Positions 1 through 52,314 of a DNA stretch of 52,314 nucleotides are shown in pieces. A program made the translations under genes and the position numbers. The notes under the pieces are model-generated. The model was given only the letters and a program-made list of their open reading frames with translations. It searched no databases and was not told the origin of the DNA. The stretch is from Roseibacillus sp. (lineage in GTDB: Bacteria; Verrucomicrobiota; Verrucomicrobiia; Verrucomicrobiales; Akkermansiaceae). The DNA is taken from positions 19,327-71,640 of the forward strand of contig PAQU01000026.1 of assembly GCA_002709395.1 (NCBI GenBank). The letters are read 5' to 3'. Every line of letters begins with the position of its first letter. Within the stretch, counting starts at the first letter, position 1.

Positions 1-50
1 GGTTCTTCAGAGGCGACGAGGAGAGATTCAATAACCGAGGGGAGCTCCAT
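1..50 (-). CDS. scpB: Start of a probable segregation and condensation protein B (partial, cut by window edge)
   Basis: Only the first 16 codons lie in the window, read leftward from an ATG at 50. They encode a start resembling the N terminus of ScpB (Leu-Pro-Ser-Val-Ile-Glu-Ser-Leu-Leu-Val-Ala-Ser-Glu-Glu), the first helix of the winged-helix kleisin-associated subunit that works with SMC. The frame stays open upstream of 50, so a different start is possible. No Shine-Dalgarno sequence is visible. The gene would be divergent from the DksA-like gene and lies far from smc at 33 kb. The call rests on a very short match and is tentative. Confidence 0.42.
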   Translation of the reverse strand, partial: MELPSVIESLLVASEE

Positions 51-184
51 GCGTTGAAGGAGGTTAGGAGGGTAGTGCCCAAATTCAAGTGCAAGGACAG
101 TCGGGGAAATGTGAATATCAAAGCAAAGGGCAGGTACTTTCCACTTGCAGCGTTTAGTGAAAGCCAGTAGGCAATCCCGCCCCG

Positions 185-209
185 CTGCCGGGGATGGTTC
201 CACCGGCAG
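185..209 (+). promoter_or_regulatory. Hairpin in the leader of the DksA-like gene
   Basis: An inverted repeat CTGCCGG...CCGGCAG has an inner TGG-TT-CCA stem and a GGA bulge. It lies 37 bases before the ATG at 247, in the gap between the divergent scpB-like start and the DksA-like gene. No T run follows, so it does not look like an intrinsic terminator. It could be a 5'-UTR structure or a chance palindrome in GC-rich DNA. A role in expression is inference only. Confidence 0.3.
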
Positions 210-246
210 GATACAGGGAGCACACTTTCCGTAATCTGATAACCTC

Positions 247-942
247 ATGGCGGCGAAGAAAAAGGCAGCAAAAAAGGTAGCGAAAAAAGCACCAGCCAAG
301 AAGGCAGCGAAAAAAGCACCAACCAAGAAGGCAGCGAAAAAAGCACCAACCAAGAAGGCAGCGAAAAAAGCACCAACCAAGAAGGCAGCGAAAAAAGCAC
401 CAGCCAAGAAGGCAGCGAAAAAAGCACCAGCCAAGAAGGCTGCAAAAAAAGCACCCGCTAAGAAGGCTGCCCCAAGAAAGCCTGTTAAGCTTACTAATTT
501 TGTAAAGAAGCAGCGTCAGCGCCTGCTCGACCTTCAGGATGAGCTTATGGATGCCATGTATGGAGTCCAGCAGGAGACCTTGCGGAATGGTCCTGCCAGC
601 GGTGAGGCCTCGGTAAGCGGGACTCACCTGGGGGATGCAGGGAGTGATGCATATGACCGTGATTTTGCCCTGAATCTCCTTTCCAAGGAGCAGGACGCTT
701 TGCAGGAAATTCAGGCCGCCTTGGAGAGAATTACCGAGGGAACATACGGAATATGTGGTATTTCAGGGAAAAAGATCCCGCAGGCCCGATTGGAGGCCAT
801 ACCGTTTGCTCGTCTTACGGTAGAGTGCCAGTCCCAGTGGGAGAGGGAGAATCCACATCGTAAATTCCGTAGTTCCGATGCAATCGGATTTGGTGCGGCG
901 ACAACCAGTTCTCCAGCAGTTTCTCTTGACGCTGGCGCGTGA
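247..942 (+). CDS. DksA/TraR-family protein with lysine/alanine-rich histone-H1-like N-terminal tail
   Basis: The protein has 231 residues. Residues 1-80 are a tail of Lys, Ala and Pro built from seven 9-residue repeats, resembling bacterial histone-H1-like proteins and likely to bind nucleic acid. Residues 85-200 match the DksA/TraR family: a coiled-coil hairpin, then a region ending in the zinc-finger motif around Gly-Lys-Lys-Ile-Pro and Ala-Arg-Leu-Glu-Ala-Ile-Pro. Family members bind the RNA polymerase secondary channel and modulate initiation. The usual C-x2-C-x17-C-x2-C is reduced to C170, S173, T191 and C194, so a normal zinc finger cannot form. The gene precedes rpmG and rpsR on the same strand, which suits a link to growth control. 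No Shine-Dalgarno sequence precedes the ATG. The family is clear; a DksA-like function is inference. Confidence 0.85.
283..471 (+). repeat. 27-bp tandem repeat, seven copies, inside the DksA-like gene
   Basis: Seven head-to-tail 27-bp units each encode Lys-Lys-Ala-Pro-(Ala/Thr)-Lys-Lys-Ala-Ala. The second to fourth units carry Thr and the others Ala. Middle units are almost identical in DNA; the last carry synonymous changes. The unit is a multiple of three, so gain or loss of copies would change tail length without a frameshift. The low-complexity DNA also opens artefactual frames on the other strand. Confidence 0.95.
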
Positions 943-973
943 TTGGCTAGTTTTTCCGCCCTTTTCGCAGACC

Positions 974-1147
974 ATGGCCCGCGATATCATCATTCTCGAA
1001 TGCACCGAAGCGAAGGCTGAGGGCAAGCAACCATCCCGCTACGTGACGACCCGCAACAAGAAGAGTCTGCGGACACCGGGTCGTCTGGAGAAGGTAAAAT
1101 TCAACCATTATCTCAAGCGCCGGACGCTTCATCGTGAACTCCGCTAA
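974..1147 (+). CDS. rpmG: 50S ribosomal protein L33 (bL33), zinc-free form
   Basis: The protein has 57 residues starting at the ATG at 974 and matches bL33: a Tyr-Val-Thr-Thr-Arg-Asn-Lys core, then an Arg-Leu-Glu-Lys-Val-Lys-Phe stretch. L33 is a small protein of the large subunit near the E site. It lacks the paired cysteines of zinc-binding L33, with one Cys near the N terminus, so it is the C-minus type. It lies 31 bp after the DksA-like gene and 9 bp before rpsR, so the three are probably co-transcribed. No Shine-Dalgarno sequence is seen. Confidence 0.92.
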   Translation: MARDIIILECTEAKAEGKQPSRYVTTRNKKSLRTPGRLEKVKFNHYLKRRTLHRELR

Positions 1148-1156
1148 CGACCGATC

Positions 1157-1399
1157 ATGAGTGAGCCAAAGACCAAGGAGCGCCGGATTGCCTTCAGAAA
1201 GGCAAACAAGAGGATGACACGTAAACGCCTCGACCTTGAGATAGGTCAGGTGAGTTACCAACATCCTGAAGTCCTGGCCAAGTTTACCACGGAGACTGGA
1301 AAGATTCTTCCGCGCCGGGTAACCGGGGTGTCTGCCAAGATGCATCGGAAAATCACCCGCGAGATCAAGCGGGCCCGGGCTGTAAGTCTGTTGCCCTGA
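1157..1399 (+). CDS. rpsR: 30S ribosomal protein S18 (bS18)
   Basis: The protein has 80 residues. The hallmark S18 core is present: Gly-Lys-Ile-Leu-Pro-Arg-Arg-Val-Thr-Gly, then His-Arg-Lys-Ile-Thr-Arg-Glu-Ile-Lys-Arg-Ala-Arg. S18 sits on the platform of the small subunit next to S6 and S11. Size and C terminus are normal for the family. It follows rpmG by 9 bp. The usual partners rpsF (S6) and ssb are not adjacent. No Shine-Dalgarno sequence precedes the ATG. The following 240 bp hold no gene I can support. Confidence 0.95.
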   Translation: MSEPKTKERRIAFRKANKRMTRKRLDLEIGQVSYQHPEVLAKFTTETGKILPRRVTGVSAKMHRKITREIKRARAVSLLP

Positions 1400-1640
1400 A
1401 CCAGTCCCAGGGTAGCGTTCCCTTCAGACGGGCGAATTCAGGGCCATGCGGCCTTCTGGAGAGACCCGATGAAAAACAGGTGAGAAAACGGGTCTACGGT
1501 CATCCGGTATTTTCTGCAGGCCTGGTTTGGAGGACAGCATTCGTTGTCCGAATCCACGAATTAATTGAATGGGACCGGGGTCAGATCTGAAGACCTCCAC
1601 ACTCTCGATACCCATTTTATGATGGAGAAAATATGATCTT

Positions 1641-2069
1641 ATGAGCAGGGAAGCCGAACATCAGGATCCCCTACGGAAGCCCTACATCAGTCTCCCGGGA
1701 GTGACCGGCATGCCCGATATAGGAGAGATTCTTGCTCATATGCCCGCGGAGGAGCAGCACCGTTTCGAGTCTGCCGGAGAGTTTGTGAAGCGACTTGCCC
1801 ATCGTATCCAGAAGTGGCGTGAGCGCCTGGCGGAAGATGAGCAACCGGTCATCCTTGCTCTTCTCTCGAACGGCAGCGCGATCGAGGTGCGTTCGGTTGG
1901 GGAGGACGGGCACTCAAGTGTGGTGGTGGAGGGGGTTCTGGATGGAGCCGCCTGCATGTTCGTGTCCCATCAGGCAAGTTTCCAGCTTCTATGCTACACC
2001 CAGAAGGTGGCACCCGAGATGAAGCGCAAAATTGGATTTCACGTCGGGGGTGAGGAGATTGAGGCATAG
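1641..2069 (+). CDS. Unknown 142-residue protein, possibly Sm/Hfq-like
   Basis: I do not recognise a family with confidence. Residues 1-25 look disordered; about 37-65 are predicted helical (rich in Arg, Glu, Lys), followed by alternating hydrophobic strands at 69-122. The order helix, then Pro-Val-Ile-Leu-x-Leu-Leu-x-Asn-Gly (69-78), then a strand-rich stretch, then Phe-Val-Ser-His-Gln-Ala (107-112) resembles Hfq, where an N-terminal helix is followed by an Sm1 motif with Asn-Gly and an Sm2 motif with Lys-His-Ala. This is pattern resemblance only. There are no membrane segments or signal peptide. It lies 241 bp after rpsR and converges on the OppD-type gene. A weak GGAGA lies about 16 bases before the ATG. 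Confidence 0.7.
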   Translation: MSREAEHQDPLRKPYISLPGVTGMPDIGEILAHMPAEEQHRFESAGEFVKRLAHRIQKWRERLAEDEQPVILALLSNGSAIEVRSVGEDGHSSVVVEGVLDGAACMFVSHQASFQLLCYTQKVAPEMKRKIGFHVGGEEIEA

Positions 2070-2111
2070 GAAGTCCGGTTCGGGGAGGAAAACCGGCCTA
2101 TCACCTGACGG

Positions 2112-3107
2112 TTAACCCTCGAGGCAACCGGGGCAATCCTGGGCAAAGTGACCTTTTGTGACTTCGGTAAGTTCCGGTCGGCGGTCGGTGAGGCACCGGT
2201 CGGCATTTCCGATGGTGTTACGCAGTCGGAAGGAGCAATGTTCGGGTTCCTCAGAAAGGTCGGGTGGAATCCCGGGGATGGTGTAGAGGGATGCGCCAGG
2301 CTCATGGGTAGCGGGTATGCTCTTGAGAAGAGCCCGGGTGTAGGCGTGGAGGGGATTCGCGAATAGTTCGCTGGTAGGGGCCTGCTCTACTATACGTCCG
2401 GCATACATGACGTTAACCACCTCACAGCTCTCCGAAACCACGGCAAGGTCATGCGTGATCAGGATAATAGAAAGCCCGAGGGCCTTCTGTCGTTCGCGGA
2501 GAAGGTCAAGAACCTGCTTCTGGACAGTGACATCAAGGGCGGTGGAGGGTTCGTCAGCGATCAGGATTTCGGGCTTGGTGATGAGTGCCATCGCTATCAT
2601 CACCCGCTGACGCATGCCGCCCGAAAACTCATGCGGATAGGAGTGGATACGTTTGGAAGCCTCGGGGATTCCAACTTCCTCAAGGGATTCGATTGCGCGT
2701 TTGAGAGCGTCTACTCTATTCAGTCCCTCGTGAATTTCGAGTGGCTCTGTCAACTGTCTTGAGATCCTGAGATAGGGATTCAGCGACGTCATTGGGTCCT
2801 GGAAGATCATGGATATCTTTTTGCCACGAATATCGCGTAATTCTTTTTCCGAGCTCTTCAGGAGGTCGATGCCGCCGCCCTGTCCGCTTCCCTTGAAGAT
2901 GGCTGTGCCCGAGTGAATCCGGCCCGGAGGTTGCGGGATTAGTCCGAGGAGAGAGTAGCAGGTTACACTTTTGCCCGATCCGGATTCCCCCACGATGCCG
3001 ATGGTCTGACCGGCCTCCACGGAAAAAGAGACCCCTTCCACCGCGTGAACCACCCCCGTGCGGGAATGGAACCGGGTGGTGAGGTTGCGGACATCAAGTA
3101 AAGGCAT
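2112..3107 (-). CDS. OppD/DppD-type ABC transporter ATP-binding protein (orphan)
   Basis: A complete ATPase of 331 residues from the ATG at 3107. It has Walker A Gly-Glu-Ser-Gly-Ser-Gly-Lys-Ser, a Q-loop, the signature Phe-Ser-Gly-Gly-Met-Arg-Gln-Arg, Walker B Ile-Leu-Ile-Ala-Asp-Glu-Pro, and the C-terminal oligopeptide-transporter domain (oligo_HPY) with several Cys. The family powers uptake of peptides or other small solutes through two permeases. I chose 3107 because AGGA lies 8 bases upstream; an in-frame TTG at 3149 would add 14 residues. No permease, OppF or binding protein is nearby. It is the last gene of a probable pgsA-der-oppD run on this strand. The ATPase call is firm; the substrate is unknown. 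Confidence 0.93.
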   Translation of the reverse strand: MPLLDVRNLTTRFHSRTGVVHAVEGVSFSVEAGQTIGIVGESGSGKSVTCYSLLGLIPQPPGRIHSGTAIFKGSGQGGGIDLLKSSEKELRDIRGKKISMIFQDPMTSLNPYLRISRQLTEPLEIHEGLNRVDALKRAIESLEEVGIPEASKRIHSYPHEFSGGMRQRVMIAMALITKPEILIADEPSTALDVTVQKQVLDLLRERQKALGLSIILITHDLAVVSESCEVVNVMYAGRIVEQAPTSELFANPLHAYTRALLKSIPATHEPGASLYTIPGIPPDLSEEPEHCSFRLRNTIGNADRCLTDRRPELTEVTKGHFAQDCPGCLEG

Positions 3108-3217
3108 GAGGGAATCCTGCACCCTGATCAGGAAAGGATCAACGGCCAAGGTAGGTGAAGAAGATGTTTACCGGCGGTCTAGGGCGAAGCGGGGCGGGAA
3201 AATGGGGAGAGAAGAAG

Positions 3218-4606
3218 TCACGCTTCCGGTTTGCGACGGGACCGGACCGAAAAATTGATGGGCAAACCGAGTGAAGGGTTTGCCTTGCGCAGCGTATTCT
3301 CGAGATAGGACTGGTAGGTATCTGCCAGAAGTCGCTTGTCGTTGACGAACAGGATATAGCGAGGAACTGGAACGGCAGCATAGCGCTCGTTTACTGCGGC
3401 GGTAGCATAGAGGATCTTGAGGCGTTTACGATGGCGCTTGCTCGCCGGAGGAGGGTTTCTGCGCAGAGCCTCACTCAGGAGTCGGTTCAGTTCACCAGTT
3501 CCAATGATTTCCTGTGCTCCCTCGCGTACTTTTCGAATGGAACCGAATATGCGGTCGAGTTCCTGTTTCTCTCTCGCAGAGACGCAGATGAAGGGTGCGT
3601 AGTGCAGAAAAAAGAGTTCGTTACGTATGGTTTCCTCGGCCTCTTCCATGCGTGCTTTCCTGGGCGCGTCCGGGTGATAGAGGTCCCATTTGTTAGCGAT
3701 AATAATACAGGGCTTCTGTTCGCGTTGAACGAGGCGCGCAATCTTGCGGTCCTGAGCGGAAATCCCGGCAGATAGATCTATTACAAGAAGGCAGAGATCA
3801 GCCCGACGAATTGACCTTTCGGCGCGCATGGCTGAGAAGACTTCCACGGAAGTGTCCATTCTTGAGCGCTGGCGGAGACCGGCAGTATCAATAAGAGTAT
3901 GGCGTTCTCCGGCACGGTCATAGGGGATGTCCACCGCATCTCGAGTTGTGCCAGCCACTTCTGAGACGATGGTGCGCTCGTCATTGAGGATGGCATTGAC
4001 CAGTGATGATTTGCCGGCATTAGGCTTCCCGATCACCACGATTTTCAGGCCTGTGGATTTTGCGGACTCCTCTGCTTCGCGAGCGGATGCCTCGAAGGGG
4101 GACAGGGCATTGTCGAGAGCGCCAAGGAGTTCCCTGAGGTTCCGGCCATGAGCAGCCGAGACGGAAATCCCGGCGCCCAGTCCAAGTTGGGCAAAATCCC
4201 CCGCAATGTGATCGAGTTCCTCATGATCTGCCTTGTTGATAACGAGGCAGACCTTTTCGGATGCCTTACGGAGTTGCTGGCCGATCGCCTCGTCGACCGG
4301 CGTCAGACCTTCACGCGCATCAACGAGAAAGAGGATAATGTCGGCAGTGTCCATTGCGACCTGCGCTTCGGTAGATACCGCCTCGGCGAAGTCTGCATCA
4401 GCGAGGGCTCCGATGCCTCCGGTATCCACAAGGTCGCATGGGATACTGGTGAGATTGCATGGGGCAGAGACCCGGTCGCGGGTGACTCCGGGTTGGTCAT
4501 GCACGATGGAAATGGTGCGACCTGCCAGCCGGTTGAAGAGAGCGGACTTTCCCACATTGGGACGTCCTACGAGGGCGATTACGGGTTTACGGATGCTACT
4601 GTCCAT
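3218..4606 (-). CDS. der: Ribosome biogenesis GTPase Der (EngA)
   Basis: The protein has 462 residues with two tandem GTPase domains, the hallmark of Der. The first carries Gly-Arg-Pro-Asn-Val-Gly-Lys-Ser near residue 14 and Asn-Lys-Ala-Asp. The second carries Gly-Lys-Pro-Asn-Ala-Gly-Lys-Ser near 195, an Asp-Thr-Ala-Gly switch and Asn-Lys-Trp-Asp. A KH-like domain with a basic tail closes the protein. Der is needed for assembly of the large ribosomal subunit. Length is normal. Its start overlaps the end of the upstream pgsA-like gene by 11 bp, so translation is probably coupled. No Shine-Dalgarno sequence is present. Confidence 0.97.
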   Translation of the reverse strand: MDSSIRKPVIALVGRPNVGKSALFNRLAGRTISIVHDQPGVTRDRVSAPCNLTSIPCDLVDTGGIGALADADFAEAVSTEAQVAMDTADIILFLVDAREGLTPVDEAIGQQLRKASEKVCLVINKADHEELDHIAGDFAQLGLGAGISVSAAHGRNLRELLGALDNALSPFEASAREAEESAKSTGLKIVVIGKPNAGKSSLVNAILNDERTIVSEVAGTTRDAVDIPYDRAGERHTLIDTAGLRQRSRMDTSVEVFSAMRAERSIRRADLCLLVIDLSAGISAQDRKIARLVQREQKPCIIIANKWDLYHPDAPRKARMEEAEETIRNELFFLHYAPFICVSAREKQELDRIFGSIRKVREGAQEIIGTGELNRLLSEALRRNPPPASKRHRKRLKILYATAAVNERYAAVPVPRYILFVNDKRLLADTYQSYLENTLRKANPSLGLPINFSVRSRRKPEA

Positions 4607-5201
4607 TAGCCTGTTCGGTTACGCACTGAGGGCCAGTCTGCTGAAGTTGTCCTATGCCCTGACGGATACTCTGGGAGGTGGCGAGGATAACAAAACATGC
4701 TGTTACGACGGTCGGATAGATCGGACTGAGGGGGATGACCTTGAGCCCGGTCCACGCCACCGTGACCATGAGCAGTACGGTACAGGTTTTACCCGTCCAG
4801 TGGGGTTCTATTTTTACCTGGCAATTGAGAAGATGAAGCACAGCGATGCCGCCCCATACGATGGCATCACGGAGGATGACAAGTCCCACGAACCACAAGG
4901 GGATGGCCCAATCGATGCCCCAGGGAAGAATGGAGAGAATGAGGATCGCAGTGAGAATCAGGAGTTTGTCAGCGATGGGGTCGAGGAATGCACCCAGGGG
5001 AGTACGCTGGTTGTAGCGACGGGCGATGACGCCATCAGCATAATCGGTGAGGGCCGCCACCGTAAAAACCGCGACCGCCGACCAGTGATAGGCTTCCACG
5101 GGGTTGCCGCTCTTAACGCTTGTTCCATAGAGGATTGCGAGAACTGCAAAGACCGGCACAAGCAGGGTCCGGAGGAGAGTCAGGTAGGTCGCCGCAGTCA
5201 C
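4596..5201 (-). CDS. pgsA: CDP-alcohol phosphatidyltransferase, PgsA-like
   Basis: A membrane protein of 201 residues with several hydrophobic helices. The CDP-alcohol phosphotransferase signature D-G-x2-A-R-x8-G-x3-D-x3-D is present: Asp-Gly-Val-Ile-Ala-Arg, then Gly-Ala-Phe-Leu-Asp-Pro-Ile-Ala-Asp. The family joins CDP-diacylglycerol to an alcohol; the short bacterial form next to core genes is usually phosphatidylglycerophosphate synthase, giving PG and cardiolipin precursors. The start is a GTG at 5201 with no Shine-Dalgarno sequence. It overlaps der by 11 bp and is divergent from the rsmA fusion, 45 bp away. Glycerol-3-phosphate as acceptor is inferred. Confidence 0.87.
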   Translation of the reverse strand: MTAATYLTLLRTLLVPVFAVLAILYGTSVKSGNPVEAYHWSAVAVFTVAALTDYADGVIARRYNQRTPLGAFLDPIADKLLILTAILILSILPWGIDWAIPLWFVGLVILRDAIVWGGIAVLHLLNCQVKIEPHWTGKTCTVLLMVTVAWTGLKVIPLSPIYPTVVTACFVILATSQSIRQGIGQLQQTGPQCVTEQANGQ

Positions 5202-5246
5202 GGTGGCAAGACTGTAGAGTCTTGAGTGGCGGGTGGCGAGTGATTG

Positions 5247-6635
5247 ATGTCCGGTCCCTCGTTTCTTGCCCCTGCCAACCTATTAATACATTCTCTCACC
5301 GTGAGCGGGAGCGACGTCAGGGAAGCTTTGGCAGCAGCGGAAGTGGTGCCGTCGAAAAAGTTGGGCCAGAATTTTCTAACAGACCCTAATACCGCACGCT
5401 GGATCGTGGACCAGCTGGAGCCTGGTCCGGAGGACTGTATTGTAGAGGTAGGGCCAGGGACAGGGTCTTTGAGCGCTGCCTTGGTAGGAAGGGTTCGCCG
5501 ATTGCTCCTTATTGAATACGACCGGAGGCTCGCGGAGTGGCTCCAGAAGCGTTATGAGGGCGAGGAAACGGTTGAGGTGATACATGCCGATGGGGCCCGT
5601 TTCGATTTGAGGTCTCTTTTCAAGGAGCGTCCGGTCAAGTTACTGGGGAACTTGCCATATTCCGCTGGGGGTGCGATCCTGCGTAATTTCCTCAAGCGCC
5701 CGTCTCCGATTTGTCGGGCGGTTGTCATGCTGCAGAAAGAGGTAATTGACCGTATTGTAGCGGTTCCCCGGACCAAGAATTACGGAGTTTTGTCCCTGCG
5801 CATGCAGAGCGAATGGATCAACACTCCCCTGAAGACCATCGGACCGGATGTTTTTTATCCCCGGCCAGCTATTGATTCCACTGTATTACTGTCGCAACCA
5901 AGGGGTGGAGATCTGCCCGTTTATGATGCTCGGCTTTTTGATGAATTGATACGGAGGGGATTCGCCCAGAGGCGGAAGCAGCTCCGCAAGGCTCTCCCGT
6001 CCGAGCCATCGTGGCCTGTGGTGGCAGAGACTCTCGGGGTAGCGGAAACTGCAAGGGCAGAAGAGCTGAGCCTAGAAAATTGGGTGGAATTGTGCCGGCG
6101 TTATGACTCCCATCCCCTCAGTGAAATACCGCAGTGCGGCGATGAGATTTTCGATGTGGTAGACGAAAAGGATGAGGTTATCGGGCAGGAGCGGCGGAAA
6201 GTGGTGCATGAGCAGGACCTGCTCCATCGGGCCATTCACGCTTTTATCTTCAATAAACGGGGTGAGGTCTTCCTGCAGAAGAGGTCGCGCCTGAAGGACA
6301 CTCACCCCGGGGTCTGGGATTCAAGTGCATCCGGGCATCTCGATTCAGGAGAAGATTATGAGGATTGTGCGGTCAGGGAGTTGGAGGAGGAGGCCGGCCA
6401 GAGAGAGGTTGACCTCAGGCGGGTGGCGGTCCTGCCCCCTACCGCTGAGACCGGGTGGGAATTTGTTCATCTCTTCGAGCTGAGGCAGAAGGGGCCTGTC
6501 CGTTTCCCTTGTTCCGAGGTTGAGGCGGGGCTGTGGTTGTCGCCGGATGAGGTGAATCTCTGGATTGAGAGGCGTCCCTGGGATTTTGCCAGCGGATTTC
6601 TCGCCTGCTGGAGGGCTTGGAGCGCCGTTCGGTAG
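5247..6635 (+). CDS. rsmA: RsmA (KsgA) 16S rRNA dimethyltransferase fused to a C-terminal Nudix hydrolase domain
   Basis: A two-domain protein of 462 residues. Residues about 35-285 are RsmA: Lys-Leu-Gly-Gln-Asn-Phe-Leu, the SAM motif Glu-Val-Gly-Pro-Gly-Thr-Gly and the catalytic Asn-Leu-Pro-Tyr. RsmA dimethylates two adenosines near the 3' end of 16S rRNA late in small-subunit assembly. Residues about 300-460 are a Nudix domain of the isopentenyl-diphosphate-isomerase-like/YfcD kind, starting Asp-Glu-Ile-Phe-Asp-Val-Val-Asp and with a complete Nudix box (G-x5-E-x7-R-E-L-x-E-E-x-G). One uninterrupted frame spans both. The ATG at 5247 follows a weak GGCGAG; a GTG near 5301 is an alternative. 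Enzyme identities are firm; the Nudix substrate is unknown. Confidence 0.95.
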   Translation: MSGPSFLAPANLLIHSLTVSGSDVREALAAAEVVPSKKLGQNFLTDPNTARWIVDQLEPGPEDCIVEVGPGTGSLSAALVGRVRRLLLIEYDRRLAEWLQKRYEGEETVEVIHADGARFDLRSLFKERPVKLLGNLPYSAGGAILRNFLKRPSPICRAVVMLQKEVIDRIVAVPRTKNYGVLSLRMQSEWINTPLKTIGPDVFYPRPAIDSTVLLSQPRGGDLPVYDARLFDELIRRGFAQRRKQLRKALPSEPSWPVVAETLGVAETARAEELSLENWVELCRRYDSHPLSEIPQCGDEIFDVVDEKDEVIGQERRKVVHEQDLLHRAIHAFIFNKRGEVFLQKRSRLKDTHPGVWDSSASGHLDSGEDYEDCAVRELEEEAGQREVDLRRVAVLPPTAETGWEFVHLFELRQKGPVRFPCSEVEAGLWLSPDEVNLWIERRPWDFASGFLACWRAWSAVR

Positions 6636-6673
6636 TTGCCAGTACGGGAAAGGGAGGTGAGACTGGCCGTGCT

Positions 6674-7837
6674 GTGGTTTCGGTCAGACCAGCCAGAGAA
6701 AGAAGCGTTGCCATCGCGGTGGTCGTCGCTCTGGTGCTTCATGTTGTGGCCTTTGGGGCGATGGTGGGTGGAACGATCCTGGATATTCTCACCGAGGAAG
6801 AGGATCCGTTGGCGGATGTCCCGGCTTTGCCTGAGCGAACTGAGGATGCCCTTGTTGAGTTGAATGCGGCGGATCTTCTCGCCATGCGTGAATCTCTGGT
6901 AGCTGAAGAGGAGCTGCCTGAGGTGGTTGAAGGCACCCTGCCGGATCCGGAACCGATCGAACCGCTCGAAAAGGCTCCGGTGAACTATGCGAGAACCAGC
7001 CAGGACCAGGAATCCGATTCGCCTCCGGAGGGAGCGATCCTTATCGGCGAGAGGAATACCCTGGAGGCTACGGAGTTGCCGCCAGCCAAGGATGCTCTGG
7101 AGTTGCCGAGCCAGAAGGGAGTGGAGCCGGTTCGCAATGAGAGGAACCTGTTTGATTCGGATTTCTCTCCGGGAGAGGACGAGGGGAAGACCGGTGGAGA
7201 AGACTCGGAAGCACCGCAGCCTGCGGGTGACCCCAGCTCTAATGCGGAGGACGAAATTGGTCCGGAGGAAGTCGGTAACGGGCCAGAAGTGCAGGGTTCT
7301 GTGGAGAAGGATCTGCCGTTCAAGGGAAATCCGGTGGAGGTTCCGGTCAAGGCATCCCCAGAGTTGGAGGAGGAGCTTCCCAAGTCGAGTGAGGAGGCCG
7401 GGACTGGGAGAGGGAGCGACGGCAAGGATGAGGAGCGGATCAAGGAGCAGGCAAACGGAGGTTTTCGCACGGAGTCAAAGCGAACGAGAATGGAAGGAAC
7501 CATCAGTCGTCGAGGCAAGAGTTCACTCAAGGTAGAAGCTACTGCTCTTGGTAAATACAAGGCCCAGGTGAACCGGGTGATTGAGAGTGAATGGCAGAAT
7601 CGCTGTGTGACGCATCGCGACCATCTTTTACCAGGAATTCTAACCCTTCGCTTTTATGTGGCCAAGGATGGGCGGGTTTCAGGTCTGCGCTATCTCGATG
7701 TTTTTCAAGCCAGTGCGATACAGAAGGGTTTCACAATGAAGGCGGTCCAGCAATCCAAGTTGCCGGTGATGTCGGAGGAAGTCATCAAGGAGTTAGAGGG
7801 TGAGTTGCTGGAGTTTCACATTAATTTCCACTTTTGA
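6674..7837 (+). CDS. TonB/TolA-like energy-transducing protein with long acidic linker
   Basis: About 387 residues from the GTG at 6674: a short basic N terminus, one membrane helix (Val-Ala-Ile-Ala-Val-Val-Val-Ala-Leu-Val-Leu-His) with the His typical of TonB, a linker of about 240 residues rich in Glu, Pro, Asp and Gly, and a C-terminal domain of about 90 residues with Thr-Leu-Arg-Phe-Tyr-Val-Ala-Lys-Asp-Gly-Arg-Val like TonB/TolA C termini. Such proteins use the ExbB/ExbD proton motor to act across the periplasm. The frame also opens at a TTG at 6617, inside the end of rsmA; GTG is preferred because it gives the usual short cytoplasmic end. exbB follows at once. Family is inferred from architecture. 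Confidence 0.8.
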   Translation: MVSVRPARERSVAIAVVVALVLHVVAFGAMVGGTILDILTEEEDPLADVPALPERTEDALVELNAADLLAMRESLVAEEELPEVVEGTLPDPEPIEPLEKAPVNYARTSQDQESDSPPEGAILIGERNTLEATELPPAKDALELPSQKGVEPVRNERNLFDSDFSPGEDEGKTGGEDSEAPQPAGDPSSNAEDEIGPEEVGNGPEVQGSVEKDLPFKGNPVEVPVKASPELEEELPKSSEEAGTGRGSDGKDEERIKEQANGGFRTESKRTRMEGTISRRGKSSLKVEATALGKYKAQVNRVIESEWQNRCVTHRDHLLPGILTLRFYVAKDGRVSGLRYLDVFQASAIQKGFTMKAVQQSKLPVMSEEVIKELEGELLEFHINFHF

Positions 7838-7838
7838 T

Positions 7839-8603
7839 ATGATGCGGGACCTTGGTCATAACCTGGCGGCGGAAGTAGCTCCGGAGGCCCTCCAGAGAAC
7901 CTGGAAGTTCTTTGCGGATGGAGGTTTTTTCATGCTGCTCATCGTATTCTGCTCGGTTGTCGCGCTGGTAGTCATTCTTTATAAGATGATGACCCTGACA
8001 AGATCCTCGGTGCTTCCCGGGCGACTGGTTGGGGACCTTGAGCTTCTTGAAGCACACCTGGACGACGAAAGTCTTGATGCCCTGCGAGGGGAATTCAGGG
8101 AGGGGGATTCGGTCCTGGCCCGGCTTTGTGATGTGGCCGTGAAGAATGAGGGTCGCCCATTGGCGGAAACCCAGGAAGCGGTGCAATCCAGCGCCAAGGA
8201 AGAGGTTGTGCGAATGAATGCCGGTTTGCCGGTCCTTGATGTAGTAATCACAGTTGCTCCCCTGCTGGGCCTGCTTGGAACGGCGAGTGGTTTGGTTCTT
8301 ATCTTTGGAAATACTGAAGACCTGACTTCCGGCGTGAACAATGCGAAGATCGGTGCGGGTATTGCACGGGCACTGGGGACAACTATTGCCGGAATGGTGG
8401 TGGCAGTTCCATCGGTAGTGGCTCACAGTTATTTCACGAGAAAGATCGAGACCATGTCCGCGCGGTTGGAAGTATTGCTGGGCTCGGTAATCGGCGCCTG
8501 TCAGCGCACAGGTGGCGAGGTGGCCAGGAAAGGGCTTGCGGCGGAGAGTTCTTCCCCAAGGACGACGCCACTCTCGGATTTCCCAGGGCAAGGAGTATCA
8601 TGA
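7839..8603 (+). CDS. exbB: MotA/TolQ/ExbB proton-channel family protein
   Basis: The protein has 254 residues with three membrane helices at about 25-50, 145-165 and 180-205. The conserved core reads Val-Ala-Pro-Leu-Leu-Gly-Leu-Leu-Gly-Thr-Ala-Ser-Gly and then Gly-Ile-Ala-Arg-Ala-Leu-Gly-Thr-Thr-Ile-Ala-Gly, the proton-pathway helices of ExbB/TolQ. It forms a stator complex with ExbD that powers a TonB-like arm. An ATG at 7842 is an alternative start. It begins one base after the TonB-like stop codon and its end overlaps exbD by ATGA, so the genes are translationally coupled. ExbB and TolQ cannot be separated from sequence alone. Confidence 0.92.
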   Translation: MMRDLGHNLAAEVAPEALQRTWKFFADGGFFMLLIVFCSVVALVVILYKMMTLTRSSVLPGRLVGDLELLEAHLDDESLDALRGEFREGDSVLARLCDVAVKNEGRPLAETQEAVQSSAKEEVVRMNAGLPVLDVVITVAPLLGLLGTASGLVLIFGNTEDLTSGVNNAKIGAGIARALGTTIAGMVVAVPSVVAHSYFTRKIETMSARLEVLLGSVIGACQRTGGEVARKGLAAESSSPRTTPLSDFPGQGVS

Positions 8604-9079
8604 ATTTTTACCAGCCAAGGAAGAGGAAGGAGCGGGTGCCCATTGTTCCTCTGATAGACATCCTCACAATCCTGCTCATTTTCTTCATCGTGACCCGTGG
8701 AGTTCCCGAGGAAGAGCGCTCCAAGAATCCTCCCCCGGAGCCCCGGTCGATTGTCAAGGTGACCTTGCCGGTGGTAAAAGAAATGAAGACCGATGAGGTG
8801 GTGGAGCGCCGGGCCGTGCTTGCGGTGGCGGCGGAGGGGGCAATCACTCTCGATAATTACGAGTTGGCTAGTCCGGAACTGCTTGCAGATGCCCTCATTG
8901 TCTTCCGGGAAGAAAATCCGCAGCGTAAGCTTGAGCTCGCAGCTGACCAGGGGGCAACTCTTTCCCAGTTATTCATGGTGCTGGACGCACTAACGGCGGC
9001 GGAATATGATATCAAGGATGTTCCCGCCCGTATTCGTCGTCCTCAGCCTGTTGATTTTATAGACCCTCTCCAGCCATGA
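8600..9079 (+). CDS. exbD: ExbD/TolR-family protein
   Basis: The protein has 159 residues: a short basic N terminus, one membrane helix with the essential Asp (Val-Pro-Leu-Ile-Asp-Ile-Leu-Thr-Ile-Leu-Leu-Ile-Phe-Phe), then a periplasmic domain. The Asp is the proton-carrying residue of ExbD/TolR. The start overlaps exbB (ATGA) and is one of the few here with a good Shine-Dalgarno sequence, AAGGAG five bases upstream. The end overlaps def by four bases. Length and topology are normal. Confidence 0.92.
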   Translation: MNFYQPRKRKERVPIVPLIDILTILLIFFIVTRGVPEEERSKNPPPEPRSIVKVTLPVVKEMKTDEVVERRAVLAVAAEGAITLDNYELASPELLADALIVFREENPQRKLELAADQGATLSQLFMVLDALTAAEYDIKDVPARIRRPQPVDFIDPLQP

Positions 9080-9618
9080 TTCTGCCCATCAGCCAGTTTG
9101 GTGACCCGATCCTGCGAAAGCGCTGCAGGGAAGTAGATGAGGTGACCGATGAGATCATGACGCTGGTGGAGGACATGATTGAGACCATGCACGAGGCCAA
9201 TGGGGTGGGTCTGGCAGCTCCCCAGGTAGGGAGGGACCTGAGGCTCGCAGTGGTAGATGTTTCGCATGACCCGGAATGCGTTAGCGTGCTCAAGGTAAAT
9301 GGAAAGGATGCCAGGATAGAGGACATCATGCCCCTTGTGTTCATTAACCCCCGGTTTGAGAAAATGGGGGCGCGAGAGCGGATGGAGGAGGGATGTCTGA
9401 GTATCGAGGAAATCCGGGCGGAAGTGCAGCGCCCGGGCATCGTGAAGGGTGTTTTCCCCCAGCTTGACGGGAGCGAGATAGAGCTTGAGGCTGACGGACT
9501 CCTTGCCCGTGTCATTCAGCATGAGACTGATCACCTCAATGGAGTTCTTTTTGTCGACAGGGTCAGCGCGGCCACGAAGTTGATGCTGCGCCGTGAGCTC
9601 AAGAGACTCAAAAACTAG
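9076..9618 (+). CDS. def: Peptide deformylase
   Basis: The protein has 180 residues with all three deformylase motifs: Gly-Val-Gly-Leu-Ala-Ala-Pro-Gln, Glu-Gly-Cys-Leu-Ser (metal-ligand Cys) and Gln-His-Glu-Thr-Asp-His-Leu (two metal-ligand His and the catalytic Glu). It removes the formyl group from the initiator Met of new proteins. It overlaps exbD by four bases (ATGA), so it is probably the last gene of the TonB-like/exbB/exbD operon. The usual partner fmt is not adjacent. Confidence 0.97.
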   Translation: MILPISQFGDPILRKRCREVDEVTDEIMTLVEDMIETMHEANGVGLAAPQVGRDLRLAVVDVSHDPECVSVLKVNGKDARIEDIMPLVFINPRFEKMGARERMEEGCLSIEEIRAEVQRPGIVKGVFPQLDGSEIELEADGLLARVIQHETDHLNGVLFVDRVSAATKLMLRRELKRLKN

Positions 9619-9707
9619 TCGCCGATCATGGTAGTGATGGCCTCGGACGGAATTGAGTTTACAACATAACATGGCCTACATACCTTGAAATTTAAATAGA
9701 TCTTAAT

Positions 9708-10610
9708 ATGTCGCAATCCAGCTCTCCTGTGAATCCACCTGTAGAGGGTCCTGTTGATGGGCGCCCGCTTCCCCAGAATCCATTTCAGGATGGTGCCGGA
9801 AGACGGCCCTCTACGCCGTCTCCATTTGAGGAGGTGAAGTACTCTTCATCAGAAAGTCCTGTCTCAGACAGGCAGGTTCCGGCTAGTCCCTTTGAGATTG
9901 TAGAGGATCAGACTGATCAGGAGCAAAAGGAAGGTGGCTTTCCAATGCAGGGGTTCCCATCAGGACCGGCTTCTCTCACTCAACTGGAGACCGCACCGAT
10001 TGGAGGGAATTCCCAGGTCGAATTGCCCCCGAGTCAGCCTGAGACGACTCCGGGTAACATGATGGACCCTTTTGAAGAGATGAGCCTGCCGCAGGACGGG
10101 AGTGGCAAGGCAGGTGGGTCGGAGCATGAGGAGGAAGGTGTTGAGGAGGACTTTGCGGTTCCTGTTTCAATCACCAGCAGCAATAATCCTGGTAACAAGG
10201 GTGGGGCTACAACGGGGCGAGCAAGTGAAGAGCCCTCTTCCTTACAGGTGAAGGGTGGTGCAGTGGAGCCCATTACAGATGAGACCAGACAGTTGGAGTT
10301 GCGGGCGATATTCGGCGTTGACCACGAGTTAAGTCATCAGGAAATAATACAGCGGATGCGTGGGTTGCCCGGAATTGTCGATGTGGCCAAGGTTGGTTCA
10401 GCAGAGGCGGAAGCTTTTGTCACCCTGCAGAATTGTGCGGCGAAGCTAGGCTTGGCGAAGGGGCAATCGATAGTCGTGAGTTGCTCGCGGGGAGTTATTG
10501 ATTTTCTTGAATACAAGGGAACTTCGCTCGCTATCCTGCGTGAAGACAAATACTTCCCCGGAGTGCGTGAAACCCTTTATATCTGTGCCCGGGAGTTGGA
10601 GAAACTTTAG
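9708..10610 (+). CDS. Unknown protein with repeated PF motifs and a Roadblock/LC7-like C-terminal domain
   Basis: The protein has 300 residues and no clear family. Residues 1-190 are low complexity, rich in Pro, Ser, Gly and Glu, with four spaced motifs: NPFQD (24-28), SPFEEV (38-43), SPFEIV (60-65) and DPFEEM (120-125). Residues about 195-300 look like one small alpha/beta domain: helix, strand at Gly-Ile-Val-Asp-Val, helix at Ala-Ala-Lys-Leu-Gly-Leu, then Gln-Ser-Ile-Val-Val and Thr-Ser-Leu-Ala-Ile-Leu, then a last helix. This order fits Roadblock/LC7 proteins, which form dimers and often regulate small GTPases; the match is by eye. There is no signal peptide or membrane segment. It stands alone, 89 bp after def, behind an AT-rich stretch that could hold its promoter. 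Confidence 0.75.
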   Translation: MSQSSSPVNPPVEGPVDGRPLPQNPFQDGAGRRPSTPSPFEEVKYSSSESPVSDRQVPASPFEIVEDQTDQEQKEGGFPMQGFPSGPASLTQLETAPIGGNSQVELPPSQPETTPGNMMDPFEEMSLPQDGSGKAGGSEHEEEGVEEDFAVPVSITSSNNPGNKGGATTGRASEEPSSLQVKGGAVEPITDETRQLELRAIFGVDHELSHQEIIQRMRGLPGIVDVAKVGSAEAEAFVTLQNCAAKLGLAKGQSIVVSCSRGVIDFLEYKGTSLAILREDKYFPGVRETLYICARELEKL

Positions 10611-10798
10611 GGGTTCATGGAAATCTGGTGATCAGGAATCGGGGAGAGGGGGAATAGAGTGGTTGTCTGAGATCGAGCGATCAGATGGCTATTTCTTTTT
10701 GGTGGTCTTTGGATCACTAAGTAGTCTGGAAATAAGTTGGTAACAGGGGGGGCGGCCTTCCTGAGTTGCTCCGATAGAGGCGAGCGTTCTACTGGCAG

Positions 10799-13700
10799 AT
10801 GAGATCACTTTCCAATCCCGGTGAGCCATGGTTGGTGCGTGTTGACACGGGGGGAACGTTTACCGATGGCTGGGCCCGGAGTCCCGGAGGGGAGGAACAC
10901 AGGTGCAAGGTGCTCTCCAGTGGGTTCCTGCGGACCTCTGTAGAGGCAGTAGTTGGACCTGGGTGCTACCGTCTTGCCGGAGACTTGGGAGTTGCGGACG
11001 AGTTTTTGCGGGGTTTTGGGGTCAAGGGGGGCGGAGTAGTCACCGGATGGTCGCGTGACGAGCGACTTCTCACAGTTGAAGGGGCGGATTCCCTTGCGAT
11101 CGGGGCCCTGCTGGATATTTCTACAGGGGAGGAAGCCCCGGTGCTTGCGGCAAGGCTCCTGACGTCCACGGCCCTGGAAAGTTCCTTTCCGGTTATTGAT
11201 TTCAGGCTGGCAACCACGCGGGGAACGAACGCCCTTCTTGAGCGGAAGGGCAGTGAAGGAGTCCTGATTACCACGGGGGGATTTGAGGACCTTCTGCGAA
11301 TCCGTGATCAACGCCGGCCCCATCTGTTCGATCTCAGACAGGATCCTGTTGTGCCGGTCTTCCGGCGCTCCGTTGGGATAAGGGGGAGGATCAGTGCTTC
11401 GGGAGAGGTTCTTGAACCCCTTGATGAGGAAGAAGCAGTCACCCTTGTCGAGTCATTGCTTCGGGACTCGGTTGAGGTGGTGGCCGTCGCTTTGTTGAAC
11501 AGTTACGCCAACCCCTCACACGAGCAGCAGCTGGGCAAGTTGCTGCGGGATGCAGGGATTCCATTTGTTTCGCTCTCGACCGAGCTCTCCAGTGGGATGC
11601 GGTTGCTTCAGCGCGCAGAGACTGCTGCTGCCAATGCCTATCTTGCACCAGTGATGGATCGTTTTGTGAGGGAAGTGGGATCACGCCTTGGGAGAGGTTC
11701 TCTGGAATTGCTTACAAGTGGTGGTTTTCTCAAGGAGTCGCAGAACTACCGGCCGATAGACAGTCTTCTAAGTGGTCCAGCTGGTGGGGTAATGGGAGCT
11801 CTTGCCGTGGCGGAGTCCGCAGGATATCACAAGGTACTGGCGTTCGACATGGGGGGTACCAGTACCGATGTCGCTCGCCTCGAGGGAGTCCCCGTCCTTC
11901 GCTACGAGCAGCATATTGGACCGGTCAGGGTAGCGGTGCCAGCAGTGAAGATTGAGACTGTTGCGGCGGGAGGAGGCTCTGTCTGTCGTTGGAGGAGGGG
12001 TGGGTTGGAGGTGGGGCCGGAAAGTGCGGGTGCGTTTCCGGGGCCGGCCTGTTATGGGCACGGGGGTCCGCTTACTGTTACGGATGTAAATCTGCTTCTG
12101 GGATTCATGGATCCGCTGCGTTCCAGCCTGCCACTGGAAATTGAGGCGTCCCGGCAGCGGTTGAAGGAACTACAGGATGAGATGAGGGCTGATGGAGCGG
12201 ATCCTGTTTCCGAGTCCCAGCTCTTGGAAGGTCTCCGGGAGATTGCGGTGGAGCGGATGAGCGAAGCAATCCGGAAGATTTCACTCCGAGAGGGATGTAA
12301 TCCCTCAGAATATGTCCTGGTCGCGTTTGGTGGTGCAGGTCCTCAGCACGCATGCGCAGTGGCCGATAAGTTGAGGATCAGGGAGATCCTGATTCCAGGG
12401 GACGCGGGTTTGCTGAGTGCATGGGGTCTTCATCGGGCAAGGAAGGAAAAGATCTTTGAGCAGCAGGTGCTGCAGGTGGTTGAGGGTCTGCGTTCCGAAT
12501 GGGAGGAAAGAGTCGGCCAGGTAGTTAGTGAAGCCATCGACTTGCTCGGCGAAGGGGCATGCCTTTCGCGGTTACTCTTCGAGCTCAGGTTATTGGGGCA
12601 GGATTCAACCTTGGAAATAGAGGCGGGGTCGGTGATTGGGTGTGATGAATTACTGCAGCGCTTCAAGGAGCATTATGAGAATCTTTATGGGTATGAAATA
12701 CCCGCAGGGAAAGAAGTGGAGTTGGTGGCCATCCGGGCGGTGGTGAAGTTGGGGGTTGAGGAGACGTTCACGGAGGAGTTTGGACCAGGCAGGTTGGTTG
12801 ATGCCCTCGAAATCACGCAGGACGCATTCCGGACCTGTGTCGTGGAAAAGGGCTGGATTCGGGCGGAAGGATCAAGAGGGAGCCTTCGTCTATCGAATCA
12901 GGGAAAAGAGAAGAATTCCGGGAAGTGGTCCCCTGAGGTAGAGGCTGAGCTTTTCCGTTGTCGCTTTGAAGGTGTGGTGGAGGAAATGGGAGAGCTTTTA
13001 CGAAGAACCGCCATGTCTCCCAATGTGAAGGAGCGGCTGGATTTTTCCTGTGCCCTTCTTGATGCGGAGGGGAAGTTGGTAGTTAACGCGCCCCATATTC
13101 CAGTTCACCTTGGAGCGTTGGGGCTTTGTGTCAGGACGGTGAGTCGTGGCAGGGAATGGAGGGAAGGAGACATGGTGATTGTCAATCACCCGGCCTTTGG
13201 GGGATCGCATCTTCCAGACGTAACGCTAGTGAGCCCGGTTTTTATCAAAGGCCGATTAACTGCGTTCGTGGCGAACCGGGCCCACCATGCCGAGATCGGG
13301 GGCCGGACTCCGGGGTCTATGCCGGCATCGGCTTGTTCCTTGGAAGAAGAGGGGGTAGTGCTTTCTCCTGAGCTTCTTTTTGATGGGGGCGAGAGCCGCT
13401 TTCACGTCATTGAGGAAATCTTTCGTTCGTCGAAATACCCCAGCCGCATGCTGGATAATAACCTTGCGGACCTATCAGCGCAGGTTGCAGCCAATCATCA
13501 CGGTGTACGGCGCATGAAAGAGCTTGTTGGGGCGTCCTCCCATGAGGCGGTGACTCGGAACATGAGAAGCCTTTTTCATCGAGCCTCCACGGTTATGCGC
13601 GAGCAGCTCCTGTCGCGAGTTGATTGCAGGTGGGCAGGTGAGGGGGCTCTCGACGACGGTAATCTTATCCGGGTTCAACTGCAGGTTTCAGGAGGAAGTC

Positions 13701-14461
13701 TAAGAATTGACTTCAGCGGATCAGGGCCCGTGCACCCGGGAAACCTCAATGCCACTGAGGCGATTGTCCGTAGCGCGATCCTGTATGTTCTACGAGCGTG
13801 GGTAGCAGAGGATCTGCCGCTTAACGAGGGATTGCTGGACGGGGTCGAAATCAGGATTCCGGAGGGGCTTCTTTGCCCCATTTTTCCTGAGGACCCCGCT
13901 TGTTGTCCGGCAGTGGTAGGAGGAAATGTAGAAACGAGCCAGAGGGTGGTTGACGTGCTTCTCGAGGTGCTTGGTTTACAGGCCAACAGCCAGGGAACGA
14001 TGAACAATTTTCTCTTTGGGAATGAAGACTTTGCCTACTATGAGACGGTCGGAGGTGGTTCGGGGGCTGGTCCGGGCTGGAACGGCATAAGTGGAACGCA
14101 CGTGCACATGAGCAATACCGCGATTACCGATCCTGAGGTTCTGGAGAGAAGATTTCCTGTCCGTTTATGGGAGTTTTCCCTAAGGCAGGACTCTGGAGGC
14201 AAGGGCAGTTGGGAGGGAGGGTGCGGCCTTGTGCGTGAGGTCGAGTTTCTGAAGCCGATGACGGTGTCATTTCTTATGCAACGCCGTGAATCTGGACCGA
14301 ATGGAGGCGAAGGTGGCAGTGAGGGATTGCCTGGGCGTCAGGATATTCTCCGGCGAGACGGATCGCGTGAGGAATTACCCGGGATATGCAGCTTTTCGGT
14401 TGAACCCGGCGAGCGGGTCCGGATCCTGACTCCCGGGGGAGGAGGCTGGGGGAAGCCCTAG
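10799..14461 (+). CDS. Fused hydantoinase/oxoprolinase (HyuA-HyuB, 5-oxoprolinase type)
   Basis: A long protein of 1220 residues. Residues about 10-230 are the HyuA N-terminal ATPase-fold region with Asp-Thr-Gly-Gly-Thr-Phe-Thr-Asp. Residues about 240-540 are the HyuA core with Phe-Asp-Met-Gly-Gly-Thr-Ser-Thr-Asp and Phe-Gly-Gly-Ala-Gly-Pro-Gln. Residues about 715-1215 are HyuB, with His-Leu-Gly-Ala-Leu-Gly and a Gly-rich end. The fused form is that of ATP-dependent 5-oxoprolinase, which opens 5-oxoproline to glutamate; hydantoinases and acetone carboxylase subunits are relatives. It is monocistronic, about 190 bp after the preceding gene and 72 bp before the DUF1553 gene. No Shine-Dalgarno sequence is seen. 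Oxoproline as substrate is inferred from the fusion. Confidence 0.93.
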   Translation: MRSLSNPGEPWLVRVDTGGTFTDGWARSPGGEEHRCKVLSSGFLRTSVEAVVGPGCYRLAGDLGVADEFLRGFGVKGGGVVTGWSRDERLLTVEGADSLAIGALLDISTGEEAPVLAARLLTSTALESSFPVIDFRLATTRGTNALLERKGSEGVLITTGGFEDLLRIRDQRRPHLFDLRQDPVVPVFRRSVGIRGRISASGEVLEPLDEEEAVTLVESLLRDSVEVVAVALLNSYANPSHEQQLGKLLRDAGIPFVSLSTELSSGMRLLQRAETAAANAYLAPVMDRFVREVGSRLGRGSLELLTSGGFLKESQNYRPIDSLLSGPAGGVMGALAVAESAGYHKVLAFDMGGTSTDVARLEGVPVLRYEQHIGPVRVAVPAVKIETVAAGGGSVCRWRRGGLEVGPESAGAFPGPACYGHGGPLTVTDVNLLLGFMDPLRSSLPLEIEASRQRLKELQDEMRADGADPVSESQLLEGLREIAVERMSEAIRKISLREGCNPSEYVLVAFGGAGPQHACAVADKLRIREILIPGDAGLLSAWGLHRARKEKIFEQQVLQVVEGLRSEWEERVGQVVSEAIDLLGEGACLSRLLFELRLLGQDSTLEIEAGSVIGCDELLQRFKEHYENLYGYEIPAGKEVELVAIRAVVKLGVEETFTEEFGPGRLVDALEITQDAFRTCVVEKGWIRAEGSRGSLRLSNQGKEKNSGKWSPEVEAELFRCRFEGVVEEMGELLRRTAMSPNVKERLDFSCALLDAEGKLVVNAPHIPVHLGALGLCVRTVSRGREWREGDMVIVNHPAFGGSHLPDVTLVSPVFIKGRLTAFVANRAHHAEIGGRTPGSMPASACSLEEEGVVLSPELLFDGGESRFHVIEEIFRSSKYPSRMLDNNLADLSAQVAANHHGVRRMKELVGASSHEAVTRNMRSLFHRASTVMREQLLSRVDCRWAGEGALDDGNLIRVQLQVSGGSLRIDFSGSGPVHPGNLNATEAIVRSAILYVLRAWVAEDLPLNEGLLDGVEIRIPEGLLCPIFPEDPACCPAVVGGNVETSQRVVDVLLEVLGLQANSQGTMNNFLFGNEDFAYYETVGGGSGAGPGWNGISGTHVHMSNTAITDPEVLERRFPVRLWEFSLRQDSGGKGSWEGGCGLVREVEFLKPMTVSFLMQRRESGPNGGEGGSEGLPGRQDILRRDGSREELPGICSFSVEPGERVRILTPGGGGWGKP

Positions 14462-14533
14462 CGCTTGCTGAACCGGGAAAGCTATGGGGATTTGGCTGGT
14501 GCTTGTTGCCGGCGGATTTAGATTTCTTGGTTA

Positions 14534-17137
14534 ATGCGCCTGTTCGCTACGGGAATCATTCTGCTTAGCCTTCTTGCTCAGGGCGAAGAAGGGAAGGCAG
14601 GTCTGGACTGGTGGGCCTTCGAGTCGGTTGAGCGTCCTCCGGTCCCTATCCTGGGTGGAGGGGATGAGTTGGCGCCGATTGATTCCTTTGTAAGAGAGCG
14701 CTTGGTGAAGAAGGGGATGGTGCCGGCAAACCAAGCCGGACGGGGAGTTCTGATACGGCGGCTTCACCATGACTTGACCGGAATTCCGCCGACTGCCCAG
14801 GAGGTCTCGTCCTTCGTATCAGGGCAATCGGGAAAGTCCTATGATGAATTGGTTGATGAGCTTCTCTCCTCAAGCTTTTTTGGGGAGCGGTGGGCCAGGC
14901 ACTGGCTTGATGTTGTGCGCTATGCCGAAACCAATGGGTATGAGCGTGATGCTGTTAAGCCCAATATCTGGAAGTACCGGGACTGGGTCATTGAGGCGTT
15001 CAACCAGGACATGCCCTATGACCAGTTCGTGCGTGAACAGTTGGCGGGGGACGAGTTAGCAGGGCGAACTGAACAATCTGTGATTGCAACCGGAATGTTG
15101 AGAGCCGGGACTTGGAATGATGAGCCGAATGATCCTCAGGAATATATGTATGAACGGATGGAGGATATGGTGGATGTAGTTAGCACGGCCTTTCTCGGAA
15201 TCACCGTGAGGTGTGCCCGCTGTCACGATCACAAATTTGATCCCATCCCCCAGCGTGACTACTATCGCTTGGCAGGAGCTTTCTGGCCTGGCGCAATCGA
15301 ACCTCGGGACGGAAAACTGATGGGAGGGCCGAGTGAGTCAGAACTGGGAGTAAAGGAGGTTTTTGGATGGACGGACATAAGGAAGGACCCTGCTGCCCTG
15401 CATCTGTTGGAGAATGGTGAGATTCACCGGAAGGCAGAGGTGGTGGCGCCGGGTTTTCTTTCGCTCGTGCCAGTTCTCGATATACCAATGAATCCTCCTC
15501 GTCCCGGGTGGAAGACAACGCGGAGGCGTGCGCAACTGGCCGAGTTCATTGTTGATCGCCGCAATCCTCTTACGGCCCGGGTAATGGTAAACCGGATCTG
15601 GCAGGTTCTCTTTGGATATGGAATCGTGCGAACTCCCAATAATTTTGGAAGGAAGGCGGCTCCTCCGAGTCACCCGGAGCTTCTTGACTGGTTGGCGGTG
15701 GAATTCATGGAGAGTGGATGGAAGATCAAGCCTCTTGTTCGCAAGATAGTTCTCTCGGAGACCTATCAACAATCTTCATTGCACCCCGACGCAGAGACCT
15801 ATTCACAGACAGACGCTGGCAATATGAGCCTCTGGAGGCAGAACAGGCGACGCATGGATGCGGAGGCGTTGAGGGATGCCATGCTGGCTGTTTCCGGGGA
15901 ATTGAATCGGAAGATGGGTGGTCCAAGCTTCTATCCTGTAATGCCCCCGGAAGCACTGGAGGGGTTTTCCCGCAAGGGAAAGGCATGGAAGGAGTCCCCT
16001 CCAGAGGAACGGAAACGGAGAAGCGTCTACATGTTGAGCAAACGGCACCTCTTACTCCCGCTGATGACTGCATTTGACTTTCCAAACAGCGAGAAACCGT
16101 GTGGGCGACGTGATGTTACAACGGTGGCTCCTCAGGCTCTGGCGATGCTCAATAATCAGTTTGTGCATGATCGGAGTGCACAATTGGCCGACCGGATCGC
16201 GGCCAGGGGGTTGCATGGTCGGGAGGCCATCGAGGAGGCGTGGAGACTTGTTCTGGCGCGGGATCCTGCAGGCGTGGAGCTTGATATGGCCTTGAGTCAC
16301 TATGCCAAGCAAAAGGGACGATTCCAGAGAGCGGAAGGGAGTGAGCCTGATCCTTCGGGAATTCCGGGACAGGGACTTGCCTTGTGGCTTGCGGCAGACC
16401 GCGGCCTGAAGATTGATTCGAGGGGACGTGCTCTAAGATGGCTGGATGGATCAGGGGAGGAGCACCACGCGCGTCAGGGTGAGTCCGAACGCCGTCCCCG
16501 CCTGGTCAGAGACGCGATCGCGGGTTATCCGGCGTTGCGCTTCAGTGGGGAAGGAGACTATCTCTCTCTTGAAGGAGAGGTGGTGAACTCGCAGGCCAAT
16601 ACCATCATCGCAGTGGCAAGTGACCATAGTGGGCTGGTTTCTCACCGGGGGATCTTCTCCAATTGGAATGGGAGCGCCGGGAACTCGACAACCTCGCTGT
16701 TCCTTGGGTTGACAGGCAAGGGGACCGTGCGCTTTTCAGATGACTATCGTAGTGAAGGAGCAATCGAGCGACCGGAGGATGCCTTCGTGTTGGCGGCTTC
16801 CACTGGCAGCGGAGGGAGCATGATCCTGTATAATGGCTCAGTGATGGCTTCCCGGCCGTCATCGTTGTCACGGCGAAAACTTGGAGGCTCATATGTTATC
16901 GGGCAGCAGGGAAATATTGATGGAGAGTACTGGAACGGAGACATAGCAGAGATTCTGGTATACAATCGACAGTTGAGCGCAGCAGAACTACGGCGCGTGG
17001 GTGAGTTACTGGCGAAAAAGTATTCGGTGCCTTTTTTAAGCCGGGGATCCATCAGGGATTCCGATCCGGAGTTACTTGCGCTTGCTTCGGTTTGTCATGT
17101 CCTACTGAATACCAACGAATTTCTGTATGTTGACTAG
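14534..17137 (+). CDS. Secreted DUF1549/DUF1553 (PSCyt2/PSD1) protein with embedded LamG-like domain
   Basis: The protein has 867 residues. An N-terminal signal peptide (hydrophobic Ile-Ile-Leu-Leu-Ser-Leu-Leu-Ala) is followed by DUF1549 at about 45-255 with Cys-Ala-Arg-Cys-His near 227, a haem-c-like CxxCH. DUF1553 follows at about 325-590, with Arg-Val-Met-Val-Asn-Arg-Ile-Trp. A concanavalin/LamG-like domain fills about 610-835 (starting Leu-Ala-Leu-Trp-Leu-Ala-Ala), and the protein ends with the typical DUF1553 tail Leu-Leu-Asn-Thr-Asn-Glu-Phe-Leu-Tyr-Val-Asp. The domains are abundant in Planctomycetes and Verrucomicrobia; their function is not settled, though links to polysaccharide use are suggested. 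The usual N-terminal PSCyt1 haem domain is absent. It overlaps the DUF1501 gene by 11 bp. Confidence 0.92.
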   Translation: MRLFATGIILLSLLAQGEEGKAGLDWWAFESVERPPVPILGGGDELAPIDSFVRERLVKKGMVPANQAGRGVLIRRLHHDLTGIPPTAQEVSSFVSGQSGKSYDELVDELLSSSFFGERWARHWLDVVRYAETNGYERDAVKPNIWKYRDWVIEAFNQDMPYDQFVREQLAGDELAGRTEQSVIATGMLRAGTWNDEPNDPQEYMYERMEDMVDVVSTAFLGITVRCARCHDHKFDPIPQRDYYRLAGAFWPGAIEPRDGKLMGGPSESELGVKEVFGWTDIRKDPAALHLLENGEIHRKAEVVAPGFLSLVPVLDIPMNPPRPGWKTTRRRAQLAEFIVDRRNPLTARVMVNRIWQVLFGYGIVRTPNNFGRKAAPPSHPELLDWLAVEFMESGWKIKPLVRKIVLSETYQQSSLHPDAETYSQTDAGNMSLWRQNRRRMDAEALRDAMLAVSGELNRKMGGPSFYPVMPPEALEGFSRKGKAWKESPPEERKRRSVYMLSKRHLLLPLMTAFDFPNSEKPCGRRDVTTVAPQALAMLNNQFVHDRSAQLADRIAARGLHGREAIEEAWRLVLARDPAGVELDMALSHYAKQKGRFQRAEGSEPDPSGIPGQGLALWLAADRGLKIDSRGRALRWLDGSGEEHHARQGESERRPRLVRDAIAGYPALRFSGEGDYLSLEGEVVNSQANTIIAVASDHSGLVSHRGIFSNWNGSAGNSTTSLFLGLTGKGTVRFSDDYRSEGAIERPEDAFVLAASTGSGGSMILYNGSVMASRPSSLSRRKLGGSYVIGQQGNIDGEYWNGDIAEILVYNRQLSAAELRRVGELLAKKYSVPFLSRGSIRDSDPELLALASVCHVLLNTNEFLYVD

Positions 17138-18590
17138 CAGACAGAAACTCGGTTATCCCTGCGGGCAGACCAGGCGTGAGTTCGTCTGGGAGATGGGAGG
17201 AGGCTTTACCGGGGTAGCCCTGACTTCCCTCCTGGCCGGGTCCGGTTTTTTTGCGAAGCATGCGGGAGGGGCCGTGCTTTCGGATCCCCTGGCTCCGAAA
17301 GCAGGTCATTTTCCGGCCAAGGCCAAAGCCTGCATCTTCCTCATGATGAATGGCGGCCCCAGTCAGGTGGATACCTTCGATTACAAGCCGGAGTTGCAAA
17401 AGCATGCGGGCAAGGCCCTTCCACCGGATAAAAATTACATCAATTCGGGAGGGCGCCGGGTCGGCTTCCTGACTCCCAACTGGCGGGAGTTCCACCCGGG
17501 AGGGCAGAGCGGACTGCTGATTTCTGATTACTTTCCACGCTTGCGGGCGCATGCGGACAAATTGGCCGTTATCCGGTCCTGTCATGCTGATAGTCACGCC
17601 CATGGGTCGGCACTCGTGCAGATGAACACCGGGATGCCGCTGATCGGAAGGCCCTCACTGGGGTCCTGGGTGTCTTATGGGCTAGGTTCGGAGAACGACA
17701 GTCTGCCGGCGCATGTGGTAATTCTCGACAAGAGGGGTGGGCCGATCAGCGGACAGCCCAACTGGTCCAGCGGGTTCATGCCAGCCACCTACCAGGGGAC
17801 CTTGTTCCGTCCTACTGGAAGTCCTGTTCTTGACCTGGCCGGTCCCGGTCATCTTGACCGGGGGGGGCAGCGCAACCAGCTTGACCTGCTCGGCGAACTG
17901 AATGCGGTTCATCTCGCGGAGCGTCCTGGAGGGAGTGAGCTTGCCGCACGAATCCAGACATATGAACTGGCGTATCGCATGCAGGCGGAGGCCCCCCAGG
18001 CGGTTGACCTTGATGAGGAATCGGTAGAGATGAAGGAGGCTTACGGGGTGGGAAAACGTCCCACCGATGAGTTTGGTCGCAATTGTCTAGTAGCCCGGCG
18101 ACTCGTGGAGCGAGGAGTGCGTTTCGTGCAACTCTATTCTGGTGGAGGTCATCTGGAGGAGACCTGGGACGCGCATGAGTCCATCGAAAAGAATCATGGG
18201 CAGCATGGCGCTGAGATAGATCAACCGATTGCAGCTCTTCTGGGAGACCTTGAGCAAAGAGGGCTTCTTGATGAGACGCTCGTGATCTGGGGTGGAGAAT
18301 TCGGGCGGATGCCCTTCAGCGAAGGAAAGGGCGCCCCAGGCCGTAATCACAATCCGTATGGGTTTTCAATGTGGATGGCTGGCGCCGGAATAAAGGGGGG
18401 CATCTCTTACGGTGAGACTGATGAATTTGGTTTTGAAGCAGCGGTTGACCGTGTCCATGTGCATGACATTCATGCTACGATTCTACACCTGATGGGAATG
18501 GATCACGAATTGCTGACCTACTTTCACCAGGGAAGGAAAGAGAGCTTAACCGATGTGCATGGTAAGGTGATCGAGGGGATTCTTTCGTAG
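17127..18590 (+). CDS. DUF1501 protein, Tat-exported
   Basis: The protein has 487 residues. A twin-arginine signal is seen at Thr-Arg-Arg-Glu-Phe-Val-Trp-Glu, followed by a Gly/Ala-rich hydrophobic stretch, so it is probably exported folded. The body matches DUF1501, distantly related to sulfatases/alkaline phosphatases: Met-Asn-Gly-Gly-Pro-Ser-Gln-Val-Asp-Thr-Phe-Asp near residue 75 and Gly-Gly-Glu-Phe-Gly-Arg with Gly-Arg-Asn-His-Asn later. DUF1501 genes typically sit directly after DUF1549/DUF1553 genes in this phylum, as here, with an 11-bp overlap. Joint action outside the cytoplasm is inferred; the substrate is unknown. Confidence 0.93.
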   Translation: MLTSRQKLGYPCGQTRREFVWEMGGGFTGVALTSLLAGSGFFAKHAGGAVLSDPLAPKAGHFPAKAKACIFLMMNGGPSQVDTFDYKPELQKHAGKALPPDKNYINSGGRRVGFLTPNWREFHPGGQSGLLISDYFPRLRAHADKLAVIRSCHADSHAHGSALVQMNTGMPLIGRPSLGSWVSYGLGSENDSLPAHVVILDKRGGPISGQPNWSSGFMPATYQGTLFRPTGSPVLDLAGPGHLDRGGQRNQLDLLGELNAVHLAERPGGSELAARIQTYELAYRMQAEAPQAVDLDEESVEMKEAYGVGKRPTDEFGRNCLVARRLVERGVRFVQLYSGGGHLEETWDAHESIEKNHGQHGAEIDQPIAALLGDLEQRGLLDETLVIWGGEFGRMPFSEGKGAPGRNHNPYGFSMWMAGAGIKGGISYGETDEFGFEAAVDRVHVHDIHATILHLMGMDHELLTYFHQGRKESLTDVHGKVIEGILS

Positions 18591-18684
18591 TTTCGACCCT
18601 TAATGAGTGTTGGGGCCAGCCAATATGCCTCCCAGATAAGGATTCGGCGTTGCGAAGCAGTGCTTGCTTCTATAACGTTCATTC

Positions 18685-19557
18685 ATGGAAATATCGGTGA
18701 ATCGTGCGCTTTCCTTCCTTCTGCTTCTGGTTCTTCCTGCATCGCTTATGGCTGATGAAAAGCTGACTCTCACGATGCGGTCGAGGGCCAAGGATGCTCC
18801 GGCCAAGGAAGTTTCTGGAAAGGTAGAGTGGAAGGCATCCGCGACTGCGCTGATCATATGCGACATGTGGGATGATCACTGGTGCAAGTCGGCAGCTCGC
18901 CGGGTAGGAGAGATGTCGCAACCGCTGAATGAGGTGGTCAAAAGGGCACGGGCAAAGGGAGTATTTATTATTCACGCGCCGAGCAGCGTGGTGGATTTCT
19001 ACAAGTCAGCTCCTCAACGGAGATACGCACAGAAGGCACCTTACGCGAAGGCCCCGGTGAAATTGAGCAACAAGGATCGATGGGGAACCAAGTGGTGCTG
19101 GCCTGATCCAGCTTTCGAGGGAGTGTTGCCAATCGATGACTCGGATATGGGGTGTAGTTGTGCGGAGCCAAAGTGTGAGATCCGGGAAGCGTGGACACGG
19201 CAGATCAAGGGTATAGAGATCCACCAGGGTGATGCCATTACAGATAACGGACAGGAAACATACAACCTGCTCACAGCAAAAAAAATAGAGAATGTCATCC
19301 TGTGCGGAGTGCACCTTAACATGTGTGTACTGGGACGGCCTTTTGGGATCCGGCAGATGGTAAAGATTGGAAAAAATGTGGCCCTGATGCGGGATATGAC
19401 GGATACGATGTATAATCCCCAGAGACCACCGGGTGTGGATCACTTCACGGGGACCGACCTGGTGATTGAGCATGTGGAGCGCTACTGGTGTCCGACCTTT
19501 ACCAGCGATGACCTGGTGGGCGGGAAGCCCTTCCGGTTTGCTGAGGACAAGCGCTGA
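18685..19557 (+). CDS. Secreted isochorismatase-like (cysteine hydrolase) family protein
   Basis: The protein has 290 residues. A signal peptide ends near Ala-Ser-Leu-Met-Ala-Asp. The mature part matches the isochorismatase-like cysteine hydrolases: the catalytic Asp in Ala-Leu-Ile-Ile-Cys-Asp-Met-Trp-Asp, a central Lys, and the nucleophile in Gly-Val-His-Leu-Asn-Met-Cys-Val. It has an insertion of about 70 residues between the first and second core parts, with Cys-Ser-Cys-Ala-Glu-Pro-Lys-Cys. The family hydrolyses amides or vinyl ethers (nicotinamide, N-carbamoyl compounds, isochorismate). It follows the DUF1501 gene by 94 bp and may share its export-related role. The exact reaction cannot be told. 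Confidence 0.85.
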   Translation: MEISVNRALSFLLLLVLPASLMADEKLTLTMRSRAKDAPAKEVSGKVEWKASATALIICDMWDDHWCKSAARRVGEMSQPLNEVVKRARAKGVFIIHAPSSVVDFYKSAPQRRYAQKAPYAKAPVKLSNKDRWGTKWCWPDPAFEGVLPIDDSDMGCSCAEPKCEIREAWTRQIKGIEIHQGDAITDNGQETYNLLTAKKIENVILCGVHLNMCVLGRPFGIRQMVKIGKNVALMRDMTDTMYNPQRPPGVDHFTGTDLVIEHVERYWCPTFTSDDLVGGKPFRFAEDKR

Positions 19558-19791
19558 CAAGTTCGCGGGCCAAGACCTCCAAGGCAGCAGAGATCCCGTA
19601 TGAAGGATGGGCTCGATGCACAGGAATGTAGTATAGTTCGTCGATCTGAAATTATATCAGGAACCGAAGAACTGTAAAAAATTCGGATTTCCGGGGATTC
19701 CAGCATGAATCTGCGTCTAGAGCCTCGACTTTTCGCGTCAGTTAAGGCAGATACGGCGCCTGCTAAGTTTTAGCCAACCCAACTTTCAACC

Positions 19792-21882
19792 ATGGCGGAC
19801 CTTTCAAAATACCGGAACATTGGCATTTTTGCGCATGTGGATGCGGGCAAGACCACTACCACAGAGCGAATTCTCAAACTCACGGGAAAGATTCATCAGA
19901 TCGGAGAGGTGCATGATGGTGCAGCGACTACCGATTTCATGGAGCAGGAGCAGGAGCGAGGAATCACGATTCAGTCGGCGGCTACGACCTGCTTCTGGAA
20001 CGATCACCAGCTGAACATCATTGATACTCCGGGACACGTGGACTTTACCATTGAGGTCTACCGTTCCCTGAAGGTCCTGGATGGAGGAGTTGGGGTGTTC
20101 TGTGGTTCGGGAGGAGTCGAACCTCAATCCGAAACCAACTGGCGTTATGCCAACGAATCGGAGGTTGCGCGTCTTATCCTGGTTAACAAGCTGGACCGGA
20201 TTGGCGCTGATTTCTACCGGGTCGTAGACCAGATTAAGAATGTGCTGGCGGCCAAGCCGATGGTGATGACCCTCCCGATTGGAATTGAAGATAATTTCAC
20301 TGGTGTGGTCGACATCCTGACCAGAAAAGCGTGGGTCTGGGATGATTCCGGGGATCCCACCAAATACACCCTGGAAGATCCGCCAGCCGACATGGTGGAC
20401 AAGGTAGAGGAATACCGCAATGAGTTGATCGAAATGGCGGTGGAGCAGGATGACGAGGTGATGGAGAAGTATCTGGAAGGAGAGGAGCCGGACGTGGAGA
20501 CTCTCAAGCGCCTCATTCGTAAGGGCACTATTGGTCTGGCATTCTTCCCCACCTACTGTGGCTCTGCCTTCAAGAACAAGGGGGTACAGCTGGTCCTCGA
20601 TGCGGTAGTCGATTTCCTGCCAAATCCAACCGAGGTTCCGCCTCAGCCGGAAATTGACATCGATGGAAACGAGACCGGTGAATTTGCGGTTGTGGACCCT
20701 GATCGTCCCATGCGCGCCCTAGCCTTCAAGATCATGGATGACCAGTATGGGGCGCTGACCTTTACCCGGGTATATTCAGGCCGTCTGCAGAAGGGGACAA
20801 TGATCCTGAATACCTTCACGGGTAAAACCGAGAGGGTGGGACGCATCGTGGAGATGCATGCTGATGACCGGAAGGAGCTCGAGGAAGCACAGGCAGGAGA
20901 TATTGTGGCGTTGCTGGGACTCAAGAACGTGCAGACGGGGCATACCCTGTGTGATGAGAAGAACCCGGCTACCCTGGAGCCAATGGTCTTTCCGGATCCG
21001 GTGATCTCGATGGCAGTCGCCCCTTCGGAGGTGGGGCAGGCAGACAAGCTTGGTGTAGCGCTTGGCAAGATGATGAAGGAAGATCCGTCCTTCCGCGTCG
21101 AGACCGATCAGGACAGTGGAGAGACTGTCCTCAAGGGAATGGGCGAACTGCACCTTGATATCAAGGTAGACATTCTGAAGCGTACCTATGGTGTGGAAAC
21201 AGTAGTGGGTGCTCCGCAGGTGGCCTATCGCGAAACCATCACGAAGCAGGTTGACGATTCCTATACGCATAAGAAGCAGAGCGGAGGATCAGGACAGTAT
21301 GCCAAGATCGACTTCACCCTGGAACCGTTGGAGCCAGGTTCAGGTTTTGAATTTGAGTCCAAGGTAGTGGGCGGGAATGTTCCCAAGGAATTCATCCCTG
21401 CAGTAGAGAAAGGATTCCGCAATTCATTCGAAAAGGGAGTGCTGGCAGGATTTCCCTGCCTGGATTTCAAGGTGACTCTTTCGGATGGCGGACACCACTC
21501 GGTGGACTCGTCGGCCGTGGCTTTCGAGCTGGCAGCCAGGGCGGCATACCGGCAGTCTATCCCAAAGGCAGGGCCGCAGCTCCTCGAGCCGATCATGAAG
21601 CTGGATGTCTTCACCCCCGAAGACAATGTCGGTGACGTGATTGGTGACTTGAATCGCAGGAGGGGCATGATCCATGCGCAGGACCGTGCCCCGACTGGCA
21701 TCCGTATCAAGGCGGAGGCTCCATTGGGAGAGATGTTTGGTTATATCGGGGACTTGAGGACGATGACCTCGGGGCGAGGACAGTTTTCCATGGAGTTCTC
21801 GCACTACACGGCTGCTCCAAAAGGAATCGCGGACGAGGTGATCAAGAAAGTTGAGGAGGAGAAAGCGGCCAAGGCCAAGTAG
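19792..21882 (+). CDS. fusA: Translation elongation factor G
   Basis: The protein has 696 residues and is full-length. The GTPase domain has Ala-His-Val-Asp-Ala-Gly-Lys-Thr near residue 16, Arg-Gly-Ile-Thr-Ile switch I, Asp-Thr-Pro-Gly-His and Asn-Lys-Leu-Asp. Domains II-V follow, including Gly-Met-Gly-Glu-Leu-His-Leu in domain III and Gly-Gly-His-His-Ser in domain IV. EF-G translocates tRNA and mRNA on the ribosome and helps recycling. It stands alone, not in the str cluster with rpsL, rpsG and tuf. No Shine-Dalgarno sequence is seen before the ATG. The 234 bp upstream hold no gene; an AT-rich part near 19655-19685 could contain the promoter. Confidence 0.98.
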
Positions 21883-21968
21883 GAGAGGTAATAAATCCGG
21901 GTGAGATATTCTCCTTGGTCCGGGGATGAGGGTGTTGCCCAACCGGATGGGGCAGCTAGCTGTACCAC

Positions 21969-22610
21969 TTAAGACGATGATTCGTCCCTGAGGTTGGCTA
22001 GTTGGTCGGCCAGGTGCTTAAAAATGACGACACCGACTGTTTTCGGCTCAGGTAGCTGAGAGGACTCGTGATGGAGGCAAGTGGTAGTGACTCCCTCGAT
22101 GCCGCAAGGGGTAATATTCAGGAAGGGAGGTAGAGAGAGGGGGCTGATATTCAGGGCGAAGCCATGCATGGTGATCCATTTGCGGACTCCGACCCCGATA
22201 CTCGCAATTTTTCGCTCATTTACCCATGCTCCGGTGAGGCCTTCCCGGGTATGCGCAACGATGCCGAAGTCGGACAGGGTATCGACCAGAACGCTTTCGA
22301 GGAGCCGGAGATAGGCATGAAGGTCTCGTCCGTAGTTTCTGAGATTTAGGATGGGGTAACCTACCAGTTGCCCCGGTCCATGATAGGTGGCCTGTCCTCC
22401 ACGATTGATCTCAAATACGGGGTGCGGCAGGTGGGGCGCCTCTCCCAGGCTGCTTTGATCACGGGTTCTTCCGATTGTGTAGACCGGAGAGTGTTCCATA
22501 AGAAAAAGGGTCTCGGAAGCGTCTCCTGACTGGATTTTCCTGACGTGTTCGTCCTGTATTTTCAAGCCGTCCTCATACGGGACATCAGATCCTAGCCACT
22601 GGGCAATCAT
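21969..22610 (-). CDS. lipB: Octanoyltransferase (lipoate biosynthesis)
   Basis: The protein has 213 residues. LipB motifs are seen: Arg-Gly-Gly-Gln-Ala-Thr-Tyr-His-Gly-Pro-Gly-Gln, the catalytic Lys in Arg-Lys-Ile-Ala-Ser-Ile-Gly, the His-Gly-Phe-Ala-Leu-Asn strand and the nucleophile Cys in Ile-Thr-Pro-Cys-Gly. It moves octanoyl groups from acyl carrier protein to lipoyl domains of 2-oxoacid dehydrogenases. LipA is not adjacent. It converges with fusA and follows ruvC by 35 bp on the same strand, so the two may be co-transcribed. Confidence 0.96.
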   Translation of the reverse strand: MIAQWLGSDVPYEDGLKIQDEHVRKIQSGDASETLFLMEHSPVYTIGRTRDQSSLGEAPHLPHPVFEINRGGQATYHGPGQLVGYPILNLRNYGRDLHAYLRLLESVLVDTLSDFGIVAHTREGLTGAWVNERKIASIGVGVRKWITMHGFALNISPLSLPPFLNITPCGIEGVTTTCLHHESSQLPEPKTVGVVIFKHLADQLANLRDESSS

Positions 22611-22645
22611 ACGGTGGAGGAGATAGGAAAGGCAGTTAACTATGA

Positions 22646-23149
22646 CTAGATGCGAGCTCTGGGAAGTGCCGACTGCTTAAGGGGATCAGAGGCGAAGAGG
22701 TGGGCGAGGGCGATGGCGAGGGCATCTGCTGCATCGTGGGGAGGGGTTTCATCCAGTCCGAGAATAGCACGGACCATGAAGGCCACCTGCTGTTTGTCGG
22801 CAGATCCCTTGCCTACCACGGCCTGTTTGATTTTGCGGGGTGCGTATTCATAAACAGGCAGGCCGTGGTCGCCAGCCGCAATCAGGGCTGCAGCCCGGGC
22901 TGCTCCCATCGAAATAGCTGTGCGGTGAGACTGAACGTAAATAATGCCCTCTACGGCTACCTCGTCCGGTTCCCATTTTTCAATGATGTGACTGAGGCCG
23001 GTACGCACGGAGGCCAGTGCCTCGGATTGGGGAAGGGTGCGGGGTAGAGAGATGACATCAAAAACCAGAGGGCGATGCGACTTGTGATCGCCTTCCACCA
23101 CCGCGAAACCGGTATTGCGAATGGCAGGATCGATGGCGAGGATGCGCAT
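22646..23149 (-). CDS. ruvC: Holliday junction resolvase RuvC
   Basis: The protein has 167 residues. The RNase-H-like active site is intact: Asp in Ile-Leu-Ala-Ile-Asp-Pro-Ala near residue 6, Glu in Val-Glu-Gly-Ile, and the C-terminal pair in His-Asp-Ala-Ala-Asp-Ala-Leu-Ala. RuvC cuts Holliday junctions made by RuvAB. GAAGG lies 7 bases before the ATG, a weak Shine-Dalgarno sequence. ruvA and ruvB are not in the window. It lies between lipB and the RNA helicase on the same strand. Confidence 0.96.
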   Translation of the reverse strand: MRILAIDPAIRNTGFAVVEGDHKSHRPLVFDVISLPRTLPQSEALASVRTGLSHIIEKWEPDEVAVEGIIYVQSHRTAISMGAARAAALIAAGDHGLPVYEYAPRKIKQAVVGKGSADKQQVAFMVRAILGLDETPPHDAADALAIALAHLFASDPLKQSALPRARI

Positions 23150-23215
23150 GGCTGGGCCTTCAGCCTAGAGCCAAATAAAGGATTCCTGAACCCTAAAGAC
23201 TCCGGAGGAAGAAGG

Positions 23216-24412
23216 TTATTTACGGCGCCGTCCAGAGGGTCGGCGGGGTCGGCGGATTGGCTTGGCAGGTTTGTCATCCAGAAGCGCCGTATAGGCATAG
23301 TCAAAATCATCCAGTTTCTTGCGCTCGATTTTCTTGTCGATGAAGCGCTCCACGGATGTCGCAAAGTCAAGTTCGTCGGCTGTCAGGAGGGTAAAGGCAT
23401 CGCCCTCCTGTTCGGCTCGCCCTGTTCGGCCGATACGATGGACATAGTCCTCTGCATTCTCAGGAACCCTGTAGTTGATTACGTGCGTAACATTGGAAAT
23501 ATCTATTCCTCGAGCAGCCACATCGGTAGCGACGAGAACTTCGTAGGTGCCTTCCTTGAAGCCCTTGAGCGCCTTCATCCGATCGGTTTGCTTTATGTCA
23601 GAATGCATGGCAGTGACCTTTTCGTGGCCCTTTTGCTTCAGGAGGGAGGCTACGGAGTCGGCCTCCTTACGCGTCCGGGTGAAGATCATGACACTGTTGA
23701 AGTCCGTCTTTGCGAGAAGGGAGAGCAGTAGTTCATCTCTCTGGCTCATGGCCACGGGATAAAAGGCGTGCGTTACAGTGGAGGGAACTGCTCGTCGGGC
23801 GATTTCAACTTCTACCGGGTCCTTCAGGCACCACTCGGCGAAAGTCTGGATGGCCGGTGGCATGGTGGCAGAAAAGAAGAGGGTCTGGCGTTCGTCCCAT
23901 GGGCAGAGGTTGACGATCTTACGAACATCGGGAAGAAAGCCCATGTCCAGCATACGGTCCACTTCATCAAGGATTAGTGTCCGGAGGTCGCTGAACCTCA
24001 TGCTGCCCCGGTAAAAGAGGTCGATAAGGCGTCCAGGGGTGGCAACTACAACGTCAGCACCCTTTTCAAGTTGTTCAACCTGCTTACCGTAACCCACCCC
24101 ACCATGCAGGAGTGCTACCCGGAACCCGGTATGTTTGCCGTAATGCTCGAACGACTCTGCTACCTGGTAGGCCAGTTCGCGAGTTGGCTCCAGAACGAGG
24201 CACTGAGGCTTTCCCAAGGGCGTAAGCTTGCTGAGAACGGGCAGGGCAAATGCAGCAGTCTTTCCGGTCCCGGTCTGCGAGGCGCCGATGACATCACGAT
24301 CTGCGAGGACGAGCGGGATTGCCTGTTCCTGAATCGGAGTAGGATTTGTATAACCGGACTCTTCAATGGCCTTCAAGACCTCTTCCGAGAGCCCAAGCTC
24401 CGCAAATGACAT
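23216..24412 (-). CDS. DEAD-box family ATP-dependent RNA helicase (motif II reads DEVD)
   Basis: The protein has 398 residues with the full helicase core: Q motif Pro-Thr-Pro-Ile-Gln, motif I Ala-Ser-Gln-Thr-Gly-Thr-Gly-Lys-Thr, Ia Pro-Thr-Arg-Glu-Leu-Ala, III Ser-Ala-Thr, V Ala-Arg-Gly-Ile-Asp and VI His-Arg-Ile-Gly-Arg-Thr-Gly-Arg. Motif II reads Asp-Glu-Val-Asp instead of Asp-Glu-Ala-Asp; the catalytic acids are kept. A short basic tail rich in Arg, Lys and Pro ends the protein, as in RhlE. Such helicases act in ribosome assembly and RNA decay. It is divergent from the second exbB. No Shine-Dalgarno sequence is seen. RhlE versus another group cannot be decided. Confidence 0.95.
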   Translation of the reverse strand: MSFAELGLSEEVLKAIEESGYTNPTPIQEQAIPLVLADRDVIGASQTGTGKTAAFALPVLSKLTPLGKPQCLVLEPTRELAYQVAESFEHYGKHTGFRVALLHGGVGYGKQVEQLEKGADVVVATPGRLIDLFYRGSMRFSDLRTLILDEVDRMLDMGFLPDVRKIVNLCPWDERQTLFFSATMPPAIQTFAEWCLKDPVEVEIARRAVPSTVTHAFYPVAMSQRDELLLSLLAKTDFNSVMIFTRTRKEADSVASLLKQKGHEKVTAMHSDIKQTDRMKALKGFKEGTYEVLVATDVAARGIDISNVTHVINYRVPENAEDYVHRIGRTGRAEQEGDAFTLLTADELDFATSVERFIDKKIERKKLDDFDYAYTALLDDKPAKPIRRPRRPSGRRRK

Positions 24413-24535
24413 TGTGCTAGGTAGAGGCAGCGGAGAATGGGGTCAAGGGCAATGCCCGGCGTCTTGGTAAGAGAATTGCCCGATTAGTGCGGAACATCTG
24501 GCCAATCCTGATTGATCACGTTAGACTTCGGTGCG

Positions 24536-25225
24536 ATGTCGGACCTTTTGCAGTACGGGGGGCCAGTTCTCTGGCTCCAGGCGATTCTCGCGTTTCTCGC
24601 AATTGTGTACATTATTGAGCGCTTCCTCTATTTTCATAGCGTTCGAGTCAATGTTGCGGACTTTCTCCTGGGTATTTCGAATCATTTGCGGCGAAAGGCA
24701 TTTGCGGAAGCGATCCACGAGTCCGATCGACTTCCAGGGCCTGTAGGCCGGGTCGCGCACAGCGTGCTGATTCGGCATCACATGGAACGGAAGGACCTGA
24801 GCGTGATTGCCGATGAGGCAGTGTGCATCGAGGTGCCCAGGATTGAAAAGAATTTGCGAGCGCTGCTTGGAATTGCCCTGATTGCTCCTCTGGCGGGGAT
24901 GCTTGGAACTGCGCTTGGGTTGATGGACGTGTTTACCGAAGTTAATGAGGCTGAAGGAGAGATCGCCTATGCCAGTCTCGCGGAGGGAATTTTCCAGAGC
25001 CTCGTAACGACGGCAGCAGGACTCTGCATCGCGACCTGTGCCTACATCTTTTATCTCACCATGCTGGGCAAGGCAAAGCGGGTACTTTATCGACTGCAGC
25101 GTACCGGGATTGAGGTGGTTAATCTGATAGTCGATGCACGTACGAGTTCGGAGATTGTGTCCTTCCGGGCAGAAGTTGAGGCGCAGCAGGAAAAACAGCA
25201 GGAATCACGTAGCGGAGAATCGTGA
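24536..25225 (+). CDS. Second MotA/TolQ/ExbB proton-channel protein
   Basis: The protein has 229 residues from the ATG at 24536; a TTG at 24512 would add eight. Three membrane helices are seen at about 13-32, 115-140 and 155-185, with the core Ile-Ala-Pro-Leu-Ala-Gly-Met-Leu-Gly-Thr-Ala-Leu-Gly and then Leu-Ala-Glu-Gly-Ile-Phe-Gln-Ser-Leu-Val-Thr-Thr-Ala-Ala-Gly. It is clearly diverged from the exbB at 7.8 kb, so the two sets probably have different partners. Its end overlaps the ExbD-like gene (GTGA). It is divergent from the helicase gene. Confidence 0.9.
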   Translation: MSDLLQYGGPVLWLQAILAFLAIVYIIERFLYFHSVRVNVADFLLGISNHLRRKAFAEAIHESDRLPGPVGRVAHSVLIRHHMERKDLSVIADEAVCIEVPRIEKNLRALLGIALIAPLAGMLGTALGLMDVFTEVNEAEGEIAYASLAEGIFQSLVTTAAGLCIATCAYIFYLTMLGKAKRVLYRLQRTGIEVVNLIVDARTSSEIVSFRAEVEAQQEKQQESRSGES

Positions 25226-25704
25226 GGTCGAAGCTATCACTTCCGGAGAAGCCTTCCGCTCTATACCTTCTGGCGGTCTTGGATCTTCTTGTGGTTCTCC
25301 TGATATTTTTTGCGCTTATTCCAGCAGTTGCGCAGCAGGCGGGTATGCCTTTGAACAAGATGAAATTCAGTTCGCGAATGGATACCATTGCGCCGGGGAA
25401 GCGCGTGAGTCTCTTCGGTCGTGGTGGGATGCATCCCCGATTTCACCTGGGGAGGAACCAGATCGAATTCGAAGATCTGGCGGATGAGTTGATTCGCCTC
25501 AAGGAAGAGCGAGGGATTGAGGTTCTGGTGGCTGTATTGGATCAGGATATGAAGTTTGGCCTGCTGAGCAAGTTGGAGGGCGTAGCGGACCAGGTGGGAA
25601 TAGAGGTAATTCTGGGAGGGCGGTTTGAGATGGAAAAGGCGGGCTTCCGGAACCTCAGGGACGACTCCTCTGAGTCTTCCATATCGGAGTCTCAAGATGA
25701 GTAG
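25222..25704 (+). CDS. Second ExbD/TolR-like protein
   Basis: The protein has 160 residues starting at GTG, overlapping exbB by four bases. One membrane helix carries the conserved acid: Ala-Val-Leu-Asp-Leu-Leu-Val-Val-Leu-Leu-Ile-Phe-Phe. A periplasmic domain of about 120 residues follows, with a Ser/Glu/Asp-rich end. Sequence outside the helix is poorly conserved with ordinary ExbD, so it is a divergent member. It overlaps the next gene by eight bases. The call rests on the helix Asp, size and position. Confidence 0.83.
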   Translation: MRSKLSLPEKPSALYLLAVLDLLVVLLIFFALIPAVAQQAGMPLNKMKFSSRMDTIAPGKRVSLFGRGGMHPRFHLGRNQIEFEDLADELIRLKEERGIEVLVAVLDQDMKFGLLSKLEGVADQVGIEVILGGRFEMEKAGFRNLRDDSSESSISESQDE

Positions 25705-26509
25705 ACTGAGGGAGAAAGCGCGTGGCCTGGTTTTTAGTTGGCGCGAGGGAAGGGGGTCGCCCCGGAGGACTATGGTGGCGGTGCTTCTTGCAGTAGTGAT
25801 TTTTGCTACAGGGACTGTTCTTGTGAGGGTGGAAGGTTCAGAGCAGGTTCGGGGGCGACGGGAGGCCGCACGAATGACTGTTTTGGTACCCGGAAGTGAA
25901 GCTTCCAGACGTTGGTTGTCGTGGGCCCGGCAGGAGGCACCCGGCATGGACCGCTGGGAACTGGAATTTGATGAAGTTTTGGAGAGTCGGATGAAAGGGC
26001 TGGAGACGGCCCTGCTGAGAGAGACAAGACACCAGGCTCTCCTATATCCACCGGAAGTGATCCCGCGTCAGAGTCCTTTACCTCCTATCATTAACCTGGA
26101 ACGCCCCGCTCTTCCTCCGGTGCCCCGTGATATGGTGGAGAGCAGGAAGGGCGGAATGATCGAAGGTCAGATTACGGTGGAGATTGATGAGGTTCTGCGG
26201 GAGCGTTGGAGCGGTTCCTTCGCCCATTCGGTTTCTGGTCTGTTAACGAGGGAAGATCAGAAAGTTAAAGAGCTTCGGTTGCGTGACTTTCTCGGTATGG
26301 ACCGAAGATTTCTTATCAGTGTGAACCAACTCGGCGAGATTGAAACATGCCAGGTTCTGAATCCCGAAGAGCATGAACTCGATGGGTTGCTCTCGAGGTG
26401 GTTGCGGCGTCAGGCTCTGAAGCCGGGGAAAGAGGGCCTTTTATGGGGAAAAATTCGCGTCAAAGTGCGGGGTTTTCCGGCAGAGGTGAGTGGAATCGAG
26501 GAGGATTGA
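25697..26509 (+). CDS. Second TonB-like protein
   Basis: The protein has 270 residues from the ATG at 25697, with GGAG 8 bases upstream. A basic N terminus is followed by one membrane helix at about 25-45 (Met-Val-Ala-Val-Leu-Leu-Ala-Val-Val-Ile-Phe-Ala), a periplasmic part with a Pro-rich stretch near 110-145, and an end of about 65 residues, Arg-Phe-Leu-Ile-Ser-Val-Asn-Gln-Leu-Gly-Glu-Ile followed by an Arg/Leu helix and a final strand, which fits a TonB C-terminal fold. Unlike the protein at 6.7 kb it lacks a long acidic linker. It is the third gene of the exbB-exbD-tonB-like run and ends one base before the zinc-ribbon gene. Family is inferred from topology and context. Confidence 0.75.
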   Translation: MSRLREKARGLVFSWREGRGSPRRTMVAVLLAVVIFATGTVLVRVEGSEQVRGRREAARMTVLVPGSEASRRWLSWARQEAPGMDRWELEFDEVLESRMKGLETALLRETRHQALLYPPEVIPRQSPLPPIINLERPALPPVPRDMVESRKGGMIEGQITVEIDEVLRERWSGSFAHSVSGLLTREDQKVKELRLRDFLGMDRRFLISVNQLGEIETCQVLNPEEHELDGLLSRWLRRQALKPGKEGLLWGKIRVKVRGFPAEVSGIEED

Positions 26510-26510
26510 T

Positions 26511-26753
26511 ATGATCGAAATTAATTTTCCGCAGCTATTCACGGCCATCCTGTTCATCACGGTGGCAATTGTGGCTATTGAAGATTTTGTTGGAAGAATG
26601 CGGGAGCGGCGGACCGTTAGCTCATTACGCCGGAATCTTCTGCGATGTCGTATCTGCGGAACGTCATATCAAAAGGGGGGAGAGGAGGAGGTCCAGCAGT
26701 GCCCGGAATGCGGGAGCCCTAATATCTGTGGGCGAGACCGTCGATTGGGATGA
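26511..26753 (+). CDS. Small single-pass membrane protein with zinc ribbon (unknown)
   Basis: The protein has 80 residues and no family I can name. Residues 7-24 are a membrane helix (Gln-Leu-Phe-Thr-Ala-Ile-Leu-Phe-Ile-Thr-Val-Ala). A basic stretch follows, then Cys-Arg-Ile-Cys and, 15 residues later, Cys-Pro-Glu-Cys, a four-Cys zinc ribbon, plus one further Cys near the end. It starts one base after the TonB-like stop with GAGGAGG 6-7 bases before the ATG, the strongest Shine-Dalgarno sequence in the window. Its place at the end of the run suggests a role with this ExbB/ExbD complex. The ribbon is probably cytoplasmic by the positive-inside rule if the N terminus faces out. Confidence 0.8.
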   Translation: MIEINFPQLFTAILFITVAIVAIEDFVGRMRERRTVSSLRRNLLRCRICGTSYQKGGEEEVQQCPECGSPNICGRDRRLG

Positions 26754-26815
26754 GACTTGCGAAAACGCGCTCTTCGGTTTAGGGAAGTTGTGGTTTTCAG
26801 GGCCACGATGATCTT

Positions 26816-28066
26816 ATGTCTGAACGCAGAGTTGTAGTGACCGGCATTGGCGCGATCAGTCCCCTGGGACATGATCTTGATGATACTTGGGAGGGTCTTA
26901 AGGAAGGGCGGTCCGGTGTCGGCAGAATCGAGCAATGTGATACGTCAGAGTATCCCTGCAAGATCGCTGGAGAGGTCAAGGGATTTGACCCGAGGCCTTT
27001 TTATCGTAATCCAAAGGATGCGCGGCGCTCGGATCGTTATACCCAGTTGGCTATCCCCGCTGCGCGAATGGCTCTCACCGATAGTGGAATGGATCCGGAT
27101 GCGGTGGACAAAACCCGGGTGGGGGTGATGGTCGGGAGTGGAATCGGAGGGCTGCACACGCTGGTGGAACAACATACCGTATTAATGGAGAAGGGGGCGT
27201 CTCGCGTCAGCCCTTTCGTGATCCCGATGATGATCGCGAACATTGCGACCGGAATGATTTCCATGGAGTATGGATTCGGAGGTCCCAATATGGCGATAGT
27301 GACGGCTTGTGCCACGGCAAATAACTCGGTAGGGGAGGCATGGCGTATTATCAAATTCGGTGATGCCGACGCCATCCTTGCAGGGGGAGCAGAGGCTTCG
27401 ATCAGGGATATGGGTCTCGCTGGATTCAGCAACATGCGCGCCCTTAGTTCACGGAATGATGAACCGGAGCGTGCCTCCCGTCCGTTTGACGTTGATCGTG
27501 ATGGCTTCGTGATGGGAGAGGGTGCAGGAGTGGTCATGCTTGAAGAGTTGGAGCATGCACGGAAGAGAGGGGCGAGGATCTACGCTGAGCTCGCGGGTTA
27601 TGGCGTGAGTGCCGATGCCCACCATCTCAGCGCGCCCTCGCCGGATGGGACGGGGCCCGCCCGGGCCATGCAGATGGCGATGAAGCATGCGAAGGTAAAC
27701 CCGGATGAAATTGACTACCTGAATGCACATGGGACATCCACCCCGCTGGGGGATATCGCCGAGACCAGAGCGATCAAGGTAGCCTGCGGTAATCATGCTA
27801 CCAGCGGATTGGCAGTGAGTTCTACAAAGTCAATGACGGGTCACCTGCTTGGGGCGGCTGGAGCAGTTGAGCTTGCCGCCTGTATCATGGCGGTGCGGGA
27901 GGGAGTCATACCCCCCACTATCAATCTGGAGAATCAGGACCCGGAATGTGACCTCGACTATGTGGCCAATGAGGCCCGGGAGGCCAGAGTCACGGTAGCA
28001 GCCAGTAATGGCTTCGGTTTTGGAGGGCACAATGCCACCCTGATCGTCAAGGCGTTCGAGGGGTAG
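26816..28066 (+). CDS. fabF: 3-oxoacyl-[acyl-carrier-protein] synthase II
   Basis: The protein has 416 residues and is full-length. It starts Arg-Arg-Val-Val-Val-Thr-Gly-Ile-Gly-Ala. The nucleophile Cys is in Val-Thr-Ala-Cys-Ala-Thr near residue 165; the two His are in Asn-Ala-His-Gly-Thr-Ser-Thr and Met-Thr-Gly-His-Leu-Leu-Gly-Ala-Ala-Gly. It condenses acyl-ACP with malonyl-ACP in fatty acid elongation. The usual acpP is not adjacent; acpS is at 48.7 kb. It lies 62 bp after the zinc-ribbon gene and converges with rpsU. Confidence 0.96.
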   Translation: MSERRVVVTGIGAISPLGHDLDDTWEGLKEGRSGVGRIEQCDTSEYPCKIAGEVKGFDPRPFYRNPKDARRSDRYTQLAIPAARMALTDSGMDPDAVDKTRVGVMVGSGIGGLHTLVEQHTVLMEKGASRVSPFVIPMMIANIATGMISMEYGFGGPNMAIVTACATANNSVGEAWRIIKFGDADAILAGGAEASIRDMGLAGFSNMRALSSRNDEPERASRPFDVDRDGFVMGEGAGVVMLEELEHARKRGARIYAELAGYGVSADAHHLSAPSPDGTGPARAMQMAMKHAKVNPDEIDYLNAHGTSTPLGDIAETRAIKVACGNHATSGLAVSSTKSMTGHLLGAAGAVELAACIMAVREGVIPPTINLENQDPECDLDYVANEAREARVTVAASNGFGFGGHNATLIVKAFEG

Positions 28067-28141
28067 GGCAGGAGAGGTTCTGCGCTTTTGCCTTTAATTA
28101 GCTCCCAGGGGGGTGTCCCGCCTGCCTGCTGACGGTATTCC

Positions 28142-28423
28142 TCAGGAAGGATCTTCCGCGGATTTCTCTGCTGCCGCTGCGGCCTTGCGCTCCGCCATTT
28201 TCTTTTCGGCTGCCTCGGAGATATAGCGCCAGCGAACACGGTTGCGTTTGATGGCAGTCCTGGCCTTGCGTTCTTTGCGCTGGGTAGGGGTTTCGAAAGC
28301 CCGCCGCCGCCGCATTTCCTCGATAATACCCTCCGTGTCGAGCTTGGTCTTCAATCGCTTGAGTGCCCGGTCGACGGATTCGCCTTTCTTTACCTCAATG
28401 CCGCGCTCGTGAGTGTTTTCCAT
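28142..28423 (-). CDS. rpsU: 30S ribosomal protein S21 (bS21)
   Basis: The protein has 93 residues from the ATG at 28423; an in-frame GTG at 28453 lies inside the upstream palindrome and is less likely. The S21 core is clear: Val-Lys-Lys-Gly-Glu-Ser-Val-Asp-Arg-Ala-Leu-Lys-Arg-Leu-Lys, then Arg-Arg-Arg-Ala-Phe-Glu and Glu-Arg-Lys-Ala-Arg. It is longer than usual (about 60-70), with an Ala/Lys/Glu-rich tail of about 25 residues. S21 lies near the anti-Shine-Dalgarno end of 16S rRNA. A sigma-70-like promoter is seen upstream, so it is probably transcribed separately from secA. No Shine-Dalgarno sequence. Confidence 0.92.
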   Translation of the reverse strand: MENTHERGIEVKKGESVDRALKRLKTKLDTEGIIEEMRRRRAFETPTQRKERKARTAIKRNRVRWRYISEAAEKKMAERKAAAAAEKSAEDPS

Positions 28424-28465
28424 GAGTATTTGGAGATTGCTCCCCCCTTTCACTAGGGGGCGCGG

Positions 28466-28494
28466 AGCCTAGTGAGGCCCACCCAGACCGTCAA
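28466..28494 (-). promoter_or_regulatory. Candidate sigma-70-type promoter of rpsU
   Basis: Reading leftward, TTGACG (28494-28489) and TAGGCT (28471-28466) are separated by exactly 17 bases, about 45 bases before the rpsU ATG. The -35 is close to consensus; the -10 matches at half its positions. The -10 lies in an inverted repeat CACTAGG...CCTAGTG (28451-28474), which could act as an operator or a leader hairpin. Promoter activity is inference. Confidence 0.45.
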
Positions 28495-28563
28495 GCGGAG
28501 ATTTAAGCCCTTAACGGTGGTATTTCGAGAGAGAAACCCGTTCAGAAGGGGCCGCTTTTGCCC

Positions 28564-31500
28564 CTAGCCCTGACGGCCACAGCACGCCTTGTATTTTTTA
28601 CCAGATCCGCAGGGACAGGGTTCGTTACGCCCTACCTTGATGCTTGGACGGCGTTTGGGGATGTTGAGTTTGAGCTGCCCTCCTTCTCCCTGAGCACTCC
28701 CGGTAGCAGCTGAGCTTCCGGAGGAGGCCATGTTTCCGGGGCCGATACCGGGAGCACCTCTTTCCTGATCGTTCATCTCGAAGGGTAGATCCTGGAGAAA
28801 CTGATCGAACTTCTCAAGGTTTGTGGTGCTCCGGAAGAGGTTGCTGAGGACTTCGCCCTCAATTCTATCCCACAGGGTGACGAAGAGGTTGTAGGCTTCG
28901 TTCTTGTATTCGACCAGAGGGTCCTTCTGGCCCTGCGCCCTGAGTTGAACGCCCTCCCGGAGAGAGTCCATGTTGTAGAGATGCTCCTGCCAGAGCTTGT
29001 CGATGGATACCATGATAATATGGCGTTCCAGTTGGTCGAGCAGGGCAGGGTCTTCCACCTGAATCTTGAGTTCGTAGGCGGTCTTGATCTTCTCGATGAT
29101 GATCGAGCTGATCTCCTCGGGCGTCTTTCCCTCGAATGTCTGGGGAGAACGATCGAGGTGGATGGGGAAGGTGGTATTGGCCCAGCCAATAAGTTCGTTG
29201 TAATCGGGAGAGGCCTCGTCTCCCCCGAGAAGGTAGCTGTCAACCTGGGTGGGGATCACCTTGTCGACGATCTCGTATATAAGTTCACGGGGGTCTTCCG
29301 AGGTAAGAGCTTCATTACGGTAACCATAGACCGCTGCGCGCTGACTGTTCATCACGTCATCAAAATCGAGGACGTATTTTCTCCGGCGGTAGTGCAGTTG
29401 CTCCACACGCCTCTGGGCGGTCTCGACCGACTTGTTGAGCCACCGATGCTCAAGAGCCTCTCCGTCTTCCATGCCCCATTTCCCCATTATATTGGTCAGG
29501 CGCTCAGCTGCTGCGAAGTTGCGCATGAGATCGTCCTCAAAGGAGATAAAGAACTGGGAGGCCCCGGGGTCTCCCTGCCTGGCGCATCGTCCCCTCAGCT
29601 GGCGATCGATACGGCGTGATTCGTGGCGCTCAGTACCTACCACCATCAGGCCGCCAAGGGCTGAGACCCCTTCTGAAAGTTTGATATCGGTGCCACGACC
29701 AGCCATGTTCGTGGAGACCGTAACGGAACCCTTCTGCCCTGCGCGGGTGACAATTTCGGCCTCTTGCCGGTGGTATTTGGCATTGAGAACCGAGTGAGGA
29801 ATCTTCGCACGCTTCAGCATGCGGGACAGCGTTTCGGAGGCATCGACTGAAGCGGTGCCCACCAGAACGGGTTGCCCTTTCTGATGACTTGCCTGGATGG
29901 CATTGATCACGGCACTATACTTTTCCCGCCTTGTCTTGAAGACCTGGTCGTTGAGGTCCTCACGTTTGTTAGGCTCGTTGGTTGGAATGGGAAGGACATC
30001 GAGGTGGTAGATGTCTGAGAATTCCGCGGCTTCGGTTTCAGCCGTTCCGGTCATTCCGGCCAGTTTCTCATAAAGGCGGAAGTAGTTCTGGATCGTAATG
30101 GTCGCGTAAGTCTGTGTTTCACGCTCAATTTCGACCCCTTCCTTTGCCTCCACCGCCTGGTGCAGGCCGTCAGACCAGCGTCGCCCGGGCATTTCACGCC
30201 CGGTATTTTCGTCAACGATGACAACTCTGTTGTTCTGCACGACATACTCAACGTCCTTCTCGAAGAGGCAGTAGGCCTTGAGAAGCTGGGAAATGGAGTG
30301 CATCTTTTCACCCCTTCGGTCCAGGTCCTCCTCAACCTGTTGCTTTGCTTGCTGGGCAGCCTCTTCATCAAGGTCAGAGTTGGCGTCAATCTCGGCAAAG
30401 GCCTCAACGAGGTCGGGGAGAATGAAGTCCTGCGGATCATCAGGAGAGAGATACTCCCTGCCCATTTCCATCAGGTCGGCATCATGTCCCTTCTCGTCGA
30501 TGGTGAAAAAGAGTTCCTCCTTTACCGCAAAGAGTTCCTTCTTCTGAGCATCCTGATACATGGAGAGTTCACTTTTCTGTATCAGACGGCGCAGATCCGG
30601 ATCTTCCATCATGCGCATGAGCTGGCGATTGCGGGGCTGGCCGAGCTTGACCTTGAAAAGACAGCGTCCTGCTTCCTCCTCGTTTCCATCCTCCAGGTGT
30701 TTCTTGGCCTGAGCAGCGAGTTCGTTACAAAGGACATTCTGCCGCTTGACGAGTTGTTCGACCAGTGGCTTGTGCCGTACGTATTGCTCGGTGGAGGAGT
30801 TCATCACGGATGGTCCCGAAATGATCAGGGGTGTCCGGGCCTCGTCGATTAGGATGGAGTCAACCTCGTCAATAATGGCAAAATAATGTTCACGTTGAAC
30901 CTGCTCATCACGTGAAGAAGCCATCCCGTTATCACGGAGATAATCAAATCCGAACTCGGAGTTGGTGCCGTAGGTGATGTCGCAACCATATTGTTCCCGG
31001 CGCAAAGGGGGAGGCTGCTGGTTTTGAATGCATCCCACGGTGAGTCCGAGATACTTGAAGACCGCGCCCATCCATTCGGAGTCCCTTCGGGCGAGGTAAT
31101 CATTGACTGTCACGACATGAACTCCGAGTCCGGTCAGGGCGTTGAGAAAGACAGGCAGGGTTGCCACCAGGGTCTTTCCTTCTCCGGTCTGCATCTCCGA
31201 GATCATCTTTCGGTGGAGGGCGATTCCGCCGATAAGCTGGACGTCAAAGTGCACCATATCCCATTCAAGAGGTTGATCGCAGACCTCGATGGTCTGTCCC
31301 ACAAGGCGCCGGGCGGCATTCTTAACAACCGCAAAGGCTTCAGGGAGAATGGAGTCGAGGTAGTTGCGCCTCAGGTCGGGAAAACGGCTCTCGATGGACC
31401 GGAAGGCTTCCTTGGCGTTTTCAATCTCGGTGGGATCAGCTGCCACCCGGGTCTGCAGGGCGGGAAATTCGTCACGAAGGGCCGTGAGGCGTTCCTCTAT

Positions 31501-31746
31501 TCTGCCAGCCATTTCAGAGACCTGCCCTCTATCCATGAGCTCAAGCTCCCGCTTGGTGGCGGTTTCCAGAGGCAGGTATCGCGCAAGATGCTTTTGCCAG
31601 CCAGCGACCTTTTCGAGGAGTGCCTCTTGGGATTCTCGCTGCAGGGCTTCCTCGATCTTATTGATTTTCGCGACCACCGGCCACATGCGCTTTAGTTCGC
31701 GCTGGTGTTTCGATCCGACGATCTTCTGGAGGATCCACTTGATCAT
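28564..31746 (-). CDS. secA: Preprotein translocase ATPase SecA
   Basis: The protein has 1060 residues, against 840-900 in most bacteria. Walker A is Met-Gln-Thr-Gly-Glu-Gly-Lys-Thr; Walker B is Ile-Ile-Asp-Glu-Val-Asp-Ser-Ile-Leu-Ile-Asp-Glu-Ala-Arg. The C terminus has Cys-Pro-Cys-Gly-Ser-Gly-Lys-Lys-Tyr-Lys-Ala-Cys-Cys, the SecB/ribosome-binding zinc motif. Extra length lies at about residues 325-480, in the preprotein-binding region, a highly charged helical insertion. SecA drives proteins through SecYEG and works with the SecDF and YajC at 39-43 kb. A candidate promoter TTGCCC-N17-TATGCA lies in the 241-bp upstream gap. No Shine-Dalgarno sequence. Confidence 0.98.
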   Translation of the reverse strand: MIKWILQKIVGSKHQRELKRMWPVVAKINKIEEALQRESQEALLEKVAGWQKHLARYLPLETATKRELELMDRGQVSEMAGRIEERLTALRDEFPALQTRVAADPTEIENAKEAFRSIESRFPDLRRNYLDSILPEAFAVVKNAARRLVGQTIEVCDQPLEWDMVHFDVQLIGGIALHRKMISEMQTGEGKTLVATLPVFLNALTGLGVHVVTVNDYLARRDSEWMGAVFKYLGLTVGCIQNQQPPPLRREQYGCDITYGTNSEFGFDYLRDNGMASSRDEQVQREHYFAIIDEVDSILIDEARTPLIISGPSVMNSSTEQYVRHKPLVEQLVKRQNVLCNELAAQAKKHLEDGNEEEAGRCLFKVKLGQPRNRQLMRMMEDPDLRRLIQKSELSMYQDAQKKELFAVKEELFFTIDEKGHDADLMEMGREYLSPDDPQDFILPDLVEAFAEIDANSDLDEEAAQQAKQQVEEDLDRRGEKMHSISQLLKAYCLFEKDVEYVVQNNRVVIVDENTGREMPGRRWSDGLHQAVEAKEGVEIERETQTYATITIQNYFRLYEKLAGMTGTAETEAAEFSDIYHLDVLPIPTNEPNKREDLNDQVFKTRREKYSAVINAIQASHQKGQPVLVGTASVDASETLSRMLKRAKIPHSVLNAKYHRQEAEIVTRAGQKGSVTVSTNMAGRGTDIKLSEGVSALGGLMVVGTERHESRRIDRQLRGRCARQGDPGASQFFISFEDDLMRNFAAAERLTNIMGKWGMEDGEALEHRWLNKSVETAQRRVEQLHYRRRKYVLDFDDVMNSQRAAVYGYRNEALTSEDPRELIYEIVDKVIPTQVDSYLLGGDEASPDYNELIGWANTTFPIHLDRSPQTFEGKTPEEISSIIIEKIKTAYELKIQVEDPALLDQLERHIIMVSIDKLWQEHLYNMDSLREGVQLRAQGQKDPLVEYKNEAYNLFVTLWDRIEGEVLSNLFRSTTNLEKFDQFLQDLPFEMNDQERGAPGIGPGNMASSGSSAATGSAQGEGGQLKLNIPKRRPSIKVGRNEPCPCGSGKKYKACCGRQG

Positions 31747-31987
31747 GAGGGGGGAGATCCGCTTAAAATGCGGTTTATTAGCTAACGAGTTGCATACACG
31801 GCGGGATTGCCAAGGGCAAGGCGCGGTATAGACAGAATCCGTATTTGTAAGGTATCAGGGGAGGGGATGGATTGTCGAACTGATCTGTTTGCCTGCGGGG
31901 GGGCAACCGAGGCCTGAACCTGTTTTCCGGTGCCTTGAAGCCAGCACCCCCCCATTTTGACGGGGAATAAGAATCAAGGGGAGTAAC

Positions 31988-32770
31988 CTAGATACTTACG
32001 GCGTTGAATCCCCCGTCGACAATCATTTCGGTGCCGGTAATAAAACCTCCTGCCTGGTTGGAAGCTAGCAGGAGGGTAGCTCCGATTAGTTCCCGGGCTT
32101 CTCCAAAGCGTTCCATCGGAGTGTGTCCCATGATTTGTGATACCCGGTCTGGAGTGAGCACCTTACGGTTCTGTTCTGCCGGGAAGAAGCCGGGGACGAG
32201 GGTGTTGACCCTGATCCCATGGGGGGCCCACTCGCGGGCGAGGTTGCGGCTGAGGTTGTGCAGCGCCCCCTTTGAAGCGGAGTAGGTGAAAACCCGGGAA
32301 AGGGGATTGAGGCCAGAAATTGACCCGAGGTTGATGATTGATCCCGCTACGTTGTTCTCGAGAAAATAGGATCCAAAGCTCTGGCAGCCACGAAGAACGC
32401 CGCCCAGATTGATGTCGATGATGCGGGCAAATTCCTCTTCCGTGATGTCAAGAACGGGGGTAGGAGAATTCACCCCAGCTCCGTTGACAAGGATGTCAAC
32501 CCGTCCGCACTGGGCGAGAACCTCATCACGGAGTGAGTCGAGAGCCTGCCGACTGCCTACGTCAGCAGCGATGAAGCGAGACTTCCCTCCTGTTGCAGTG
32601 ATGGCGTTGATGCGGGCAGTTGCTTTTTCTTCGCTGCGACCTACGAGGACAGCCTCGGCTCCTGCCTGGGCAAGGCCTTCGGCCATTGCCCCACAGAGTT
32701 CGCCAGTGCCACCGATGACAACCGCGACTTTGCCATCGAGCGAAAAAAGTTCAGAGAGAAACTCAGACAT
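31988..32770 (-). CDS. Short-chain dehydrogenase/reductase (gluconate 5-dehydrogenase/mannonate oxidoreductase-like)
   Basis: The protein has 260 residues of classical SDR type. The cofactor loop reads Gly-Gly-Thr-Gly-Glu-Leu-Cys-Gly, a variant of TGxxxGxG; Asn-Gly-Ala-Gly, the Ser in Asn-Leu-Gly-Ser-Ile-Ser and the catalytic Tyr-Ser-Ala-Ser-Lys are present, as is the end [13 protein letters not shown]. Overall it looks like sugar-acid SDRs. It lies between secA and smc with no related sugar genes nearby and is divergent from smc across a 204-bp gap with two perfect palindromes that could control it. The class is firm, the substrate open. Confidence 0.9.
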
Positions 32771-32809
32771 GGGAGGCGGGTTCTAGAGAGCAGAACGGAG
32801 GCACAAAAG

Positions 32810-32828
32810 AATAATCTCGGAGATTATT
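32810..32828. promoter_or_regulatory. Perfect 9+1+9 palindrome upstream of the SDR gene
   Basis: AATAATCTC-G-GAGATTATT is a perfect palindrome of 19 bases, 40 bp before the SDR ATG at 32770. Its AT-rich half-sites stand out from the GC-rich surroundings. It is the size and symmetry of a dimeric repressor site (LacI/GntR-like), and on the SDR strand it includes a TAATAATCT stretch that could serve as a -10. No regulator gene is near. A function as operator is inference. Confidence 0.5.
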
Positions 32829-32867
32829 AAGTTATCCGAAATTGTTCAGTGTGGATGGATGTATCTC

Positions 32868-32890
32868 GTATGCTTTTAGAGGAAGCATAC
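32868..32890. promoter_or_regulatory. Second perfect inverted repeat between the SDR gene and smc
   Basis: GTATGCTT and AAGCATAC form a perfect 8-bp inverted repeat with a spacer of seven bases (TTAGAGG), 84 bp before the smc ATG. No T run follows, so it is not an intrinsic terminator. It may be an operator for smc or the SDR gene, or a hairpin in the smc leader. It is unlike the neighbouring palindrome in sequence. Confidence 0.42.
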
Positions 32891-32974
32891 AATATCTTGT
32901 CGGGAAGTCCTTCTTTGCTTGCTCACGTCAGGCCTGCTCCCTAGCTTTTTTTCACCTACTCAAGCAGTCGCCGA

Positions 32975-35900
32975 ATGCATCTAAAGTCCCTCGTCCTCCA
33001 AGGTTTCAAATCATTTGCTGAACGAACAACCTTCGAATTCCACGAGGGTATCACGGGGATCGTGGGACCCAACGGATGCGGTAAATCCAATGTTGTTGAT
33101 GCGATACGCTGGGTGCTGGGAGAGACTTCGGCCAAGGCGCTCCGGGGAGGAGAGATGGCGGATGTTATCTTTAATGGGACCGACAAGCGGAAGGCCCTGC
33201 CGATGGCGGAGGTGACTCTCAACCTCACGGATTGCGAGGATGCCCTGAAGACTGAATTTCATGAGGTGGCGATCACGCGCCGGGTTTTCCGGGACGGTAA
33301 GTCCGAATACCGAATAAACGACAGGCTTTGTCGCCTGCGCGACATCCACGAACTTTTCATGGATACGGGAATTGGGCGCGCCGCCTACTCGATCATGGAG
33401 CAGGGGAAGATCGATCTTCTGTTGAGTGCGAAGCCGGAAGACCGGCGGCAGGTCTTTGAGGAGGCGGCCGGGATTACAAAATTCAAGAAGGAGAAGAAGG
33501 AAGCCCTGCGGAAGCTGGAATATACCGAGGCGAACCTCCTGCGGGTCCATGATGTCCTGGAAGAACAGGCGCGGCGGATTAATTCACTCAAGCGGCAGGT
33601 GGCGAAGGCACGGCGCTATCAGGCTCTCGCAAATGACGTTAAAATCCTCGATACTCACCTGTGCCACAAGCGCTTCAGCGAGCAGACGGCCGGGCGGGAA
33701 GAGCTTGTAAACTCACTCAAATCGATTGAAACGCAGCGGGAATCGTTTGAGGAAAGTCTGCCCGAGGTCGAGATGGAGGTTGTTCGCGCCAGGGACATGG
33801 CTACCAATCTCGAAAGTGAACTTTCAGAACTGCGACAGCGTCTTTCCAATCACCAGAATGCGGCGAAGGCGGCGGAGAGCCGTATTCTCTTCAATGAGGA
33901 GCGGTGCAGGGAATTGACGGAGAGAATCCAGACGAATCGTAATGACCTGGAGTCCGCGGGAGAGAAGCTGGCCCAGCAGGAACTTGATTTCAGTGTCTCG
34001 AGGGATGAGCTTGATGAGCTGCTCAAGCGGATAGACGAGCGGGCTGAGGCCCTGGCTCAGAAAACTGCCCTTGTTGAGGAGCTGGGGCTGCAGAGGGAGT
34101 CCAGTGCAATTCGATTACAAGAAGCACGGGAAGAGGCCAAGGGCCTGGAGGCTGTAGTTGCTTCAGCCGAAGCCCGCATCGAGAGCGCAGACACCGCTTC
34201 CGCGGCAAACCGTGATCGACTTCTGCGCCTAAAGGAAGAGGAGGAGGTCTTGCAGGTGGAAATGGTGGAATTGCAGACTACCGAGGGGGAGTTGAAGGCC
34301 AAGATATCTGAGGAAGAGGAGCGAGCCAGGCAGATTGAAGAACAGAAGCTTGCCGCAGAACGCTCCTTCCAGCACGCCCGGGGTGATCTGGAGGCCTGCC
34401 GGGAGCGCCGTGCGGAACTGGACCGGGATCTCACTGCCCGGCGTTCGCGGCTCGAATTACTCCAGCAACTTCTGGCTCGTGGTGAGGGCTTGAAGGAAGG
34501 AACCCAGCGGGTTCTTGCTGGGTTGGATGACCCGAGTCTTATCCAGTCAGGTCTTCGAGGAATGCTGGGTGGGAAGTTGCAGGTGCGAAGTGGTTTTGAG
34601 CGGGCGGTAGAGGGAGCACTCGGATCAAACCTGGAGGCGATTCTCGTCCGGGACGCGGAACTGGCTGATGCTATTCTTGACCGCCTGTCCCAGAACGGAC
34701 AGGGAGAAGTATCCGTTATTGCCCCGGCCTGGGTAACGACGGAGCACGAGCGGCAGTTGATGACCGTTCCGGAAGGAGCAGAATGCTGGGTAGCGGATTG
34801 TGTCGAAGCGGATCAGGAAGTGGGCTCCATCGTAGCAAGATTACTGGAAAACGTCCTGGTAGTGAGGGATCGTGCGACTGCCCATGCCCTGCGTGAGCAG
34901 AACCCATCATGGTCCTGTGTTACGCTTGCTGGTGAAATTCTGAGTTCAGAAGGTATTTTCCGGGGTGGGCGGGCATCCGGGGAGGCTGGGAAGTCGATGC
35001 TGGAACGGAGAAAAGAAGCGGCTGACCTGGAGGAGGAGGTGGCTCACCTGGGAACCGTTCTCCATGAAGAGGGAGACAAGATGGATGCGAATGAGCATCG
35101 TGTCAGTGAGTTGCAGGCATCCGCAGAACAGGCAAAGGACCGTCTGCAGCGACAGCAGGTAGAGCTCTCGACCCTGCATGGGAGGTCTTCGCTTGCTGGG
35201 CAGGAAGTGAGTTCCTTTGAGAGCAAGCTGACTAACGTTACGCGGGAGCAGGAGGAGATTCAGGCACGAGAAGAGAGTGCTAACGCGTTCAGAGAAAGCC
35301 TCGCAGCTGATCTGAGCGAGGCGAGGGGGAGACTTGAAACGGTCGAGAATGAAAGCAATCGCCTGAGCATGCAACTGGAGGAGTTGAGCAGACGGGAAGT
35401 CGAGGAGCGTGAACAGCAGGGAAAGCTGCAGACTGCTCTGGCAGTGGAACGTCGTGCACGCGAAGCGGCTGAGCAGCAGCAGGTTCCCATTCAGACCCGG
35501 ATCGGGGAATTGCGGGAACTCAATACCCGTCGTCTTGCAGAGATCGAGGAGTTTGAAAGAAGGATCAAATCAGCAGGGCAGGAGGATCAGGGGCTTAAGG
35601 AGGAAATTGAGGAGCGTGGCAGGCAGGGTGGCAAGGTGGAGGCTGAGTTGAGCGATGCCGGAGGGCGCCGGAAGGAGATCCAGCAGGCTATTAATGAGGC
35701 GGAGGCGGCGCTCTCTGATTTACGTCACAAGATTGACCAGTTGAGCGAGCAACGGGGCCGGGAGGAGGTATCCCTGGCCAAGATCGAGATGCGGCTGGAA
35801 AAACTTCTGGAGGGTGTGATGGAGCGTTACCAGGTGGACCTTCAGACATTTGAAACGGACTCGCATACTCTTCTCAGCTGCATGCTGGAGCAACGCAAGG

Positions 35901-36841
35901 CCATGCGGTCTCTTGAAAAGCGACGGGCCACCCTGGCCGCAAAGGCTTCTGAGGATCAGGGAGAGGACTCAGGCGGTGAGGCAGAAGAAGAGGAAGAGGA
36001 GGGGGTCGGTGAGGAGTCTCAATCTGAGGGGCAACCTGAATCAGGTGTCGGGGCAGCAGAGACGATTGCGGAGCGCGTGGAAGAAGAACTCGAGAGCATG
36101 GAGCTTGAGGATGGTCCTGACTGGGCTTTCATCGAGATGGCGGTTGTGGAACTCCGGGGCAGATTGGATAGCATGGGCCCGGTCAATATCGACTCCATCG
36201 ATGAATTCGATGAATTGGAAGAGCGGCACAATTTCGTGAAAGGGCAGCATGATGACCTCGTGATTGCCAAGGAGGAGCTCCTGAATGTGATCGAAAAGAT
36301 CAATACTGAGACGACCACCCTCTTTGCAGAGACCTTTGACCAGGTTCAGAAGAACTTCCGGGAGATGTTCAAGGAGCTCTTCGGATCGAGCGCAAAGGCA
36401 GATCTCATCCTTCTTGACGAGGGAGATCCGCTGGACTGCGGGATTGAGGTTATCGCCAAGCCTCCGGGGAAGAAGTTGCAGTCAATCACCCTGCTTTCCG
36501 GAGGAGAGCGTTCCATGACAGCGGTAGCCCTGCTGTTCTCCATCTACATGGTCAAACCCAGCCCCTTCTGCGTGCTGGACGAGCTGGACGCTCCCCTTGA
36601 TGAATCAAATATTGGACGCTTTCTGAAGGTTCTGGACCGTTTCGTGGAGCAAAGCCAGTTCATCATCGTGACTCACAACAAGCGGACCATGAGCCGCGCG
36701 GACGTCATGTATGGTGTGACAATGGAAGAGTTTGGGGTCTCCAAGCCGGTGGGCATGCGCCTTACGTCTGCGGAGACAACCAAGGGGACTGCGCGTGGTT
36801 CGGCTTCTCGTGCTGCCCAGAAGCTGGATGCTGAAGGCTAG
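32975..36841 (+). CDS. smc: Chromosome segregation protein SMC
   Basis: The protein has 1288 residues. The N-terminal head has Walker A Gly-Pro-Asn-Gly-Cys-Gly-Lys-Ser-Asn near residue 32. Long coiled coils surround a hinge at about 510-680. The C-terminal head has the signature Leu-Leu-Ser-Gly-Gly-Glu-Arg-Ser and Walker B Phe-Cys-Val-Leu-Asp-Glu-Leu-Asp-Ala. SMC with ScpA and ScpB compacts and separates chromosomes. It is about 100 residues longer than usual; part of this is a very acidic insertion at about 991-1026 (runs of Glu) in the returning coiled coil. No Shine-Dalgarno sequence is seen. It is divergent from the SDR gene and converges with ffh. Confidence 0.98.
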   Translation: MHLKSLVLQGFKSFAERTTFEFHEGITGIVGPNGCGKSNVVDAIRWVLGETSAKALRGGEMADVIFNGTDKRKALPMAEVTLNLTDCEDALKTEFHEVAITRRVFRDGKSEYRINDRLCRLRDIHELFMDTGIGRAAYSIMEQGKIDLLLSAKPEDRRQVFEEAAGITKFKKEKKEALRKLEYTEANLLRVHDVLEEQARRINSLKRQVAKARRYQALANDVKILDTHLCHKRFSEQTAGREELVNSLKSIETQRESFEESLPEVEMEVVRARDMATNLESELSELRQRLSNHQNAAKAAESRILFNEERCRELTERIQTNRNDLESAGEKLAQQELDFSVSRDELDELLKRIDERAEALAQKTALVEELGLQRESSAIRLQEAREEAKGLEAVVASAEARIESADTASAANRDRLLRLKEEEEVLQVEMVELQTTEGELKAKISEEEERARQIEEQKLAAERSFQHARGDLEACRERRAELDRDLTARRSRLELLQQLLARGEGLKEGTQRVLAGLDDPSLIQSGLRGMLGGKLQVRSGFERAVEGALGSNLEAILVRDAELADAILDRLSQNGQGEVSVIAPAWVTTEHERQLMTVPEGAECWVADCVEADQEVGSIVARLLENVLVVRDRATAHALREQNPSWSCVTLAGEILSSEGIFRGGRASGEAGKSMLERRKEAADLEEEVAHLGTVLHEEGDKMDANEHRVSELQASAEQAKDRLQRQQVELSTLHGRSSLAGQEVSSFESKLTNVTREQEEIQAREESANAFRESLAADLSEARGRLETVENESNRLSMQLEELSRREVEEREQQGKLQTALAVERRAREAAEQQQVPIQTRIGELRELNTRRLAEIEEFERRIKSAGQEDQGLKEEIEERGRQGGKVEAELSDAGGRRKEIQQAINEAEAALSDLRHKIDQLSEQRGREEVSLAKIEMRLEKLLEGVMERYQVDLQTFETDSHTLLSCMLEQRKAMRSLEKRRATLAAKASEDQGEDSGGEAEEEEEEGVGEESQSEGQPESGVGAAETIAERVEEELESMELEDGPDWAFIEMAVVELRGRLDSMGPVNIDSIDEFDELEERHNFVKGQHDDLVIAKEELLNVIEKINTETTTLFAETFDQVQKNFREMFKELFGSSAKADLILLDEGDPLDCGIEVIAKPPGKKLQSITLLSGGERSMTAVALLFSIYMVKPSPFCVLDELDAPLDESNIGRFLKVLDRFVEQSQFIIVTHNKRTMSRADVMYGVTMEEFGVSKPVGMRLTSAETTKGTARGSASRAAQKLDAEG

Positions 36842-36896
36842 GGGGTTCTGCCGAGGAAGGATCGAATAGACGGGAGAGGCAGGAAGCTCCTCCGTC

Positions 36897-38306
36897 TTAG
36901 AAGGGAAGTTTTGGTCCTCCCTTGCCATCCATGCCTCCCATGAGGTCCTTCATGTTTCCCATGTCCCCCGTGCCGCCACCTCCAAGGGCCCCAAGTTGTT
37001 TCATCATGTTCTTCATCTTGCCCTTCGACTTCATCATCTTACGCATCATGCCGAATTGCTTCAGGAGTTGATTCACCTCAAGTAGAGTTCGGCCGGAACC
37101 GGAGGCAATGCGCTTGCGGCGGGTGCCTTTGATGATCTCGGGGCGGCTGCGTTCCCGGGGAGTCATGGAAAGTACGATCGCTTCCATGTGCTTGATACGT
37201 TTGGAGTCAAGGGCTCCGGAAGGGAGTTGCTTCTTTATCTTGTTGAAACCTGGCATCATGCCGAGCAGCCCCTCGAGAGGGCCCAGGTTCTGGAGCATCT
37301 TCATCTGCTCAAGGAAATCATTGAAATCGAAACGCCCTTTCTCAAGTCGTCTGGCAGCCTTGGCAGCCTTCTCCTCGTCCAGGTGCTCAGCTACCTGCTC
37401 AACCATGGTGACGGTGTCGCCCATGTCGAGGACGCGGCCAGCCATGCGGTCCGGATGGAATTCATTAAGCTGTTCGAGCTTCTCTCCCTCACCGACGTAT
37501 TTGATGGGTCGGCCTGTAATGGCTCTCATGGAAAGAGCTGCGCCTCCGCGAGCATCTCCATCGAGCTTGGTGAGGATGATTCCACTGAGAGAGACAGCTT
37601 CATCGAATGTCTGCGCCACCTTGACGGCCTGCTGTCCGGTCGCGGCATCTGCCACGAGCAGAGTTTCACCGGGTTTGAGAAAACGGTGGAGGTCCTGCAG
37701 TTCCTGGACGAGCTCCTGATCAACTTCCTGGCGTCCCGCGGTATCAAAGATGATGCAGGATCCGGACTGTCGGTCGGCCCATTTCAGAGCGGCCTTGGCG
37801 ACCTTCACGACGTTCCTTTCCCTGGGTTCCGGAGTGTAGCAAGGGACGTCGATCTGCTCAGCGATAGTGGCGAGTTGGTCAATAGCAGCAGGTCGATAGA
37901 GGTCGCATGCTACAAGTAGTGGGCGGCGCCCTTCCTTTTTGAGGCGCAGGGCAAGTTTACCGGCAGTAGTGGTCTTCCCTGCTCCATTCAACCCACAGAG
38001 CAGGATGCGGGCAGGAGGATTAAGGTCCAGAGGGGCCTGATCTCCGCCGAGCAGGGAGGTGAGCTCATCGTGGAAGATCTTGACGATCTGCTCACCAGGT
38101 TTGACGGACTTGAGGACATCTTCACCTACCGCCTTCTTCTTAACGCTCTCGATGAAGGTCTGAGCAACCTTGTATTCCACATCCGCTTCGAGGAGGGCGA
38201 GTCGAATATCGCGGAGGGATTCGGAGATGTTCTTTTCCGAGATTCGGCCTACCCCACGCAGGTTTCTAAAGGTTTTGTCCAGTTTGTCGGAGAGTGCAGA
38301 AAACAT
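36897..38306 (-). CDS. ffh: Signal recognition particle protein Ffh
   Basis: The protein has 469 residues: N domain, GTPase G domain with Gly-Leu-Asn-Gly-Ala-Gly-Lys-Thr-Thr near residue 107, Asp-Thr-Ala-Gly-Arg and Thr-Lys-Leu-Asp-Gly-Asp, then the Met-rich M domain with the Ser-Gly-Ser-Gly RNA-binding motif. The tail is very rich in Met, Gly and Lys. Ffh binds 4.5S RNA and signal sequences and delivers ribosomes to FtsY and SecYEG. rpsP, trmD and other usual neighbours are absent. No Shine-Dalgarno sequence is seen. A weak inverted repeat lies in the 55 bp between the converging smc and ffh. Confidence 0.98.
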   Translation of the reverse strand: MFSALSDKLDKTFRNLRGVGRISEKNISESLRDIRLALLEADVEYKVAQTFIESVKKKAVGEDVLKSVKPGEQIVKIFHDELTSLLGGDQAPLDLNPPARILLCGLNGAGKTTTAGKLALRLKKEGRRPLLVACDLYRPAAIDQLATIAEQIDVPCYTPEPRERNVVKVAKAALKWADRQSGSCIIFDTAGRQEVDQELVQELQDLHRFLKPGETLLVADAATGQQAVKVAQTFDEAVSLSGIILTKLDGDARGGAALSMRAITGRPIKYVGEGEKLEQLNEFHPDRMAGRVLDMGDTVTMVEQVAEHLDEEKAAKAARRLEKGRFDFNDFLEQMKMLQNLGPLEGLLGMMPGFNKIKKQLPSGALDSKRIKHMEAIVLSMTPRERSRPEIIKGTRRKRIASGSGRTLLEVNQLLKQFGMMRKMMKSKGKMKNMMKQLGALGGGGTGDMGNMKDLMGGMDGKGGPKLPF

Positions 38307-38409
38307 GTCGAATTGCTGTAGGAGTGATGGTGACCGGGAAGCAGGGGCTGAGGCAAGCGGGGATCTGGTCCCTTATGACGAATAACTCAATAAACTAATA
38401 TGCACCGCT

Positions 38410-39570
38410 CTATTCTCCCGCGCCAACCTGATACGCCGCCTCGCGCTCAACAATAAAGCTCCAGCGCATGGGCGACTCATACTTACGGCTCCCCTTGAGG
38501 CGCCACTGAACATTTACTTCGCAGACGCGGTGTCGCAGTCGGCGATTAACGGCCCAGCTGAGGCGGGAGGTGACAGGGTCGAAGCCATGTTCCACCCTGC
38601 CAAAACCCGAGACCCGCATAATGATGGATTCCGGATCGAGATTCTTGAGCTCGGACAGGTCTGCACTGATGGACGGCAGTCTTGATTCGATCCTGCTTCC
38701 GGGTTCGGGGGTGACAGGGTATGGAGTCGTCTGAACCACCACCCCTGCAACTGCTTCTGATCCAAGGAGAGATTTGAAGGTGGTGGCCTGTTCAAAATGG
38801 AGATCTGAATTTCCATGGATGATGTAGCGGGGGAGGCGCCTGTCGTCGAGGCTCTGCCTGACCTTCCCAGGAAGAACAGTGAAGAGGTGGTCATAACCAT
38901 GTTCGGCGGCGACAGGATACATGTCCTCAGTGTAGTAGCCCCCGGGGTAGGCGTAGGTGGTGATTTTCTGGCTGAATTTCGTTTCGAGAAAACGCTTGGA
39001 TTCCCCGAACTCGCGGCGAAGGAACTTGCGATAGGCGTCTTCTCCCTTCCTCGCGTGATGCTTGATTGTCCCGGGAAAGGGATGGGACACGGAGTGGCTG
39101 CCAATCGAGCAACCATGCTGCTGCATTTCCCTTATCATCGAGGTGGTAAGCGCGCGCCCGCCTCCGTCAACGTAGTTCTTGTAGAGGTAGATGGTGAAGG
39201 GGAACTTGAATTCCTTCAGAATGGGAAAGGCCTCGGTATAGACGGATTTCCAGCCGTCATCGATGGTGATAACGATTGAGCGGGGAGGGATGAATTTCAT
39301 GCCCTTTTTCCATGCCAGGAAATCCTCAAGGGAAATGACCGGAAGCCGGAGATTCCTGAGGGCTTCCATCTGCTTACGGAAGGTTGCGGTGCGGATCCGC
39401 ATCTGGGAAGGAGCCAGAGTGGATGAGAATTCGTGATAACCTAGCACCGAAACCCGTGTGCCGTCGTCCTTCCGGGCAGGGGGAATGTCCTTCTGGTGAT
39501 CCTGTTGCTGAGCAGGAGAAGAGGGAGCAACAAGGACGAGCAGGAAAGGGAGAAGGAGGCGAAGAGGCAT
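38410..39570 (-). CDS. Secreted polysaccharide deacetylase family protein
   Basis: The protein has 386 residues. A signal peptide (Leu-Leu-Leu-Pro-Phe-Leu-Leu-Val-Leu-Val) ends near Ser-Ser-Pro-Ala-Gln. The NodB-like domain spans about 35-265, with Ile-Thr-Ile-Asp-Asp-Gly-Trp (catalytic and metal Asp) and Ser-His-Ser-Val-Ser-His (metal His pair), then Ala-Tyr-Pro-Gly-Gly. A C-terminal part of about 110 residues has no clear family. The family removes acetyl groups from N-acetylglucosamine polymers such as peptidoglycan, chitin or PNAG. It lies 105 bp beyond secDF, on the same strand, and may be co-transcribed with it. The substrate is unknown. Confidence 0.92.
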   Translation of the reverse strand: MPLRLLLPFLLVLVAPSSPAQQQDHQKDIPPARKDDGTRVSVLGYHEFSSTLAPSQMRIRTATFRKQMEALRNLRLPVISLEDFLAWKKGMKFIPPRSIVITIDDGWKSVYTEAFPILKEFKFPFTIYLYKNYVDGGGRALTTSMIREMQQHGCSIGSHSVSHPFPGTIKHHARKGEDAYRKFLRREFGESKRFLETKFSQKITTYAYPGGYYTEDMYPVAAEHGYDHLFTVLPGKVRQSLDDRRLPRYIIHGNSDLHFEQATTFKSLLGSEAVAGVVVQTTPYPVTPEPGSRIESRLPSISADLSELKNLDPESIIMRVSGFGRVEHGFDPVTSRLSWAVNRRLRHRVCEVNVQWRLKGSRKYESPMRWSFIVEREAAYQVGAGE

Positions 39571-39675
39571 CTTCAGGATGGTCTCAACGTAGCAGGAGGA
39601 AAGGGATACTCCAGAGTTTTACATTTGTCCTGAATAAGCGACAAGGGGAAGGATGATCCCTCCCGAGCTTCGCCG

Positions 39676-42141
39676 TCAGGATCGGGCTCCGGCCGGGTTC
39701 ACCTGAGCCTCGAGATTGGCATCGAGAAGTTCGCGGCGGAGGTTGATACCCCGTTTGCGACTCCAATACAGCACGATGGGTGAAGCGACGAAGATGGAGG
39801 AGTAGGTCCCCACCACGACTCCTGCCATGATGGCAAAGGAGAAGGCCTTGAGGGCCGGTCCCCCAAAGAAGAAGAGCACAGCGACAGTGGCAAAGGTGGT
39901 AAGTGAAGTCAGGATCGTCCTGGACAGCGTCGCGTTGATCGCGAGATTCATCACTTCTTCCACTTCTCCCCGCTTTGTCCGGAGGGATTCCCGGATCCTG
40001 TCAAAGACGACAATGGTGTCATTGATGGAGTAGCCGGCAATAGTCAGGAATGCTCCCACGTGGATGAGGCTCAGTTCCTGTCCCGCAATCACCACGATGC
40101 CTATGCAGATGATGATATCATGAAACAGCGCGGCAAACGCGCCCATCGCAAATGAGAATTCGAAGCGGATTGTGATATAGATGAGGATTCCTACGAGGCC
40201 GATAGCCAGGGCGATCATCGAGTTCTTCAGGAAGTCTGCTCCCAGACTCGCCTCCACCGTGTCCCGTGAGGAGTCGTATTTCCAGGGCTTTTCGGCAGGG
40301 ATGCTGTTTTCTCCCTCCGGGGCAGGAGCCTGCTCAACCTGGGCAGCTTTTTCACTCAGCAACGGGATTTTCTCCCTGAGAGTATTCACAATCAGCTCGG
40401 CGTCCTCATCAGCACAGCGGACGGAGAGAATCTGAGAGTTGTCGGGTGCGGGAAGGGTCTCGTTCTGGATGATGGGCTCCTTCTTGAGGGTAAGTTCCTG
40501 AAGCGCGGCTTTTGCTTCCGATTCGGGAACGGTTTCCTGCTGGGTCTGGAACTGGACGAGAGCTCCCCCGGCAAAGTCGATGCCAAGGGCCTTGTCCTGC
40601 TTGATTCCGATGGTGAGAAGGCTGGCGGTGAGGCAGCAGATGGAAATCACGAAGGCGGTCTTGCGTTTGCCCATGAAGTTTATGGCTTGGCTTGGAACCA
40701 TATTCATGAATTTCATTCCGCGATTGTTCTCGTCAGCACGGCGCGAAGTCCACCAGAAGACGACCCGGGTCACCACCAGGGCCGCGAACATGGAGGCCAG
40801 AATCCCGATGGTCAGGGTGATTGCGAAGCCCTTTACCGTGCCGGAAGCACGCCAGAAAAGAATGATGGCGGTGATAAGGGTTGTGAGGTTGGCGTCGAAG
40901 ATTGCAGAGAAGGCCTTCTCGTAGGCTGCCTGGATCGCCGCGCCGAGGGATTTCCCTTCTCTCAGTTCCTCCCGTAATCGTTCGTAGATAAGAACGTTGG
41001 CGTCCACGGCGACTCCGATGGTAAGGATGATTCCCGCGATACCCGGCAGGGTGAAGGTGAACTCAAACATGGCCATGGCCCCGAAAAGGATGAGGACGTT
41101 GACCGAGAGGCCAATAAGCGCGATGAAGCCCGCGATTCGATAGTAGAAGAGAAGAAACAGGAGGGTCAGGGCGAGGCCCGCGATTCCTGCGTAAATCCCC
41201 TGACTCACGGTGGCCGCCCCAAGTCTGGCCGTCACGGTCGATTCCTTGACGATCAGGAGGGGGTTCTCGAGAGGGTTCATCAGGGTGGCGGACAGATTTT
41301 TGCATTCTTCCGCGTCGCCGACCCCTTCGATCACGAAGATGGAAGAGAGAGTGGCCTGGACTACCGGGGCACTGTTGACCTCTCCATCGAGCACGATGGC
41401 AAGGCGATCGCGGCCGTGTTGCATCGAGGAGGTGAGATTTCGCATCAGCTTTCCTCCACCGCTACTCAGTTGCACTCTCACGACTCCAGCTGATCCCGCA
41501 TCAGGATTGGCCTTCTTGACATGCTTGCCCTCGATCTTGTTACGCTTTTCGAGGAGAAGCTGTTCGGTGGTCGTTTCCCCGGTATTGTCATTGGTATCGG
41601 TATAGGAGTAGAGCTTGTAGCCGGCGATTACTACTTCCTTGGCCGCGACCTTGGGGGCAAGTTCGCTGTTGCGCGGGTGGACCGCGCGCAGTTCGAGAAC
41701 AGACTGCTTCTGGATGATTTGTCTTACCCAGGCGGCTTCCTCCTCCGAGACACCGGGCATCTCGATAATGATCATATCCTCACCCTGGGGTTGGATGAGC
41801 ATGTCCTTGGTCCCCTCCGGGTTGAGTCGACCCCTAAGCGTCTTGATAGCCTGCTGGATTGAGTCGGGGGTGACTTCAATTGCCTCGCCACTTTCGTCGT
41901 CGACCTTCGGTTGGACCTTGAGGGTGAAGGATGCGCCACCAGCGAGGTCAATTCCCGGCTTGAGCGGGAGGCTGTCAGAATTTTCAGCTCGCGGGGTGAG
42001 GGACCAGATGCAGAGGACCAGGATGCCGGAAATGAGAACCGTTCCTACCTTGCGCTTACGGTTGATATCATCACTGGCGAGATACCAGAAGAGGAGGGCC
42101 AGAATGAGCAGGCCGGAGAGGAAAACGATCGTGGGTTGCAT
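39676..42141 (-). CDS. secDF: Fused protein translocase subunit SecDF
   Basis: The protein has 821 residues from the ATG at 42141; a TTG at 42195 would overlap the upstream gene and is unlikely. SecD comes first: Gly-Ile-Asp-Leu-Ala-Gly-Gly at about 63-69, the periplasmic P1 domain at about 90-300 with Gly-Arg-Asp-Arg-Leu-Ala-Ile-Val, then six membrane helices. SecF follows from about 500 with Gly-Ile-Asp-Phe-Ala-Gly-Gly and its own helices. One uninterrupted frame covers both, as in Bacillus and many PVC bacteria. SecDF uses the proton gradient to pull proteins out on the far side of SecYEG. An extra N-terminal helix precedes the usual first helix. It follows the SecD-P1-like lipoprotein gene by 43 bp. 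Confidence 0.97.
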   Translation of the reverse strand: MQPTIVFLSGLLILALLFWYLASDDINRKRKVGTVLISGILVLCIWSLTPRAENSDSLPLKPGIDLAGGASFTLKVQPKVDDESGEAIEVTPDSIQQAIKTLRGRLNPEGTKDMLIQPQGEDMIIIEMPGVSEEEAAWVRQIIQKQSVLELRAVHPRNSELAPKVAAKEVVIAGYKLYSYTDTNDNTGETTTEQLLLEKRNKIEGKHVKKANPDAGSAGVVRVQLSSGGGKLMRNLTSSMQHGRDRLAIVLDGEVNSAPVVQATLSSIFVIEGVGDAEECKNLSATLMNPLENPLLIVKESTVTARLGAATVSQGIYAGIAGLALTLLFLLFYYRIAGFIALIGLSVNVLILFGAMAMFEFTFTLPGIAGIILTIGVAVDANVLIYERLREELREGKSLGAAIQAAYEKAFSAIFDANLTTLITAIILFWRASGTVKGFAITLTIGILASMFAALVVTRVVFWWTSRRADENNRGMKFMNMVPSQAINFMGKRKTAFVISICCLTASLLTIGIKQDKALGIDFAGGALVQFQTQQETVPESEAKAALQELTLKKEPIIQNETLPAPDNSQILSVRCADEDAELIVNTLREKIPLLSEKAAQVEQAPAPEGENSIPAEKPWKYDSSRDTVEASLGADFLKNSMIALAIGLVGILIYITIRFEFSFAMGAFAALFHDIIICIGIVVIAGQELSLIHVGAFLTIAGYSINDTIVVFDRIRESLRTKRGEVEEVMNLAINATLSRTILTSLTTFATVAVLFFFGGPALKAFSFAIMAGVVVGTYSSIFVASPIVLYWSRKRGINLRRELLDANLEAQVNPAGARS

Positions 42142-42184
42142 TATTGGGAGATGCTTGGGATGGAGACCGCTAAGGCTTCTGGGC

Positions 42185-42952
42185 CTATGGTGCAAGCGGC
42201 ATAAGTGATTCGATCAGGAGTTGGGCGGAGAGGGGTTTGTTAAGGGAAGCGGCGAGGCCCTCGGCTTCCTCGAAGGAGTTAAATCCCTCGAGAGTCACCG
42301 GGGTCCACAATTCTTGGGTTACGACCGGGGCGCTGATAATCCGTTCATCGTAGATGATGGCAAGTCGGGAGCGGCCTTTTTGCATTTTTTCGCTGGCGGC
42401 CTTAATTTGACTTAACCCATTGGAATTAAGAGAAATATGGACCATATGCTCCTTTCCCCGCTCTGCCCGGGCACCCTCAACATGGCTGTTGTTGAGGATC
42501 TCGGCCCTCGCGACGGCCAGTTTTTCTCTTTTCCGGTAGTCGCCTGAGATGACCTCATGGGTCAGGATTTCGTAGTCGGGAGGGAACTGGGAAGGTTCCT
42601 TGAGGATGAGATCGGTGAGGTAGGCACTGCGATCGTGTATGGCCCGGATACTGATCCTGCCGTTCTCGCATAGTTTGTCGATCCTCTTCAGTGCGTCTTT
42701 CTTGTCCGAGGCATGAAACCGGATTGTGAGGCGGCCGTTGGAACTCTCACTGGGATTGATCTTGAGAGGAATCTCGAGAAGGGCGGCCCGGTTCTTCAAC
42801 TCCGTGGCCAGGGTGGTCAATGCAAGGCCCGGGCTGTCTGGAGGGAGAGAGAGTGTGGCCTCCCAGTTAGGGCTCTTCCGAGGCTTGCAGGCAGTCAGCG
42901 CCAGAGACGCGCAGATGAGAAGGGTGCCGCCCAATGAAGGGAAAGTTGACAT
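42185..42952 (-). CDS. Lipoprotein consisting of a stand-alone SecD P1-like periplasmic domain
   Basis: The protein has 255 residues. The signal peptide ends in a lipobox Leu-Thr-Ala-Cys (Cys22), so the mature protein is a lipid-anchored periplasmic protein. Residues about 40-250 align by eye with P1 of the neighbouring SecDF across its whole length: Ile-Arg-Ala-Ile-His (102-106) with Leu-Arg-Ala-Val-His, Val-His-Ile-Ser-Leu-Asn-Ser with Val-Arg-Val-Gln-Leu-Ser-Ser, and Gly-Arg-Ser-Arg-Leu-Ala-Ile-Ile (193-200) with Gly-Arg-Asp-Arg-Leu-Ala-Ile-Val, both followed by Ser-Ala-Pro-Val-Val. There is no membrane channel part. It lies between yajC (34 bp) and secDF (43 bp) in one run. A role in protein export is strongly suggested by homology and position, but is inference; I know of no described equivalent. 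Confidence 0.88.
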   Translation of the reverse strand: MSTFPSLGGTLLICASLALTACKPRKSPNWEATLSLPPDSPGLALTTLATELKNRAALLEIPLKINPSESSNGRLTIRFHASDKKDALKRIDKLCENGRISIRAIHDRSAYLTDLILKEPSQFPPDYEILTHEVISGDYRKREKLAVARAEILNNSHVEGARAERGKEHMVHISLNSNGLSQIKAASEKMQKGRSRLAIIYDERIISAPVVTQELWTPVTLEGFNSFEEAEGLAASLNKPLSAQLLIESLMPLAP

Positions 42953-42986
42953 CTATGAGGGGAGGGCGAACCGCTGTTCCGTGTTT

Positions 42987-43388
42987 TCAACGGTATCTGT
43001 TCTCGTCCGTCATCTCTTCGTCTTCACTGCTCTCGGGCTCTACCGGGTCTTCCTTCTGCTTGCCCTTGCCGACCTTGGTTACCGAGCGGATTGCGTCCTT
43101 TTCGAAGGGAACGAAGACACCCTCGGAGAGTTTTACTGTCACAGTGGTCTTCGAAATATGGTGGACGGTTCCATGGAGCCCTCCGATCGAGATGATCTTG
43201 TCACCCTTGCTAAGAGAAGCCACCCGGGCAGCCTGCTCCTTCCGCTGCTTGGACTGTGGGCGGATGATGAGGAAATACATGATGACGAACATCAGGAGAA
43301 GCATGACCCACATGCTTCCCATGGGGTTCTGGGGCGTCTCCCCTTGTTTCTGGGGCGGAGCAGCAGCGATAATGGAATAACACTTCAT
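42987..43388 (-). CDS. yajC: Sec translocon accessory protein YajC
   Basis: The protein has 133 residues with one membrane helix at about 28-45 (Met-Leu-Leu-Leu-Met-Phe-Val-Ile-Met-Tyr-Phe-Leu-Ile-Ile-Arg-Pro), followed by the YajC core Pro-Gln-Ser-Lys-Gln-Arg-Lys and Lys-Gly-Asp-Lys-Ile-Ile-Ser-Ile-Gly-Gly-Leu-His-Gly. YajC joins SecDF and YidC in a membrane complex. The start overlaps the tgt stop by four bases (ATGA). The tail is rich in Glu, Asp and Lys. The order tgt-yajC-secD-secF known from many bacteria is kept, with one gene inserted. Confidence 0.95.
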   Translation of the reverse strand: MKCYSIIAAAPPQKQGETPQNPMGSMWVMLLLMFVIMYFLIIRPQSKQRKEQAARVASLSKGDKIISIGGLHGTVHHISKTTVTVKLSEGVFVPFEKDAIRSVTKVGKGKQKEDPVEPESSEDEEMTDENRYR

Positions 43389-44560
43389 TTGTTCTGGTGG
43401 TTGTAGCGCTCGCAGAAGGAGGCCTGGAATTCAACGAAATTGCCAGCGCTGATGGCCTCCCGCGCGCTGCGCATGAGGCGAAGGTAGAAATCAAGATTGT
43501 GGAAAGAAAGCAATCGCAAAGCCAGCATTTCTCCGGCCTTGAAAAGATGGCGGAGATAGGCGCGGGAGAAGCCTGCTACATGAGGGTGGCAGTCCTCGGT
43601 CAGGGGTGACGGGTCCCGTTCAAAGCGGGCATTCTTTATGTGAATGGGGCCATCATGGGTAAATGCCAGACCATGACGGGCCGAGCGGGTGGGGTGAACG
43701 CAGTCGAACATGTCTACGCCACGCGCGATCATCTCAAGCATCTGGGGTGGGGTTCCCAATCCCATGGCATATCGCGGTTTCCCGGTTGGAAGGAAGGGTT
43801 CGCTGTTATCGATAGCATGAAACATTTCCTCCTCGGGTTCACCCACTGAGACTCCGCCTACGGCATATCCATCAAAGTCGAGTGCTCCGAGGGCACGTGC
43901 TGAGGATTCCCGCAGGTCGGGGTAGGAGGACCCCTGGACAATTCCAAAACAGAGTTGGCGCACGGGCGAGTTCCCGGAGTTCGAATCCGGAGTGGTGGTC
44001 TCTTGCCCGGAAGGAAAGTGGAGAGCGGAATGCTCCTCATGCCACTTCCGGCAGCGCTCGGCCCATCGGGTGGTCAGGTCAGTGGATTGCTCGGCATAAT
44101 TCCGTTCGCAGGGATAGGGAGGGCACTCATCAAAGACCATGGCGATGTCCGAACCGAGAGTGGCCTGGATCTCCATGCTTTTTTCCGGAGTCAGGAGGGC
44201 GGGGGATCCGTCGAGGTGATTTTGAAAGTGGACTCCCTCCTCGGTAATTCTCCGGGTTTTGGAAAGTGACCACACCTGGAATCCTCCCGAATCGGTCAGG
44301 ATGGGGCGGTCCCAGGTGCTGAACCTGTGAAGTCCACCCATTTCCCGGAGGGTATCCTGACCAGGGCGAAGCCACAGGTGGTAGGTGTTGCCGAGAATGA
44401 TTTCGGCATCAAGAAGTCGTAGTTCCTCAGGGTGGAGAGTCTTAACCGAGCCCTGCGTTCCGACGGGCATGAATACGGGAGTTTCAACCGTGCCATGTGC
44501 AGTGGTGAGGCGACCGTGGCGGGCCTTGGTAGAGGAGTCGGTGGCGAGAAGCTCGAACAC
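43385..44560 (-). CDS. tgt: tRNA-guanine transglycosylase (queuosine) with altered zinc site
   Basis: The protein has 391 residues, starting at GTG 44560. Active-site features are present: the base Asp90 in Leu-Thr-Asp-Ser-Gly-Gly-Phe-Gln, Gly-Gly-Val-Ser-Val-Gly, and the nucleophile Asp286 in Met-Phe-Asp-Cys-Val-His-Pro-Thr-Arg. It exchanges guanine 34 for preQ1 in tRNAs with a GUN anticodon. The zinc site normally reads C-x-C-x2-C...H. Here the region before Ser-Arg-Ala-Tyr-Leu reads Asp323-Cys324-His325-Pro326-His327-Val328, so the three Cys slots hold Asp, His and Val; the distal His354 is kept. A shifted Cys/His/His site may replace it. A short Ser/Thr/Gly-rich insertion lies at about 184-200. 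yajC follows with a four-base overlap. Confidence 0.95.
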   Translation of the reverse strand: MFELLATDSSTKARHGRLTTAHGTVETPVFMPVGTQGSVKTLHPEELRLLDAEIILGNTYHLWLRPGQDTLREMGGLHRFSTWDRPILTDSGGFQVWSLSKTRRITEEGVHFQNHLDGSPALLTPEKSMEIQATLGSDIAMVFDECPPYPCERNYAEQSTDLTTRWAERCRKWHEEHSALHFPSGQETTTPDSNSGNSPVRQLCFGIVQGSSYPDLRESSARALGALDFDGYAVGGVSVGEPEEEMFHAIDNSEPFLPTGKPRYAMGLGTPPQMLEMIARGVDMFDCVHPTRSARHGLAFTHDGPIHIKNARFERDPSPLTEDCHPHVAGFSRAYLRHLFKAGEMLALRLLSFHNLDFYLRLMRSAREAISAGNFVEFQASFCERYNHQNK

Positions 44561-44692
44561 TGGGTGGGGGGGCTGGCCTCAGTTAGCACGTTCATGGAGG
44601 GAGACCACGTACGAAAATGGGATTGTCGTGGGTATTTTCAGGGGGGACAAGTTCCTGGTCGTCTCGCCGGGGGTTTTGCCCTTTGCTACGGT

Positions 44693-45466
44693 GTGGACCG
44701 TGACTACTGGGACTCATTGGCAGACCGCTATGAGAAAGACCTGTTGGAAATCGCCCGGGAAGACCGTTCGGGGGTTCTGACCGAGGAGTTGGAGACTCTG
44801 GGAGGGGAGGGTATCAGTGTTGCTGACCTTGGATGTGGGCCGGGTAGTCTGCTTCCGTTTCTGGTCGGAAATTTTGGGGAGGTAATCGCAGTTGACTATG
44901 CGGAACAGTTACTTGGTCAGGCCCGGCAGCGCTGCCGCAGCAGGAAGGTCAGGTTTGTCTGCCGGGACCTGAGCCGGGGTCAGCCCTTGCCGTTCAAGGT
45001 TGAAGTGGTCTGTTGCATAAATGCCCTTATTGATCCGGATCGCGACAAGCGACGAGGGATGTTGAGGTCCCTGCGCTCGGCGATGAGCGAAAAGGGGCTT
45101 GCGGTTATTGTGGTGCCAGCTCTTGAGTCTGTATTCCACGTTTATCACACCCTCCGGATGATAAGGGAACGAGAGGGGGCTCCAGACGGGCTCGATTCCA
45201 ATGAAGCCGAGTTGATGATGGGGGAAGAAGTGGATTCATTTACGAGTGGGATTATCAAAGTAGGGGGGACAGCCACCAAATACTGGATGCAGGAAGAGTT
45301 GACAGCGACTCTGACGGAGCTGGATCTCAAGGTCCACAGGGTGCGCAAAGTGCAATATCCATGGACTGAGGAAATTGAGAATCCTCCGGAGTGGCTGGAT
45401 GGGATGGGGCCATGGGACTGGCTGGTGATTTGTGGAGGAGATGGCGATGGTTTGCAGGCGGGTTGA
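44693..45466 (+). CDS. Class I SAM-dependent methyltransferase (unknown substrate)
   Basis: About 257 residues from the GTG at 44693. The SAM-binding motif is Val-Ala-Asp-Leu-Gly-Cys-Gly-Pro-Gly-Ser near residue 44, followed by an acidic loop Val-Asp-Tyr-Ala-Glu and a third strand Val-Val-Cys-Cys-Ile-Asn. I chose the GTG because it directly precedes Asp-Arg-Asp-Tyr-Trp-Asp-Ser-Leu-Ala, a typical beginning for this class, and because codons before it show little third-position G/C preference. An ATG at 44594 in frame is the alternative. It is divergent from tgt. LprI-like follows after 18 bp. The substrate cannot be told. Confidence 0.87.
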   Translation: MDRDYWDSLADRYEKDLLEIAREDRSGVLTEELETLGGEGISVADLGCGPGSLLPFLVGNFGEVIAVDYAEQLLGQARQRCRSRKVRFVCRDLSRGQPLPFKVEVVCCINALIDPDRDKRRGMLRSLRSAMSEKGLAVIVVPALESVFHVYHTLRMIREREGAPDGLDSNEAELMMGEEVDSFTSGIIKVGGTATKYWMQEELTATLTELDLKVHRVRKVQYPWTEEIENPPEWLDGMGPWDWLVICGGDGDGLQAG

Positions 45467-45484
45467 CTTGGAGGATAAAGGGGC

Positions 45485-46228
45485 TTGAATGAAGTGGTGA
45501 GGATCTTCCTGATAGTAGCGATAACCCTGGGGAGTATTCCTCTGGCGCCCGGCAAGGAACTGGACAGGGCCAAGGTGGAGTTTGCAGTGCAGGACAAGTT
45601 GCTGAATGAGATCTATCAGGACTTGAGGAAGACTCTTCCGGCAGATCTCTTTGCCAAGGTCCGGGAAGATCAGCGGAGGTGGATTGGATACCGGGATTAT
45701 ATTTCGAGCGCGGAATCGAAGAGGCTTCAAAAGAACCCCGAGGATGATCCGGATTACTGGACAAGTGCAGCCTTGATGACTGTGAATCGGATCACGTGGC
45801 TGAAGGGATGGAAGGGTGCAGGTGCTCCCCCTTCGCGGGGTATCCCCGGAAAGTGGGACGGAATCTACCGGGACAGTTATGGGGGAGAGTTACAGATCGT
45901 TGAGCGGGGTGGGAAACTGTATTTCAGTCTCGTGGTCGTAAGAGGTCCAACCTTTCACAGCGGGGCCTGTGATGGGCAGGCCGAGGTGAACGGGTCAATG
46001 GCGCGATTCTCGGTCAGGTATTCACCTGACGAGGCACCGGCTTGGCTGACTTTCCTGAATAACCGTCAGGGGGATGGGCGAATTGAGGTTATCGGGGAGA
46101 ACACAGGGTTCTTTCACGGGGCTCGTGCTTATTTTCAAGGGCACTACCTTCGCGTGCAAACGCTCCAGCCCCAGGATCTGGAGAAATTGCTGAAAGGTTC
46201 CTCCGAGGGCGGAACTACTGGAGAATAG
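45485..46228 (+). CDS. Secreted LprI-like (DUF1311) protein
   Basis: The protein has 247 residues. A hydrophobic N terminus (Val-Arg-Ile-Phe-Leu-Ile-Val-Ala-Ile-Thr-Leu) is a signal peptide. Residues about 30-75 match the LprI/DUF1311 helical domain: Gln-Asp-Lys-Leu-Leu-Asn-Glu-Ile-Tyr, then Leu-Arg-Lys and Val-Arg-Glu-Asp-Gln-Arg-Arg-Trp-Ile-Gly-Tyr-Arg-Asp. In mycobacteria LprI inhibits lysozyme. Residues about 115-235 form a strand-rich domain with a Gly-Lys-Trp-Asp-Gly-Ile-Tyr start that I do not recognise. The start TTG at 45485 has GGAGG ten bases upstream; a GTG at 45494 is an alternative. A G/C inverted repeat after the stop could end the transcript. Confidence 0.78.
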   Translation: MNEVVRIFLIVAITLGSIPLAPGKELDRAKVEFAVQDKLLNEIYQDLRKTLPADLFAKVREDQRRWIGYRDYISSAESKRLQKNPEDDPDYWTSAALMTVNRITWLKGWKGAGAPPSRGIPGKWDGIYRDSYGGELQIVERGGKLYFSLVVVRGPTFHSGACDGQAEVNGSMARFSVRYSPDEAPAWLTFLNNRQGDGRIEVIGENTGFFHGARAYFQGHYLRVQTLQPQDLEKLLKGSSEGGTTGE

Positions 46229-46318
46229 GGCCCGGCGGGGGCCTTGGTCGTCGTCAAGGTGCAAGAAGAAGGATAATGCGCTTGCGGTGTCTGGGACGGA
46301 GGGCTAGGCACCGGACCA

Positions 46319-47863
46319 ATGGCAATCAAACGCGCTCTGCTCTCGGTCTCGGATAAGGTGGGTCTGGTCGATTTTGCCCGGGTTCTGCATGAGGAATTCC
46401 AGGTGGAACTCCTGTCGACCGGAGGCACTGCGAAGGCCCTCCGTGAGGCGGAGTTGCCAGTGATCGACGTCTCTGATTACACCGAGGCACCAGAATTATT
46501 TGAGGGGCGGGTCAAGACCTTGCATCCGAAGGTGCATGGAGGCCTCCTGCACAGGAGGGACTCAGAGGAGCATGTGCTCCAGGCAAAGGAGAATGGAATC
46601 GAGCCCATTGATCTCGTCGTGGTCAATCTCTATCCGTTTGAGGAGACGGTCGCAAAGGACGGGGTGACGGTTACGGAAGCCATCGAGAACATAGATATTG
46701 GGGGTCCTTCCATGTTACGAAGCGCTGCCAAGAATTCCCCGGCAGTGACGGTGGTGACAGATCCCGTAGACTATGGGCGCGTAATTGAGGAGATGCGGGA
46801 TCATGAGGGAGATACCAGTTTGAGGTTGAGGGAGGAGCTTGCGGTGAAGGTTTTCAAGAGAACCTCGGAATACGATACCGCAATCGCCAACTATCTGGGA
46901 ACGTGTGATGAAAGTACCGCTGCATGTTTTTCTACCACTCTGCCTCTTGAGAGGGAGTTGCGCTACGGAGATAATCCTCATCAGAAGGCCCGTCTGTATG
47001 GTTCATTCGGAGAGCATTTCTCCAAATTGCAGGGCAAGGAACTCAGTTACACCAACATTCTGGATATCGAGGCTGCAACTGATCTGATCCTTGACTTCCG
47101 GAGGCCTACCGTGGCGATCCTCAAGCATACCAATCCGTGCGGAGTTGGGCAGCATGATGAGGATTTACGGGAGGCCTGGCAGAAGGCCTTTGAAACGGAT
47201 CGCCAGGCCCCCTTTGGAGGAGTAATTGTGTGTAACCGACCACTGACTGAAAGTCTTGCGAGGGTGATCAGCGAGATCTTTACGGATGTGATTATTGCGC
47301 CCGATTTTGAATCCGAGGCACGAGCTATTCTGCAGAAGAAGAAGAATCTCAGGTTGATGAAGATCCATGAGTCATATCAGCAGGAGAAAAAGGAGCCGCT
47401 TTTACGTTCGGCTCCGGGTGGATTGATGGTCATGGACCGGGATCACACTGCCATGGGACTGGATAAACTGGAGGAGAAGGTGGTAACTAAACGGCCGCCA
47501 ACGGTGGAAGAGTTGCAGGCGATGCGTTTTGCCTGGCGGGTTGTGAAGCATGTTAAATCGAATGCGATCGTGTTTTCCTCTACTGACAGCACGATTGGAA
47601 TCGGGGCAGGCCAGATGAGCAGGGTGGATTCTTCGCGTATTGCGGTATGGAAGGCTGAGGAAGCTGGGTTGTCTCTCAAGGGCAGTGTGATTGCTTCTGA
47701 TGCGATGTTCCCCTTTGCGGATGGCCTCGAGGCGGCCATCAAGGCCGGGGCCACGGCCTGCATCCAACCGGGAGGATCGGTACGGGACGAGGAGGTCATT
47801 GCTGCCGCTGACGAAGCGGGACTTTCAATGGTCTTTACCGGGCACCGGCACTTCCGTCATTAG
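46319..47863 (+). CDS. purH: Bifunctional AICAR formyltransferase/IMP cyclohydrolase
   Basis: The protein has 514 residues, full-length. The N-terminal MGS-like IMP cyclohydrolase domain (1-195) starts Ile-Lys-Arg-Ala-Leu-Leu-Ser-Val-Ser-Asp-Lys and has Leu-Ser-Thr-Gly-Gly-Thr and Gly-Arg-Val-Lys-Thr-Leu-His-Pro. The C-terminal formyltransferase domain has the catalytic Lys-His-Thr-Asn-Pro-Cys-Gly and ends Gly-His-Arg-His-Phe-Arg-His. It does the last two steps of IMP synthesis. Other pur genes are absent nearby. pdxJ follows after 51 bp. No Shine-Dalgarno sequence. Confidence 0.98.
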   Translation: MAIKRALLSVSDKVGLVDFARVLHEEFQVELLSTGGTAKALREAELPVIDVSDYTEAPELFEGRVKTLHPKVHGGLLHRRDSEEHVLQAKENGIEPIDLVVVNLYPFEETVAKDGVTVTEAIENIDIGGPSMLRSAAKNSPAVTVVTDPVDYGRVIEEMRDHEGDTSLRLREELAVKVFKRTSEYDTAIANYLGTCDESTAACFSTTLPLERELRYGDNPHQKARLYGSFGEHFSKLQGKELSYTNILDIEAATDLILDFRRPTVAILKHTNPCGVGQHDEDLREAWQKAFETDRQAPFGGVIVCNRPLTESLARVISEIFTDVIIAPDFESEARAILQKKKNLRLMKIHESYQQEKKEPLLRSAPGGLMVMDRDHTAMGLDKLEEKVVTKRPPTVEELQAMRFAWRVVKHVKSNAIVFSSTDSTIGIGAGQMSRVDSSRIAVWKAEEAGLSLKGSVIASDAMFPFADGLEAAIKAGATACIQPGGSVRDEEVIAAADEAGLSMVFTGHRHFRH

Positions 47864-47914
47864 GGAGCGAATGGCGGATTCAAATTCCGAAGGCTGGGGA
47901 GTCTGTAATCTGAA

Positions 47915-48661
47915 ATGCTGAAGCTGGGAGTCAATATCGATCACGTCGCGACATTGCGACAGGCTCGCTATGCAACCATGCTCGATTCGCCGAATGCCGA
48001 GCCGGATATTGTGGCGGCGGGTCTTGCGGCCGTGCGGGGGGGAGCGGATTCGATAACCATGCACGTGCGTGGTGACCGGCGGCACGTTCAGGAAGAGGAT
48101 GTGGTGCTGGTTCGAGACGCCTGCGGTCTGCCGATCAACTTCGAGATGGCAAGCACATCAGAAATGGTGGGGATGGCTTTGCGGTTGGCACCGGACTTCG
48201 TATGTCTCGTCCCGGAAAACAGGAAGGAGGTCACAACGGAGGGAGGCCTTGATGTGGCAGGGCAGAAGGAGAGCCTGCGGGCTACGGTAGGTGTGCTTCG
48301 AGAGGGGGGGAGTCAGGTGAGCATGTTTATTGATCCCGAAGAGGAGCAGATTCAAGCCTCGGCGGAGGTGGGTGCTGACATGATAGAACTGCACACGGGC
48401 TGTTTTGCGAATTCTGATAAGGATAAGAAGTCCCGGGAAATCATGCGCCTGCAAGCGGGCGCCCGTCTCGGGAATGCCTTGGGGCTGGGTGTCAATGCTG
48501 GTCACGGGATCAACTATGGGAATGTCAGGGAGCTTTTCGAAGTTCCTCATCTGAAGGAGCTCAACATCGGGCACAGCATCGTTTCGAGGTCCATCGTGGC
48601 CGGGATGGAGGAGGCGGTCCGGGAGATGATGGGAATCATGGGAGCTTACCCAGGAGGCTGA
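47915..48661 (+). CDS. pdxJ: Pyridoxine 5'-phosphate synthase
   Basis: The protein has 248 residues. PdxJ features: the start Leu-Gly-Val-Asn-Ile-Asp-His-Val-Ala-Thr-Leu-Arg-Gln-Ala-Arg, the His-Val-Arg-Gly-Asp-Arg-Arg-His active-site loop, Glu-Leu-His-Thr-Gly, Gly-Val-Asn-Ala-Gly-His-Gly and Asn-Ile-Gly-His-Ser. It joins 1-deoxyxylulose 5-phosphate and 3-amino-2-oxopropyl phosphate to give pyridoxine 5'-phosphate. The stop codon overlaps the start of acpS (TGATG), the classical pdxJ-acpS pair known from E. coli. Confidence 0.98.
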   Translation: MLKLGVNIDHVATLRQARYATMLDSPNAEPDIVAAGLAAVRGGADSITMHVRGDRRHVQEEDVVLVRDACGLPINFEMASTSEMVGMALRLAPDFVCLVPENRKEVTTEGGLDVAGQKESLRATVGVLREGGSQVSMFIDPEEEQIQASAEVGADMIELHTGCFANSDKDKKSREIMRLQAGARLGNALGLGVNAGHGINYGNVRELFEVPHLKELNIGHSIVSRSIVAGMEEAVREMMGIMGAYPGG

Positions 48662-49044
48662 TGGAGATATTCGGAATAGGGATTGATGTCATCGAGGTAG
48701 AGCGTATCGAGAAGGCGATAGTCGAATCCGGTGATCGCTTTCTGGACCGTGTCTTCACGGTAGACGAACGATCCTACTGTAATAAACAGACACGCCCTGT
48801 AATTCATTTTGCAGCGCGTTGGGCGGCCAAGGAGGCAGTTGCGAAGGCTTTGGGCACGGGAATTGGCGAGTCGCTCTCATGGCAGGACATGGAGATTGTC
48901 CGCCTCCCCTCGGGTGAGCCCGAAATGACCCTGCGTGGAGGAGGTCAGGTGTTCGTGGAAGAACATGGGATTACGCAGATAAAGATCAGCCTGACACATG
49001 CCAGGAATTATGCGGCTGCCAATGCGGTAGTGATGAGCAAGTAA
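48661..49044 (+). CDS. acpS: Holo-[acyl-carrier-protein] synthase
   Basis: The protein has 127 residues. AcpS motifs: Phe-Gly-Ile-Gly-Ile-Asp-Val-Ile-Glu-Val-Glu-Arg-Ile (metal Asp) and Phe-Ala-Ala-Arg-Trp-Ala-Ala-Lys-Glu-Ala (metal Glu, Lys). It transfers 4'-phosphopantetheine from CoA to acyl carrier protein for fatty acid synthesis, serving the FabF pathway. It overlaps pdxJ by one base, so translation is coupled. The 203 bp downstream hold no gene I can support. Confidence 0.97.
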   Translation: MEIFGIGIDVIEVERIEKAIVESGDRFLDRVFTVDERSYCNKQTRPVIHFAARWAAKEAVAKALGTGIGESLSWQDMEIVRLPSGEPEMTLRGGGQVFVEEHGITQIKISLTHARNYAAANAVVMSK

Positions 49045-49247
49045 TGAGGGTGTTCCAGCAGGCGTTTAGAGCTGCGGAAAGAGGCCCGGGCCGGGTAATG
49101 CTGAAGGTAGAGTGGAGCGTCAATGGTTAGAGCAGGGGTTGGCGCTTTCAGAATGCAGTAGAAGGGCAGGGTTCTTAAGGTCACCGATTTGCCCGTAAGG
49201 GAAGATCGCTCATTGATTGAATGAGGAAAGGGGAGTATAGATCAGCC

Positions 49248-49667
49248 ATGACAATGCTGGCGGACGATTCACAAGTCATGAGCAAGACAAAGGAGCTTTG
49301 TGAGGCAATTGCAGGAGATCCTGAATACAAGGCTCTTCTGGAGAAGGTTGAACGCTTTCTCGAGGATGATGCTTCCAAGTTGCAGTTCCAGAGTGTGCAG
49401 GAGCGTAGCCATGAACTCGGCCAGAAGCAGCAGTCAGGATTGGAGTTGAGTGCCGGCGAAGTGGAGGATTTCGAGTCTGCTCGCGAGGCACTCATGGAGA
49501 ATTCGGTAGCCCGTGACTTCATGGATGCCCAGCAGAGCCTTCAGTCTGTCCAGATGGCTATCGGAAAGTATGTGGGGATGACGCTGGAACTTGGTCGAGT
49601 GCCTGCAGAAGAGGAGATGGTCGATGAGGGCGGATGCTGCAATGAGGGTGGGTGTGGCTGCAGCTAA
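49248..49667 (+). CDS. YlbF/YmcA (Com_YlbF) family protein with Cys-rich tail
   Basis: About 139 residues from the ATG at 49248; an in-frame ATG at 49221 would add nine. The body is helical, Glu/Lys/Gln-rich, and matches YlbF/YmcA: a start like Ser-Lys-Thr-Lys-Glu-Leu-Cys-Glu-Ala-Ile-Ala, then a long second helix. In Bacillus, YlbF, YmcA and YaaT form a complex affecting RNase Y, competence and sporulation; the complex is reported to bear iron-sulfur clusters. The protein ends in Gly-Gly-Cys-Cys-Asn-Glu-Gly-Gly-Cys-Gly-Cys-Ser, four Cys that could bind metal. The start is about 15 bases after GGGGAG. It stands alone and converges with nagB. The family is fairly sure; a role in RNA turnover is inference. 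Confidence 0.85.
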   Translation: MTMLADDSQVMSKTKELCEAIAGDPEYKALLEKVERFLEDDASKLQFQSVQERSHELGQKQQSGLELSAGEVEDFESAREALMENSVARDFMDAQQSLQSVQMAIGKYVGMTLELGRVPAEEEMVDEGGCCNEGGCGCS

Positions 49668-49720
49668 ACGGCCTGCAGGGGGGATGGTGGTTTGAAGATC
49701 AGGAAGAAGGCTGACATTTT

Positions 49721-50476
49721 TCAGTCGAGCCGGGCTGCGGCTTCCTCATCGAGGAAGTATGCAGAATCGCCATGTAATTGGAGATAAGTGGCAGGAACTT
49801 CCGTGGTGATTCCCGGGGTAAGCGCGCGCTGGACGATTTCGGCCTTTGCATGGCCGAACGCGAGCAGGACCACCCGCCGGGCCTCAAGGATGGTTTTCAC
49901 TCCCATGGTGATCGCGCGACTGGGAACGTTTTCGGAGCCTCCGAAGGAATTGGCGGCATCGCGGATGGTGACCGGGTTTAATTCGGTGACATGGGTAGTA
50001 AGATCCGGGAGTGCTCCAGGCTCATTAAATCCGATATGCCCATTACGTCCTATACCGAGAACCTGAAGGTCAATGCCTCCAGTGGAGGTAATCTTCCTTT
50101 CATAGGAGTCGCAGTAATCTTCCAGGGAGTCCGGGGAAATGCTGCCATCCGGTATATGAATGTTTTCTCTGGAAATATCAATGTGGTCAAAGAGGTGAGA
50201 GTGCATGAACTTCCAGTAGCTCTCAGGGTGGTCTCTTCCGATGCCCAGATACTCATCGAGATTGAAGGTGATTACATTGGAAAAGGAGAGACCCTGTCGA
50301 TGCAGACGAACTAATTCCGCATAGAGGCGGATTGGAGTGCTCCCGGTCGCCAGACCAAGAACAGCGTGCCTTCCTTCTGAGGCACGCCTGGAGACGAGGT
50401 CGCCAATTTCAGAGGCCAGAGCCTCGGAGGCATCCGCGGGAGATGGGAAAACGTGATGGGTGGGGAGTTGAGACAT
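49721..50476 (-). CDS. nagB: Glucosamine-6-phosphate deaminase
   Basis: The protein has 251 residues. NagB motifs: Gly-Leu-Ala-Thr-Gly-Ser-Thr-Pro, Phe-Asn-Leu-Asp-Glu-Tyr (catalytic Asp) and Gly-Ile-Gly-Arg-Asn-Gly-His-Ile-Gly-Phe-Asn-Glu-Pro. It turns glucosamine 6-phosphate into fructose 6-phosphate and ammonia, feeding amino sugars into glycolysis. nagA is not adjacent. It lies 82 bp after miaA on the same strand. No Shine-Dalgarno sequence is seen. Confidence 0.97.
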   Translation of the reverse strand: MSQLPTHHVFPSPADASEALASEIGDLVSRRASEGRHAVLGLATGSTPIRLYAELVRLHRQGLSFSNVITFNLDEYLGIGRDHPESYWKFMHSHLFDHIDISRENIHIPDGSISPDSLEDYCDSYERKITSTGGIDLQVLGIGRNGHIGFNEPGALPDLTTHVTELNPVTIRDAANSFGGSENVPSRAITMGVKTILEARRVVLLAFGHAKAEIVQRALTPGITTEVPATYLQLHGDSAYFLDEEAAARLD

Positions 50477-50558
50477 GCTGAAATTGATAGGGTGGAGGGA
50501 CTAGATAGGCTTTGACGAGAGGAAGCAACCGGAACCGATTCCGATCAGGGTCGAATTC

Positions 50559-51554
50559 TTACGACGGGCCGCCATGAAGGAGGTTGTGAGCCGCGGAGAT
50601 GATCTGTTTCTCGGAGCAATCTCCCGGAACAGGAGTAAGCCAGGTCTCGCGGCGGAACCAGCTGCGTTGTCGCTTCGCATACTGACGGGTGGCAATCACG
50701 ATTTCTTCCTCACAGGTTTTCCTGTCGATTTCACCCTTGAGGAGACGTTTAAGCTGTGGAACCCCGATGGCCCGGGAGACTGCGGGACCGGGTTTAGTCA
50801 GGGAGTCCAGTTGTTCGGCTGCCCCATCCTCAAGCATCAGGGCGGTACGTTCACGAATACGCGCTTCCAATGCCCCGGGTTCCCAGGAAATCAGGATGCC
50901 ATGGAGTGGTCCGGTGGAAAATTTGAACGATGTTCTCTGTTCCGAAACGGGACGACCACTCATCAGGCTGATTTCAAGGGCCCGCTGAACATAGCGAGGA
51001 TTACTCCGGTCGATGCGATTTGCCTCAGGCGGGTCGATCAGTTCCAGACGGCGGACCATTTCATCTAGGGATAGCGCCTCCAGCTCTTTTCGGAGATCAG
51101 AGTTAGCGGGGGGCAGGTCATCCGGTTCATGTGTGAGGAATTTCAGGTAGAGGCCGGACCCTCCCACCACGATGGGGAGTTTCCCCCGGGAAGAAATATC
51201 CTCCAGAAGAGGAAGAGCGACCCTTCGGTAGAGGGCGGCGTCAAAGGTGTCGGAGGGGTCGGCGATGCCGTAGAGGTGATGAGGAGCCAGATTCCGGTCT
51301 TCCTCGCTGGGTGAGGCAGTTATGGTCTCGATTCCACGGTAAAGCTGGAGGGCATCGGCATTGACTATCTCCCCATTGAGTTCCTTTGCCAGGGTGAGGG
51401 CATGACGGGACTTCCCGGAAGCCGTCGGTCCGCAAAGATAAAGGGGCTGGGGAGTAGTTTTCAGAATAGGATTTCTTGTTCTCTGGTTCTGCGGAGGGGG
51501 AGATCCAGTCTGAGCGAGTCCGGGGCATGAAAATCCCCGTGAACCGTGGTTCAC
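50559..51554 (-). CDS. miaA: tRNA dimethylallyltransferase (start uncertain)
   Basis: MiaA motifs: P-loop Cys-Gly-Pro-Thr-Ala-Ser-Gly-Lys-Ser, Asn-Ala-Asp-Ala-Leu-Gln-Leu-Tyr, Val-Val-Gly-Gly-Ser-Gly-Leu-Tyr and Arg-Gln-Tyr-Ala-Lys-Arg-Gln-Arg-Ser-Trp-Phe-Arg. It adds the isopentenyl group to A37 of tRNAs reading UNN codons. The only ATG/GTG/TTG in frame before the P-loop is the GTG at 51554, inside the terminator hairpin of the upstream gene, giving 331 residues. The first 30 or so residues are Pro/Gln/Arg-rich and unlike MiaA. An ATT at 51467 or CTG at 51464 would give about 302 residues, the usual length. Identity is firm; the start is not. Confidence 0.95.
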   Translation of the reverse strand: MNHGSRGFSCPGLAQTGSPPPQNQRTRNPILKTTPQPLYLCGPTASGKSRHALTLAKELNGEIVNADALQLYRGIETITASPSEEDRNLAPHHLYGIADPSDTFDAALYRRVALPLLEDISSRGKLPIVVGGSGLYLKFLTHEPDDLPPANSDLRKELEALSLDEMVRRLELIDPPEANRIDRSNPRYVQRALEISLMSGRPVSEQRTSFKFSTGPLHGILISWEPGALEARIRERTALMLEDGAAEQLDSLTKPGPAVSRAIGVPQLKRLLKGEIDRKTCEEEIVIATRQYAKRQRSWFRRETWLTPVPGDCSEKQIISAAHNLLHGGPS

Positions 51555-51560
51555 GGGGAT
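51529..51560 (-). terminator. Intrinsic terminator after the RRM protein gene
   Basis: A perfect inverted repeat pairs ATCCCCGTGAACC (51533-51545) with GGTTCACGGGGAT (51548-51560). On the minus strand it ends in TTTTC, a short U run. It lies 20-30 bp beyond the RRM gene's stop, so it should end that transcript. The miaA GTG at 51554 sits inside it, so readthrough would be needed to express miaA from the upstream promoter. Confidence 0.75.
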
Positions 51561-51579
51561 AGAAGCAGGGAGGGAGAAT

Positions 51580-52242
51580 TTACTGATCGCCGGAATCAGC
51601 GGGGCCTTTGGACTTGGCTCCGCTCACGATCATCTTGCGCCCCATGAAGGGTTGGTCGTGGAGGACCTCAACGGCGCGTTTGGCTTCTTCAATAGTCGCC
51701 ATTTCGATAAATCCATAGCCCTTGGACTTGTGGGTGTTGCGATTGTAGACAATTTCGATGTCTCTTACTGCGCCTACGCCCTTGAAGAGTTCCTCCAGTT
51801 CATACTCAGCGGCATCGTAGGAGAGGTTGCCAAGATACAGGCGGGTGGATTCAACGGGTTTTGGTGTTGGAGCCTCCCGGGTGCCCTGTGCGGTCTTGGC
51901 GACACGCGTTCTGGACTTGGGAGCCTTGCGGGGTTCCGTTTTGCCCTCAGCCGGAGAAGCATTGCTGCTGCGCTTGCGTGGAGGACGGACTGTCTCCTTG
52001 TAGAGGCCGATGGCCTTGAGGATTTTCTGCCACCAGGTCAGGGGCACCCGTTTGGGCTGCCTCCGTGGTCGGCGCCCGCCGGACCGGCGGCTTCCGGATT
52101 GCTGGCCGCCTCCCGCTCCGCCACCGCCAGAGCGGTTACGGTTTCTATTGCGGTTACGGTTACGGTTTCTATTGCGGTTTTGGCGATTACCGGAGCCTCC
52201 TCCGGAATCAGATCGCCGTGATGGGGTCGAAGAATCGGACAT
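51580..52242 (-). CDS. RRM-type RNA-binding protein with Asn-Arg repeat tail
   Basis: The protein has 220 residues from the ATG at 52242; a GTG at 52269 would add nine. Residues 19-37 are nine Asn-Arg pairs with one Gln between the first two, followed by Gly-rich and Arg-rich stretches, probably disordered and RNA-binding. A short motif Leu-Thr-Trp-Trp-Gln-Lys-Ile-Leu lies near residue 70. One RRM domain at about 130-210 has RNP2 Leu-Tyr-Leu-Gly-Asn-Leu and RNP1 Lys-Gly-Tyr-Gly-Phe-Ile-Glu-Met. Single-RRM proteins occur in cyanobacteria and PVC bacteria and often bind mRNA or change in cold. An intrinsic terminator follows. The RNA target is unknown. Confidence 0.92.
   Translation of the reverse strand: MSDSSTPSRRSDSGGGSGNRQNRNRNRNRNRNRNRNRSGGGGAGGGQQSGSRRSGGRRPRRQPKRVPLTWWQKILKAIGLYKETVRPPRKRSSNASPAEGKTEPRKAPKSRTRVAKTAQGTREAPTPKPVESTRLYLGNLSYDAAEYELEELFKGVGAVRDIEIVYNRNTHKSKGYGFIEMATIEEAKRAVEVLHDQPFMGRKMIVSGAKSKGPADSGDQ
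52132..52188 (-). repeat. Asn-Arg dipeptide-coding repeat in the RRM gene
   Basis: Nine Asn-Arg codon pairs with one Gln interruption. The DNA shows an imperfect 24-bp unit that repeats twice, using AAC/AAT and CGT/CGC/AGA in the same order. The unit is a multiple of three, so slippage would change the tail length in frame. Confidence 0.85.
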
Positions 52243-52314
52243 GTATCTTGTTTCGTTTCGGGTTCGCACGGGAACGCGACAGGAATATCGATGGCATCTT
52301 GCGGACTCTCAAGA

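Follow-up and report, generated by a model that had tools for sequence, protein, structure and literature searches.

The locus examined here raises the question of whether a small zinc-ribbon protein, encoded directly behind genes for ExbB-, ExbD- and TonB-like proteins, belongs to the envelope complex that these genes would specify, and what such a complex might do in a genome that encodes other sets of the same type. The window, a stretch of 52,314 nucleotides of contig PAQU01000026.1 of a Roseibacillus sp. (assembly GCA_002709395.1), carries on its forward strand four genes arranged head to tail, all with open frames. These encode an ExbB/TolQ/MotA-family protein of 229 residues (24536..25225; ATG start at 24536, with TTG 24512 as a possible alternative), an ExbD/TolR-like protein of 160 residues (25222..25704; GTG start at 25222), a TonB/TolA-like transducer of 270 residues assigned by its predicted structure and termed X3 (25697..26509), and ZnR, a protein of 80 residues with a single helix and a C4 zinc ribbon (26511..26753). 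ExbB and ExbD overlap by 4 bases and ExbD and X3 by 8 bases, and a single base separates X3 from ZnR. The first-pass annotation, which described four tightly packed genes for diverged ExbB, ExbD and TonB-like proteins and an 80-residue protein with one helix and two CxxC pairs, was correct in content and position. Its statement that ZnR has the best Shine-Dalgarno sequence in the window is roughly right, in that the AGGAGG at 26499..26504 (spacing 6, within the 3' end of X3) is among the strongest, although one 7-base and three other 6-base matches precede candidate starts of open reading frames of at least 120 residues in the window. Genes named by eye around the unit are lipB, ruvC, a DEAD-box helicase, fabF and secA; neither tolB nor pal was recognised among these adjoining neighbors. 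The FabF-like gene (26816..28066, forward strand; identity by eye) is a frequent downstream neighbor in relatives and is not thought to be part of the system.

The first two proteins carry features of Ton-type motors. ExbB belongs to the MotA/TolQ/ExbB family (Pfam MotA_ExbB, PF01618, E 6.8e-20) and retains the threonine of the 'GT' motif (T125) and the threonine pair of the third transmembrane helix (T158, T159); position 158 was matched to Thr181 of E. coli by eye, and Q154, likewise aligned by eye, occupies what we take to be the position of a glutamate in E. coli ExbB. ExbD falls under the Pfam cut-off (17.7 versus 25.4 bits), and still its helix aligns with that of the family, including the proton-binding transmembrane aspartate (D21). 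Among 15 named loci, ExbB identity is 74-86% in 13 (Roseibacillus, Akkermansiaceae and Verrucomicrobiales) and 73% and 49% in the two that are more remote.

X3 is laid out as a transmembrane helix (residues about 22-43), a linker and a C-terminal domain of the TonB/TolA type (about 155-262). Zero matches to Pfam or NCBIfam models, TonB_C included, were obtained up to E 1. An AlphaFold2 model built from 35 sequences has a mean confidence of 76.5 overall and block means of 91-97 for residues 201-260, and the best Foldseek match to this model is a TonB domain (E 0.022). When the tip was aligned with VIA-align, the top 21 rows were TonB, TolA or TonB homologues (Z 6.1 to 3.4), led by the TolA domain 1tol (Z 6.1), which is tied with TonB rows; the first unrelated row also scores 3.4, equal to the last TonB/TolA row, and all Z values lie below 8. 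A TonB/TolA fold for the predicted C-terminal domain is supported by these comparisons, and the alternative that X3 is a non-TonB protein was rejected on the match of its tip to TonB and TolA domains. The transmembrane helix of TonB transducers contains an SHLS motif with an essential histidine. X3 has no such motor-coupling histidine in its helix and lacks the SHLS signature of Ton transducers; a transmembrane histidine was seen by eye in 14/43 X3 proteins and in 0/22 of those from the window's family.

The model of ZnR consists of a helix (residues 6-41) followed by four short strands (mean pLDDT 82.6). Its cysteines 46, 49, 64 and 67 are invariant in 30/30 aligned homologs, by which the possibility of a chance open frame was rejected, and the spacing CxxC-x13-16-CxxC recurs in 83 of the 84 ZnRs detected, near-duplicate species included. 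In 83/83 ZnRs, again counting near-duplicates, the 18 residues before the first cysteine are richer in lysine and arginine than the first 8 residues, a charge bias from which the N-terminus is predicted to lie outside and the ribbon in the cytoplasm. No Pfam or NCBIfam family scored above its cut-off, matches below it being mostly to zinc-binding models; a sequence search of the PDB gave weak matches (best E 0.089), and Foldseek gave none better than E 0.11. A tandem duplicate of ZnR is encoded at locus L288 (3443-3903), where the copies share the same N-terminal part and the first has one CxxC pair only.

The gene order was followed in two samples of relatives. A search with the single ZnR sequence matched 43 of 58 genomes (the window's own included), and 30 of the 43 loci were retrieved. 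In 29/30 of these, no more than 40 bases separate ZnR from X3 or the two frames overlap; at the exception (L073), ExbB and ExbD are followed by a gap of 422 bases before ZnR, and X3 was not recognised there. ExbB, ExbD and ZnR occur together in 26/30, the others being two loci without a local ExbB (L058, L077), one with X3 and ZnR only (L061) and one that ends at a contig end (L081). Further, all four genes are present in order at 13 of the 15 named loci; of the remaining two, L047 ends at a contig end, and L051 encodes ExbB, ExbD and X3 followed by FabF, with ZnR not found between X3 and FabF. At L061 (5060-6129), X3 and ZnR adjoin without a neighboring ExbB or ExbD, an arrangement that hints at X3 and ZnR being the most tightly associated pair.

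Across the phylum, a ZnR profile matched 312 of 387 genomes, and 40 of the 312 were retrieved. ZnR shares both locus and strand with ExbB and ExbD in 29/40, including one locus (L134) that leaves no room for X3 and whose ExbB is weaker; the X3 profile picked out its gene in 11 of the 29 linked loci and missed it in 18. The conservation of the four-gene order in Verrucomicrobiota, which the first-pass annotation proposed as a check, is borne out in many relatives, ZnR following X3 in the near sample and accompanying ExbB and ExbD in the wider one. Since the four ZnR cysteines are invariant and the gene order is kept so widely, the unit is, judged from sequence, more than a chance grouping. ZnR lies apart from ExbB and ExbD in 11/40 loci of the phylum sample, and separation in most relatives, which was to speak against the proposal, is not what was found. 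All 11 of these genomes encode one clearly best family ExbB elsewhere (E 2e-43 to 1e-62; next best 6e-35), with ExbD next to it in 8/11 and X3 recognised by profile in 2/11; at several of the other loci, what follows is a frame whose product has an N-terminal helix and, judged by eye, an end resembling TonB. In addition, 20 of the 75 genomes without a ZnR match were listed for a search for the family ExbB, which was clear in 12 (E <=3e-38), ambiguous in 4 (4e-30 to 3e-33) and lacking in 4 (no match at E 1e-28 or better). Of the 12 that encode ExbB, L288 does have a ZnR in the operon and L283 ends at a contig end; in the other 10, which belong to other classes, no ZnR was seen near ExbB, with some stretches short or cut. 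The description of ZnR as part of the motor is thus too strong, although it holds that ZnR is a conserved companion: because ZnR is apart in 11/40 loci and the motor genes persist in some lineages where no ZnR was found, these gene arrangements indicate that ZnR is a long-standing companion and not an obligatory subunit. A role for it as a regulator or an assembly factor, suggested in the first-pass annotation, is a hypothesis. At many loci outside the window's order (L152, L153, L155-L160, L283, L284, L286 and L289-L291), a long TPR-like protein (by eye) is encoded immediately before ExbB or with one gene in between; no such protein was seen ahead of ExbB in the window.

The genome (3.6 Mb) encodes several other sets of this type, with 7 MotA_ExbB matches and 5 ExbD matches at E 0.01, the unit's own ExbD not among the latter. 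ExbB and ExbD follow a long TPR-like protein on contig C3 and precede TPR-like proteins on C67, and on C53 a TolQ-type gene is accompanied by two ExbD matches and by a gene for a TPR-like protein (TPR assignments by eye); two remote ExbB-family loci are found on C97 and C20. The arrangement on C53 resembles the unit of the PVC bacteria (PMC12204202). On C20, a 444-residue MotA/ExbB-family protein (L215, 4468-5802; Pfam E 7e-8) begins with a zinc-ribbon-like segment of the form CPSCG...CPFCG, representing another link between a ribbon and the motor family in the same genome. The window itself contains a Tol-like set at 6617-9079, composed of a TolA-like protein (6617-7837), a TolQ-like and a TolR-like protein and followed by a peptide deformylase, beside which neither tolB nor pal was recognised. 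The TolA-like arm has a histidine in its hydrophobic segment, in contrast to X3, and its TolR-like partner has the transmembrane aspartate. With this set in place, the idea that the four-gene unit is the genome's only Tol-type set was rejected, as was the idea that X3 is its only TonB, given a canonical TonB_C protein on contig C64 (E 1.1e-25), the only PF03544 match in the genome up to E 0.1. No MotA_ExbB match was found on C64. The view is supported that the unit is a diverged set of the Ton/Tol type, distinct from the window's other set and accompanied by a conserved zinc-ribbon protein.

Three papers (PMC12215075; PMC12204202; PMC9389320) present the transmembrane aspartate of TolR, ExbD and MotB as essential or conserved in this motor superfamily. 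In the family studied here, D21 is present in the window and in all 16 rows assigned to the window's genus (one genome being represented twice). Outside the genus, 65 rows have a family ExbD, of which 36 carry aspartate (including L221, which has a gap at this position in the alignment and was read by eye), 28 carry N, S, A, T, C or G (some from weakly matching ExbDs, such as L216 and L220 at E about 4e-5 and 6e-5) and 1 (L149) is not assignable. The working motor assumed at the outset is consistent with D21 in the window, but the aspartate is replaced in 28/65 relatives outside the genus. Paralogous ExbDs have it in 30/30 cases from 13 genomes (by pattern for most and by eye for the rest); these come from the top-scoring PF02472 places in the 13 genomes and therefore lean toward canonical ExbDs. 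On an ExbB tree of the 'quick' kind, with 25 of 67 inner branches open and 66 labelled rows (40 with the aspartate and 26 without), its state changes 15 times in all, at least 8 of these being forced by starred branches, a count that does not separate loss from gain; aspartate is the rule in the superfamily. The tree omits 12 loci that nearly duplicate the window's genus or a further row, together with rows that offered no usable ExbB (L058 and L077 among them), which is why it holds 26 and not 28 rows lacking the aspartate. ExbB has Thr or Ser at position 158 in 40/40 rows with the aspartate versus 14/26 without (Fisher 2e-6), a link that is not significant when counted by independent pairs on starred branches (3.5 versus 0 of 8; median p 0.25). 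A compensating acidic residue was looked for in the ExbB of members lacking the aspartate, and none was established: column 186, which lies outside the helices by our reading, is the only one more acidic in these rows (21/26 versus 22/40; uncorrected p <0.05), and seven other columns at that threshold, position 154 included, are less acidic in them.

These results bear on what the unit might be. One proposal, that it is just a diverged Ton energiser for TonB-dependent receptors and that the small gene behind it is unrelated, would account for the predicted TonB/TolA-type tip of X3, for the 3 Plug-domain receptors in the genome and for a canonical TonB gene on a contig without a MotA_ExbB match. 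It is nevertheless unlikely, as that same canonical protein matches the TonB_C model whereas X3 matches no TonB model, and genomes that have lost the aspartate (G042, G046, G049, G055 and G020) show between 3 and 14 Plug matches. Somewhat less doubtful is the explanation that ZnR, as a zinc-ribbon protein of the membrane, has a housekeeping role and is merely co-transcribed with the motor genes. Seven of the 11 ZnRs that lie apart adjoin rpoA/rplQ and/or guaA (names by eye), and, with no ZnR found in L051 or near ExbB in 10 of 12 genomes, the linkage may be one of convenience. Against it, linkage is widespread, with linked rows on both sides of the midpoint root of the ExbB tree (70 rows) and 3 changes sufficient to explain its distribution, L061 retains X3 and ZnR side by side with neither ExbB nor ExbD adjoining them, and ZnR and ExbB are co-absent (ExbB at E 1e-28) in 4/4 of the close genomes examined, which are of the same class or family as the window genome.

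The replacement of the aspartate could also mean that the members without it are decaying copies devoid of function, an explanation considered very improbable. The loss of Thr/Ser-158 from ExbB only in rows without the aspartate (12/26 versus 0/40) would fit decay, and the description of MotB D22N as a protonation mimic (PMC9389320) was also counted in its favor. Yet 8 of the 11 rows without the aspartate in the window's order have all four genes recognised in order, the zinc ligands are intact in those 11, and at least 8 separate changes, some of which encompass whole clades, are unlike recent decay. A more tentative possibility, though one to be taken seriously, is that the family represents a conserved complex of the 5:2 type, spread throughout the phylum and accompanied by a zinc-ribbon adaptor in the membrane, that gave up proton drive several times; as such a 'pseudo-motor' it would retain ring, axle and arm and may act as an envelope-spanning scaffold or sensor governed by ZnR from the cytoplasm.

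Known systems resemble the unit in part. Like Ton (ExbB-ExbD-TonB), it would combine a ring protein, an axle with a transmembrane aspartate (in the window), an arm anchored in the membrane and extending into the periplasm, and a C-terminal domain of the TonB/TolA type; unlike Ton, its arm has no SHLS histidine, its tip scores below the family models, it includes the additional ZnR gene, and many relatives have lost the aspartate. It shares with Tol-Pal (TolQ-TolR-TolA) the three-part layout and, tied with TonB, the top structural row, and is distinguished from it by the separate Tol-like set with transmembrane His and Asp at 6617-9079 and by the lack of a tolB or pal recognised by eye nearby. 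In the gliding machinery of Myxococcus (AglRQS-Glt), GltJ has an N-terminal cytoplasmic zinc ribbon, such that a ribbon and a TonB-like domain reside in one protein, whereas here they are encoded by two genes. No statement on the zinc finger of GltJ was found in the available parts of the open-licence PMC matches listed; the likeness to this machinery includes a motor with TonB-like partners (PMC3169522). The von Willebrand factor A (vWA) force transducers of the PVC bacteria adjoin tolQR-like genes, often with a TPR gene, in motor-plus-arm operons of undefined role in Verrucomicrobia (PMC12204202); their tip has a vWA fold as opposed to the TonB/TolA fold predicted for X3, and the word 'zinc' is absent from the main text of that paper. 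Among the open-licence PMC matches listed, no zinc ribbon was found in papers on Ton or Tol, so that the first-pass statement that the small protein is foreign to known Ton/Tol systems was not contradicted within these matches, and their available parts gave neither an ExbD family with Asp-to-Asn replacement or a zinc ribbon beside ExbB/ExbD nor a recognisable description of the four-gene unit or of ExbDs lacking the aspartate. Similarly, the parts examined of papers on Akkermansia mutant screens, consulted for a possible connection to mucin uptake, contain nothing on these genes.

The reading that we favor, with a probability of about 0.55, is that the unit encodes a separate envelope complex of the Ton/Tol type that is old in Verrucomicrobiota, in which ZnR acts as an adaptor and whose lasting role is structural or signalling, with proton drive optional. 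From homology, we infer that ExbB would form a ring in the inner membrane with ExbD as the axle inside it, and X3, by homology and predicted structure, would be the arm that spans the periplasm with its TonB/TolA-type tip. ZnR would sit in the inner membrane with its ribbon in the cytoplasm, most likely as an adaptor with a part in assembling or gating the complex; alternatively, it might tie the complex to a cytoplasmic partner. A proton-driven stroke is plausible in the window organism because D21 of ExbD and T125, T158 and T159 of ExbB are kept. Since many relatives have lost the aspartate and yet keep the genes, the role retained throughout may be to bridge the envelope, structurally or for signalling, with proton drive being optional.

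The analysis adds to Verrucomicrobiota a Ton/Tol-type system with a zinc-ribbon companion that is predicted to face the cytoplasm. Moreover, a conserved family in which the state of the aspartate has changed at least 8 times while the genes were kept provides natural variants for asking what role such a complex may have without proton flow.

Follow-up and report, generated by a model that had tools for sequence, protein, structure and literature searches.

A predicted lipoprotein built from a SecD P1 domain and encoded between yajC and secDF in Roseibacillus

The Sec cluster of a Roseibacillus genome, from a group of marine bacteria, encodes a second P1 domain beside an intact SecDF. This P1 domain has no motor and is predicted to be anchored by a lipid. 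The gene, here called P1lp (P1 lipoprotein gene), lies in a contig stretch of 52,314 nucleotides that was analysed as a whole (the window). The P1 domain family is already known and structurally solved (SecD/SecDF P1; PF22599 SecDF_P1_head, PF21760 SecD_1st), and P1lp shares with it the fold, the head motifs and the yajC-secDF cluster. In the open-access literature searched, we found nothing relevant to stand-alone, truncated or SecD-like P1 proteins, neither a P1 with a lipid anchor and no motor within the translocon cluster nor the repeated origin of such a protein. Our favored but tentative reading is that P1lp, co-produced with the SecDF motor and tethered by its lipid, acts as a passive holdase directly at the Sec exit or close to it.

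The P1lp gene and its cluster

The open reading frame of P1lp is intact and runs on the minus strand from an ATG at 42952, immediately preceded by an in-frame TAG, to a stop at 42185. The initial annotation had given the coordinates correctly without stating the strand. The features are as follows.

42185..42952, minus strand: P1lp, 255 amino acids (open reading frame, Pfam and orthologues)
42887..42952, minus strand: predicted lipoprotein signal peptide, residues 1-22 (lipobox LTAC, orthologue alignment)
42668..42865, minus strand: N-terminal part of the P1 base, residues 30-95 (profile alignment, model)
42218..42655, minus strand: P1 head subdomain, residues 100-245 (Pfam, profile, model)
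42197..42217, minus strand: strand predicted to close the base, residues 246-252 (model); residues 253-255 and the stop codon come after it
39676..42195, minus strand: secDF, a SecD-SecF fusion that has an intact P1 of its own (family profile matches)
42987..43388, minus strand: yajC, upstream neighbor of P1lp (family profile matches)
43385..44560, minus strand: first gene of the cluster, presumably tgt, queuine tRNA-ribosyltransferase (gene order)

The genes are arranged in the order tgt-yajC-P1lp-secDF, all on the minus strand; tgt is so named on our assumption from gene order and family knowledge. secDF probably starts not with the TTG at 42195 but with a conserved ATG at 42141, as supported by the start region of secDF in relatives, which reads ATGCAACC[CT]ACGATCGT or a close variant. 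P1lp is separated by 34 nt from yajC and by 43 nt from this ATG. Because of the gene order and short spacing, the four genes are likely to form a single operon, and the gene map agrees with the placement between yajC and secDF originally proposed. Downstream of secDF, on the same strand, are a polysaccharide-deacetylase-like gene and ffh (window 36897-39570), and the order secDF, polysaccharide-deacetylase-like gene, ffh is repeated in genome G012 (L043).

The lipobox, L19-T20-A21-C22 (Cys22 codon at 42887-42889), is directly followed by the basic residues KPRK. A lipobox was present in all 13 orthologues checked, and Cys22 and Lys23 are invariant among the 13 genus members, which bears out the Cys22 lipobox of the initial annotation. 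A minor weakness is that the n-region of this P1lp has no Lys or Arg ahead of the hydrophobic stretch; Arg2 is present in several orthologues. With a signal peptide, a lipobox and an invariant Cys, P1lp is a predicted lipoprotein. Lys at the +2 position is not an inner-membrane retention signal in E. coli, but the rules in Verrucomicrobiota may differ.

A P1 domain without the motor

The head of P1lp was recognized by Pfam PF22599 (SecDF_P1_head) over residues 140-238, with 49.5 bits against a cut-off of 27 (E=4.5e-13). It contains an invariant stretch of 20 residues, KGRSRLAIIYDERIISAPVV (residues 192-211), and both head motifs quoted earlier were located, Gly-Arg-x-Arg-Leu-Ala-Ile as G193-R-S-R-L-A-I199 and Ser-Ala-Pro-Val-Val as S207-A-P-V-V211. 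The initial annotation had also claimed an alignment of about 210 residues through the whole P1 domain of the adjacent SecDF. This did not hold for direct BLASTP, where the alignment was confined to the head (105 residues at 35% identity, E=2e-15), but it held for the profile and the fold. A profile-profile comparison (hhalign) with twelve SecDF P1 domains of Akkermansiaceae, as had been suggested, gave a probability of 99.7% and E=1.1e-25 over 196 columns (P1lp residues 52-249).

An AlphaFold model built from the orthologues alone was poor (pLDDT 53.5), but each of its top six Foldseek hits among PDB structures was a SecDF. When SecDF head rows were added, with the same-locus SecDF rows cut to the safely aligned part, the model reached a pLDDT of 84.3 and a pTM of 0.75, and the N-terminal base was predicted as beta-alpha-beta-beta-alpha. 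Among the Thermus thermophilus SecDF structures (3aqo, which is the isolated P1, 3aqp, 5xan and 5yhf), the isolated P1 (3aqo_C) superposed on this model with Z=18.3 over 202 residues (rmsd 3.2 A), compared with Z=8.3 for the best non-SecDF chain; the SecDF sequences help this model, and these scores are to be weighed jointly with the profile match and the orthologue-only Foldseek result. The predicted structure indicates that P1lp adopts the whole P1 fold, base and head, and the structural comparison proposed with the initial annotation leaves its P1 assignment standing.

On the other hand, no Pfam match to SecD_1st, Sec_GG (PF07549), SecD_SecF_C or MMPL was found in the 255 residues of P1lp, in line with the claimed loss of the membrane channel. 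The secD profile TIGR01129 scored 38 bits against a cut-off of 244.4, and the GG motif (GIDLAGG of SecDF, at the TM1-P1 junction) was not found in P1lp. Since the channel and the GG motif were looked for and are missing, P1lp is classed by family as a P1-domain protein and not as a SecD. It differs from SecDF in being a separate lipoprotein without transmembrane helices, GG motif, P4 or proton channel, and in its relaxed base.

Duplications of SecDF are known in other bacteria, such as the second complete SecDF of Streptomyces and the VemP-controlled SecD2F2 of Vibrio. These paralogues retain the channel and the motor, whereas only P1 was duplicated in Roseibacillus. VemP is an exported protein encoded just upstream of secDF2, and P1lp is likewise a predicted exported protein encoded just before secDF, 43 nt away, with a conserved C-terminus. 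Translation or export of P1lp might regulate the downstream secDF in a VemP-like manner. However, VemP has no homology to P1 and functions as an arrest peptide, whereas P1lp is a predicted folded P1 domain in which the C-terminus corresponds by homology to the strand that closes P1. Moreover, its end differs by subclade (PLAP/PLAR versus PLAPLAK or PLAPQAK), unlike a fixed arrest motif, and the strongest conservation is in the head. We consider such a secretion monitor highly improbable.

Selection within Roseibacillus and recurrence in Verrucomicrobiota

P1lp is located between yajC and secDF in 13 of the 15 Roseibacillus-group genomes, with identities of 52-74%. Neither P1lp nor SecDF was found in genome G007. 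In genome G012, which has no P1lp, yajC directly adjoins secDF, and the SecDF of this genome groups outside the rest. The reading frame is open in all 13 orthologues. Pairwise dN/dS values were mostly 0.13-0.35 for P1lp and about 0.05-0.24 for SecDF P1 in the same genomes, indicating that P1lp is under purifying selection somewhat weaker than that on SecDF P1. The gene-order survey suggested earlier thus found the gene held in place across the genus, and the concern that it might be confined to one genome with signs of decay was not borne out. A chance match or an assembly artefact was rejected on the profile E-values and the recurrence in 13 assemblies. No plasmid-borne copies were found. Genome G014 contains two P1 lipoprotein copies in similar loci on contigs C2 and C27 (L007, L056, L060); a strain mixture in the metagenome bin is a more likely explanation for these than a true duplication.

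Partial secD duplications recur in Akkermansiaceae and some of them may be neutral, so that P1lp could in principle be a non-functional relic of such an event. This is contradicted for Roseibacillus by dN/dS values well below 1; the frame preserved in every orthologue, the invariant lipobox Cys and the 20-residue invariant stretch in the head also argue against it, and we regard a relic as scarcely credible.

Selection is not distributed over P1lp as it is over SecDF P1. Mean identity in P1lp was 0.615 for the base and 0.767 for the head, versus 0.863 and 0.777, respectively, in SecDF P1 (structured parts only, averaged over 66 genome pairs). The direction was consistent in 63/66 pairs for P1lp and 65/66 for SecDF P1, although the pairs are not independent. 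By these values, the P1lp head is constrained as tightly as that of SecDF, whereas the base, the best conserved part of SecDF P1, is relaxed. The base of SecDF links P1 to the membrane part. A head that is kept and a base that is released form the pattern expected if the head still works and the base is uncoupled from the channel.

The relaxed base also bears on two ways in which P1lp might act on SecDF itself. A free P1 could compete with or dock on the P1 of the motor or its partner chaperones, and thereby tune or inhibit the motor. The P1lp dose is tied to secDF via the likely operon, the same head surface is under constraint, and the P1 head touches partner chaperones in other bacteria (PMC7793623, PMC9987972). 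However, it is the base that is relaxed, although contacts facing SecDF would be expected to be preserved there, and the stand-alone P1 genes L068, L088 and L036 are unlinked to secDF; a modulator role, close to the inhibitor first suggested, seems unlikely. The second possibility is that P1lp is a second P1 arm physically assembled on SecDF as a hetero-oligomer. The predicted complete P1 fold including the base, and the co-transcription that is likely from gene spacing, would suit such an assembly, but the relaxation of the base makes it improbable.

P1lp is not an isolated oddity; about a dozen parallel cases with various anchors were found in Verrucomicrobiota. The surveys spanned Akkermansiaceae, the class and the phylum; outside the family, stand-alone genes were sampled. 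At least two P1-head matches were present in 24 of 65 Akkermansiaceae genomes. The same was true of 19 genomes among 220 from the rest of Verrucomicrobiota; in four or more of these 19, the additional match is a second complete SecDF. In other genera of Akkermansiaceae, the order yajC-P1-secDF occurs in genus groups g13 (L065, L066), g14 (L085-L087) and g9 (L032, head only), and a P1 gene lies immediately upstream of secDF in group g10 (L033, L034). The anchors of the stand-alone proteins vary among a signal peptide, retained transmembrane helices and a lipobox, the last at the unlinked loci L068 and L088.

A maximum-likelihood tree was built from 71 P1 domains. It placed most stand-alone copies beside the SecDF from the same genome or genus. 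The stand-alone label needed 12 changes on this tree, 11 of them forced by well-supported branches, a count to be read with the long stand-alone branches in mind and with the possibility that old gene conversion with the adjacent secDF mimics separate origins. A single common origin of all stand-alone P1 genes was rejected (p-AU 8e-12). On a quick tree, one clade of all Akkermansiaceae lipoprotein forms (p-AU 0.007) and one clade of the Roseibacillus lipoprotein with that of another class (p-AU 0.0002) were also rejected. The latter lipoprotein has the following position.

L097:5402-6058, plus strand: P1-head lipoprotein of genome G524, 218 amino acids, from another class of the phylum

Its P1 head is 69% identical to that of its own SecDF over 173 residues and its gene lies directly upstream of yajC-secDF; judged from these sequences, it is separately derived. 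Constraining the Roseibacillus P1lp clade with Roseibacillus SecDF cost 0.12 lnL (p-AU 0.47), as a lineage-specific duplication predicts. P1lp is therefore compatible with a secD duplication specific to the Roseibacillus lineage, whose age is not fixed by its long branch. Together with fold and gene order, this tree constraint supports the initial view of a secD-derived, channel-less protein held in the translocon operon.

P1 heads were also observed in other protein types. In three other Akkermansiaceae genera, secreted proteins combine a P1 head with a domain that weakly resembles BamE; these matches, at E about 1e-4, fall just under the Pfam cut-off.

L038:4499-5974, minus strand: P1 head and BamE-like protein
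L041:5507-6700, plus strand: P1 head and BamE-like protein
L095:4374-5558, minus strand: P1 head and BamE-like protein

These sub-threshold matches hint at a link of P1 heads to outer-membrane assembly. They bring up the possibility that P1lp is a carrier or adaptor in lipoprotein or outer-membrane traffic, which would take over clients after Sec and convey them outward; its predicted lipid anchor, non-Asp +2 residue and invariant Lys23 are consistent with this. However, the BamE match does not reach the threshold and concerns another type of protein, and no Lol or Bam gene was seen within the P1lp operon, so that such a carrier appears decidedly unlikely.

Two further kinds of P1 protein were noted.

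L071:4243-5943, plus strand: 566-residue exported protein with one clear P1 head, genome G148 (group g3)

This protein has at least one further degenerate P1-like unit, recognized by eye and by a second SecDF BLAST match, and similar proteins are present in several genomes of group g3. Small secreted head-only P1 proteins, unlinked to secDF, occur in several genera (L067, L069, L040, L047, L070, L092) and look like a separate orthologous group.

Proposed role of P1lp at the Sec exit

P1lp cannot pull, since it is without the transmembrane channel and the GG motif; protons cannot drive a P1 that has no channel. Of the roles first suggested, an extra substrate holder is best supported, because the constraint on the head is kept and the base is relaxed. 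On this reading, P1lp is a duplicated SecD P1 that was split from the proton-driven motor and re-anchored by a lipid. The lipidated protein would stay on the periplasmic side, directly at the Sec exit or close to it, where its head may capture polypeptides emerging from SecYEG. It might prevent their backsliding and aggregation without energy, comparable to the membrane-tethered PpiD, and relay them between the P1 of SecDF and chaperones of the periplasm. Since P1lp would be expressed together with secDF, its amount would follow that of the translocon. The likeness to PpiD and SurA concerns only this proposed energy-independent holding of chains that exit SecYEG; the fold is unrelated and P1lp has no parvulin domain, so that it is a functional analogy and not membership. 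The genome has genes for one protein of SurA_N type and for three that are Skp-like, and P1lp is therefore no replacement for missing chaperones.

In SecDF, the P1 head is the part that binds translocating substrate and adjoins the chaperone PpiD (PMC7793623), and SurA has been modelled onto it (PMC9987972). From a P1 fold with a constrained head, we infer chain binding near SecYEG. However, the conservation of the head could reflect folding or a protein-protein interface, the base still folds in the model and retains some constraint, and an outer-membrane destination would put P1lp away from the Sec exit.

More broadly, it is possible, if rather doubtful, that a class of chaperones at the bacterial Sec exit has been overlooked: SecD P1 heads that work autonomously and without a motor, repeatedly created from the local secDF. 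With equal reserve, such heads would have arisen about a dozen times among the sampled Verrucomicrobiota, as lipoproteins, transmembrane-anchored or secreted proteins, and the Roseibacillus lipoprotein would be one stable example.

How SecDF divides its contribution between chain gripping by P1 and proton-driven P1 movement is unsettled. P1 alone, variously anchored and under selection beside an intact motor, seems to be a repeated natural separation experiment. That related bacteria copied P1 many separate times suggests that a substrate-gripping P1 is useful by itself. Should P1lp bind translocating chains, a small soluble domain would make the passive side of this mechanism directly testable. 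To our knowledge, the export biology of Verrucomicrobiota has been little studied; under the same proviso, P1lp would represent a new type of holdase at the Sec exit of this phylum, which includes Akkermansia.
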